42,204 bases of DNA from Actinomycetota bacterium (GTDB lineage Bacteria; Actinomycetota; Actinomycetes; S36-B12). A program made the position numbers and the translations under genes. Position 1 is the first letter of the stretch; each line of letters begins with the position of its first letter. Below, piece after piece: positions 1-42,204 of this stretch. The stretch covers positions 1 to 42,204 of the forward strand of contig CANFQC010000018.1 of the NCBI GenBank assembly GCA_947449035.1, in the 5' to 3' direction. The notes below the pieces were generated by a model that saw only the letters and a program-made list of their open reading frames with translations, was not told the DNA's origin and made no database searches.

Positions 1-1398
1 ACCGCGCTCGGGACCAGTGGAGGGCTTGAGTGCGCGCAAGGCAAGAGTTGCGGGCGCACCCATGACCAGGAGGATCGGTGCCAGCATGGTGAGCACCATG
101 TGCTGCAGCATGTGCATGCCGACGCTGACATTCGCATAGATCGAGACACCACCGTTGGTGCACCACAGCACGACGATCAGGCCAAGGAACCAGCTGATCG
201 AGCGCCCGATCGGCCACGCATCGTGACGCTTGCGCATCCGAATGATTCCGCCGAGATACAGCGCCCCGGCGATGAGTGCGAACGCGAAGAAGAAGGGCTC
301 GAGGTGGAAGCCTCCGAGCACTGATGACGCGGTCGGCGCATCGGGATACCGGTAGCCGAGCAATGACTCGCCATAGGAAGGCAGCTCGACGGTCAAGCGA
401 GGCGGAGCACTCTGCGACAGGGCAACACCGAGGCCCAGGGCAATAGCCATGACGGTGAGCTCTAGCCCGGCGACGCGAGCGAAAACCGAGCGGCCCGACT
501 TCGTTCCGGTAGTCGAAGTGATGCGTCGACGAATGAGGAGAGCTATCACGCCGAGCACCACGATCAAGGCCGTCTTGATGATTACTAGCTGTCCGTATCC
601 AGTGGTGAGAATCTGGTCGAGGGTTTCCAGACGCGTATACGCATTCGCGATGCCGCTCACCGCCAGTAGGGCGATGCAGCTGCCGGCGATGATCCCGAAG
701 CGCTGGATCAGACGAGTGAGCGGAAGATCGCCACGGATGGCATGCACAGCGAGTGAGAGCAGTCCGCCAATCCACAACGTCGCCGCTGCGATGTGGGCCG
801 CGCCTGACGTCATGGCGAGTGCATGATCTCCGAGCCCGGCTGCGTGCCCACCGAGCGCAGGGAGGATGGCTGCGAGCAGGGCGAGGATCAGCCAGGCAGC
901 ACCGGAGCCGACAGTGAAGGTAGCCGCGCAAGCAGCGGAGACGACGAGCGCGAGAATCGCCATGCCGAACAGCGCGCGAGTTGTCGGCAGGTCAAATGCG
1001 TAGGTCGTGAGGATGTCAGGGCTGATCGCCTCGGAGAGTTGCAGGCCGAGCACGTTGCCCACCACGAACACGCTCTGTGCCAAAGCGAGCAATGCCCAGA
1101 TGAGTGCGGCGGCCGCTGCTCGTACGAGGTCAGTGCGTCCGGCACGAGAGACCGTTCCGTCCTTGCCTGAAGGGTCGAGCACCACAGCGGCGAGCAAGAA
1201 TCCGATCGTGACAACCGCAGCGATATCAGTCAGCGTGCGAAGTACCGGAGTTCCCCAGCCGATGAGGCCGCCCACATCGGGAATGCCCACTGGTGGCGCT
1301 GCATACGAGCTTCCGCTGATCACCAGGCCAACAGCCATGGCCGCCACGGCCAGCACGATCAGTGCCGGGGCGAGCAGGGCGAGCGGTGAGCGCTTCAT
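1..1398 (-). CDS. CopD/CtaG fusion membrane protein, partial (continues past window start)
   Basis: A hydrophobic protein is encoded on the minus strand from an ATG at 1398 and stays open to base 1 (466 codons), so the C-terminus is missing. It begins MKRSPLALLAPALIV. The first ~320 residues contain many membrane segments and resemble the CopD copper-resistance domain (GGHAAGLGDHALAM, ATLWIGGLLSLAVHA). The last part (HLEPFFFAFALIAGALYLGG, then MHMLQHMVLTMLAPILLVMG) matches the start of the CtaG domain of caa3-type oxidase assembly factors. The same CopD-CtaG fusion exists in actinobacteria (for example M. tuberculosis Rv0102). It is likely to move or insert copper at the membrane. GGGAG lies just upstream of the ATG, and a TATGAT -10-like box at 1407-1412 is eight bases away. 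Domain assignment is by motif memory, not a search. Confidence 0.85.
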   Translation of the reverse strand, partial: MKRSPLALLAPALIVLAVAAMAVGLVISGSSYAAPPVGIPDVGGLIGWGTPVLRTLTDIAAVVTIGFLLAAVVLDPSGKDGTVSRAGRTDLVRAAAAALIWALLALAQSVFVVGNVLGLQLSEAISPDILTTYAFDLPTTRALFGMAILALVVSAACAATFTVGSGAAWLILALLAAILPALGGHAAGLGDHALAMTSGAAHIAAATLWIGGLLSLAVHAIRGDLPLTRLIQRFGIIAGSCIALLAVSGIANAYTRLETLDQILTTGYGQLVIIKTALIVVLGVIALLIRRRITSTTGTKSGRSVFARVAGLELTVMAIALGLGVALSQSAPPRLTVELPSYGESLLGYRYPDAPTASSVLGGFHLEPFFFAFALIAGALYLGGIIRMRKRHDAWPIGRSISWFLGLIVVLWCTNGGVSIYANVSVGMHMLQHMVLTMLAPILLVMGAPATLALRALKPSTGPERG

Positions 1399-1430
1399 CG
1401 CTCCCGATCATAGGTCTCGTGCGGAATTGC

Positions 1431-3266
1431 TCAGAAGGAGTCTTCTGCCAGCTCCATGACATCGAGAGTGGTCGCTTCGGCTACTGAGCGCTCACCCGCG
1501 ATGAGCGGAAGTCGATTGCGCGCGAACCACCGAGCGGTCTCGATCTTGCCCTCGTAGAAGAGGCGATCTCGCTCGGAAACCTCGCCCTTCAGTGCTGCCG
1601 AAGCGACCTCAGCCTGGCGCAGCAGCAGCCAGCCGATCATCAGGTCGCCGGAGGTCATCAGCAGGCGAGTGGTGTTCAGGCCCACGCGATAAATCTCCTG
1701 CGGGCTGGCCTGCGCGGCCATGGCCCACTGGCCCATGACTCCGACAATCGCCTGCACGTCTTCAAGTGCCTTGCCAAGCAACTCACGCTCGACAGCGAAT
1801 GCGCCTGATCCGTCATCGCCCTTGACCGTCTCGGTGATCTGTGTGGCGATGTAGAAGAGTGCCTTGAATTGATCCTTGACCATCTTGCGGAAGAAGAAGT
1901 CGAGACCCTGGATTGCCGTGGTGCCTTCGTACAGAGTGTCGATCTTCGCATCGCGGATGTACTGCTCCGCCGGGTAGTCCTGCAGGAAGCCGCTACCGCC
2001 GTATGTCTGCAGTGCGACTGCGAGCATTTCGTACGAACGCTCGGAGCCGACACCCTTAACGATTGGCAGCATGAGGTCGTTGATTCGCACGGCCATCTCG
2101 AGATCGATGTCAGCATTTCCTGCTTCTGCCATCTCGACCATGTCCTGCCAGTAGGCGGTGTACGCAATCAGCGCACGCATGCCTTCGGCGTACGACTTCT
2201 GCAGCATCAGGCTGCGACGCACGTCGGGGTGATGAGTGATGGTCACGCGCGGTGCAGTCTTGTCCATCTGCATGGTGAGGTCAGCGCCCTGAACGCGAGT
2301 CTTCGCATAATCCAGTGCATTCAGGTAACCGGTGGAGAGCGTGGCAATTGCCTTGGTACCGACCATCATTCGCGCGTACTCGATGACCTTGAACATCTGC
2401 GCTATGCCGTCGTGCACATCACCGATGAGCCAGCCGATAGCCGGTTCCTTCTCACCAAAGGTCATTTCGCACGTGGTCGAAACTTTGAGGCCCATCTTCT
2501 TCTCGACGTTGGTGGCGTAGACACCATTGCGACCCTGAATCTCACCGGTCTCAAGATCAACGAAGTACTTCGGCACGAGGAAGAGCGAAAGACCCTTGGT
2601 GCCGGGGCCGGCGCCTTCGGGACGCGCGAGAACGAGGTGGACGATGTTGTCGGCCATGTCGTGCTCACCGGACGTGATGAATCGCTTAACCCCTTCGATG
2701 CGCCAGGTGCCATCGCCATTGTCGATGGCCTTCGTGCGACCGACGCCGACGTCGGAACCCGCATCGGGCTCGGTGAGCACCATGGTGGCGCCCCAGCCGT
2801 TGTCGATCATCAACTGCGCCCAGCGCTTCTGGTCGGCATTGCCAAGGCTGTCGACGATGCTCGCGAAGCCGGGGCCGGACATGAACATGAAGGCGGCGGG
2901 GTTAGCGCCGAGCAGCAGCTCGCTGGCGGCCCAGCGCAGTGACGGTGGTGCGCCGGTACCGCCGAGGTGCTCGGGGAGATCAAGGCGCCACCACTCGGAG
3001 TCCATCAGCGCCTTGAAGCTCTTCTTGAAGCCCTCGGGCATCGTGACTGTCTTGGTGGCGGGGTCGTAGACCGGAGGTGTGCGATCTGCCTCGGCGAAGG
3101 ATTCGGCCAGCGGACCGGTTGCCAGGCGATCGACCTCGTGCAGGATCTCGCGGGCAGTGTCGACGTCCATCTCGGCGTAGGGACCAGAGCCCATGCGCTC
3201 ACCAGCCCCGAAGACCTCGAAGAGGTTGAACTCGAGATCGCGGACATTGCTCTTGTAGTGGGACAT
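1431..3266 (-). CDS. Acyl-CoA dehydrogenase, FadE5-like long form
   Basis: This is a flavin acyl-CoA dehydrogenase of about 611 residues, longer than the usual ~400 and like mycobacterial FadE5, which oxidises broad chain-length acyl-CoAs in beta-oxidation. The N-terminal helical domain is followed by the FAD/substrate loop [10 protein letters not shown] (about residue 165) and [12 protein letters not shown]. The C-terminal signature [20 protein letters not shown] is followed by YEGTTAIQ, where the Glu (about residue 447) is the expected catalytic base. ATGs occur at 3272 and 3266. GAGGA sits almost against the first and six bases from the second, so I choose 3266. A palindromic operator (3285-3300) lies immediately upstream, suggesting control by a fatty-acid-responsive repressor. 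Its electrons would pass through ETF to EtfD, encoded at 18589-20787. Confidence 0.92.
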
Positions 3267-3284
3267 TGCCATTCCTCAATCTTG

Positions 3285-3300
3285 GTTACTCGCCAGTAAC
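3285..3300. promoter_or_regulatory. Palindromic operator upstream of acyl-CoA dehydrogenase
   Basis: GTTACTCGCCAGTAAC has perfect 6-base arms (GTTACT/AGTAAC) around a 4-base centre. It starts 13 bases before the first ATG of the acyl-CoA dehydrogenase, in the 122-base gap to the divergent gene at 3389. Short palindromes with TTACT/AGTAA arms are typical of TetR- and FadR-type regulators of fatty-acid genes in actinobacteria. Which regulator binds is not shown, and no such regulator is encoded in this window. Confidence 0.6.
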
Positions 3301-3388
3301 AACATGATGCCGTCCTTTGGTTGCCTTTGCAAGCACTTGGGAGAAGGACGGAACTGGCTTTGACCCCTGACTCAGGAACAATGTCCCC

Positions 3389-3868
3389 ATGTCCGCGTCA
3401 TGGAGCACCTCGGTGACCCCGGTGGCTCCGCCTCGCGCGGCCAACCCCCGGCTCCGCTTCCTCGTGTACGCAGCCACGGTCACCGGCATCTGGTCGGGTC
3501 TGCTCTGCCTTCTGGTCTTCGGCATCGGTCACCTGGCCCATGTGAGCTTCGTTGTGGAGCAGCCCGATGGCTCGATGGCTCCGATCCAGTGGTTTGCCGT
3601 GCTCGTGATGCCGCTGGTCATCGCACTCATTGCGGCGCTGCTGGCCTCACTGCTTCGCGGTCGAGCGCATGCCGGTCGCATCATCTTCTGGCTGGGCACG
3701 CTCATCGCGATCGCCAGTGCTTACGGACCGCTCGCTCAGCCGATCGGCTGGTCGTCACGGATCCTTCTCCTGCTGATGCATGCCATTACCTGGGCACTCG
3801 TCGTACCGCAGTTGGCGCGCATTGTCGGCGACTCCGAACCGGGGGCCTCTGTTGACCGCAGGGAGTGA
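3389..3868 (+). CDS. Small four-helix membrane protein, unknown function
   Basis: The 159-residue protein has four predicted membrane segments: roughly residues 25-48 (LVYAATVTGIWSGLLCLLVF), 68-90, 98-116 and 122-140. The N-terminal tail is rich in Ser, Pro and Ala. It may belong to the DUF6069-type actinobacterial membrane proteins, but I am not certain. It stands directly before ubiA and overlaps it if ubiA starts at TTG 3852, so it may be cotranscribed with the arabinan-precursor genes. AACAAT at 3377-3382 lies six bases before the ATG, a weak match to the leaderless -10 arrangement seen elsewhere in the window. Confidence 0.75.
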   Translation: MSASWSTSVTPVAPPRAANPRLRFLVYAATVTGIWSGLLCLLVFGIGHLAHVSFVVEQPDGSMAPIQWFAVLVMPLVIALIAALLASLLRGRAHAGRIIFWLGTLIAIASAYGPLAQPIGWSSRILLLLMHAITWALVVPQLARIVGDSEPGASVDRRE

Positions 3869-4763
3869 GATTCCGCGTCGTTCAATGGCCGTTGCCGCAG
3901 TGGTCGCCATGCGACCGCGTCAGTGGCTCAAGAACGTTCTCGTCTTCGCTGCGCCGCTTGCCGCAGGGTCACTCTTCGAGCCCGATGTTCTCGTTCCGTC
4001 TCTTATTGCCTTCGTCGCGTTCTGCCTGATCTCGAGTTCGACGTACGTCATCAATGACCTTCGCGACATCACGGCGGATCAGCAGCATCCGACTAAGCGC
4101 GCGCGGCCCATTGCCGCAGGTCAATTGCCCCGCACTGCGGCGATCATCGAAGCTCTCGTGCTCGCTCTTCTGGCGGTTGCCATTGCTGCGGCAGCGAGAC
4201 CCGCACTTGTTGCAGTTGTTGTCGTGTACTTCGTATTCACGCTGTCGTACTCGATGTTCCTCAAGCATGAGCCGGTCATTGAACTGGCGCTGCTCGCTAT
4301 GGGCTTCCTTCTCCGTGCCATTGCAGGCGGCGTTGCCTCGGATCTCCCGATCTCGCAGTGGTTCTTGATCGTCGCCGGCTTTGGCTCCTTGTTCATGGCT
4401 GCCGGTAAGCGCGCAAGCGAACTGCAGGCAGCAAACGCGGCCGGTGAAGGTACTGCCGCGAATCAGCGAAAGAGCCTCGCGGGCTACACGCCCGGATATC
4501 TCCGCTTCGTATGGGGCACGGCAGCAGCGGTGACCATCAGTGCGTATTGCCTCTGGGCCTTTGACGTCGCAAGTCAGCCGGCCAGCCTGCCGTGGGCCGA
4601 ATGGAGCATCGTGCCGTTCGTGCTCGCGATCCTGCGTTACGCCGTTGTGATCGATAACGGTGGTGGAGAAGCGCCCGAGGATGCCGTGCTGCGTGATCGG
4701 GTCCTGCAGGTGCTCGGTCTCGCCTGGATCGTTCTCTTCGGCCTTGGCGCATTGGGAGTTTGA
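3852..4763 (+). CDS. ubiA: Decaprenyl-phosphate phosphoribosyltransferase (UbiA family)
   Basis: This integral-membrane prenyltransferase would attach 5-phosphoribose from PRPP to decaprenyl phosphate, the first step to decaprenyl-phosphoryl-arabinose. Visible features are RPRQWLKNVLVFAAPLAAG near the N-terminus, the first Asp-rich motif NDLRDITAD followed by HPTKRARPIAAG, and about eight membrane helices. The dprE1 and dprE2 genes follow directly, which fixes the pathway. Start choice is uncertain. TTG 3852 gives 303 residues, close to the 302 of M. tuberculosis Rv3806c, and has a G-rich stretch six bases upstream. ATG 3885 gives 292 residues but lacks a well-spaced ribosome-binding site. 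One base separates its stop from the dprE1 start. Confidence 0.92.
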   Translation: MTAGSEIPRRSMAVAAVVAMRPRQWLKNVLVFAAPLAAGSLFEPDVLVPSLIAFVAFCLISSSTYVINDLRDITADQQHPTKRARPIAAGQLPRTAAIIEALVLALLAVAIAAAARPALVAVVVVYFVFTLSYSMFLKHEPVIELALLAMGFLLRAIAGGVASDLPISQWFLIVAGFGSLFMAAGKRASELQAANAAGEGTAANQRKSLAGYTPGYLRFVWGTAAAVTISAYCLWAFDVASQPASLPWAEWSIVPFVLAILRYAVVIDNGGGEAPEDAVLRDRVLQVLGLAWIVLFGLGALGV

Positions 4764-4764
4764 G

Positions 4765-6159
4765 ATGGCGACGAAGCCGGCGAAGAAATCGGCAGCACCG
4801 GTGAACCCGCTCAAGCGCGATGACAATGAAAAGCTTCTGACCGGCTGGGGTCGCACTGCTCCGAGCATGGCCCACGTGGTGAAGCCGGGTTCCGTCGACG
4901 AGCTGCGCGATCTAGTAGCGAAGGCGGGGGAGCGTGGAATTCTCGCGCGCGGTCTCGGTCGCTCCTACGGCGATGCTGCTCAGGCCGGCGGCGGCACAGT
5001 GCTCGATATGAGCGGCTTTGATTCCATCGAGCTCGACACCGTGCACGGCACCGTTACTGCGGGCGCCGGTGCCAGCGTTGACTCACTCCTTAAGACTTTG
5101 GTCCCCGCCGGCTACTTCGTACCTGTGACTGCAGGCACTCGCATGATCACCGTCGGCGGTGCGATTGCTGCCGATGTGCATGGCAAGAACCACCACGTCG
5201 AAGGAAGCTTCGGCTCTCACGTGCATGCGCTCGATCTCGTGACCGGCCATGGCCGCGTCGAGGATCTCGCTCCCACGCGCAAGGCCGAGCACTTCTGGGC
5301 AACGGTCGGCGGCATAGGCCTTACTGGCGTAGTCACGAAGGCCACCTTCGACTTGATCCCGATCACCAGTTCACTCATCAGCGTCGATACCGATCGTTGT
5401 GCCGATCTAGACGCGGTGATGTCGAGCATGATCGAGAAGGATGATCAGTACCGCTACAGCGTTGCCTGGATCGACTCTGTTTCGCCGTCGGGTCGTGGCG
5501 TCATCACGCGTGGCGATCATGCGCCGTCCTCGCAACTCGATGCGAAGCAGTCTGAGACTCCGCTTGCCTACGACCCGAAGATTGTCGCGACCGCGCCGCC
5601 GTTCTTACCCTCACGCCTGCTCAACAAGTTCACCGTCCGTGCCTTCAACGAAGCCTGGTTCCGTAAGGCACCGAAAAGCCGCCAAGGCGAACTGCAGCCG
5701 ATCGGCGAGTTCTTCCATCCGCTCGACGGTGTGCAGGAATGGAATCGCATCTACGGTCCTGGTGGATTCATCCAATACCAATTCGTGGTGCCCGACTCAG
5801 CCGGCTACCTGATCGATTACGCGCTCAAGCGCCTTCGTGAAGTTGGCGCACCGAGCTTCCTCACTGTGCTCAAGCGCTTCGGTGCCGCTAATCCGGCGCC
5901 TTTGTCGTTCCCGCAGCCGGGCTGGACTCTCGCCGCCGATGTTCCTGCTCGGGTCGAAGGTCTTGGTGCCGTACTCGATGAGATTGACGGACTTGTGGCC
6001 GCGAGCGGTGGCCGCCTCTATTTCGCCAAGGACTCGCGCCAGTCACCAGAAATGGTCGCGCAGACGTATCCACGCCTGACTGAATGGCAGGGCGTGCGCG
6101 ATCAGATGGATCCGCGTGGCATCTTCACCTCTGACCTCGCACGTCGCCTCTCGCTCTAG
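4765..6159 (+). CDS. dprE1: Decaprenylphosphoryl-beta-D-ribose 2'-oxidase DprE1
   Basis: This FAD enzyme oxidises the ribose 2'-OH of decaprenylphosphoryl-ribose, and DprE2 then reduces the product to the arabinose form. The 464-residue length matches the family (461 in M. tuberculosis). The N-terminal FAD-binding motif GWGRTAPS...ARGLGRSYGD and the VHGKNHH motif (IHGKNHH in M. tuberculosis) are conserved, as are YGPGGFIQYQFVVP and the active-site Lys in GRLYFAKDSR. The residue matching Cys387 of the M. tuberculosis enzyme, the covalent target of benzothiazinones, is Ala390 here (PGWTLAADVP against PGWNICVDFP). GGGAG lies six bases before the ATG, and the start is one base after the ubiA stop, so the two are cotranscribed. 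Confidence 0.96.
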   Translation: MATKPAKKSAAPVNPLKRDDNEKLLTGWGRTAPSMAHVVKPGSVDELRDLVAKAGERGILARGLGRSYGDAAQAGGGTVLDMSGFDSIELDTVHGTVTAGAGASVDSLLKTLVPAGYFVPVTAGTRMITVGGAIAADVHGKNHHVEGSFGSHVHALDLVTGHGRVEDLAPTRKAEHFWATVGGIGLTGVVTKATFDLIPITSSLISVDTDRCADLDAVMSSMIEKDDQYRYSVAWIDSVSPSGRGVITRGDHAPSSQLDAKQSETPLAYDPKIVATAPPFLPSRLLNKFTVRAFNEAWFRKAPKSRQGELQPIGEFFHPLDGVQEWNRIYGPGGFIQYQFVVPDSAGYLIDYALKRLREVGAPSFLTVLKRFGAANPAPLSFPQPGWTLAADVPARVEGLGAVLDEIDGLVAASGGRLYFAKDSRQSPEMVAQTYPRLTEWQGVRDQMDPRGIFTSDLARRLSL

Positions 6160-6210
6160 TCGCACAACTCTTCTCATGCACGACACGGCATCACTACACA
6201 GGGAGATCAC

Positions 6211-6978
6211 ATGATGGACGCACTCGGCGAGCCGCAGTCGGTTCTTGTACTCGGCGGAAGTAGCGAGATCGCCCTCGAAACCGTCAAGGCATTGCCACGC
6301 AATCGACTTCGTCGCGTACTGCTTGCCGGTCGCCCCAATGCCGCACGCCATGCCGCAGTCGAGTCACTCACGGCCATGGGTATCACCGGCGTTGAAGCCA
6401 TTGATTTCGACGCGAAGGACACTTCCTCCCACGGTGGTGTGATCGACGGCGTTTTCGATGCCGGCGACATTGACCTAGTGATCCTCGCCTTCGGCGTTCT
6501 CGGTGATCAGGACGCCGCTGAGGCCGATCCGAGCCTCGCGGTCGAAGTAGCCACCACCAACTACACCGGTGCCGTCAGCGTCGGATTGCATGTCGCACGC
6601 CGCCTTCGCAAGCAGGGCCATGGCGCACTCGTCGTGCTCTCCAGCGTGGCTGCTGATCGCGCTCGCCGCGCTAACTACGTATACGGCTCCACGAAGGCCG
6701 GTCTTGACGCCTTCGCCCAGGGTCTCGGCGATGCCTTGCACGGTTCCGGTGCGTCGGTTCTCGTCGTGCGTCCCGGTTTCGTGCGCACTCGCATGACTGC
6801 CGGAATGCCCGAGGCACCGATGACCACCAACCCGCAAGATGTCGCGGAGATCATCGTGAAGGCATTGCGTAAGGGCAAGGAAACTGTATACGCGCCAGGA
6901 CCATTGATGTACGTGATGGGCGTCATGAAGAACCTGCCCCGCCCGGTCTTCCGCAAGATCAGCGAGAAGCAGGGCTAG
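6211..6978 (+). CDS. dprE2: Decaprenylphospho-beta-D-erythro-pentofuranosid-2-ulose 2-reductase DprE2
   Basis: This short-chain dehydrogenase/reductase (255 residues; M. tuberculosis 254) completes the epimerisation of decaprenylphosphoryl-ribose to arabinose using NAD(P)H. The nucleotide-binding glycine motif is LGGSSEIA near residue 14. The catalytic Ser lies in VVLSSVAADRAR, and the Tyr and Lys in YVYGSTKAG. GGGAG sits five bases before the first of two tandem ATG codons (6211 and 6214). It is 51 bases after dprE1. It ends three bases before the stop of the convergent gene on the minus strand, with no terminator hairpin between them. Confidence 0.95.
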   Translation: MMDALGEPQSVLVLGGSSEIALETVKALPRNRLRRVLLAGRPNAARHAAVESLTAMGITGVEAIDFDAKDTSSHGGVIDGVFDAGDIDLVILAFGVLGDQDAAEADPSLAVEVATTNYTGAVSVGLHVARRLRKQGHGALVVLSSVAADRARRANYVYGSTKAGLDAFAQGLGDALHGSGASVLVVRPGFVRTRMTAGMPEAPMTTNPQDVAEIIVKALRKGKETVYAPGPLMYVMGVMKNLPRPVFRKISEKQG

Positions 6979-6981
6979 CCG

Positions 6982-7353
6982 CTACTTTGCGCGTTGCTTG
7001 CGGTACGTGTCGAGATCGAAGTAGTCACGCCACAGGCAGATCTTCCCGTCGCGCACCTTGAAGAGTGCTGCGATAGGGATCTCTACCCACGTGCCGTTTA
7101 CGAGGAAGCAGTCGACGCGCTCATTCATCACAATGTCGCCCTGCTCGATCTGCTCGAGAACACGCCACTCGATATCAGTGGCCTCTTGGGTGACTCCCGC
7201 GCTGAGTACCTTACGAACCCCTTCAGGGCCGTAGACCTTGCCCATCGGCACGTTGTCATACTCAATGTCGTCTGTCACCAGGGAGCAGACGCGATCGAGA
7301 TCGCGTGCCTCGCAGGCTCGAACCAAGGCGGTGACGAGCTCGCCAGGTGTCAT
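6982..7353 (-). CDS. Limonene-1,2-epoxide hydrolase-fold protein
   Basis: The 123-residue protein has the SnoaL/NTF2-like fold of the limonene-epoxide hydrolase family. All five active-site residues known from the Rhodococcus enzyme have candidates in the right order: Tyr32 and Asn34 in IEYDNVP, Arg79 and Asp81 in NERVDC, and Asp110 in WRDYFD. It should therefore be a real epoxide hydrolase opening an epoxide to a diol, rather than a polyketide cyclase. The ATG overlaps the stop of the upstream P450 as ATGA, so the two are translationally coupled. A P450 product that is an epoxide is the natural substrate guess, but the compound is unknown. A longer upstream reading frame exists inside the P450 gene and is ignored. 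Confidence 0.87.
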   Translation of the reverse strand: MTPGELVTALVRACEARDLDRVCSLVTDDIEYDNVPMGKVYGPEGVRKVLSAGVTQEATDIEWRVLEQIEQGDIVMNERVDCFLVNGTWVEIPIAALFKVRDGKICLWRDYFDLDTYRKQRAK

Positions 7354-8606
7354 CGATGAACCACTCGAACGGGAAGTTCGAGCAGACCACGAAGGCCGTA
7401 GCTGGGGCCGTAGCGCAGCGATGCGCGGTCGATGACCTCGAGTGCAGTGACATTCTCGGCGAGCGCGCGAAGTGCTGAGGATGCCTCGATGCGAGCAAGG
7501 CCTGCGCCCACGCATACGTGAATGCCGTGGCCGAAAGAGAGATGCTCCTTGACGTTCTCGCGCAGCGGATCAAAGGTGTCGGCATTCGGGAACACCGACT
7601 CATCACGATTCGCTGAGCTATAGGCGAGGAAAACCGTGCTCTCGGCAGGCAGGTGAACACCATGGAAGTCGACATCGCGGGTGACTCGACGCCACAGACC
7701 CATAACCGGGGCGGCGAGACGAATGCCTTCTTCCACCACACCCTTGCGGAAGGCCTCGTCATCGCGCACGCGATCCCAGATCGCCGGATCAGTGGCACGC
7801 ATCTCGTCGAGGTAGCAGAGGATCTCGCCCATGGATCGAATCGTGGTCTCGTTGCCGGCCACGATAAGTTCGCGCACAAGCCAGACGAGCTCCTGATTGG
7901 TGAGCGGTGTCTCGCCCTCCTCGGCAGTCACCAATTGGCTGAGGAGATCCTCACGCGGATTCGCGCGACGGTCGTCGAGGATCTCGCAGATCACGGTCTG
8001 GAATTCGAGGATGTCGTTCTCGACGTCAATCCAACGATCGGCGGTGAGCTTGCCGCCGAGAGACGCGTTCGACGAGTCGGACCACCGGCGCAGATCATCG
8101 CGGTACTTATCCTCGATGCCGAGAATGCGCATGATCGCCCACACGGGAAGCGGCACAGTGATGTTCTCGACTGCGTCAATGACCTCGTCATCGACGAGAA
8201 GACTCGCGATCTGATCGGCTACCTCATCGACGAGAGGCTCCATCCAGTTCAGCGAACGCACAGTGAAACTGCGATTCACCATCTTCCGGTACCGCGTGTG
8301 CTCCGGTGCATCGTTGTTCCCGAGCGCGGGCGTGTAGGGGTAGCCCTTGGAACGGATCTCAGCGACAGCCTCGGCAACTTCGGCAGGCGGCTCGGTGCGG
8401 CGCGCGTGTGGCATCAAGTTTGAGAACAGCCCTGGATCCATGAGTGCCTCGCGCACATACGGCCAGGTGGTGACGAAGAAGAGACCGGGCGTATCGGGGA
8501 TTTCATAGACAGGTGCTTCGGCGCGCAGCATCGAATACGAGGGGAAGGGATTCTGGTAGAACGAATCGTCATGGGGGTTCAGGGCGGGAATCGTGGCTGA
8601 CGTCAT
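7350..8606 (-). CDS. Cytochrome P450
   Basis: A complete bacterial class I-type P450 of 418 residues. The I-helix oxygen-binding motif is AGNET (residues 250-254), the K-helix ExxR is EGIR (293-296), and the haem loop is FGHGIHVCVGAG with Cys365 as the axial thiolate. There is no membrane anchor, so it is soluble and needs a separate ferredoxin and reductase, neither of which is encoded here. The CYP family and substrate cannot be told from motifs alone. The coupled epoxide hydrolase immediately downstream suggests that an alkene or cyclic hydrocarbon is epoxidised. TACCGT at 8613-8618 lies six bases before the ATG, so the mRNA is probably leaderless. Confidence 0.95.
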   Translation of the reverse strand: MTSATIPALNPHDDSFYQNPFPSYSMLRAEAPVYEIPDTPGLFFVTTWPYVREALMDPGLFSNLMPHARRTEPPAEVAEAVAEIRSKGYPYTPALGNNDAPEHTRYRKMVNRSFTVRSLNWMEPLVDEVADQIASLLVDDEVIDAVENITVPLPVWAIMRILGIEDKYRDDLRRWSDSSNASLGGKLTADRWIDVENDILEFQTVICEILDDRRANPREDLLSQLVTAEEGETPLTNQELVWLVRELIVAGNETTIRSMGEILCYLDEMRATDPAIWDRVRDDEAFRKGVVEEGIRLAAPVMGLWRRVTRDVDFHGVHLPAESTVFLAYSSANRDESVFPNADTFDPLRENVKEHLSFGHGIHVCVGAGLARIEASSALRALAENVTALEVIDRASLRYGPSYGLRGLLELPVRVVHR

Positions 8607-8612
8607 GTCGCC

Positions 8613-8618
8613 ACGGTA
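8613..8618 (-). promoter_or_regulatory. -10 box of leaderless P450 mRNA
   Basis: TACCGT read on the minus strand, six bases before the P450 ATG. This spacing puts the transcription start at the A of the start codon. No ribosome-binding site fits in the gap. Confidence 0.55.
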
Positions 8619-8622
8619 GGGC

Positions 8623-8650
8623 AGAAACTGGAGTCTCTCAAGAGAAACTG
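8623..8650. promoter_or_regulatory. Direct and inverted repeats between P450 and yihY
   Basis: AGAAACTG occurs at 8623-8630 and again at 8643-8650, exactly 20 bases apart, about two helical turns. Between them TCTCTCAAGAGA (8634-8645) forms a short palindrome. The block sits just upstream of the P450 -10 box, where a repressor or activator would act. No regulator is identified. Confidence 0.35.
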
Positions 8651-8749
8651 AGAAGTTGTCGAGACAGGCGTGAGGTGCGCCCCGGTAGGACAGTCGCGTC
8701 GCCTCCTACCCCCGATACCGACGAGTCAGGAAAGGAGCAGAATCCTCCT

Positions 8750-9562
8750 GTGTCGATCAAGCAGAACGTCCAGAAGCGAGTCGACTGGGCGCTCGACACC
8801 TATCCCGGCGAGGTGGTGCGCCGATTCTTCGAACTTCAGCTCATCGACAAGTCGTTAGTCCTCGCAGCCCAGGGCTTTATCGCCCTTCTGCCCCTCTTGA
8901 TCGTCATCATCTCGGTCGTACTCAAGTCGAATGGCGAGGTTGTAGGCGAGTTCATCATCGATCGCTTCGCTCTCGCAGGCGTGAGTCGAGATGCTGTGAC
9001 GGCTCTCTTTCATACGACGACGACTGTTGCTGCAGTCTCTTGGCTGGCGATCACCCTGACGGTGCTGTCCGCCTTCTCACTTGCCCGACGACTCTCCGGT
9101 GTCTTTGCCTCGATCTTCGAAGCGCCGAAACTTCCGGGACGCCAATTCTGGCGCGCACTTTTGTGGATCGTTGTTCAGCTCGTGATGATCTCCGGCGCAG
9201 CGGAACTGCGCGAGCTATGGCGTCAGGAGGGAACGGCACTCACTCTGCTCGCCGGTGCACTCCTCTTGATCCTCTGGGGCGTGGGCGATGCACTGAGCCT
9301 GAGCCTTCTCGTGCCGTCGGTTCCGCGTCGGCAGTTGGTAGCGGTCGGCGTACTGAGCGGATTCGGACGCGTCGCTCTATCGACCTGGGCGATCGTGTAC
9401 ATGCCGCGCGCGTTGGACTCTGAGGCTTTGCAGTACGGCGCTATTGGCGTCACCTTCGCGCTGTTCACGCTCATCTTGGTGGCGGTCGTCATCATGCTCG
9501 TCGCGCCGCTCATGGTCTCGACGTGGGTGATGAGGCGGAATCGCCTCAATTTGAGCGGGTGA
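8750..9562 (+). CDS. YihY/BrkB-family inner membrane protein
   Basis: A 270-residue membrane protein of the YihY (formerly ribonuclease BN/BrkB) family, with about six membrane segments. The family hallmark near the N-terminus is present as LAAQGFIALLPLLIVIISVV. The cellular role of this family is not established; transport or envelope functions have been suggested. The start is taken as GTG 8750 (MSIKQNVQKRV), preceded by AAAGGAG at 8731-8737, a rather long 12-base spacing. A GTG near 8673 is an alternative. The stop codon lies inside the first copy of a REP-like repeat (9559-9606), so the last residues may have been altered by arrival of the repeat. Confidence 0.88.
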   Translation: MSIKQNVQKRVDWALDTYPGEVVRRFFELQLIDKSLVLAAQGFIALLPLLIVIISVVLKSNGEVVGEFIIDRFALAGVSRDAVTALFHTTTTVAAVSWLAITLTVLSAFSLARRLSGVFASIFEAPKLPGRQFWRALLWIVVQLVMISGAAELRELWRQEGTALTLLAGALLLILWGVGDALSLSLLVPSVPRRQLVAVGVLSGFGRVALSTWAIVYMPRALDSEALQYGAIGVTFALFTLILVAVVIMLVAPLMVSTWVMRRNRLNLSG

Positions 9563-9606
9563 CGGGATCCATCGCTCCGCTATCGCGAAGCTCCTCCCGA
9601 TTCCCG
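9559..9606. repeat. REP-like palindromic repeat, copy 1
   Basis: A 48-base unit, identical to copy 2 at 9618-9665 except for one base (A9571 against G9630). The core folds as GCTTCGC-GATA-GCGGAGC when read on the minus strand (one G-T pair). The outer ends (CGGGATC and GATTCCCG) also pair imperfectly, so the whole unit is an imperfect palindrome, as in repetitive extragenic palindromes. It overlaps the yihY stop codon. The bases at its left end, 9553-9567, are identical to the 3' end of the nearby tRNA-Gly. Confidence 0.75.
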
Positions 9607-9617
9607 GGCATTCGCCC

Positions 9618-9665
9618 GTGACGGGATCCGTCGCTCCGCTATCGCGAAGCTCCTCCCGATTCCCG
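9618..9665. repeat. REP-like palindromic repeat, copy 2
   Basis: Second copy in the same orientation as copy 1, with a period of 59 bases and an 11-base linker (9607-9617). The two copies differ by one base, which points to recent duplication or selection to stay alike. Confidence 0.75.
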
Positions 9666-9685
9666 CCGAATCTCTCGATCACGCA

Positions 9686-9719
9686 AATGAGGTCCGGGGG
9701 ATCAACCCCGGACCTCATT
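9686..9719. terminator. Strong hairpin between yihY and tRNA-Gly
   Basis: A perfect 14-bp stem, AATGAGGTCCGGGG (9686-9699) with its complement at 9706-9719, and a 6-base loop. It begins seven bases beyond the 3' end of tRNA-Gly on the minus strand and also follows yihY on the plus strand, so it can serve both. Neither side has a long T run, so it may act as a processing or transcript-end structure more than a classic terminator. Confidence 0.7.
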
Positions 9720-9725
9720 GACGTG

Positions 9726-9796
9726 AGCGGGTGACGGGAATCGAACCCGCGCTCCAACCTTGGGAAGGTTGTGTGATGCCATTTCACTACACCCGC
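9726..9796 (-). tRNA. tRNA-Gly (anticodon CCC)
   Basis: A complete 71-base cloverleaf on the minus strand. The acceptor stem GCGGGTG pairs with CACCCGC, followed by discriminator T. The anticodon arm is CAACC-TTCCCAA-GGTTG, giving anticodon CCC, which reads GGG glycine codons. The T arm carries GGTTCGAATCCC. The 3' CCA is not encoded and must be added after transcription, as is common in actinobacteria. The last 14 bases of the gene and the next one downstream are repeated at 9553-9567. Confidence 0.97.
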
Positions 9797-9812
9797 GAGG
9801 TGCAGGGAAATA

Positions 9813-10379
9813 CTACCGAGAAGCGTTGATCGTCTTTGTCAGAGCCGTGATCTTGGTTCCGATTGCACTGAACTTTGCCAGCAGTGCGTCAGCCTGACGC
9901 TTGGCGCCTAATGCCTCGAAGAGTCCGAGCTTCGGCTGCAGGATCGGAGTGATCTGGCTGAGCGCTGCAAGAGCCTGATCATGCGATGTAGTGAAGGCCC
10001 TCTCGGCTGCCCGAGATGCAGCAAGCACCTTGGCCTTCGGAGCCCCGGAGCTCGCCAGGGTTGCGGTAAGTGCGGTGGCGTTCTGCACTCCGTTCAGGCT
10101 TGAGTCCGCTTTCGCGATGAGATCCTTTGCCGTGCTGAGCTCGGCGGCGCTGAGCCGATCGCCGTATTCCTTGACGTAGCCGGCAAGAACAGCGTTCATC
10201 TCTGCTCGGAAATCGACGACGGACTTCGCGATGTTGCGTGCTGCGGTCACTGAAGCTGAATTCACGCCTGCACCTGCGACGACACTCGGCGCGGAAGCGA
10301 AGGCTGAAGTGGGGATAACCGTGACAGAAAGTCCGCCGACGAGGGCAACGGCACACGTGGTCGCCAGGAGTCTGCGCAT
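9813..10379 (-). CDS. Secreted helical protein, unknown function
   Basis: The 188-residue protein begins MRRLLATTCAVALVGG, a clear signal peptide, with a likely signal peptidase I site after TSAFASA (about residue 30). The mature part is rich in Ala, Lys and Leu, is probably all alpha-helical, and has no cysteine. I recognise no family. The start at ATG 10379 is chosen because it places the positive residues directly before the hydrophobic stretch. An in-frame ATG at 10433 would add 18 non-signal-like residues. It precedes the tRNA-Gly on the same strand and is divergent from the DUF2237 gene. Confidence 0.75.
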   Translation of the reverse strand: MRRLLATTCAVALVGGLSVTVIPTSAFASAPSVVAGAGVNSASVTAARNIAKSVVDFRAEMNAVLAGYVKEYGDRLSAAELSTAKDLIAKADSSLNGVQNATALTATLASSGAPKAKVLAASRAAERAFTTSHDQALAALSQITPILQPKLGLFEALGAKRQADALLAKFSAIGTKITALTKTINASR

Positions 10380-10439
10380 GCCCCCATTGGAACACGTGTG
10401 AACCTGAATTGCCCAACTGCCCTTGTTAGACATTTCCGC

Positions 10440-10445
10440 TAGCCT
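10440..10445 (+). promoter_or_regulatory. -10 box of leaderless DUF2237 mRNA
   Basis: TAGCCT, followed by exactly six bases and then the ATG at 10452. No ribosome-binding site fits. No clear -35 is seen. Confidence 0.55.
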
Positions 10446-10451
10446 GCCGTC

Positions 10452-10844
10452 ATGGAGCAGCGAAACGTCCTTGGCGGATCACTTGAGGTCTGCAGCCTCG
10501 AGCCTTTGACCGGGTTCTATCGCGATGGCTTCTGCAACACCGGCCCCGACGATGTCGGCTCGCACACGGTTTGCGCCGTCGTGACCGCTGAGTTTCTCGC
10601 CCATCAGGCCCTGATCGGCAATGACCTCTCCACTCCGATGCCGCAATACGGATTCCCGGGTCTACAGCCCGGTGATCAATGGGGAGTCTGCGCCGGTCGC
10701 TGGCTGCAGAGCTTCGAGGCTGGCGTCGCCGCCCCCGTGGTGCTGCGTGCCACCAATGAGGCCGCCCTGCAGTTCGTGCCCTTGGATTCCCTCGTGGATT
10801 CGGCCGCCGATGCCCCGGATGACCTTTCAGGCCTGTTGCCGTAA
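10452..10844 (+). CDS. DUF2237 family protein
   Basis: A small soluble protein (130 residues) matching the DUF2237 family along its whole length. Visible hallmarks are NVLGGSLEVCS, GFYRDGFC, HTVCAVVTAEFL, GNDLSTPMP, FPGLQPGDQWGVCAGRW and the C-terminal VVLRATNEAAL. The family has conserved Cys and Asp/His positions but no established function. It is 32 bases upstream of dcd, which has its own predicted leaderless promoter, so the two may be transcribed separately as well as together. Confidence 0.9.
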   Translation: MEQRNVLGGSLEVCSLEPLTGFYRDGFCNTGPDDVGSHTVCAVVTAEFLAHQALIGNDLSTPMPQYGFPGLQPGDQWGVCAGRWLQSFEAGVAAPVVLRATNEAALQFVPLDSLVDSAADAPDDLSGLLP

Positions 10845-10864
10845 CCCTGCAGTCGGCAGACGAG

Positions 10865-10870
10865 TAATCT
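10865..10870 (+). promoter_or_regulatory. -10 box of leaderless dcd mRNA
   Basis: TAATCT, followed by exactly six bases and then GTG 10877. This supports GTG as the dcd start. Confidence 0.55.
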
Positions 10871-10876
10871 CGTCCC

Positions 10877-11452
10877 GTGCTGCTATCCGATCGCGATATC
10901 AAGGCCGAGATTGCCGCGGGCCGCGTTGCCCTCGAGCCCTACACAGAATCGATGATCCAGCCGTCGAGCATCGACGTGCGCCTGGATCGCTGGTTCCGGG
11001 TGTTCGAGAACCACAGGTACCCGTACATCGACCCGAGCCAGGAGCAGCCTGACCTCACCCGCATGATCGAGCCCGAGGGCGACGAGCCTTTCGTGCTGCA
11101 TCCCGGTGAGTTCGTGCTCGGCTCGACCTTCGAGGTCGTCAGCCTTCCCGATGATGTCGCCGGACGCCTCGAAGGCAAGAGCTCACTCGGTCGCCTCGGC
11201 CTGCTGACTCACTCGACCGCCGGTTTCATTGATCCTGGTTTCTCCGGTCACGTCACCCTCGAGCTGTCGAATGTCGCGAACCTTCCGATCGTGCTGTACC
11301 CCGGCATGAAGATCGGCCAGCTGTGCCTATTCCGCCTGTCGTCACCGGCCGAGCATCCGTACGGCTCCGAGAAGTACGGCTCGCGCTACCAGGGTCAGCG
11401 TGGTCCGACCCCGTCGCGTTCCTTCGCGAACTTCCACCGCACCCAGGTCTGA
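10877..11452 (+). CDS. dcd: dCTP deaminase, bifunctional (dUMP-forming) type
   Basis: This enzyme deaminates dCTP for thymidylate synthesis. The 191-residue sequence is very close to M. tuberculosis Dcd, which both deaminates dCTP and hydrolyses the resulting dUTP to dUMP. Conserved blocks are [45 protein letters not shown] with the catalytic Glu, [10 protein letters not shown], and the C-terminal [16 protein letters not shown] lid over the nucleotide. The bifunctional activity is inferred from this likeness. The start is GTG 10877 ([11 protein letters not shown]), set by family length and by TAATCT six bases upstream. It ends six bases before the stop of the convergent acyltransferase. Confidence 0.96.
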
Positions 11453-11458
11453 GTTTCG

Positions 11459-13510
11459 CTAGTCGGCCGCTGCCGGCAGCGTGGCGAGGACTCCTCTGAA
11501 CTTCTCTGCCAGTGCCTTGGATGCAGCGATGCTGATGTGTCCGTCATCGCGATACAGATACGTTCCGTCCAACTGAGTGGTGCACACGTCATCGGGGCAG
11601 AAGAAGTCACGTAGATCAATCAGCAGGGCACCATTGCGCGCAGCGACATCCTCGAACGCCTTCCGCGGTAGTGCCTCATTCTCATTGGCTTCAGCGAGCG
11701 GCATCTTCACCGCGAGATCGGCATGGGAGGCAATCCTCAGAGCCGAGAACTGGAGGGGATCAGACGTGAGCGGCTTGCTGAAATATGGAACGTCCTGCAC
11801 CAGCACTACCTGATGACCTGACGCTTGCAGCCTCTTCACGCTCGAGTCCAGGCCAGCGGTGAGAGCTTCTGCCTTTGCTGCGCGGTCACGAGTCAATGAG
11901 TGAGGCGTAGTTCCCGCAGAGAAGACTCGAGAGTTCCAGTAGATGCTCGACGAGGCAATGACCACGATTCCGGGAGGCTGCTTCTCCAGATAACTCAGGG
12001 TGTTCTCAACGAATGCTCGACAGGGGGAGCGAGGCGCCGAAGTCGACTTGAGATAGACGTCATAAAAGGGACACGAATTTGCGGTTGCCACACGCACGGG
12101 GTGTCCTGTCATCTCAGCGGCGGCGATGATTCCCTCGCCGAGATGGTCGGCATGCGAGTCACCGACGAGATACACGATTGAGCCCGGCGCATCGGCATTC
12201 CAGGTGCACGGTCGGGCTTTGGGAGAGTCGAATGGTCGAGACTCATTGCAACCAGCCGCATTTCCGATATGCATCGGAGTGACGCTGGCCGAGAAATCGC
12301 GGATGGTTGAGTTCCAGTAGCCATTATTCGCGGCACTGAGCAGGAGAAGTGAAAGCGCAATCGGTGGCACCAGTGCCAAGGTGATGATGCGCACCATTCG
12401 AGGCGTACTGACGTGACTCAGATTGCGAATCGGCTGCTCCACGAATCTGTACGAGAGAACCGCGGGAGCCAGTGACACGACAGCCGCGATGATGGCGATG
12501 CCCGAGACCGAGGGCCACAACAGCAACGCGAACACGATTAGTGGCCAGTGCCAGAGATACCAGGAATAAGAGATGTTGCCGACCGCCACGAACGGACGCG
12601 TCGAGAGAAGTCGACTGATCGGATTCTCGGCGGTGCCCGCGTAGAGCAGCAGCATGGTGCTGATCACGGGAAGGACGGTCATCGGCCCTGGCCACACGGT
12701 GTCGCCGTTGATCAGCCACATCGATACCAGAAGTCCGATAAGACCGAACGCGCCGAATATGAGAGCGAGGATCGGAGCCAGCATTCGAGTGCCACCGGCA
12801 ATGACAAGAGCCAGTAACGCCCCAGCCGCGAATTCCCAGACTCGAGTGACGGGTCCGTAGAAGCCGATGAGCCAGTGAGGCATGAAGGGAATTCGATGAC
12901 CGGTCGCCTGAGCCATCGCAATGGCGAATGAGATGGCTCCCACGAGAGCGACAATCGCGAACGGCGCAATTCGGCGCCCGTTCATTCGGCGCATGAGCAC
13001 CCAGCCGATGAAGAGAAGCAGCGGGAAAAGCAGGTAGAACTGCTCTTCGACAGATAGTGACCAGGTGTTCAGCAGTGGATTGGTAGCTGCGGGAGCATCA
13101 AAGTATCCGCCAGTGTTCTTGGCAATCACGATGTTGGCGGAGAGCAAGAGCGCTCCGATGCCCGTTTGCGCCGTGATCTGCTGAGCACCGAGCGGCGACT
13201 GAACTAGCGCCGCGATGACAATGACAACTAGGACGAGCACCGCAAGGGCTGGGGTGAGCCGTCTGAATCGACGGGCGTAGAAAGTGCGGAACCGTAATGT
13301 TCCAGTGCGCTGCCATTCGCGTGCGAGCATCGCAGTGATCACGAATCCGGAGATCACGAAGAACACATCAACGCCGGCGAATCCGCCGTGCACGCTCAAG
13401 CCTGCGTGGAAGCACACCACGACGAACACGGCGATGGCGCGAAGACCCTGGATGTCGAGGCGACGATTCGAACTCGACGCAGGCGGAATATTCGCCTGAA
13501 GAGTGGTCAC
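11459..13510 (-). CDS. OafA/YrhL-type membrane acyltransferase with C-terminal SGNH domain
   Basis: A 683-residue two-domain protein that would O-acylate a surface polysaccharide. The first ~380 residues are an acyltransferase-3 membrane domain with about eleven helices, including LDIQGLRAIAVFVVVCFH (His near residue 35), GGFAGVDVFFVISGFVI, and NTWSLSVEEQFYLLFP. The C-terminal ~250 residues are an extracytoplasmic SGNH domain with GDSHADHLGEG holding the nucleophilic Ser, and DDGHIS holding the catalytic Asp-His pair. The start is set to GTG 13510 because AGGAGG lies five bases upstream. ATG 13537 would add nine residues. It stands divergent from the sulfatase, within a likely envelope-polymer island. 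Confidence 0.93.
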   Translation of the reverse strand: MTTLQANIPPASSSNRRLDIQGLRAIAVFVVVCFHAGLSVHGGFAGVDVFFVISGFVITAMLAREWQRTGTLRFRTFYARRFRRLTPALAVLVLVVIVIAALVQSPLGAQQITAQTGIGALLLSANIVIAKNTGGYFDAPAATNPLLNTWSLSVEEQFYLLFPLLLFIGWVLMRRMNGRRIAPFAIVALVGAISFAIAMAQATGHRIPFMPHWLIGFYGPVTRVWEFAAGALLALVIAGGTRMLAPILALIFGAFGLIGLLVSMWLINGDTVWPGPMTVLPVISTMLLLYAGTAENPISRLLSTRPFVAVGNISYSWYLWHWPLIVFALLLWPSVSGIAIIAAVVSLAPAVLSYRFVEQPIRNLSHVSTPRMVRIITLALVPPIALSLLLLSAANNGYWNSTIRDFSASVTPMHIGNAAGCNESRPFDSPKARPCTWNADAPGSIVYLVGDSHADHLGEGIIAAAEMTGHPVRVATANSCPFYDVYLKSTSAPRSPCRAFVENTLSYLEKQPPGIVVIASSSIYWNSRVFSAGTTPHSLTRDRAAKAEALTAGLDSSVKRLQASGHQVVLVQDVPYFSKPLTSDPLQFSALRIASHADLAVKMPLAEANENEALPRKAFEDVAARNGALLIDLRDFFCPDDVCTTQLDGTYLYRDDGHISIAASKALAEKFRGVLATLPAAAD

Positions 13511-13654
13511 GAATCCTCCTGGAACACCATCCGACATCCGTGAGCATGGTGTCGTCAGCTCAGTCTATGGCTGAGGATTCCCACAGCAGCGATGGCGTAT
13601 TCTGGACTTTTCCGCTCGAAAGTGGCATCACCATCCAAGGAGTCTTACGACCAC

Positions 13655-15331
13655 ATGAATCGCACCCGCGTATCGGTTGTCGTAGCCTCGGCTCTCACGA
13701 TCCTGCTCATCCTCGGCCTTTTTGGCGCTCTCTCGGTCATTGTCGGTGGCAGGGCATCTGCGACAGCTGTTGACGACTCGGCCTCACCTGCAGCGACAGG
13801 CACGCTGATGCCGGTCCCTGGGGATGCCAGTACGGGGAATATTTCCGAGATCAAGAACGTCGTACTCCTGCTCGCCGATGATCTCGACTGGGCCACTTTC
13901 AACGAGGTGCCTCGGCTCAAGGCATTGATGGACAAGGGAACGACCCTGTCGAACTTCGTTGTGACCGACTCACTGTGCTGTCCATCGCGTACTTCGATAT
14001 TTCGAAGTCAGTTCGTGCACAACCACAAGGTGCTCTCGAATGTCCCGGAGACCGGTGGTGGGTGGAGCAAATTCAACTCACTGCACCTGCAGCGTGACTG
14101 CCTGCCAACCTGGCTCCAGTCCAACGGAGTCGCGACCTCGCTCGTGGGCAAGTACCTGAATGGTTTTCCAAAGGGTGCTCCCACTCCTAACTTCGTGCCC
14201 CCGGGGTTCACCAACTTCGTTACGTCGATCTCGCTCAATCAGTCCTACAAGGGCTACAACTACGTTCTTAATGAGAACGGAAAGCTGCGCAAGTACGGGA
14301 ACGCACCCGCTGATTACATCAATGACGTTCTGACGGCCCAAGCGACCAAGATCATCTCAACGTCAACGACACCATTTTTCCTCGAGTTCTCCTCGTACTC
14401 TCCGCATACTCCGGCCCCTGTTGCCCCGCGGAACCTCGGTTCGCATGCTGGGGCGCAGACACCGAGAACCCCGGCCTACAACTCCCGCGGTATTGACGAA
14501 CCCGCCTGGTTGCGTGCCTTGCCGACCCTTGGGCCGAAGCATCTCTCGAATCTGGACAACCTCTGGACCCGCCGACTCGAAGCAAGTGAGAGTGTTGCGG
14601 ATTCTTACGACGCGCTCACGGCCCAACTTGCCGCGTCGGGTCATGCACAAGACACCTTGATCATCGTCACCTCGGATAACGGTTACCACGTCGCAACACA
14701 TCGATTGGCGAGCGGAAAGCAGACGCCGTACCGCGAGGATTCCGTCGTGCCTGCCGTGCTCATTGGACCCGGTATCAAGGCAGGGGCCGTGATCAGTCAG
14801 ATGACGTCCACCATTGATCTTGCTCCCACGATCGCCCAGCTCCAAGGAGTTCAGCCGCCTGCCTGGATCGACGGACGCAGCTTGATTCCTCTCCTCGATG
14901 GCACGGTGGCACCCACCTGGCGCACTGGGATCCTTACGGAGAATCTTGCGCGAACCCGACCGGGTGATCCGGATTTCGGTGTATTCGAGGCACCCAAGTT
15001 CCGGGCATTGCGTACGCAGTCATGGCTGTACGTCGAATACGCAGATCGAAACGTTCAGCTCATCGATCTTGTCAATGATCCCTTTGAGGTCAACAATGTC
15101 GCCCGCACGACTGATCCTTCGATCGTGGCGCAATTGAAAGCACAGCTTGCGGCGTTGAGTACATGCGCCGGACCGTCGTGCCTCGTTGCGGACAGCATGC
15201 CCGTGCCTCCGGCTCAGATTGAGGACACACCGACCGAGACCGTGATGCCAGGAAGCTCCGCATCGCCTTCGGGGTCGCCATCAGCGTCGGTGACTCCGAG
15301 CGCTATCGCGTCAGCATCACCTGTCGGATGA
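13655..15331 (+). CDS. Membrane-anchored or secreted sulfatase
   Basis: A type I sulfatase of 558 residues. The N-terminus (RVSVVVASALTILLILGLFG) is a signal anchor or signal peptide, so the enzyme works outside the membrane. KNVVLLLADDLDW holds the first metal-binding Asp pair. DSLCCPSRTSIF contains the CxPSR signature, where Cys108 would be converted to formylglycine by a separate enzyme not found here. SDNGYH and GKQTPYRE carry other active-site residues. The C-terminal tail after about residue 515 is a flexible Pro/Ser/Ala/Thr-rich stretch. AAGGAG lies 12 bases before the ATG, and TATTCT at 13598-13603 is a possible -10. Its last 29 bases overlap the end of the opposite gene. Substrate unknown; the nearby sulfotransferase suggests a sulfated polymer. 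Confidence 0.92.
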   Translation: MNRTRVSVVVASALTILLILGLFGALSVIVGGRASATAVDDSASPAATGTLMPVPGDASTGNISEIKNVVLLLADDLDWATFNEVPRLKALMDKGTTLSNFVVTDSLCCPSRTSIFRSQFVHNHKVLSNVPETGGGWSKFNSLHLQRDCLPTWLQSNGVATSLVGKYLNGFPKGAPTPNFVPPGFTNFVTSISLNQSYKGYNYVLNENGKLRKYGNAPADYINDVLTAQATKIISTSTTPFFLEFSSYSPHTPAPVAPRNLGSHAGAQTPRTPAYNSRGIDEPAWLRALPTLGPKHLSNLDNLWTRRLEASESVADSYDALTAQLAASGHAQDTLIIVTSDNGYHVATHRLASGKQTPYREDSVVPAVLIGPGIKAGAVISQMTSTIDLAPTIAQLQGVQPPAWIDGRSLIPLLDGTVAPTWRTGILTENLARTRPGDPDFGVFEAPKFRALRTQSWLYVEYADRNVQLIDLVNDPFEVNNVARTTDPSIVAQLKAQLAALSTCAGPSCLVADSMPVPPAQIEDTPTETVMPGSSASPSGSPSASVTPSAIASASPVG

Positions 15332-17552
15332 CATTTTCCGCAGCGTGACCGTCGTCAAATGCGCAGAAGCGTTGGCGGAAATCAGACAGAAGCTCACGTG
15401 ACTTTTCGTTCTCGTACAGATGGTCGACCAGGATTTCCGTCAGCTGCTCCTGGTTATTGGCAACTGCCCCCGGTGGCTGGGCGAGAAGGTCGAAGTACGT
15501 GCCGCGTGACTCGCGGTAGGCAGCCCAATCATCGGCGTAGATGATGATCGGCTTATCCAAGATCGCAAAGTCGAACATCACTGACGAGTAGTCGGTGATG
15601 AGAATGTCAGCGGCCAAGTAGCAATCGATGATCGACGGCAGCCGCGAACCATTGATGAGACGCCCTTCACTCTCAAGCCGATCGACCGCCGGGCCGAGAG
15701 AGGTGGTGTGGTGAGCGCGCACAAGTAGAACGAAGTTGTCAGGCAGCTTGGCAATTAAGGTTTCGAGCTCCAGACGCAATGAGGTGTCGCCCGCTGACTC
15801 GCGGAATGTGGGGGCGTAGAGCACCAGCGTGCTTTCGGGACTGACTCCGAGTGCCTCGCGGCATCGCACCATGTCAGTCGGCGTTGCCCGTACGAGGACG
15901 TCGTTGCGCGGGTATCCGAACTCAAGCCAGGAGTATGAGCAGGGGTAGGCGTGACTCCACATCTCCGTCGAATAGGCATTGGAACTCAACGCGTAATCCC
16001 AGCGATCACTTCGACGAAGCAGGTCAACGAACTCCTGCCGGGTTCGCGCAGCATCCTGAGCGACGACCTGGCCGTTCTGCCGAGGCGTAACGCGATTCGG
16101 ATCGACAGCTGTACCGGCGACTGCGCTTCCCATGACGTCAAGACCGCAGAACTTCAACGGCGTTCCGTGCATGGTCTGGATGTGCACCTGACCTGGACGC
16201 TTCACATACGCGCCAGGGAAGTTCACGTTATTGACAAAGTACTTGGCGCGGGCAAACGCGGCCCACTGTTTGATCCCGTTGGGTGCGATGGCCTTGACGC
16301 CAGTCGGCAGCAACGCCTGCTTGCCCTTGTCGAGAATCCAGACCGCCCGGAGGTCCGGGGCGATGCGCTGCATCTCTTCGAAGATCGCCCGTGGGTTGCA
16401 GCCGAAGCCGGTACCCCAGTACTCGGAAAACACCACGAGCTTCGGATCGATCGGAAGAAGCCGCATGAAGCCGTAGTAGAGGCGTCCGACTGCGCGAACC
16501 TTGCGGACCGCACGCCTTACGGGCCAGTAGATCTTCCCGAGGCGACGTCGGGTGGGAACGCGGCGCACATCAACCCAGCTGTAGGCGGCAAAGACTCGAT
16601 ATCCGTGCTCACGAAAGAGTCGACCGCGGATATTGCTGGGCAGGTTGCTGTTCTGCGACTCATCAGATGCGGGGAAGTACCGCTTCGCGAGAACAGCCCC
16701 CTGCTCGAAGAAGCGCTTCTTATCGCGCTTGGCCAATCGCCCCTTGTTCTGCAGGATCGTCACGAAGTGATTGATCATGATGTCGTAGAGGTGCTTGCGG
16801 GTGCGAGGGTCAATTCCGATTCGATCAGCCTCGGCGAAGACGAGTTCATACTGCGCGAAGACATCGAAATGCTTCGGGCTCGTGCTGGACAGAATGCTGC
16901 CGCCCTCACGCCGCTGGCGATAGAGAAGTACCACGCGGTTCAGGGTCACGGCTGTAGCGGCGTTCAGGAGAACTGTGTAGGTGAAGGAGATGTCCTCGTA
17001 GAAACCAGTACGGAATTGCACACCGAGCCGCTCAAGGAAGTCGCGACGGTAGGCCTTGTTGCAGGCAATCGGAAGGAGATTGAAGAGCTTGAGATGATCG
17101 CGAGGCGCGAACACCGTGGGAGACAGACGCGCGAGCAACTCGGCTCCCCAGCTCACCGCCTGCTTTCCGTCCCACCACACGCGCGAGTAGTTGTAGATCA
17201 GCATCTCAGGGCGAGCATTCACTTCAAGCTTTTCCGAGATGGCGCGAAGCGAGCCCGGTGCGAAAGTGTCGTCGCCATCGAGGAAGAGCACGTAGTCGCC
17301 AGTGGCAGCGGCAACACCGGCATTTCGAGCAAGTCCGAGGCCGACATTCTGTGTGAGGTGGAGAGGCTTGATGCGTGAATCGTGCCGCGCCATCTCGTCG
17401 GCTATGTCTCCGCTGTGATCTGGTGAGCAATCGTCGACGATGATGATTTCGTAATCGTCGAAATCCTGATTCAGGACTGAAGTGATGCATTCGCGCAAGT
17501 AGGACTGGACGTTATAGATCGGCACGATGATCGAGAAGAACGCCACGGACAT
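15303..17552 (-). CDS. GT2 glycosyltransferase fused to CDP-glycerol glycerophosphotransferase (TagF-like)
   Basis: A 749-residue fusion. Residues 1-230 are a GT-A family 2 glycosyltransferase: FSIIVPIYNVQSYL, EIIIVDDCSPDHS, GLARNAG and the metal-binding DxD in YVLFLDGDDTF. From about residue 370 the protein is a TagB/TagF-type domain that transfers glycerol- or polyol-phosphate units: VFSEYWGTGFGCNPRAIFEE, IQTMHGTPLKF, VLYAPTFRES, and ILITDYSSVMFDF. Such proteins build teichoic-acid-like or glycosylated phosphopolymer chains on the cytoplasmic side. The stop overlaps the sulfatase tail by 29 bases. ATG 17552 is used, but a TATCCT box at 17554-17559 lies seven bases before GTG 17546, so a leaderless start two codons later is possible. 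Confidence 0.9.
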   Translation of the reverse strand: MSVAFFSIIVPIYNVQSYLRECITSVLNQDFDDYEIIIVDDCSPDHSGDIADEMARHDSRIKPLHLTQNVGLGLARNAGVAAATGDYVLFLDGDDTFAPGSLRAISEKLEVNARPEMLIYNYSRVWWDGKQAVSWGAELLARLSPTVFAPRDHLKLFNLLPIACNKAYRRDFLERLGVQFRTGFYEDISFTYTVLLNAATAVTLNRVVLLYRQRREGGSILSSTSPKHFDVFAQYELVFAEADRIGIDPRTRKHLYDIMINHFVTILQNKGRLAKRDKKRFFEQGAVLAKRYFPASDESQNSNLPSNIRGRLFREHGYRVFAAYSWVDVRRVPTRRRLGKIYWPVRRAVRKVRAVGRLYYGFMRLLPIDPKLVVFSEYWGTGFGCNPRAIFEEMQRIAPDLRAVWILDKGKQALLPTGVKAIAPNGIKQWAAFARAKYFVNNVNFPGAYVKRPGQVHIQTMHGTPLKFCGLDVMGSAVAGTAVDPNRVTPRQNGQVVAQDAARTRQEFVDLLRRSDRWDYALSSNAYSTEMWSHAYPCSYSWLEFGYPRNDVLVRATPTDMVRCREALGVSPESTLVLYAPTFRESAGDTSLRLELETLIAKLPDNFVLLVRAHHTTSLGPAVDRLESEGRLINGSRLPSIIDCYLAADILITDYSSVMFDFAILDKPIIIYADDWAAYRESRGTYFDLLAQPPGAVANNQEQLTEILVDHLYENEKSRELLSDFRQRFCAFDDGHAAENVIRQVMLTR

Positions 17553-17621
17553 GAGGATACAGGCCGGTGATTAGCGCGGAATCGCAGGAAACGCCTCACG
17601 ATCGCATTCATGGCGCTGTAG

Positions 17622-17627
17622 TAGGGT
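17622..17627 (+). promoter_or_regulatory. -10 box of leaderless sulfotransferase mRNA
   Basis: TAGGGT, followed by six bases and then GTG 17634. The same hexamer with the same spacing precedes pyrE, etfD and the MFS gene. Confidence 0.55.
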
Positions 17628-17633
17628 TTTCGA

Positions 17634-18530
17634 GTGACTTCTTCTGCGAACGATTGCCTGAATCCCATTCTCGTTGGCGGCACCGGTCGTAGCGGATCCA
17701 CCATCTTGGGCCGCCTTCTAGGGCAGCACCCCGATCTCCTCTTAACTAACCCCGAGGAAGTTCGCTTCATCGCGAACGACCACGGCATGGCCGAGGCCCT
17801 TGCTATGAAGCTTGGCCCGTGGCCGCGCCGCATGCGCGCGAAGCGTGAGGCCAAGCTGGCCGTCCAGCGCACCAAGGGCCTGTGGTATTTCCGCAATAAG
17901 AAGACCGGTCTGCATACGTCTATGACTCTCGAGGAGATCGACGAGTTCGCGGCCCCTTACCTTTCGCAATTCAACGGAACGCCGATTGAGGCGACACAGG
18001 GTTTTGTCTACGCAGTCATGGCGAAGATCACCGCGGGCCTTGACGGTCGTCGCTGGGTCGATGGCACGCCCGCAAACGCGCGCATTACTGACTTCATCGA
18101 ACCGATCTACCCCGACTGCCAGGTCGTGGCCATGATTCGCGATGGTCGCGATGTCGCTGCCTCATTCGTTGCGCAGAAGTTCGGACCGACCGAGATCTTT
18201 GCCTCCCTTCGCCAGTGGGAGACCCGCATGCTGCGCATGCGCCAGGCCGAGCTCGCCTGCGCACCCGGCCGAATCCTGACCATCGACATGCTCAACCTGG
18301 TCGATGTCGATCGCGACGGAACGCTTCAGCGGATCTGCGACTTCCTGAACCTGCCGATTACCCCCGAGTTCCGCACTTGGTTCAACGAGAACGTTCGCCT
18401 CGAAGACGCCAACGTCGGGCGCTGGCGTACCCAGTTCGATGACGAGACCGTGAAGAAGATCGATTCGGTGTACGCCGAGATGGTCGAGCGCGTTGCAGCG
18501 TCGGGCGCTCAGATCCCGCTGCCGTCCTGA
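17634..18530 (+). CDS. PAPS-dependent sulfotransferase family protein
   Basis: The 298-residue protein has the two PAPS-binding motifs of the sulfotransferase family. The 5'-phosphosulfate loop is VGGTGRSGSTILGRLL (residues 14-29) and the 3'-phosphate motif is AMIRDGRDVAASF (about residues 164-176). There is no signal peptide or membrane segment, so it acts in the cytoplasm, transferring sulfate to a sugar, lipid or polymer unit. It stands divergent from the GT2-TagF fusion, with 81 bases between them, and near a sulfatase. GTG 17634 is supported by TAGGGT six bases upstream. A strong bidirectional terminator follows the stop codon. Confidence 0.9.
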   Translation: MTSSANDCLNPILVGGTGRSGSTILGRLLGQHPDLLLTNPEEVRFIANDHGMAEALAMKLGPWPRRMRAKREAKLAVQRTKGLWYFRNKKTGLHTSMTLEEIDEFAAPYLSQFNGTPIEATQGFVYAVMAKITAGLDGRRWVDGTPANARITDFIEPIYPDCQVVAMIRDGRDVAASFVAQKFGPTEIFASLRQWETRMLRMRQAELACAPGRILTIDMLNLVDVDRDGTLQRICDFLNLPITPEFRTWFNENVRLEDANVGRWRTQFDDETVKKIDSVYAEMVERVAASGAQIPLPS

Positions 18531-18546
18531 TCACCGAGTCCTCATG

Positions 18547-18578
18547 ACGAAAGGCCCCGCACAGGCGGGGCCTTTCGT
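18547..18578. terminator. Bidirectional terminator
   Basis: A perfect 14-bp stem, ACGAAAGGCCCCGC (18547-18560) with its complement at 18565-18578, and loop ACAG. A/T-rich sides (AAA and TTT) fall within the stem. It lies between the sulfotransferase and etfD, whose 3' ends face each other. Confidence 0.9.
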
Positions 18579-18588
18579 ATAAGCGGGA

Positions 18589-20787
18589 CTACTTCTTGCT
18601 GGCCTCGAGCAGCAAGGTGGCGACATCGACAACCTCGACGCCCTGAGCGACACCCTCGGACTGGCGAGCAGTCACGGCATCGTTGAGCATGACCGAGCAG
18701 AACGGGCAGCCGACCGCGATCTTCGAAGCGCCGGTGGCGATGGCCTCATCACCACGGTTCTTGTTGATCTGGGTGCCGATCTTCTCCTCCATCCACATGC
18801 GAGCACCGCCGGCGCCGCAGCAGAAGGACTTGTCGCCGTGACGCGGCATCTCGACCTTGGTGGCACCGGTCGACTCGATGAGCTCGCGCGGGGGAACGTA
18901 GACGTTGTTGTGACGACCGAGGTAGCACGGATCGTGATACGTGACCGTGGTGCCGACTTCGGAGACCGGCGTGAGGCGGCCATCCTTCACAAGCTGGTTC
19001 AGCAGTTCGGTGTGATGCACGACCTCGTAATTGCCGCCGAGCTGCGGGTACTCACGCTTGAGGGTGTTCAAGCAATGCGGGCAGGTCACGACGATCTTGG
19101 TCGCCTTGATCTCGTTGAGCACCTCGACGTTCTGCATCGCCTGCATCTGGAAGAGGAATTCGTTGCCGGCGCGGCGTGCGGGATCGCCGGTGCAGGTCTC
19201 GCCCTCGCCGAGAACCATGAAGTTCACGCCAGCGATGTTGAGCAGCTCAGCGACATTCTTCGTGGTGCGCTTCGCGCGATCCTCGAATGCACCAGCGCAG
19301 CCGACCCAGAACAGGTAGTCGACATCGGCGGGGATTTCATCTTCGCCATCCATGCCGAATACGCGAACGTCGAAGTCGACCTCGGCGATCCAGGCATTGC
19401 GATCGCTCGCGTTCATGCCCCACGGGTTGCCCTTGTTCTCGATGTTCTTGAACAGGCCGTTGAGCTCACTCGGGAAATCGCTGGCAACCATGACCTGGTT
19501 ACGACGCATGTCGGCGATGTGATCGATGTGCTCAATGTCGACCGGGCATTGGTTGACGCACGCGCCGCACATCGTGCACGACCACAGGACATCGTCCGAG
19601 ATGATCGCGAGATCTGAGCCGGTGGAGCGGTGACCGTCGAAGGTGTAACCATCGTCGCCGGCATGCTCACTGCCCTCGCGGGAACCGATGAACGGACGCA
19701 TGACCTCGGTCTGCACGCTCTCGGGCAGCTTCGCGAGAACTTCCTCGTTCACTTCGCCGAGACCAGGATGTGTTCCCTTGGCAGCCTTGAGGTACGGAGC
19801 CTGCGCAAACATGGTGTCGCGAAGATCCATGATGAGCAGCTTTGGCGACAGCGGCTTCTCGGTGTTCCAGGCCGGGCACTGCGACTGGCAGCGACCGCAC
19901 TCGGTGCACGCCATGAAGTCGACGTAGTTCTTCCAGGTGAAATCGGCGATGTGACCCTTGCCGAATGATGCGTCGTCCGGCGGATCCTCGAAGTTGACCG
20001 GCTCGCCCTTGTAGTAGATCGGCAGCAGTGGGCCGAGTGCATTCGGACGACGCGAGGTGTAGACGTTCACTGGCGCTGCGCCGATGTGAAGGTGCTTCGA
20101 GTTCAGCACGATGAGCAGGAAGCTGAGGATCACCAGGATCTGCAGCCAGATGCCGATGGTCTCGATCGCGACGAGTGTCGACTCGGAGAGTCCGCTCATC
20201 CACGAGCCGACCCAGTCAGAGACGAAAGCCCCGTTCTCGAACGGCAGGTTGCCTAGTGCCGACTGTGCACCGCGGTAGAGGAACAACGTCCAGACGACGT
20301 TGAAGATCATGAACAAGATGAGCCAGGCGCCCTTGGTGTGCGAGCCGAAGAAGCGCGAACTGCGGCCTTCCTTCGACGGGTCATTCTTGGCGCGAATCAA
20401 CCCGAACATGATGATGCCCACGAGTACGAGCAGGGCGAAGAGATCCTCGGCGAATCCGACGATGGCCCACGTGCCGACGATCGGCGCGGAGTAATCGGAG
20501 ACGAACAGGGCGCCGTAGCACTCCAGAATGGTCAGGCCGAGAACAAGGAAGCCCCAGAAGGAGAAGACGTGGGCGATGCCCGGAATGGTCCACTTCAGCA
20601 GCTTCTTCTGCCCGAGTACCTCGAAGGCTTCTGCCTCGACGCGCTTCGGAACCCCCTTGAGTCGGCCGTAGGCAGGCTTGCCGCTGCCTGCCAAGGTCAC
20701 CAGGAAGAGGGTCCGGCGGGCTGCGAAGGCAAGCAGGACGACTGTCAGGGCGATGCCGACGACGGCACGAAGAACCATGGAATCCAC
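18589..20787 (-). CDS. etfD: Membrane Fe-S reductase EtfD (ETF dehydrogenase, Rv0338c type)
   Basis: A 732-residue membrane protein that, in M. tuberculosis, is required for passing electrons from acyl-CoA dehydrogenases and ETF to the respiratory chain. The N-terminal ~235 residues hold about six membrane helices like the cytochrome b subunit of nitrate reductase. Two 4Fe-4S motifs follow: CTECGRCQSQCP (294-304) and CTMCGACVNQCP (404-414). The C-terminal half has two CCG domains, with CPHCLNTLKREYP, YHDPCYLGRHN, SFCCGAGGARMWME and GCPFCSVML. The start is GTG 20787, because TAGGGT lies six bases upstream. ATG 20778 is an alternative. It ends next to a bidirectional terminator and probably functions with the acyl-CoA dehydrogenase at 1431-3266. 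Confidence 0.93.
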   Translation of the reverse strand: MDSMVLRAVVGIALTVVLLAFAARRTLFLVTLAGSGKPAYGRLKGVPKRVEAEAFEVLGQKKLLKWTIPGIAHVFSFWGFLVLGLTILECYGALFVSDYSAPIVGTWAIVGFAEDLFALLVLVGIIMFGLIRAKNDPSKEGRSSRFFGSHTKGAWLILFMIFNVVWTLFLYRGAQSALGNLPFENGAFVSDWVGSWMSGLSESTLVAIETIGIWLQILVILSFLLIVLNSKHLHIGAAPVNVYTSRRPNALGPLLPIYYKGEPVNFEDPPDDASFGKGHIADFTWKNYVDFMACTECGRCQSQCPAWNTEKPLSPKLLIMDLRDTMFAQAPYLKAAKGTHPGLGEVNEEVLAKLPESVQTEVMRPFIGSREGSEHAGDDGYTFDGHRSTGSDLAIISDDVLWSCTMCGACVNQCPVDIEHIDHIADMRRNQVMVASDFPSELNGLFKNIENKGNPWGMNASDRNAWIAEVDFDVRVFGMDGEDEIPADVDYLFWVGCAGAFEDRAKRTTKNVAELLNIAGVNFMVLGEGETCTGDPARRAGNEFLFQMQAMQNVEVLNEIKATKIVVTCPHCLNTLKREYPQLGGNYEVVHHTELLNQLVKDGRLTPVSEVGTTVTYHDPCYLGRHNNVYVPPRELIESTGATKVEMPRHGDKSFCCGAGGARMWMEEKIGTQINKNRGDEAIATGASKIAVGCPFCSVMLNDAVTARQSEGVAQGVEVVDVATLLLEASKK

Positions 20788-20793
20788 GAGGCG

Positions 20794-20799
20794 ACCCTA
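20794..20799 (-). promoter_or_regulatory. -10 box of leaderless etfD mRNA
   Basis: TAGGGT on the minus strand, followed by six bases and then GTG 20787. It supports GTG over the ATG three codons later. Confidence 0.5.
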
Positions 20800-21010
20800 C
20801 TGCCGCTCCTGGGCAGGCAATAGGCCTTGAGGCCACTGATCCCCCCATATATGCGTGAGTCTGACCACATGTCGGTGCTCACCGGCTGACGGATGACTCG
20901 AGTGCGACGTCTTTGGTGTCCGATCAATCAAGCGTTGGGGGAATGGCCATCGAAGCGTCGAATTTCACGGCTGGGGGTCCTGTCGGATGCACATCGTGTA
21001 TTGATAGCTC

Positions 21011-22051
21011 ATGCATTCATCCTCGCCAGAGCCCATGCGGATGAAGACCCACCGCGGGATAGCACGCGGCTTGCGTAACCGCGCGGTCTCGCAGGGCACG
21101 ATCAGGGTTCCGGCTGTTCCGGCAATGCTGGACGAGTACGTTCGCATCTGCCTGAGCACCTTTTCGGCGTTAGGGGTCGAGTTCGATCCCGAGCAGGTAG
21201 CGAAGCTTCGCTCGGTTCTCGATGAACAGCTCATCAAGGCTTACGAGGAATCCCATCGCTCGGAGATTGTCATCTCGTATGAGTCGCCGATAGGTGACAT
21301 CGTGAATTACCACGTGGCACCGCAGTGGACAAGCCTCGACGTCTCCTATGACAACTGGATGGCCACCCGTCAGCCGCCCCTCTTTGGTACCTACCCCGAT
21401 GCGCGTGTACTCGCTCTCCTCGAAGGCTTGATGGATCCGGCCTCATGTCACGTCCTCGATCTCGGAGCTGGTACCGGTCGCAATGCTCTCGCCCTGGCTC
21501 GACGCGGGCATCCGGTAGATGCGGTCGAGATCACGCCGAGTTTTGCCGCGGTAATCCGTGAGGCGACTCAAGCTGAGTCTCTCGATATTCGCGTGTACGA
21601 GCGTGATGTCTTTGCCACCATCGACGATCTGCGTCGCGATTATGGGGTGATCGTGCTCTCGGAAGTCGTATCGGATTACCGCAGTCTCGCTGAACTGCGC
21701 TCGACGTTCGAGATTGCGGCCACGTGCCTGGCGCCGGGCGGACTGCTGGTTTTCAATGCCTTCCTGGCGGCGGACGACTTCGTCCCCGACGAGGCAGCTC
21801 GGCAGTGGGGCCAGCAGACGTATTCCACGATTTATACGCGGTCAGAGGTCAAGGCTGCGGTTTCCGGCTTTCCACTCACCCTCCTCTCAGATGACTCCGT
21901 GTACGAGTTCGAGCGAGGTCACTTGCCCGATGAGGCGTGGCCACCCACCGGCTGGTACGCACATTGGGTCAGCGGTCACGATGTCTTCTGGCTTCCACGC
22001 GAGGAATCCCCGATCGAGCTTCGCTGGCAGGTGTACCGGAAAGCCGACTGA
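21011..22051 (+). CDS. Class I SAM-dependent methyltransferase
   Basis: The 346-residue protein carries a Rossmann methyltransferase core. Motif I is VLDLGAGTGRNALALARRG (about residue 145), with an acidic motif II end in VDAVEI and a post-motif VIVLSEVVSDY. About 130 residues precede the core, starting with a basic segment rich in Arg and Lys followed by a helical region (LDEYVRICLSTFSALGVEF). This N-terminal region is not typical of the minimal fold and may bind the substrate or be partly untranslated. Alternative ATGs lie at 21035, 21041 and 21125, and none has a clear ribosome-binding site. The substrate is unknown. It stands alone between etfD and the heat-shock operon. Confidence 0.8.
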   Translation: MHSSSPEPMRMKTHRGIARGLRNRAVSQGTIRVPAVPAMLDEYVRICLSTFSALGVEFDPEQVAKLRSVLDEQLIKAYEESHRSEIVISYESPIGDIVNYHVAPQWTSLDVSYDNWMATRQPPLFGTYPDARVLALLEGLMDPASCHVLDLGAGTGRNALALARRGHPVDAVEITPSFAAVIREATQAESLDIRVYERDVFATIDDLRRDYGVIVLSEVVSDYRSLAELRSTFEIAATCLAPGGLLVFNAFLAADDFVPDEAARQWGQQTYSTIYTRSEVKAAVSGFPLTLLSDDSVYEFERGHLPDEAWPPTGWYAHWVSGHDVFWLPREESPIELRWQVYRKAD

Positions 22052-22106
22052 CGAGGGGGGCCGTGAGTCCCCGTCGAAGGGCAGAGCATCGGACTGCTGG
22101 TAAGAA

Positions 22107-22122
22107 TGTGATCTAGATCACT
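22107..22122. promoter_or_regulatory. CRP-like palindrome upstream of dnaK
   Basis: TGTGATCTAGATCACT contains the perfect 14-base palindrome GTGATCTAGATCAC (22108-22121). It matches the CRP/GlxR consensus TGTGA-N6-TCACA at nine of ten conserved bases. It lies about 200 bases upstream of dnaK and 55 bases after the methyltransferase stop. It could regulate the heat-shock operon. Binding is inferred from sequence only. Confidence 0.5.
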
Positions 22123-22165
22123 AACCTAAATTTCTCTACCGGGAATGATCACGTCCATCTCGCCG

Positions 22166-22171
22166 TTGACG
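22166..22171 (+). promoter_or_regulatory. Possible -35 box of the dnaK promoter
   Basis: TTGACG lies immediately upstream of the HspR operator (22176-22196). The -10 would fall within or just after the operator, so bound HspR would block RNA polymerase. The -10 itself is not clear. Confidence 0.4.
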
Positions 22172-22175
22172 TAGG

Positions 22176-22196
22176 TATGAGTCCACCCGACTCAAT
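22176..22196. promoter_or_regulatory. HspR operator (HAIR element)
   Basis: TATGAGT-N7-ACTCAAT matches the known HAIR consensus CTTGAGT-N7-ACTCAAG at ten of 14 arm positions, with the core TGAGT-N7-ACTCA perfect. It lies 124 bases upstream of dnaK, next to a TTGACG -35-like box. HspR, the repressor that uses this element, is encoded by the fourth gene of the operon, giving a negative feedback loop with DnaK as co-repressor in characterised species. Confidence 0.85.
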
Positions 22197-22236
22197 TCTT
22201 CTGCGCCAGCACTTGCAGGAGGTCAGGGTCGGGTGA

Positions 22237-24725
<2,489 letters not shown>

Positions 24726-24763
24726 GTGTCGGCACGCAGTAAAGAGAGCATGAAGGAAGAGAC

Positions 24764-25927
24764 GTGAACAAGGATTGGCTTGAGAAGGACTTCTACGCTC
24801 TTCTCGGTGTGTCCAAGGACGCCACCGGTGATGAGATCAAGAAGAAGTACCGCAAGCTCGCGCGCGAATTGCATCCGGACAAGAACCCGGGTGACAAGGC
24901 TGCCGAGGAGAAGTTCAAGTCCGTATCCGAGGCCTACGACGTTCTCTCCGATGACGCCAAGCGCAAGGAGTACGACGAAGCTCGCACGCTGTTCGCCTCC
25001 GGTGGATATGGCCCCGGAGGGTTCGGCGGCGGCCAGGGATTCGGCGGCGGGCGCGGCGGTAGTTACAACGTCAACATGGAAGACCTCTTCGGTGGCGATG
25101 GCTACGGAGACTTCCTTGGAGGCATCTTCAACTCACGCGCACGCGGCGGTCGCGCCCAGCAACCGCGTCGTGGTGGCGACATCGAAAGTGAGCTGACGCT
25201 CTCCTTTGATGACGCCCTCGATGGTGTCACCGTGCCGCTGTCACTGCGCAGTGATGGCACCTGTGGCAGTTGCCGCGGTAGCGGTGCGCAGCCGGGTAGC
25301 GCGACCTCGACCTGCCCCACCTGTGGTGGCCAAGGTCAAGTAGCGCGCAATGCGGGCGGTTTCGCAATTCCCGAGCCGTGCCCGTCCTGCAAAGGTCGCG
25401 GTGTTCTCATCGAGAACCCCTGCACCAACTGCCGTGGCTCCGGTCACGGCGTGAGCACTCGAACCGTTCAGGCTCGCATTCCTGCGGGCGTGAAGGACGG
25501 CGCGAAGATCAAGCTCAAGGGCAAGGGTTCACCCGGCACCTCGGGCGGTCCGGCTGGTGACCTCTACATCAACGTGCATGTCACCGCTGATCGTGTGTTC
25601 GGACGCAAGGGCGACAGCATCACTGTCGAGGTACCGATCACCTTCACCGAAGCGGCACTCGGCGGCGAGATCACGGTGCCGACTCCGCGCGGTGGCACGG
25701 TCACTCTCAAGGTGCCTGCAGGCACTGCGAATGGTCGTACTTTCCGCGTGCGCGAGAAGGGTTTGGCCAAGAAGGACGGCACCTACGGTGATCTGCACGT
25801 GACAGTTGAGGTCGCAGTTCCGCAGAACCTCAGCAGTGACGCGAAAGCGGCACTTGAGGAGTATGCGAAGCAGACCCTCGACCATGATCCGCGCAGTGAC
25901 CTACTGAAGATGGCCGGGAGCAACTAA
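24764..25927 (+). CDS. dnaJ: Hsp40 co-chaperone DnaJ (type I)
   Basis: A 387-residue full-length DnaJ. The J domain (residues 8-75) has DFYALLGVSKDA and the HPD tripeptide in LHPDKNPGD. A Gly/Phe-rich linker (about 85-125) follows. The zinc-binding region has four CxxCxGxG repeats: CGSCRGSG, CPTCGGQG, CPSCKGRG and CTNCRGSG. The C-terminal substrate domain follows. GTG 24764 is preceded by AAGGAAGAG. It starts 38 bases after grpE and its TAA stop shares one base with the hspR ATG. It stimulates the DnaK ATPase and delivers substrates. Confidence 0.97.
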   Translation: MNKDWLEKDFYALLGVSKDATGDEIKKKYRKLARELHPDKNPGDKAAEEKFKSVSEAYDVLSDDAKRKEYDEARTLFASGGYGPGGFGGGQGFGGGRGGSYNVNMEDLFGGDGYGDFLGGIFNSRARGGRAQQPRRGGDIESELTLSFDDALDGVTVPLSLRSDGTCGSCRGSGAQPGSATSTCPTCGGQGQVARNAGGFAIPEPCPSCKGRGVLIENPCTNCRGSGHGVSTRTVQARIPAGVKDGAKIKLKGKGSPGTSGGPAGDLYINVHVTADRVFGRKGDSITVEVPITFTEAALGGEITVPTPRGGTVTLKVPAGTANGRTFRVREKGLAKKDGTYGDLHVTVEVAVPQNLSSDAKAALEEYAKQTLDHDPRSDLLKMAGSN

Positions 25928-26292
25928 TGAGCGCGAATCGGGTTCCGTTCCGCGTACCCGACGACACACCGGTCTACGCAATTAGCGTGGCCGCATCCCT
26001 CGCCGGGCTGCATCCGCAGACCCTCCGTCAATACGACCGCCTGGGCCTGGTGTCGCCCACGCGGGTGGCCGGTCGCAACCGGCTCTATTCCGCGCAGGAC
26101 ATCACGCGACTGCGCGAGATCGCGGAGCTCTCCTCGGAGGGCCTGAGTCTCGAAGGAATCAAGCGCGTGCTGGTGCTGCAGGAGGAAGTTCTTCATCTGC
26201 GCGGCCGGCTCGCGGAGTTCCATCGCGAGAAGTCATCGACCTCACTGGTGGTCTGGCGACCAGATCGCCGAGCGCCGAGAACGAATTCTTAG
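25927..26292 (+). CDS. hspR: Heat-shock repressor HspR (MerR family)
   Basis: A 121-residue MerR-family regulator. The winged-helix domain shows VYAISVAASLAGLHPQTLRQYDRLGLVSPTR (about residues 16-46), then the wing motif GRNRLYSAQDITRLREI, and a short helical C-terminal part (LVLQEEVLHLRGRLAEFHRE) for dimerisation. It represses this operon through the HAIR element at 22176-22196. The ATG shares a base with the dnaJ stop, so it is coupled to dnaJ, and clpB follows after 17 bases. The whole chaperone set is thus under the control of its own fourth gene. Confidence 0.95.
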   Translation: MSANRVPFRVPDDTPVYAISVAASLAGLHPQTLRQYDRLGLVSPTRVAGRNRLYSAQDITRLREIAELSSEGLSLEGIKRVLVLQEEVLHLRGRLAEFHREKSSTSLVVWRPDRRAPRTNS

Positions 26293-26309
26293 AACAGAGG
26301 CAGGAAATC

Positions 26310-28883
26310 ATGGATATTCAATTCACCACCAAGAGCCAGGAAGCTCTGGGCGCAGCGGTTCGTATCGCGGCCTCGAAGGGCAACGCACAGGTTGATCCCG
26401 TGCACCTGCTCGATTCACTTCTTCAGCAGGGAGAGGGCATTGCCACCGCGCTGCTCGATGCCGTCGGTGCCAACGTCCCGGTGCTGACCCGCGAGGTGCG
26501 TGCCGAAGTCGATGCACTCCCGGCAGCCACTGGCAGCTCCGTTGTTGAACCGCGGGTCTCACAGCCACTGCACAAGGTGCTCACCGCGGCGAAGGATCTT
26601 GCTAACGAGCGTGGCGACGATTACGTCAGCACCGAGCACTTGCTCATCGGCCTGTCCAAGACCGGTGGAGTCGGTGTCACGGATCGCCTTGTCGATCAAG
26701 GTGCGACCCCGGTCGCACTCATGGATGCACTCACCAAGGTGCGCGGAAGCGCCCGCGTGACGAGTGCCGACCCGGAGCAGACCTTTCAGGCACTTGAGAA
26801 GTACGGCGTTGATCTGACCGCGCGTGCGCGTGAAGGCAAGATCGACCCCGTCATTGGCCGTGACGAGGAAGTTCGCCGCACCATCCAGGTGCTGTCGCGT
26901 CGCACCAAGAACAATCCGGTTCTCATCGGTGAGCCCGGTGTCGGTAAGACCGCTGTCGTCGAGGGCCTGGCCCGACGCATTGTCGAGGGCGATGTGCCCA
27001 CGTCACTGCAGGGCAAGACCCTCTACTCACTCGATCTCGGCGCGATGGTCGCCGGCGCGAAGTACCGCGGCGAGTTCGAGGAGCGCCTGAAGGCGGTTCT
27101 CGACGAGATCAAGGGCTCTGACGGCCAGATCATCACCTTTATCGATGAGTTGCACACCGTTGTCGGCGCAGGCGCCGGCGGCGAGGGTGCGATGGATGCC
27201 GGCAACATGCTCAAGCCAATGCTTGCCCGCGGTGAGCTGCGCATGATCGGCGCGACCACCCTCGACGAGTACCGCGAGTATGTCGAGAAGGATGCCGCTC
27301 TCGAGCGCCGTTTCCAGCAGGTGCTGGTCAACCAGCCGTCGGTGGAAGACACCATCTCGATCCTGCGCGGTATCAAGGAGAAGTACGAAGCCCACCACAA
27401 GGTCGTCATCTCCGATGGTGCACTGGTGGCTGCGGCGACCCTGTCGGATCGCTACATCACCTCGCGCTTCCTGCCGGATAAGGCCATTGACCTGATGGAC
27501 GAGTCGGCATCGCGTCTTCGCATGGAGATCGACTCCTCACCTGTCGAGATCGATGTGCTCCAGCGCCAGGTCGATCGACTCCGCATGGAGGAGATGGCGG
27601 TTGCCAAGGAGACCGACGATGCGTCGAAGGCACGTCTCGAGGCAATTCGCGTTGAGATCGCCGACAAGGACGAAGAGCTTCGCGGCCTTCGTGCACGTTG
27701 GGATGCAGAGAAGTCAGGCCTGGATCGCATCGGCGAACTGAAGGTTGCCATCGATGAACTGCGTGCAACCGCTGATCGTGCGCAACGTGCCGGTGACTTC
27801 GAGCAGGCCTCGCGCATCATCTACGCCGATCTGCCCGCTCTCGAGGCTGATCTCGAGAAGGTGACTGCCGAGACCAATAACCGCGCAGCCATGGTGAAGG
27901 AAGAAGTCACCGCCGATGACATCGCTGAGGTTGTCGCGGCCTGGACGGGTATTCCGGCCGGCCGACTGCTCGAGGGTGAAAGCCAGAAGCTGCTGCGGAT
28001 GGAAGAGGAACTCGGCAAGCGAGTCGTCGGCCAGCACGAAGCCGTGCGCGAGGTCAGCGATGCCGTGCGTCGTGCACGTGCAGGCATCTCCGATCCGAAT
28101 CGTCCGACCGGCTCCTTCTTGTTCCTCGGTCCGACCGGTGTGGGTAAGACCGAGCTCGCCAAGGCGCTCGCAGAGTTCTTGTTCGATGACGAGCGGGCAA
28201 TGATCCGCATCGACATGAGCGAGTACTCCGAGAAGCACGCCGTCTCACGCCTGGTCGGTGCTCCTCCCGGATATGTCGGTTACGAAGAGGGTGGTCAGCT
28301 CACCGAGGCTGTTCGTCGTCGTCCGTACTCCGTGGTTCTTCTGGACGAAGTCGAGAAGGCGCACCCGGAAGTCTTCGACATCTTGCTGCAGGTTCTCGAT
28401 GACGGTCGCCTGACCGACGGTCAGGGTCGCACTGTCGACTTCCGCAATGTCATCTTGATCTTGACCTCGAACACCGGTTCGCAGTACCTGATCGACATGA
28501 CGATCCCGTTCGAGGAGCGCAAGGAGCAGGCACTGGCACTCGTGCGCCAGCAGTTCCGACCGGAATTCCTGAATCGTCTCGATGGCATGGTGACCTTCGA
28601 GCCCCTCGATCACGCGGTGCTCACACGGGTTGCTGATATCCAGATCGATCAGTTGCAGTCACGCCTTGACGATCGCCGCATCACCCTTGATGTCAGCGAT
28701 GCTGCAAAGCGCTGGCTTGTTGATCGCGGTTTCGACCCGATTTACGGTGCTCGCCCGCTTCGCCGACTCGTGCAGACCGCCATCGGCGATCAGCTCGCGA
28801 AGGCAATTCTCAGCGGTGAGGTTCCTGACGGCAGCACGGTGCATGTCGATGCTGACGGAGAGCATCTGTCACTGAAGAGCTAG
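26310..28883 (+). CDS. clpB: Disaggregase ClpB (Hsp100)
   Basis: A full-length 857-residue ClpB. The N-terminal double ClpN repeat (residues 5-145) begins [15 protein letters not shown]+ domain 1 has Walker [10 protein letters not shown] (about 207) and Walker [10 protein letters not shown]. The middle coiled-coil domain spans about residues 410-525. AAA+ domain 2 has Walker [15 protein letters not shown] (about 607) and Walker [21 protein letters not shown]. It works with DnaK-DnaJ-GrpE to pull proteins from aggregates. It has the IGRDEE-type core and no ClpP-binding loop that I can see. In M. tuberculosis clpB lies apart from dnaK; here it is joined to hspR in the same operon. The ATG follows GAGGCAGGAA. 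Confidence 0.98.
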
Positions 28884-29149
28884 GCATGACGCAGTGAAGG
28901 GCGCTGTCGTTGTCCCGATGCGTAGAGAGCGGTAACGATCTCGCGCGAGGTGACAGGGATGGCGCCCTTTGCTATTGCCTGATCCCGATACTCATCGGGA
29001 ATGTCGTAGTGATCGCCCTCGAAGCCGCGCTCGGGGATTCCGAGATCACGCGCGAAGGCATGCAGTTCGTCAACAGACGTGTCGCTGATCAGATGGCACC
29101 AGAGTCGATCATGAGCCGGCCAAATCGCGGTGTCGACCAGTATTGCCAT
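28880..29149 (-). CDS. DUF4031 family protein
   Basis: An 89-residue protein recognised as DUF4031 from AILVDTAIWPAHDRLWCHLISD, HAFARDLGIPERGFEGDHYD and DQAIAKGAIPVTSREIV. Members are widespread in actinobacteria, small and without known function. The start ATG overlaps the stop of the upstream aminotransferase as TGATG, so translation is coupled. The stop overlaps the end of clpB by four bases on the opposite strand, leaving no room for a terminator between the two. Confidence 0.88.
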   Translation of the reverse strand: MAILVDTAIWPAHDRLWCHLISDTSVDELHAFARDLGIPERGFEGDHYDIPDEYRDQAIAKGAIPVTSREIVTALYASGQRQRPSLRHA

Positions 29150-30324
29150 CAGGTGCTGAATCCGATGCGCAGTCGCTGCAGTGCTTCCTCGAGCACCGAG
29201 GGTCGCTTGCAGAACGCCCAGCGCACATACGGGCGACCAACGTCGGGGTTATCGCAGAAGACCTCGTGCGGAATAGCCACGACACCAGCCTTCTCCGGCA
29301 GATCGCGGCAGAACTGCAGGCCACTCTCGTAGCCGAGCGGACGAACATCGGTCGTGGCGAAGTACGTTCCCTGCGGGCGAATTACGCGCAGCCCGATCTC
29401 TTCCAGTCCATTGCACAGCAGATCGCGCTGGGCGCTTAGACCCATCCGGAACTCACGGAAGTACTCATCGGGCAGTCGAAGTCCGGCGGCAATTGCGTAC
29501 TGGAAAGGCCCTCCCGAGACATACGAGAGATGCTGGCGCACCACGCGAACTGCACCAATGAGATCTGCCGGTCCGCTGGCCCAGCCCACTTTCCAGCCGG
29601 TGAACGAGAACGACTTGCCTCCCGAGCCCACGGTGATGGTGCGCTCGAACATGCCGGGCAGGGTCGAGATCGGGATGTGCTGGTGATCGTCGAACCACAG
29701 ATGCTCGTATGCCTCGTCAGAGATCACGATGAGGTCATTGTCGATCGCGATTTTCGCAATGCCCTCGAGCTCGTGCCGAGTGAACACGATGCCGGTTGGG
29801 TTATGCGGAGAATTGATCAAGAGGACGCGGGTGCGGGGCGTGATTGCCGCACGCAGGGCATCGATGTCGGGTCGGTAGTCATCGCCGCCGAGCGGAACGC
29901 TGACGCGAGTTCCCCGCGCAAGCGAGATGCCGGCGGCATAGATGTCGAACCACGGCTCGAACATCACCACTTCATCACCCGGCTCGATGAGAGCGAGCAA
30001 TGCCGACTGCAGTGCCTCCGATGCCCCGGTCGTGACGACGACATCGGTGACCGGGTTCAGGTGAATGCCGTAGAAGCGCTCCTGATGGAAGGCGATGGCC
30101 TCGCGCAGTTCGGGCAAGCCATGAGCCGGTGGGTACTGATTGCCTCGACCTTCATCGATCGCGGTCTCAGCAATGACCTTGAGCTCTTGCGGACCATCGG
30201 TGTCGGGAAAGCCCTGGCCGAGGTTGATGGCGCCCACACGTGCAGCCAGCGCTGACATCTCCCCGAAGATTGAAGTCGAATGCTCGGCCATGCGCGGCAC
30301 CAGCAAGGGATCTCGACGACTCAT
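29149..30324 (-). CDS. dapC: Class I/II aminotransferase, N-succinyldiaminopimelate aminotransferase DapC-like
   Basis: A 391-residue PLP-dependent fold type I aminotransferase. The sequence follows M. tuberculosis Rv0858c (DapC) closely: AVNLGQGFPD-like INLGQGFPD, NQYPP, INSPHNPTG, ISDEAYEHL, the Lys-containing SGGKSFSFTGWKVGW, and C-terminal VRWAFCKR. The likely reaction is transamination of N-succinyl-2-amino-6-ketopimelate in lysine and peptidoglycan precursor synthesis. A related kynurenine or methionine aminotransferase role cannot be excluded. TAGCGT at 30331-30336, six bases before the ATG, indicates a leaderless mRNA. Start codons of this and the next gene are 30 bases apart and divergent. 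Confidence 0.85.
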   Translation of the reverse strand: MSRRDPLLVPRMAEHSTSIFGEMSALAARVGAINLGQGFPDTDGPQELKVIAETAIDEGRGNQYPPAHGLPELREAIAFHQERFYGIHLNPVTDVVVTTGASEALQSALLALIEPGDEVVMFEPWFDIYAAGISLARGTRVSVPLGGDDYRPDIDALRAAITPRTRVLLINSPHNPTGIVFTRHELEGIAKIAIDNDLIVISDEAYEHLWFDDHQHIPISTLPGMFERTITVGSGGKSFSFTGWKVGWASGPADLIGAVRVVRQHLSYVSGGPFQYAIAAGLRLPDEYFREFRMGLSAQRDLLCNGLEEIGLRVIRPQGTYFATTDVRPLGYESGLQFCRDLPEKAGVVAIPHEVFCDNPDVGRPYVRWAFCKRPSVLEEALQRLRIGFST

Positions 30325-30330
30325 GCCTTC

Positions 30331-30348
30331 ACGCTAGCAAGCCATAAT
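30331..30348. promoter_or_regulatory. Two head-to-head leaderless promoters, dapC and 30355 gene
   Basis: TAGCGT (minus strand, 30331-30336) lies six bases before the dapC ATG. CATAAT (plus strand, 30343-30348) lies six bases before GTG 30355. The -10 boxes are six bases apart, so the two polymerases cannot bind at the same time. Confidence 0.5.
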
Positions 30349-30354
30349 TGACTC

Positions 30355-31413
30355 GTGGACATTGTCGGGTCAGCGAGTGCGCCACTCCCGCAGATCGAGG
30401 CCCTCATCGACGAGGTGCTGGTGCCAGGCGCCGAGGTGGTCGATCAGTTCGGAGTCCAGCGGGTGGCACTGGATCACCTTGCCGACGCAGGCCTAGTGGG
30501 AACGCCTCTTCCCACAGCGGAGCAACGCGAGCTTTCAGAGTTGATTGCCCGCGCTGATGCCTCGACCTGGTTCTGCTGGTCTCAGCACCAGGCGCCGATG
30601 CAGATCCTGCGGAACTTCGCCGAGCTTGAGTCAGTTGCGCCGCGTGCTGCACTTCTTGACGACCTTGCCTCAGGTGAACAGCTCGCCGGTGTCGCCTTTG
30701 CCCACGTGCGTCGTCCGGGCGTTCCGAATCCGATCGCCACGCGTGTCGAAGGCGGTTGGCTGATCAACGGAACTTTGGACTGGGTCACGAGCTGGGATAT
30801 CGCCGATGTCGTCCTGGTGATGGTCGCGTCGGATTCCTCGTTCCTGTGCTTCTTCCTGACTGCAGGAGAAGTACCTTCTTTTCGCCCGGGTGTCGAGATA
30901 GGCGAGCCGCTTCACCTTCTTGCCATGGGCGGGACGCACACCCGCCCGGTGCGATTCGACTCCTGCTTTGTCTCTGACGATGAGGTCATGCCGATTCTTG
31001 ACGTGAATGCTTGGCGCAAGGCCGATGAGTCAAAGACGGCCAATGCCAACCCCGCGATGTTCGGTATCGCACGCGGGGCGATCAGTGAGCTCGACGATCT
31101 GGCGACACAGCGTGGTGATTCGCGGATGCGAGCGTTGGCATCGAAGCTTGCCGCAGAGTGCATCGACATCCGTGAGCGTGCCTATGCGGCGATTGATCAG
31201 GATCGGGATGTGGAACTTCGCCTTCAGCTTCGCGCTGAGGCCCTCGATCTCCTGATGCGTTCCTGCCTGGCCATCGTGACTGCACGTGCAGGCGCATCGA
31301 TGATGACGGGTACTGCAACCGAACGACGAGTTCGCGAGGCCCTGTTTATGCAGGTGCAGGCTCAGACCGCCGCAACTCGCGCAGCGATGCAGGATCTCGC
31401 TCTCGAGCGCTAG
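30355..31413 (+). CDS. Acyl-CoA dehydrogenase-fold flavoprotein, divergent
   Basis: A 352-residue protein with acyl-CoA dehydrogenase layout: N-terminal helical part (HLADAGLVGTPLP), middle beta domain (GVAFAHVRRPG, GGWLINGTLDWVTSWDIAD), and a C-terminal four-helix part ending TATERRVREALFMQVQAQTA. I cannot find the catalytic YEGT Glu of true acyl-CoA dehydrogenases. It is also shorter than the usual ~390 residues. It may be a non-dehydrogenase member of the fold, such as a flavin-dependent monooxygenase of the DszC/acyl-CoA-dehydrogenase-like type. GTG 30355 is preceded by CATAAT and six bases. It converges on the protease gene with two bases between stops. Confidence 0.8.
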   Translation: MDIVGSASAPLPQIEALIDEVLVPGAEVVDQFGVQRVALDHLADAGLVGTPLPTAEQRELSELIARADASTWFCWSQHQAPMQILRNFAELESVAPRAALLDDLASGEQLAGVAFAHVRRPGVPNPIATRVEGGWLINGTLDWVTSWDIADVVLVMVASDSSFLCFFLTAGEVPSFRPGVEIGEPLHLLAMGGTHTRPVRFDSCFVSDDEVMPILDVNAWRKADESKTANANPAMFGIARGAISELDDLATQRGDSRMRALASKLAAECIDIRERAYAAIDQDRDVELRLQLRAEALDLLMRSCLAIVTARAGASMMTGTATERRVREALFMQVQAQTAATRAAMQDLALER

Positions 31414-31414
31414 T

Positions 31415-32875
31415 TCACCGCTTGGCGAGAACGGCCTGCGGAGATGAATCTGCGGCACCAGCGGCATTCGCCATGCGGTGAACGCACGAGTACAGCACGG
31501 GTTTCAGCTTGGTCACGATCGCTACCCAATTCTTGACGGTGCCAACTCGTGCGGGGCCACCCGCAATCGGCGTGCATCGCACGACGTCACGCGTCACGGG
31601 AGATCCGCCGCGTTTGCTCTTGGCGACAATGAAGCCAGTCACGCCATTCTTCTGCGGGACGATCTTGGTGATTTCACCTGTTGTGGGAACCGGAAGCGGG
31701 GTTGCGCTCATGGGTGCCGACTCGGGCGAGACGCCTGCGATGTTGCTGCCCACGGCAGTGATCGAGTATGCAGTGCCGTTAGTCAGCCCGGTAATGATGC
31801 AGTGAGAATTGAGCCCATCCGGATGAGGAGAGCTGGTGCACTCCATTGCATTGCCGACAGCATCAACGGCGCGCGCGGTGAAGTCCGTCATGGCGGAGGT
31901 CGGCGCCGGGTCGGCAAAGGTGACGCGAAGTGCCCCGGAAAGGGTTCCGATGGAGATCACCGGTGCAGCGGGCGGCGCAGCCATCTGGATAGCACCTTGA
32001 TTGAGCAGGAAGTCGTACATCGCAGATACGCGGGTGTACACGCCCGGGTACTTGCTCGCGCACTCATCGCCCCAGCTCACGACACCGATAAGTCGTTCCG
32101 CACCTCCGAGTGCAGAGACGAGAGGGCCGCCCGAATCACCCTGGCACGAGTCAATAACCCGGCCGGCGGTATCCGCTGCGCCGGCGCAGAGCATCGTTGC
32201 TGCATCTGCGTCCGATGCGCCAAATCCCTTGAAGTTGACGCCATTCATCGCATACGTGCCGCGACCACCGCACATGTTGTCGGGGAAGATTGAAAGATTC
32301 GCAATCCGGAAGACGTCGGGAAACTCCTTCCCTCCTGCCTGCGTGGTGGTGTTGCCCCAGCCGCCTACCCGAACCGCGCCACCGCTGATCACATACGCCG
32401 GGGCCTCGACCGGGAAGAGTGGAGTGATGGTGCGCACGCCCTGGAGCGGAGAGCTCAAGGTGAGCACGGCGATGTCATTGCTTGACGAATCAATGTCGTA
32501 GTTCGGATGCACGCTCACTGAGACAACGGGGACGGGTGCGGTGAGCGGATTCTTCAGGCTCGGTCCGGCGACCACCTCGATATCGGCGGGGTCGGAAATC
32601 GTCTTGGTTGACTCATCGACCACGCAGTGCGCGGCGGTCACCACTTTGGTTGGCGTGACGAGGGCGCCACCGCAGAACTGTGCCTGAAAGGCCCCGCCGC
32701 GCGACATTCCGGAGGTATCGACCAGGGCTACGAGGTAAGGCATGTCTGTGGCGGCGGCCGGCGTGCCATTGATGACGCGCGGAGTGAGAGTTGCTGCCTG
32801 GCTCGGCGAGGCCATAGCGAGCCCGAGAGAGAGCATGCCGAGCACGGAGAATGCGGCGATCAGTCGGCGTCTCAT
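31415..32875 (-). CDS. Secreted trypsin-like serine protease with C-terminal Fn3-like region
   Basis: A 486-residue secreted protease of the S1 family. The signal peptide is MRRRLIAAFSVLGMLSLGLAMASPSQAA (cut after about residue 28). The activation site is TPR-VING, after Arg33. The catalytic triad is His83 (TAAHC), Asp134 (SNDIAVL) and Ser248 (GDSGGPL). Asp242 in DSCQGDSGG fits the trypsin S1 pocket, so cleavage after Arg or Lys is expected. Residues ~300-480 contain a fibronectin type III-like region (SAPAAPVISIGTLSG-like, GLTNGTAYSITAVGSN) and a further region with two Cys. TAATCT six bases before the ATG suggests a leaderless mRNA. It follows the hypothetical gene at 32964 on the same strand. 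Confidence 0.93.
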   Translation of the reverse strand: MRRRLIAAFSVLGMLSLGLAMASPSQAATLTPRVINGTPAAATDMPYLVALVDTSGMSRGGAFQAQFCGGALVTPTKVVTAAHCVVDESTKTISDPADIEVVAGPSLKNPLTAPVPVVSVSVHPNYDIDSSSNDIAVLTLSSPLQGVRTITPLFPVEAPAYVISGGAVRVGGWGNTTTQAGGKEFPDVFRIANLSIFPDNMCGGRGTYAMNGVNFKGFGASDADAATMLCAGAADTAGRVIDSCQGDSGGPLVSALGGAERLIGVVSWGDECASKYPGVYTRVSAMYDFLLNQGAIQMAAPPAAPVISIGTLSGALRVTFADPAPTSAMTDFTARAVDAVGNAMECTSSPHPDGLNSHCIITGLTNGTAYSITAVGSNIAGVSPESAPMSATPLPVPTTGEITKIVPQKNGVTGFIVAKSKRGGSPVTRDVVRCTPIAGGPARVGTVKNWVAIVTKLKPVLYSCVHRMANAAGAADSSPQAVLAKR

Positions 32876-32881
32876 ATCCCC

Positions 32882-32887
32882 AGATTA
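32882..32887 (-). promoter_or_regulatory. -10 box of leaderless protease mRNA
   Basis: TAATCT on the minus strand, followed by six bases and then the protease ATG at 32875. Confidence 0.5.
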
Positions 32888-32963
32888 CGTCGGCGGTAGG
32901 CAGCAAGTACCCGACCACCTGCGGTGATCGAACCTTTGACTGAAGTAAGGGTGGGTTAGTTCC

Positions 32964-33362
32964 CTACTGAAGGGCTGAGATCTCGGCAATTAGGTCACGC
33001 AAGCCCGTGACAGGGCCGGTCTCCCATCCTCGAAGCTCGGCCGTGCGGAGTTCGACCCCCGAGGAGCCGAGAACGTGAACCCGGGCATCGGGCCAGCCCT
33101 CGCTGACGGCGGGGTACTCAGGGTCGATGAGCACATAGGCCAGCACCTGACGTCGTGCCGCGCGCTGAGCCAGGGCGACAGCGGGCAGCAGCACGGCCTG
33201 GTCGCCAACCGCGATGACGATCAGGGGCGGGGTGGGGGCTAGTCGGGTGATCTCGGCGCAGACCCGAGCAGCCAAGGGTGCCTCCCCGGCCGGGGCCGTC
33301 ACCTGGGTGACCTTCAGCCCACCGAAGTCGGGAGCGTCCCCGAGCACCATCACGTCCGTCAC
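32964..33362 (-). CDS. Small hypothetical protein upstream of the protease
   Basis: About 132 residues, rich in Ala, Val and Pro. It has alpha/beta-type stretches, LIVIAVGDQAVLLPAVALAQRA and VLAYVLIDPEYP, which faintly recall a truncated alpha/beta hydrolase, but I cannot name a family. The predicted start is GTG 33362, because TATGCT (33370-33375) lies seven bases upstream. ATG 33374 is embedded in that box and would add four residues. Its 5' end is only 23 bases from the divergent pyrE start. Function unknown. Confidence 0.6.
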   Translation of the reverse strand: MTDVMVLGDAPDFGGLKVTQVTAPAGEAPLAARVCAEITRLAPTPPLIVIAVGDQAVLLPAVALAQRAARRQVLAYVLIDPEYPAVSEGWPDARVHVLGSSGVELRTAELRGWETGPVTGLRDLIAEISALQ

Positions 33363-33369
33363 GGCGCTG

Positions 33370-33379
33370 AGCATAGGGT
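33370..33379. promoter_or_regulatory. Overlapping divergent -10 boxes (32964-33362 gene and pyrE)
   Basis: TATGCT on the minus strand (33370-33375) and TAGGGT on the plus strand (33374-33379) overlap by two bases. TAGGGT is followed by six bases and the pyrE ATG. Only one of the two promoters can be occupied at a time. Confidence 0.5.
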
Positions 33380-33385
33380 TGGGAC

Positions 33386-33928
33386 ATGCCTAGTGACGCG
33401 TGGAATCAGCTTCGTGACCAGATCATCGAGAAGGCCGTCGTCCGCGGCAAGGTCATTCTCTCCAGCGGTCGGGAGGCCGATTACTACGTCGACCTGCGGC
33501 GCGTCACCCTCGATAGCGTGGCCGCACCGCTCATCGGCCAGGTCATGCGTGAACTGACCGCCGATCTCAACTTTGACGCGGTCGGCGGGCTCACCCTTGG
33601 CGCTGATCCGGTCGCCACCGCGATGATGCACGACGCCGCCCGCAACGGCGTTGCGCTCAATGCATTCGTGGTCCGCAAGTCAGAGAAGGCCCATGGACTA
33701 CAGCGCCGCATCGAGGGCCCCTCAGTCACCGGCAAGCGAGTGCTCGCAGTCGAAGACACCTCAACCACCGGCTCCTCAGTTCTCACGGCAGTTGATGCGC
33801 TCGCCGACGATGGCGCGACCACCGTTGCCTGCGCCGTGATCGTTGACCGCGGTGCTCGCGTGGCTGTCGAGGAGCGCGGCTTCGAGTACCGCGCCGCGTA
33901 TTCGCTTGCCGATCTCGGCCTGGAGTAG
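33386..33928 (+). CDS. pyrE: Orotate phosphoribosyltransferase
   Basis: The 180-residue enzyme joins orotate to PRPP to make orotidine 5'-phosphate in pyrimidine synthesis. The PRPP-binding motif is VLAVEDTSTTGSSVLTAVDAL (about residues 114-134). Upstream motifs GKVILSSGREADYYVDLRR and GLTLGADPVATAMM are typical of the family. Its ATG at 33386 lies six bases after TAGGGT. In M. tuberculosis it neighbours clpB, as it nearly does here. A stem-loop with a T run follows. Confidence 0.95.
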   Translation: MPSDAWNQLRDQIIEKAVVRGKVILSSGREADYYVDLRRVTLDSVAAPLIGQVMRELTADLNFDAVGGLTLGADPVATAMMHDAARNGVALNAFVVRKSEKAHGLQRRIEGPSVTGKRVLAVEDTSTTGSSVLTAVDALADDGATTVACAVIVDRGARVAVEERGFEYRAAYSLADLGLE

Positions 33929-33961
33929 CCCGAGGCTGAAGGATTCGGCCTAATGAACAGG

Positions 33962-33997
33962 GTTACCCGCGATTTCGGGTGTAACTGGTTCTTTTTC
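33962..33997 (+). terminator. Terminator downstream of pyrE
   Basis: GTTACCCG (33962-33969) pairs with CGGGTGTAAC (33976-33985) with a two-base bulge, and a T-rich run (TGGTTCTTTTTC) follows. It sits 34 bases after the pyrE stop. Confidence 0.7.
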
Positions 33998-34069
33998 AAT
34001 CTCCGCTTAGTCTTATGAGTAACCGCGTGAGCGGCGTGGAATTCTCAGAGCAGCAAGGGAGGTCATGAC

Positions 34070-34789
34070 ATGGCAGCTGAAGATGCTGACCTGACTCCTG
34101 CCGACGGCAAGCCGATCGGCCGTCGAATCGTGCTGGGCATGGCCGGAGTCGGCGCAGTCGCGGTCGTACTCGGCAAGCAGCTCACCAGCATGACGTCGAA
34201 TGCAGTGGGCGCCGTCGCTCCCCAAATCCAGAGTGTCATTCCGGCCACCGGCGGTTTCCGCATCTACACCGTCACCAATGGGTACCCGGAAATGACGACT
34301 GCGGCTTACCGACTGAAGATCACTTCGGGCGCGGATGTCACGACCCTTACCTTCGATGATCTCGCTGCGCTGCCGCAGACCTCGATGACGAAGGACTTCC
34401 AGTGTGTTACCGGTTGGCGAGTCGACAATGTCGCGTGGTCTGGCGTACTGCTGAGCGACATCATCGACAAGTTCGGCCTCTCCGCGAATGGCACGGCACT
34501 GAGCTTCACCTCCTTCGATGGTGCCTACACCGAGTCGCTGACTATGGAACAGGCAATGCGCCCTGACGTCCTGGTCGCAACCTCGATGCTCGGTGGCCCT
34601 ATTTCCCAGGAACATGGCGGTCCCGTGCGCCTGGTCGTGGCTCCCATGTATGCCTACAAGTCGATCAAGTGGCTTGATGGCATCGAGGCAACACCGACTG
34701 TCGAGCCCGGCTACTGGGAAGTACGCGGCTACGACGTTGATGCCTGGGTCGGCAAGTCGAACGGACGCAGCGATGCCCCAGTCGTCTGA
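34070..34789 (+). CDS. Sulfite-oxidase-like molybdopterin oxidoreductase
   Basis: A 239-residue molybdenum-cofactor protein of the sulfite oxidase/MsrP superfamily. The N-terminus has GRRIVLGMAGVGAVAVVLG (residues 17-35), a likely Tat signal (two Arg before a hydrophobic stretch), so it is exported folded or anchored. Cys112 in DFQCVTGWRVDN is the expected molybdenum ligand. Later blocks (AYTESLTMEQAM, LGGPISQEHGGPVRLVVAP, YKSIKWLDGIE) match the family. GGGAGG lies about nine bases before the ATG. Its last 17 bases overlap the membrane cytochrome gene, so they form an enzyme-cytochrome pair. The substrate is unknown; a sulfoxide or similar reductase is a reasonable guess. Confidence 0.88.
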   Translation: MAAEDADLTPADGKPIGRRIVLGMAGVGAVAVVLGKQLTSMTSNAVGAVAPQIQSVIPATGGFRIYTVTNGYPEMTTAAYRLKITSGADVTTLTFDDLAALPQTSMTKDFQCVTGWRVDNVAWSGVLLSDIIDKFGLSANGTALSFTSFDGAYTESLTMEQAMRPDVLVATSMLGGPISQEHGGPVRLVVAPMYAYKSIKWLDGIEATPTVEPGYWEVRGYDVDAWVGKSNGRSDAPVV

Positions 34790-35432
34790 CACCCAAATTC
34801 GTCGATTCACCAAGGCCGAGCGTTGGATTCATCGCATCATCGCTCTCGACATCGGACTGCTGATCGTCACTGCAGCCTTCCTGTACATCCCTGATCTCAG
34901 CGCTCGAGTGGGCAACAGGTACATCTTCCGAATCTCGCACGAGATCCTCGGATTCGCCCTGCCGATTCCGGTGATCATTGCGTTCTGCTTCTTGGCCTTC
35001 CGGCTCGATGTGAAGCGCATGAACAGATTCACCCGAGTCGACTGGCAGTGGCTACGCTCCAAGGATCGACGCACAGGCGGGCTCGCTGTCGGCAAGTTCA
35101 ACGCCGGCCAGAAGCTGAATGCGGCCTTCCAGTTCGGCGCGATCATCATCATGTTTGTCACCGGCGCGGCCTTGTACTTCAACGAGTTCATCAGCATTGA
35201 CCTGCGCACCGGTTTCACGTTCGTGCATGACTGGCTGGCACTCATCGTCGTGATCATGGTCATCGGCCACATGTACATGGCTCAGCGCGAGCCATACGCT
35301 CGACAGGGTCTGCGCACCGGCTTCGTCCCGCGTGATTGGGCCATGCGTGAGCACCGCGGATGGGCGCAGGCCATGATCGGCGAGACTGCACCTGCAAGCG
35401 AGGGCGAGCCGCAGCCGGCTCAGCCGGAGTAA
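34773..35432 (+). CDS. Membrane cytochrome b (FdnI/b561-type), partner of the molybdoprotein
   Basis: A 219-residue protein with four membrane segments. It resembles the gamma subunit of formate dehydrogenase and related cytochromes b. Likely haem ligands are His residues in RWIHRI, RISHEIL, FVHDWLAL and VIGHMYMA. It would take quinol electrons to the exported molybdoprotein encoded immediately upstream, whose end it overlaps. The ATG at 34773 is chosen because the N-terminus then begins MPQSSDTQIRRFTKAERW, with sequence typical of the family soon after. An upstream reading frame in the molybdoprotein gene is discounted. It overlaps the 3' end of the opposite-strand gene by 13 bases. Confidence 0.85.
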   Translation: MPQSSDTQIRRFTKAERWIHRIIALDIGLLIVTAAFLYIPDLSARVGNRYIFRISHEILGFALPIPVIIAFCFLAFRLDVKRMNRFTRVDWQWLRSKDRRTGGLAVGKFNAGQKLNAAFQFGAIIIMFVTGAALYFNEFISIDLRTGFTFVHDWLALIVVIMVIGHMYMAQREPYARQGLRTGFVPRDWAMREHRGWAQAMIGETAPASEGEPQPAQPE

Positions 35433-35770
35433 AGCTGCAGAAGGGCACGCACTAGTGCGAGGCCGGCGACCACGCCGATCAAGATCTTGGTAAGCAGAAG
35501 AGCCTGACTCGGGCTGATCACCCCCGACACACTCGTCACGCTGGGAGTAATGGCCGCCCACATGCCAAAGGCGATCACGAGCAAGATCGCCCCCACGGCG
35601 ATCAGCCAGGTACGTCGGGGAACCAGCGGAAGCTGGTTGTCGATCTCGGCCGCAACATCGAGCTTCGCGAGAGCCGTCGAACGAAAGAGCGTGGGGGCTC
35701 CGGTAGGCGCGCTGGCGCTGACCGAGGCCCGAAGATCGGCGGGCGTCGATGACTCATTCGTGTCGCTCAT
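35420..35770 (-). CDS. Two-helix membrane protein resembling the N-terminus of HlyD-type secretion adaptors
   Basis: A 116-residue protein with a disordered N-terminus (to about 25), then LFRSTALAKLDVAAEIDNQL, a membrane segment (WLIAVGAILLVIAFGMWAA), VTSVSG, and a second membrane segment (LLLTKILIGVVAGLALVRALL). The stretch from LFR to VSG resembles the leader of NHLM-type bacteriocin secretion proteins (HlyD family), but no periplasmic adaptor domain follows. The likeness is from memory and moderate. TAACCT, six bases before the ATG, suggests a leaderless mRNA. The stop overlaps the end of the cytochrome gene by 13 bases. Function unknown. Confidence 0.7.
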   Translation of the reverse strand: MSDTNESSTPADLRASVSASAPTGAPTLFRSTALAKLDVAAEIDNQLPLVPRRTWLIAVGAILLVIAFGMWAAITPSVTSVSGVISPSQALLLTKILIGVVAGLALVRALLQLYSG

Positions 35771-35776
35771 GCGGTC

Positions 35777-35782
35777 AGGTTA
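35777..35782 (-). promoter_or_regulatory. -10 box of leaderless 35420-35770 gene
   Basis: TAACCT on the minus strand, followed by six bases and then the ATG at 35770. Confidence 0.5.
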
Positions 35783-35898
35783 GTGTCGAAATTCGGGCAC
35801 GACGGCCTTGCATATAGAGGGATGCTCGTTATGCGCTCGGTGCTGAAAGAAAGTGCAAAATATTCAGCGGCGCAAGCTCCTAGTCGAGCCAGTCCCCA

Positions 35899-36546
35899 CT
35901 AAGACGCGGCTCGGCGACTGCGCAGCCATTCGATAAGAATCGGGATCACGCTGATCAGCACGACGACGATCAAGATCAGTTCGACGTGCTCGGCGATGAA
36001 AGTGACGTTGCCCAGGAAGTAGCCCAGGATCGTCACGCCACCGGCCCACAAGATTGCTCCGATAGCGCTGAAGAGCATGAACCGGCCGAAGGGCATGCGA
36101 CCCATACCGGCGGTTGCCGTGATGAAGGTGCGCACGATCGGAACGAATCGAGCGAGCACGATCGCGCGAGCGCCGTACTTCTCGAAGAACGCGTGCGTCT
36201 TGTCCACGTACTCACGGCGGAAGAGCTTTGAGTCCTCCTTGCGGAAGAGTGCCGGTCCGGCCTTGCGACCAATCCAGTATCCACACGCGTTTCCGAGGAT
36301 CGCGGAAATGATCAGGAGAACTGCCGCGAGCCAGATGTTCATGCCGATCCAGTTCTTGGCAATGAACAAGCCGGTGACGAACAGCAGGGAGTCACCGGGC
36401 AGGAAGAAGCCGATGAGTAGTCCGCACTCGGCGAAGATGATGGCTATGACGGCCCAGAACGCCAGATCACCAAGGTTGTGAAGCAGGGTCTCTGGGTTCA
36501 GCGTCGAGAGCACGCCGGTGTGGACTGCGGTCATCAGGTGGGTCAC
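35899..36546 (-). CDS. DedA-family membrane protein
   Basis: A DedA/SNARE-associated protein of about 215 residues. The family signature FAECGLLIGFFLPGDSLLF is followed by GNACGYWIGRKAG, then KYGARAIVLARFVPIVRTFI with the conserved Arg and Pro. About five membrane segments are seen. DedA proteins act as polyprenyl-phosphate or phospholipid flippases/transporters and affect membrane homeostasis. GTG 36546 is chosen because TAGCCT (36554-36559) lies seven bases upstream. ATG 36534 would shorten it by four residues. A longer reading frame upstream overlaps trmH and is ignored. Confidence 0.9.
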   Translation of the reverse strand: MTHLMTAVHTGVLSTLNPETLLHNLGDLAFWAVIAIIFAECGLLIGFFLPGDSLLFVTGLFIAKNWIGMNIWLAAVLLIISAILGNACGYWIGRKAGPALFRKEDSKLFRREYVDKTHAFFEKYGARAIVLARFVPIVRTFITATAGMGRMPFGRFMLFSAIGAILWAGGVTILGYFLGNVTFIAEHVELILIVVVLISVIPILIEWLRSRRAAS

Positions 36547-36553
36547 GCCGACC

Positions 36554-36563
36554 AGGCTATCGT
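36554..36563. promoter_or_regulatory. Overlapping divergent -10 boxes (dedA and SpoU methyltransferase)
   Basis: TAGCCT on the minus strand (36554-36559) and TATCGT on the plus strand (36558-36563) overlap by two bases. TATCGT is followed by six bases and GTG 36570. This is the same head-to-head arrangement as at pyrE. Confidence 0.5.
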
Positions 36564-36569
36564 CGGTAC

Positions 36570-37220
36570 GTGGATGAGACTGAACCCCGCGCCGACGAGG
36601 ATGTCGAGCTACACGGTGTAGGTCCGCATCCATTGCCGTGGCCGAATGACGAAAGACTCGATCCCGAGTTGCTCGAACAGGGTGACCGCCGAAATGTCGT
36701 CGATGAGTACCGGTACTGGCGACTTGAGGCAATCGTGGCTGATCTCGATTCGAAGCGACATCCATTTCACGTAGCCATCGAGAACTTCAATCATGACTTC
36801 AACATTGGTTCCGTCGTGCGAACCGCAAATGCCTTCCTCGCAAAGGAGGTGCACATCGTCGGACGCAAGCGATGGAATCGTCGCGGTGCAATGGTCACTG
36901 ATCGATATCAACACGTACATCATCACGAGAACGCCACGGAGCTCGCTGACTGGTGTCGTGCGAATGACATCGTGTTGATCGGTATCGACAACCTGCCGGG
37001 CTGCGTACCCATCGAGACCTTCGACTTGCCTGCAAACGCGATGCTTCTTTTCGGTCAGGAAGGCGAGGGTCTGACTGAAGAGGCGAGAGCCGAGGTCACC
37101 GCCGTGCTCTCCATTGCTCAGTACGGCTCTACACGATCGATTAATGCAGGCGCGGCTGCGGCCATCGCGATGCACGCCTGGGTGAGGCGACACGCATTCG
37201 GGCAGGTCCCTTCCTCGTAA
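36570..37220 (+). CDS. SpoU-family RNA 2'-O-methyltransferase
   Basis: A 216-residue TrmH/SpoU (SPOUT-fold) enzyme that methylates ribose 2'-OH in rRNA or tRNA using SAM. Motif 1 is NFNHDFNIGSVVRTANAFLAKEV (Asn and Arg conserved), motif 2 is MLLFGQEGEGLTEEA, and motif 3 is SINAGAAAAIAMHAW. A ~75-residue N-terminal extension is rich in charged residues and may bind RNA. GTG 36570 is preceded by TATCGT and six bases. It corresponds to Rv0380c in the M. tuberculosis neighbourhood. The RNA target is not determined. Confidence 0.9.
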   Translation: MDETEPRADEDVELHGVGPHPLPWPNDERLDPELLEQGDRRNVVDEYRYWRLEAIVADLDSKRHPFHVAIENFNHDFNIGSVVRTANAFLAKEVHIVGRKRWNRRGAMVTDRYQHVHHHENATELADWCRANDIVLIGIDNLPGCVPIETFDLPANAMLLFGQEGEGLTEEARAEVTAVLSIAQYGSTRSINAGAAAAIAMHAWVRRHAFGQVPSS

Positions 37221-37231
37221 CGTCGCGCCAA

Positions 37232-37237
37232 TAGACT
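37232..37237 (+). promoter_or_regulatory. -10 box upstream of helicase
   Basis: TAGACT, nine bases before the ATG at 37247, a little longer than the six-base spacing elsewhere. The mRNA would have a leader of only a few bases at most. Confidence 0.4.
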
Positions 37238-37246
37238 CACGCGGCA

Positions 37247-38911
37247 ATGTCTAACCGGAAATCACCCCTGCGCCAGTGGCAGCGCGAGGCTCTCGCCCAG
37301 TACATCGAGGCGAATCCGAAGGATTACCTGGTCACTGCAACACCCGGTGCCGGCAAGACGACATTCGCCCTCACGTTGGCCCTTCACCTGATGAGCAAGC
37401 GCGCGATCGATCGCGTCATCGTGGTCGTTCCGACAGATCACTTGCGTACTCAGTGGGCCGACGCCGCGAGTGCGATGTCGCTTGTACTTGATCCCAAGCT
37501 CGCAAACGCCGATGGTCCTGTGCGCGGTGACACGAGCGGATACATCACGACATACGCGCAGGTGGCCTCACATCCGATGCTCCATCGCGCGCGAGCAACC
37601 GCGAAGCGGTCTTTGGTCATCCTTGATGAGATCCACCACGCCGGCGACAGCCTCTCGTGGGGCGATGCCGTGCAGAACGCTTTCAGCGAGGCGCAGCGTC
37701 GTTTGTGTCTGACGGGAACCCCGTTTCGCACTAAGCCTGAAGAGCGCATTCCCTTCGTTCAGTACGCCGCTCCTTCATCTGACGAAATCATGTCGGTCGC
37801 CGATTACACCTATGGATATCGCGAGGCTCTTGCCGATGCTGTTGTGCGGCCGGTGGTCTTCGCCGCGTATTCAGGTACGAGCCGCTGGATGAACTCTGCG
37901 GGTGATGTCATGAGCGCATCGCTCTCCGAGGCGGGTACGAAGCGCCGCGAGGAGACTGCCTGGCGCACGGCACTGAACCCTGAAGGTAAGTGGATTCCGC
38001 ACGTCATTGCAGCAGCAGATCGACGTCTCTCGGATGTTCGTGACTCCGGAATGCCTGATGCTGCAGCGTTGATGCTCGCTACCGATCAGGAGACAGCGCG
38101 CGCGTACGCGAAGCTCGTCAAGAAGATCACCGGGCATACGCCGGTGCTAGTGCTTTCGGATGATCCAAAGTCGAGTAAGAAGATCGAGGAGTTCAACCGC
38201 AGCCAGGATCGCTGGATGGTTGCTGTCCGTCAGGTTTCCGAGGGCGTCGACATCGTTCGGCTCAACGTATGTGTCTGGACCACCAGTTATCGCACGCCGC
38301 TCTTCTTCGCGCAGGCCGTAGGCCGTGTCGTACGAGCACGTAACGCACGTGAGACAGCGACAGTGTTCATCCCTGCGGTTCGCCCCCTTCTCGCGCTGGC
38401 CGCCGAGCTCGAGGAGCAGCGCAATCACGTCGTGAAGTTTCCGTCCGGTGCCTCACTCGATGACTCGCAGATCGAGCGCGTCATCTCCGAGCCCGGGCTA
38501 CCGGAATTCACGGCACTCGATTCCGAGGCCGAATTTGCCCACGTTCTTCACGGCGGTCGCGCGCACACTGCAGAGGTAGCCCCCGAAGACGCCGACTTCC
38601 TCGGACTGCCCGGCCTGCTGACCCCGGAGCAGACTGCGACCCTTCTCGCCGTTCGCGATGCCGACATTCGCAAGAGCGGAACCTTGTTCGACGAACTTGA
38701 TGTGGCGGGCAATGGATCTCACTGGCGTGACGTCGACGCACTTCGCAAGGAGGTCGCCGGCCTAGTGCGCCAGTGGGCAGCACGCACCTCGCGCAATCAC
38801 GCCGAGATTCATGGCGAGTTGCGCAAGATTGCTCCTGGACCGCCGAGCGCCGCTGCGCCGGTCGAGGTACTGATGGCTCGACGCGACTACTTGCTCGGCA
38901 AGGTCGGCTGA
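37247..38911 (+). CDS. DEAD/DEAH-box superfamily 2 helicase
   Basis: A 554-residue SF2 helicase. The N-terminal region has a Q-like LRQWQREAL, Walker A ATPGAGKTTF (about residue 33), motif Ia VVVPTDHLRTQW, motif II LDEIHHAGD (a DEIH box), and motif III LTGTPFRT. The C-terminal lobe has the arginine-finger-type SYRTPLFFAQAVGRVVRARN (motif VI) and the ssDNA/DNA-contact motif around SEGVDI. It resembles XPB-like actinobacterial helicases that also occur as single genes. There is no nuclease domain or neighbouring restriction or defence gene, so a defence role is not supported. A terminator follows directly. Confidence 0.88.
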   Translation: MSNRKSPLRQWQREALAQYIEANPKDYLVTATPGAGKTTFALTLALHLMSKRAIDRVIVVVPTDHLRTQWADAASAMSLVLDPKLANADGPVRGDTSGYITTYAQVASHPMLHRARATAKRSLVILDEIHHAGDSLSWGDAVQNAFSEAQRRLCLTGTPFRTKPEERIPFVQYAAPSSDEIMSVADYTYGYREALADAVVRPVVFAAYSGTSRWMNSAGDVMSASLSEAGTKRREETAWRTALNPEGKWIPHVIAAADRRLSDVRDSGMPDAAALMLATDQETARAYAKLVKKITGHTPVLVLSDDPKSSKKIEEFNRSQDRWMVAVRQVSEGVDIVRLNVCVWTTSYRTPLFFAQAVGRVVRARNARETATVFIPAVRPLLALAAELEEQRNHVVKFPSGASLDDSQIERVISEPGLPEFTALDSEAEFAHVLHGGRAHTAEVAPEDADFLGLPGLLTPEQTATLLAVRDADIRKSGTLFDELDVAGNGSHWRDVDALRKEVAGLVRQWAARTSRNHAEIHGELRKIAPGPPSAAAPVEVLMARRDYLLGKVG

Positions 38912-38922
38912 CACACGTCACA

Positions 38923-38970
38923 CGAAGGGCGCCGATGGTCTGTGACCACCGGCGCCCTTCGTTGCGTTTT
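38923..38970. terminator. Bidirectional terminator after the helicase
   Basis: Arms CGAAGGGCGCCG (38923-38934) and its complement (38950-38961), with an inner GGTC-TGT-GACC hairpin, followed by TTGCGTTTT. It separates the helicase from the convergent membrane-protein gene. Confidence 0.88.
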
Positions 38971-39487
38971 AAGCGTCTGCGTTCTTCGAGTGCTTGAACC
39001 CGAGCAGGGCCAGGAGCAGGAGTACGAGTGCTGCGGCGAACGCAACCCACGCAGCGATGATCGCGACCGTGCCGATCGTCCAGAAGGCATAGGCGTTCAG
39101 GAGCATGCCGCGAATCGACTCACCCATGAAGAGCGTGGTGCGAGTCTGTGCGAGCTCGGCATCCTTCATTCCGCCGGCAATCCATTCCTCGCTGACCTCT
39201 GAATAAGTCTTGCCACCACCTATGCCCTGCATGTGCACGGCAACGAGATCGCTGTAAGCCTTGGCGGACGGACCGTCGACAACCACCACTCCGGCATTCG
39301 ATGCGAGCTCGGGCGGCAGTTGTGCGGCATCAGCGGAGAACGAGATCTTCTGTGCCGTGAGCTCCGAGGTCACGGTGTTGTGTGCGAACGTGCCACCCCA
39401 GAGAAGCAGTGCGCCTGCCGCGGCAATGATCACAGCCACGACGAGTCCGCTGAGTGAAACAACGCGATCTACCTTGTGACGATTCAT
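38969..39487 (-). CDS. Actinobacterial membrane protein of the family often misnamed LigA
   Basis: A 172-residue protein with an N-terminal membrane segment (LSGLVVAVIIAAAGALLLW), an extracytoplasmic domain of about 95 residues including GIGGGKTYSEVS, and a C-terminal membrane segment (VAIIAAWVAFAAALVLLLLAL). It matches the actinobacterial two-helix family often wrongly annotated as aromatic ring-opening dioxygenase LigA. There is no dioxygenase motif. Function unknown. GAGGAG lies 11 bases before the ATG. It shares a terminator with the helicase and is divergent from the MFS gene. Confidence 0.8.
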   Translation of the reverse strand: MNRHKVDRVVSLSGLVVAVIIAAAGALLLWGGTFAHNTVTSELTAQKISFSADAAQLPPELASNAGVVVVDGPSAKAYSDLVAVHMQGIGGGKTYSEVSEEWIAGGMKDAELAQTRTTLFMGESIRGMLLNAYAFWTIGTVAIIAAWVAFAAALVLLLLALLGFKHSKNADA

Positions 39488-39638
39488 GATGCTGACTCCT
39501 CATCCCCCACGCCTCGCAAGGCGCTTGGCACGTGACCCTGTGTCACCGCTTCAACTATCGCGATACCAGCGAGGCGCGACGATTGCCGAAAGTCGTCGGC
39601 TTGCGGGACGTTGGTCCCGCTTGATCATCAGAAATCCA

Positions 39639-39644
39639 TAGGGT
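39639..39644 (+). promoter_or_regulatory. -10 box of leaderless MFS transporter mRNA
   Basis: TAGGGT, followed by six bases and then the ATG at 39651. Confidence 0.5.
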
Positions 39645-39650
39645 GGCCTC

Positions 39651-40862
39651 ATGGCAGGCAATCGAGAGGTACTTCGGAACTCCGAGTTCCGTCGACTCTT
39701 CTTGTCTCGCGGCATCAGCAATCTCGGTAATGGCGTCGCGCCCATCGCCCTTGCCTTCGGCGTTCTCGCACTGCCGGGGGCTACTCCTACGTCGCTCTCG
39801 ATCGTGCTCGCCGCTCAGGCGATCCCGCTGATCTTGATGCTGCCCTTCGGTGGAGTAATCGCTGATCGACTAGGCCGCGCGCGCGTGGTGTGGATGACTG
39901 ACGGCTTGCTCAGCATCTTCGTGATGACGACCGCGATCCTTTTCATCACGGGCCATGCGAATGTGCCAATCCTCGCCTTCATCGGATTGCTCTCCGGCCT
40001 GCTCAATGGCATGTGGTACCCGGCGATGTCGGGCTTCACGCCCGACGTTGTTCCCGATGAGCAGCTGCAATCGGCGAACTCGCTTATTTCGATCTCCAGC
40101 AATGTGGGGTTCATTGCGGGTGCTTCCATCGGCGGATTACTTGTTGCCCTGATCGGCCCCGGTTGGTCGATTGCCCTGGACTCCCTGAGTTTCTTCACGG
40201 CAGCGTTGCTGGTGCTCTCGATTGGCCACGTCGCCAAGCCGCATGAGTCAGGTGAGTCGGTGATGGCGGATCTCGTTCACGGCTGGAAGGTCTTCCTCTC
40301 CTTCCGCTGGATCGTGGTGGTCGTCGCCTCCTTCTCCTTGATCGTGATGGTCTGGCGTGGTGCCGAGGAGGTGCTCGGACCGGTCCTCGCATTGCAGATC
40401 TATGGCGGCCCGAAGGGCTGGGCGGTGGTGATGGCCTGTCAGGGCATTGGCCTGCTGGTCGGTGGCATCTGGGCGTCACGAATTCGGACCGGTCACCCAT
40501 TGCTGATCGGAATGCTCTTCACTCTTGCTCTCCCCGCGTGGTTGCTGATCTTGGCCTTCGAGTCGCCACTGCCGATTGCGGCACTCGGCGCTTTCGCCTT
40601 CGGCATCTCACTTGAGTTCTTCTACGTCCTGTGGATCACTGCCTTGCAGACGCGGGTACCACGCGAGTCGCTCTCTCGGGTCAATTCCTATGACGCGCTG
40701 GGCTCATTGATGTTCGGGCCTATTGGCCTGGCGCTCGCCGGCCCACTTGTTGCTGCAATCGGTCTGCAACGTTCATTCCTGATCGCCGTCGCGATCTCCA
40801 CGATCGCCATCGTGGGGTGCTTGCTGTATCGACCGGTGCGAGAGCTCGAGTTCGTCGAATAG
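39651..40862 (+). CDS. MFS transporter
   Basis: A 403-residue major facilitator with about twelve membrane segments. It has the loop motif VIADRLGRARVVW after TM2 (GxxADRxGRR-type), and SAALLVLSIGH-like stretches in the second half. It resembles the MFS_3/enterobactin-exporter-like drug efflux group (ISNLGNGVAPIALAFGVLAL at the N-terminus). Substrate unknown. The ATG at 39651 is preceded by TAGGGT and six bases. It is divergent from the LigA-like membrane protein gene and followed by fba after 106 bases. Confidence 0.88.
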   Translation: MAGNREVLRNSEFRRLFLSRGISNLGNGVAPIALAFGVLALPGATPTSLSIVLAAQAIPLILMLPFGGVIADRLGRARVVWMTDGLLSIFVMTTAILFITGHANVPILAFIGLLSGLLNGMWYPAMSGFTPDVVPDEQLQSANSLISISSNVGFIAGASIGGLLVALIGPGWSIALDSLSFFTAALLVLSIGHVAKPHESGESVMADLVHGWKVFLSFRWIVVVVASFSLIVMVWRGAEEVLGPVLALQIYGGPKGWAVVMACQGIGLLVGGIWASRIRTGHPLLIGMLFTLALPAWLLILAFESPLPIAALGAFAFGISLEFFYVLWITALQTRVPRESLSRVNSYDALGSLMFGPIGLALAGPLVAAIGLQRSFLIAVAISTIAIVGCLLYRPVRELEFVE

Positions 40863-40968
40863 GCCGCAAGTATTTGGGCGTCCAAGTACCCGAACCTGCT
40901 GACGCATCCCACTGCTGCGGATGGGATGATGTTCACGCTTACATCCACCCACCTTCAGGAGTAACCAG

Positions 40969-41991
40969 ATGCCCATTGCATCCCCCGAGGTCTACGCCGA
41001 AATGCTCGACCGAGCAAAGGCCGGCAAGTTCGCATACCCCGCGATCAACTGCACCTCCTCACAGTCCATCGTCGCCGCTATCCGCGGTTTCGCCGAGGCA
41101 GAGTCCGATGGCATCGTCCAGTTCTCCTGGGGCGGCGCGGAGTTCGCCTCTGGTCAAATGGTCAAAAGCATGGTTGCCGGTGCAGTCGCCCTCGCCGAGT
41201 TCGCGCACTCCATTGCGAAGAGCTACGACGTCAACATCGCACTGCACACCGATCACTGCCCGAAGGACAAGCTCGAAGGCTTCATGGAGCCCCTCATCGT
41301 GATCTCTCAGGAGCGCGTGGCCAAGGGCCTCGAGCCGCTGTTCCAGTCGCACATGTGGGACGGCTCAGCTGTACCGCTGAAGGAGAACCTCGAGATCTCG
41401 CAGCGACTGCTTGAGGCGTCAGTCAAGGCTCGCACGATTCTCGAGATCGAGATTGGCGTTGTCGGTGGCGAGGAAGACGGCATCGAGGCATCGCACGATG
41501 CCAAGCTGTTCTCCACCGTCGAAGACGGCCTTGCCACTGCTGAGGCCCTTGGCCTCGGCGAGCGCGGGCGCTACATGGTCGCCGCGACCTTCGGCAACGT
41601 GCACGGTGTCTACAAGCCCGGCAACGTGGTTCTGACCCCGTCGATCCTCAACGACATCCAGACCGCAGTCGGTGCCAAGTACGGCGTCGAGAAGCCGTTC
41701 GATCTTGTGTTCCACGGCGGCTCGGGCTCACTGCTCAGCGAAATCCGCGAGGCACTCGACTACGGCGTCGTGAAGATGAACATCGACACCGATACCCAGT
41801 ACGCCTTCACCCGCCCGATCGTCGATCACATGTTCAAGAACTACGACGGCGTGCTGAAGATCGACGGCGAGGTCGGCAACAAGAAGCAGTACGACCCGCG
41901 CACCTACGGCAAGCTCGCCGAGGCAGGCATGGCCGCGCGCGTCACCAAGGGCTGCGAAGACCTTCGTTCGGTCGGCACCAAGATCAAGTAG
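40969..41991 (+). CDS. fba: Class II fructose-bisphosphate aldolase
   Basis: The 340-residue zinc enzyme splits fructose 1,6-bisphosphate in glycolysis and makes it in gluconeogenesis. Zinc and catalytic blocks include IALHTDHCPKDKLEGFM (His, Asp), LFQSHMWDGSAVPL, LEIEIGVVGGEEDG, FGNVHGVYKPGN and LVFHGGSGS. The sequence is close to the mycobacterial class IIA form. AGGAG lies seven bases before the ATG. A strong terminator follows. Downstream is a DUF3151 gene, as in M. tuberculosis (fba Rv0363c, DUF3151 Rv0360c). Confidence 0.97.
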   Translation: MPIASPEVYAEMLDRAKAGKFAYPAINCTSSQSIVAAIRGFAEAESDGIVQFSWGGAEFASGQMVKSMVAGAVALAEFAHSIAKSYDVNIALHTDHCPKDKLEGFMEPLIVISQERVAKGLEPLFQSHMWDGSAVPLKENLEISQRLLEASVKARTILEIEIGVVGGEEDGIEASHDAKLFSTVEDGLATAEALGLGERGRYMVAATFGNVHGVYKPGNVVLTPSILNDIQTAVGAKYGVEKPFDLVFHGGSGSLLSEIREALDYGVVKMNIDTDTQYAFTRPIVDHMFKNYDGVLKIDGEVGNKKQYDPRTYGKLAEAGMAARVTKGCEDLRSVGTKIK

Positions 41992-42010
41992 TCACAGTAA
42001 GTAGTCGAGG

Positions 42011-42046
42011 GAGCCGGGGCGATTGCCCCGGCTCTTTCGTTTTTTC
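42011..42046 (+). terminator. Terminator of fba
   Basis: A perfect 10-bp stem GAGCCGGGGC (42011-42020) with its complement at 42025-42034 and loop GATT, then TTTCGTTTTTT. A classic Rho-independent terminator. Confidence 0.95.
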
Positions 42047-42091
42047 CGATGCCAAGTCGCCACGCACCTGCTCGAGTGAGAGGGTTACGGC

Positions 42092-42204
42092 ATGAGCATT
42101 GGCAAGGATCTCCTCGACGGACCACCGCCCACCCTGCTACCGGTTGATACTGCAGCTGCTGCCGCATTCGCCTCCGGCGCCGATGCCGAGCAGGTCGTGC
42201 GCGA
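42092..42204 (+). CDS. DUF3151 family protein, partial (continues past window end)
   Basis: Only the first 37 codons are in the window, beginning MSIGKDLLDGPPPTLLPVDT and continuing with an Ala-rich segment (FASGADAEQVVRD). The GxxLLxGPPPTLLP opening is characteristic of DUF3151, a small actinobacterial protein of unknown function that commonly lies next to fba. GAGAGGG is upstream at 42077-42083, about eight bases before the ATG. A minus-strand reading frame across the same bases is a shadow. Confidence 0.8.
   Translation, partial: MSIGKDLLDGPPPTLLPVDTAAAAAFASGADAEQVVR

Follow-up and report, generated by a model that had tools for sequence, protein, structure and literature searches.

Closest described systems

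Wall teichoic acid loci of Bacillus and Staphylococcus share with the locus described here a full-length TagF polymerase with its catalytic histidine, and with the locus's relatives a TagH-like ABC-2 exporter. Streptomyces-like actinobacteria with large genomes carry the same TagF, often in tandem and in some cases with TagGH-like genes nearby. The carbohydrate sulfatases of family S1_11 and neighbouring families (BT4656, BuS1_11) have the fold, the metal and sulfate residues and the CxPSR motif in common with the sulfatase of the locus, and Mycobacterium tuberculosis STF1, the tyrosylprotein sulfotransferases and the curacin sulfotransferase domain resemble its sulfotransferase in fold and PAPS-binding motifs.

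The locus departs from each of these systems. Unlike in the Bacillus and Staphylococcus teichoic loci, TagF is fixed between a sulfotransferase gene and a sulfatase gene and no TagD was found in the genomes that carry it, while the TagF stretches fetched from Streptomyces-like actinobacteria contained no homologue of its sulfotransferase, sulfatase or acyltransferase. Unlike the S1_11 sulfatases, its sulfatase is anchored or exported, belongs to a biosynthetic module and occurs in genomes in which, except for one carrier (G021), no known maturation enzyme was found. The sulfotransferase is only about 14–20% identical to STF1, the tyrosylprotein sulfotransferases and the curacin domain.

The locus and its genome

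The locus lies in a 42,204-nucleotide stretch of DNA (hereafter the window), which is contig C18 of genome G000, an assembly of 2.36 Mb that is 97.7% complete and, among named genomes, is closest to metagenome-assembled genomes of freshwater Nanopelagicales. All four genes named in the first-pass annotation were recovered at the expected positions and matched the named Pfam families well above cut-off (Table 1). The gene ends of TagF and the sulfatase overlap by 29 bases, and since orientations alternate along the locus, the four genes do not form one operon. Beyond the sulfotransferase, a GC-rich inverted repeat at window positions 18531-18588 (AAAGGCCCCGCACAGGCGGGGCCTTT) separates it from the next, convergent gene and looks like a shared terminator.

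Table 1. Genes and intergenic regions of the locus in window coordinates
Feature	Position	Strand	Evidence
OafA-type AT3-SGNH acyltransferase	11459..13537	-	PF01757 5e-26 + PF19040 1.1e-41
Divergent intergenic region between acyltransferase and sulfatase (54 bases)	13538..13591	.	Coordinates
S1-type sulfatase with N-terminal membrane anchor or signal peptide	13592..15331	+	PF00884 1.2e-40
TagF-type polymerase (GT2-like N-terminal part + Glyphos_transf GT-B part)	15303..17552	-	PF04464 7.8e-106
Divergent intergenic region between TagF and sulfotransferase (81 bases), possible shared promoter region	17553..17633	.	Coordinates; divergence kept in orthologous loci
PAPS-dependent sulfotransferase, Sulfotransfer_3 family	17634..18530	+	PF13469 2.5e-23

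A conserved triplet of sulfotransferase, TagF and sulfatase

Orthologues of TagF with 58–70% identity were found in 20 other Nanopelagicales loci (L031-L050). Searching these loci by tblastn with the window's proteins placed the sulfotransferase on one side of TagF in 18 and the sulfatase on its other side in 19, and where either was missing (L037, L050 and L039) the contig ended at that point. As far as the contigs reach, adjacency and orientation are thus the same in all 20, with sulfotransferase and TagF divergent and TagF and sulfatase convergent in every locus; this count includes L047 and L049, which are broken by apparent frameshifts and were scored as present from tblastn pieces. Genes in the relatives' loci are simple ORF calls, the start positions of which may be wrong. 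Many of the loci have no neighbour in common with the window except the triplet, which therefore travels or persists as a unit.

Plain chance adjacency of the three genes is ruled out by these 20 loci, and we consider it nearly certain that sulfotransferase, TagF and sulfatase form a functional module. The proposal that all four genes recur together in other genomes held for these three. The acyltransferase, an AT3 domain fused to an SGNH domain with visible GDSH and DDGH segments, has orthologues of 58–62% identity adjoining the sulfatase in five loci (L032-L035 and L046). In L042 and L043, the sulfatase is followed by a P-loop protein and then by an acyltransferase that is more distantly related. 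It is an optional, lineage-specific component outside the conserved core.

Among 35 genomes of the family, TagF orthologues, full-length or cut by contig ends, were found in 11, and all 11 of these carriers also had the module-type sulfotransferase and the module-type sulfatase. The remaining 24 genomes had neither TagF nor a module-type sulfotransferase; in G025, which is among these, a module-like sulfatase stands at the edge of a contig, so that an assembly gap may hide a further carrier. The association of the three genes is almost perfect in this sample (Fisher p about 1e-8, uncorrected for shared ancestry). In maximum-likelihood trees, the module sulfotransferases formed one clade (support 100/100). 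The module sulfatases also formed one, which took in just one additional paralogue, that of carrier G021, and both clades were separate from the unlinked relatives of these enzymes in TagF-less genomes. Such diverged sulfotransferases and sulfatases occur at separate places in many TagF-less family genomes, the former beside a CrtO-like FAD oxidoreductase in 9 of the 20 loci fetched, the latter near genes of cystathionine-lyase and CBS type; G006 has both sulfatase types. The occurrence of unlinked relatives in genomes that lack TagF suggests that each enzyme had an older role that was not tied to the polymer.

TagF and the question of the backbone

Residues 7-740 of TagF align with the solved Staphylococcus epidermidis TagF (3l7i) over the whole length (E 3.6e-61), and the catalytic histidine of HGTPLK is kept (IQTMHGTPLK), a position at which the 3l7j sequence has asparagine. 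The same architecture was found at 40–47% identity in large-genome actinobacteria (7–10 Mb, Streptomyces-like). The full-length alignment and this wider occurrence ruled out the reading of the gene as an unusual GT2-TagF fusion.

A glycerol-phosphate backbone, one of the options named in the first-pass annotation, was not supported. The glycerol-3-phosphate cytidylyltransferase TagD (TIGR01518) was found neither in the window's genome nor in any carrier, so such a backbone is unproven. Three CTP_transf_like proteins of the window's genome were considered as a hidden TagD and read by sequence as CoaD, NadD and RibF. The genome has one true IspD, and a second IspD match, considered as TarI, was weak in each genome and is probably GlmU-like.

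Outside the module, the window's genome encodes a second TagF-type protein, larger at 917 aa, next to GT2 and GT4 genes (L120:8657-11410, contig C7). In a distant actinobacterium (G444, L222:1633-14459), TagF lies between two Sulfotransfer_3 genes with TagGH-like ABC-2 exporter genes beyond them, and an NTP transferase gene and a gene for a protein close to sn-glycerol-1-phosphate dehydrogenase stand near TagF, a possible TagD-free donor route.

Sulfotransferase and PAPS supply

The PAPS-binding motifs of the sulfotransferase (5'-phosphosulfate loop and 3'-phosphate motif; GGTGRSGST and RDGRDVAASF) were invariant in 15 orthologues. Its structure model had a pLDDT of 88.9, and the top-ranked matches of this model were sulfotransferases throughout. 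The window's genome has genes for PAPS synthesis, for which the first-pass annotation had proposed a search: CysD and a fused CysNC on contig C2, so that PAPS can be made there; sulfite-reductase type genes are also present. Five carriers (G004, G006, G016, G026 and G034) have an APS kinase and gave no NIR_SIR match, which indicates a non-assimilatory use of PAPS in these genomes and argues for sulfation.

The sulfatase and its maturation

The sulfatase consists of Sulfatase and SGSH_C domains (Pfam), and residues D96, D97, C129, P131, S132, R133, K187, H272, D362, N363 and K376 were invariant in 19 orthologues. The predicted catalytic Cys129 lies in a CCPSR segment, of which Cys-x-Pro-Ser-Arg is invariant. 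In Foldseek, the sulfatase model matched 6-O-sulfatases of family S1_11 at the top ranks and phosphonate monoester hydrolases at lower ones, matches that we take as supportive only, given that the model was of modest confidence (mean pLDDT 62.8, below 50 in the Cys129 segment). The GKYLN and VHNH segments of the sulfatase are suggestive of animal glucosamine-6-sulfatases.

The lack of formylglycine-generating enzyme had been named beforehand as an observation that would count against a joint function, and no such enzyme (PF03781) was found in the window's genome or in any carrier. The PF03781 match in carrier G018 is actually EgtB, and a tandem pair in the non-carrier G010 weakly matched EgtB, SenA and GldK models and is not clearly a formylglycine-generating enzyme. 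The anaerobic enzyme anSME (TIGR03942) scored above cut-off in one carrier only, G021. Because the formylglycine-generating enzyme is absent from several independently assembled genomes, assembly gaps are an unlikely explanation. Since the sulfatase motif is invariant, this absence does not dissolve the module and shifts the question to how the sulfatase is matured. With neither enzyme found in the carriers other than G021, the sulfatase might act without the modification, and slowly. Slow turnover persists in a choline sulfatase whose cysteine is unmodified, and Escherichia coli reportedly modifies cysteine-type sulfatases by machinery that had not been identified at that time (PMC6189696).

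Contig C1 of the window's genome, in which neither the formylglycine-generating enzyme nor anSME was found, encodes another protein of the sulfatase superfamily (L182:7121-8683), with the motif CMPNR. The maturation gap is therefore not peculiar to the module.

Exporters and other neighbours

Genes with ABC_tran and ABC2_membrane domains lie beside the sulfotransferase in L032-L034 and L046 and beyond the acyltransferase in L035, and in the short L031 only the exporter ATPase was called. One ATPase of this exporter group was best matched by galactan exporter and TagH models. GT4, ABC2_membrane and ABC-type ATPase genes adjoin the sulfotransferase in L038 and L039, and in part in L036, L042, L043 and L044; the ATPases of these GT4-bearing loci (including L042 and L044) have no recognisable Walker A lysine. 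The window has no exporter beside the module, and a candidate ABC-2 exporter is found unlinked on contig C43 of its genome.

In 8 of the 20 loci (L036-L038, L041-L043, L048 and L050), the sulfatase is adjoined by a P-loop protein with an HKTGTT motif. The one member scanned had no Pfam match; the motif is sulfotransferase-like, and the protein is probably a second sulfotransferase.

Proposed function and alternatives

The most economical reading, and on balance a probable one, is that the locus is a conserved module whose enzymes share one substrate, a sulfated surface polymer of the teichoic type. In the cytoplasm, TagF would lengthen a chain of alditol phosphate, or of a related phosphodiester, on a primer that is lipid-linked or a glycan, and the sulfotransferase would place sulfate from PAPS on this chain or on sugars attached to it. 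Export of the polymer would fall to an ABC-2 transporter of the TagGH/Wzt kind, whose genes adjoin the module in relatives and probably lie at another place in the window's genome. Outside the cell, the anchored or exported sulfatase would then remove or edit polymer sulfate, trimming the polymer rather than scavenging, and in the window's lineage the OafA-SGNH enzyme would acylate it. In favour of this reading are the strict linkage in the 20 loci, the joint presence of the three genes in 11 of 35 genomes, their module-specific clades, the exporter genes beside the module in relatives, the gene arrangement in L222, and the PAPS supply, with APS kinase but no NIR_SIR match in five carriers. 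Against it stand the missing TagD and formylglycine-generating enzyme (with anSME in G021 only), the unlinked sulfotransferases and sulfatases in genomes that lack TagF, the lack of an adjacent exporter in the window, and the place of the acyltransferase outside the conserved core.

The missing TagD and the single true IspD would also fit a product outside the teichoic class. The TagF-related enzyme would in that case build a capsule or exopolysaccharide with a donor different from CDP-glycerol, yielding a phosphodiester-linked polysaccharide on which the sulfotransferase would act. TagF-like domains do occur in capsule polymerases such as Cps3D and in transporter-dependent capsules of E. coli (PMC13171606), and some relatives have GT4 and ABC-2 genes next to the module. 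However, the whole TagF chain aligns best with TagF and not with capsule polymerases, and the possible donor route of sn-glycerol-1-phosphate dehydrogenase and NTP transferase stands near TagF in L222 and in part in L212 and L223. We consider this explanation rather unlikely.

The assignment of the sulfatase to the same pathway can be questioned on its own, as PehA and phosphonate monoester hydrolases were among its closest matches and, in relatives without TagF, the other sulfatase clade is found next to sulfur amino acid genes. It could accordingly be a scavenger or a phosphodiesterase unrelated to the product of the sulfotransferase, with the linkage reflecting shared regulation or a mobile island of surface genes. 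The strict linkage to TagF and the sulfotransferase in several contexts, the separate clade of module-type sulfatases and the first rank of carbohydrate 6-O-sulfatases in Foldseek, albeit from the model with a pLDDT of 62.8, make this improbable. That the genes came together by chance in a hot spot of surface genes and share no function, as the alternating orientations and the optional acyltransferase might suggest, is largely refuted by the 20 loci, in which adjacency is kept at 52–70% protein identity while the neighbours change, and is very improbable.

In the searchable literature, we found no account of a wall polymer of the teichoic type that carries sulfate, and a search combining teichoic, sulfotransferase, sulfatase and Actinobacteria returned no relevant description. 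We tentatively raise the possibility that freshwater actinobacteria make an undescribed class of sulfated teichoic-type polymer from a donor that does not require TagD, the sulfatase cysteine being matured by a system yet to be recognised or left unmodified. For bacteria that live in fresh water, as these do, surface charge influences how phages attach, how cells are grazed and how nutrients are bound. The carriers also provide a clean test case for sulfatase maturation, as they combine a strictly conserved cysteine-type sulfatase with neither known formylglycine enzyme (except for anSME in G021); a gap in the known formylglycine enzymes was also noted for E. coli (PMC6189696).

The window's genome further contains a likely second sulfation locus on contig C43 (L121:14082-16456), where an APS-kinase-like domain fused to a methyltransferase is immediately followed by a Sulfotransfer_3 gene, and this locus adjoins an ABC-2 exporter and glycosyltransferases.
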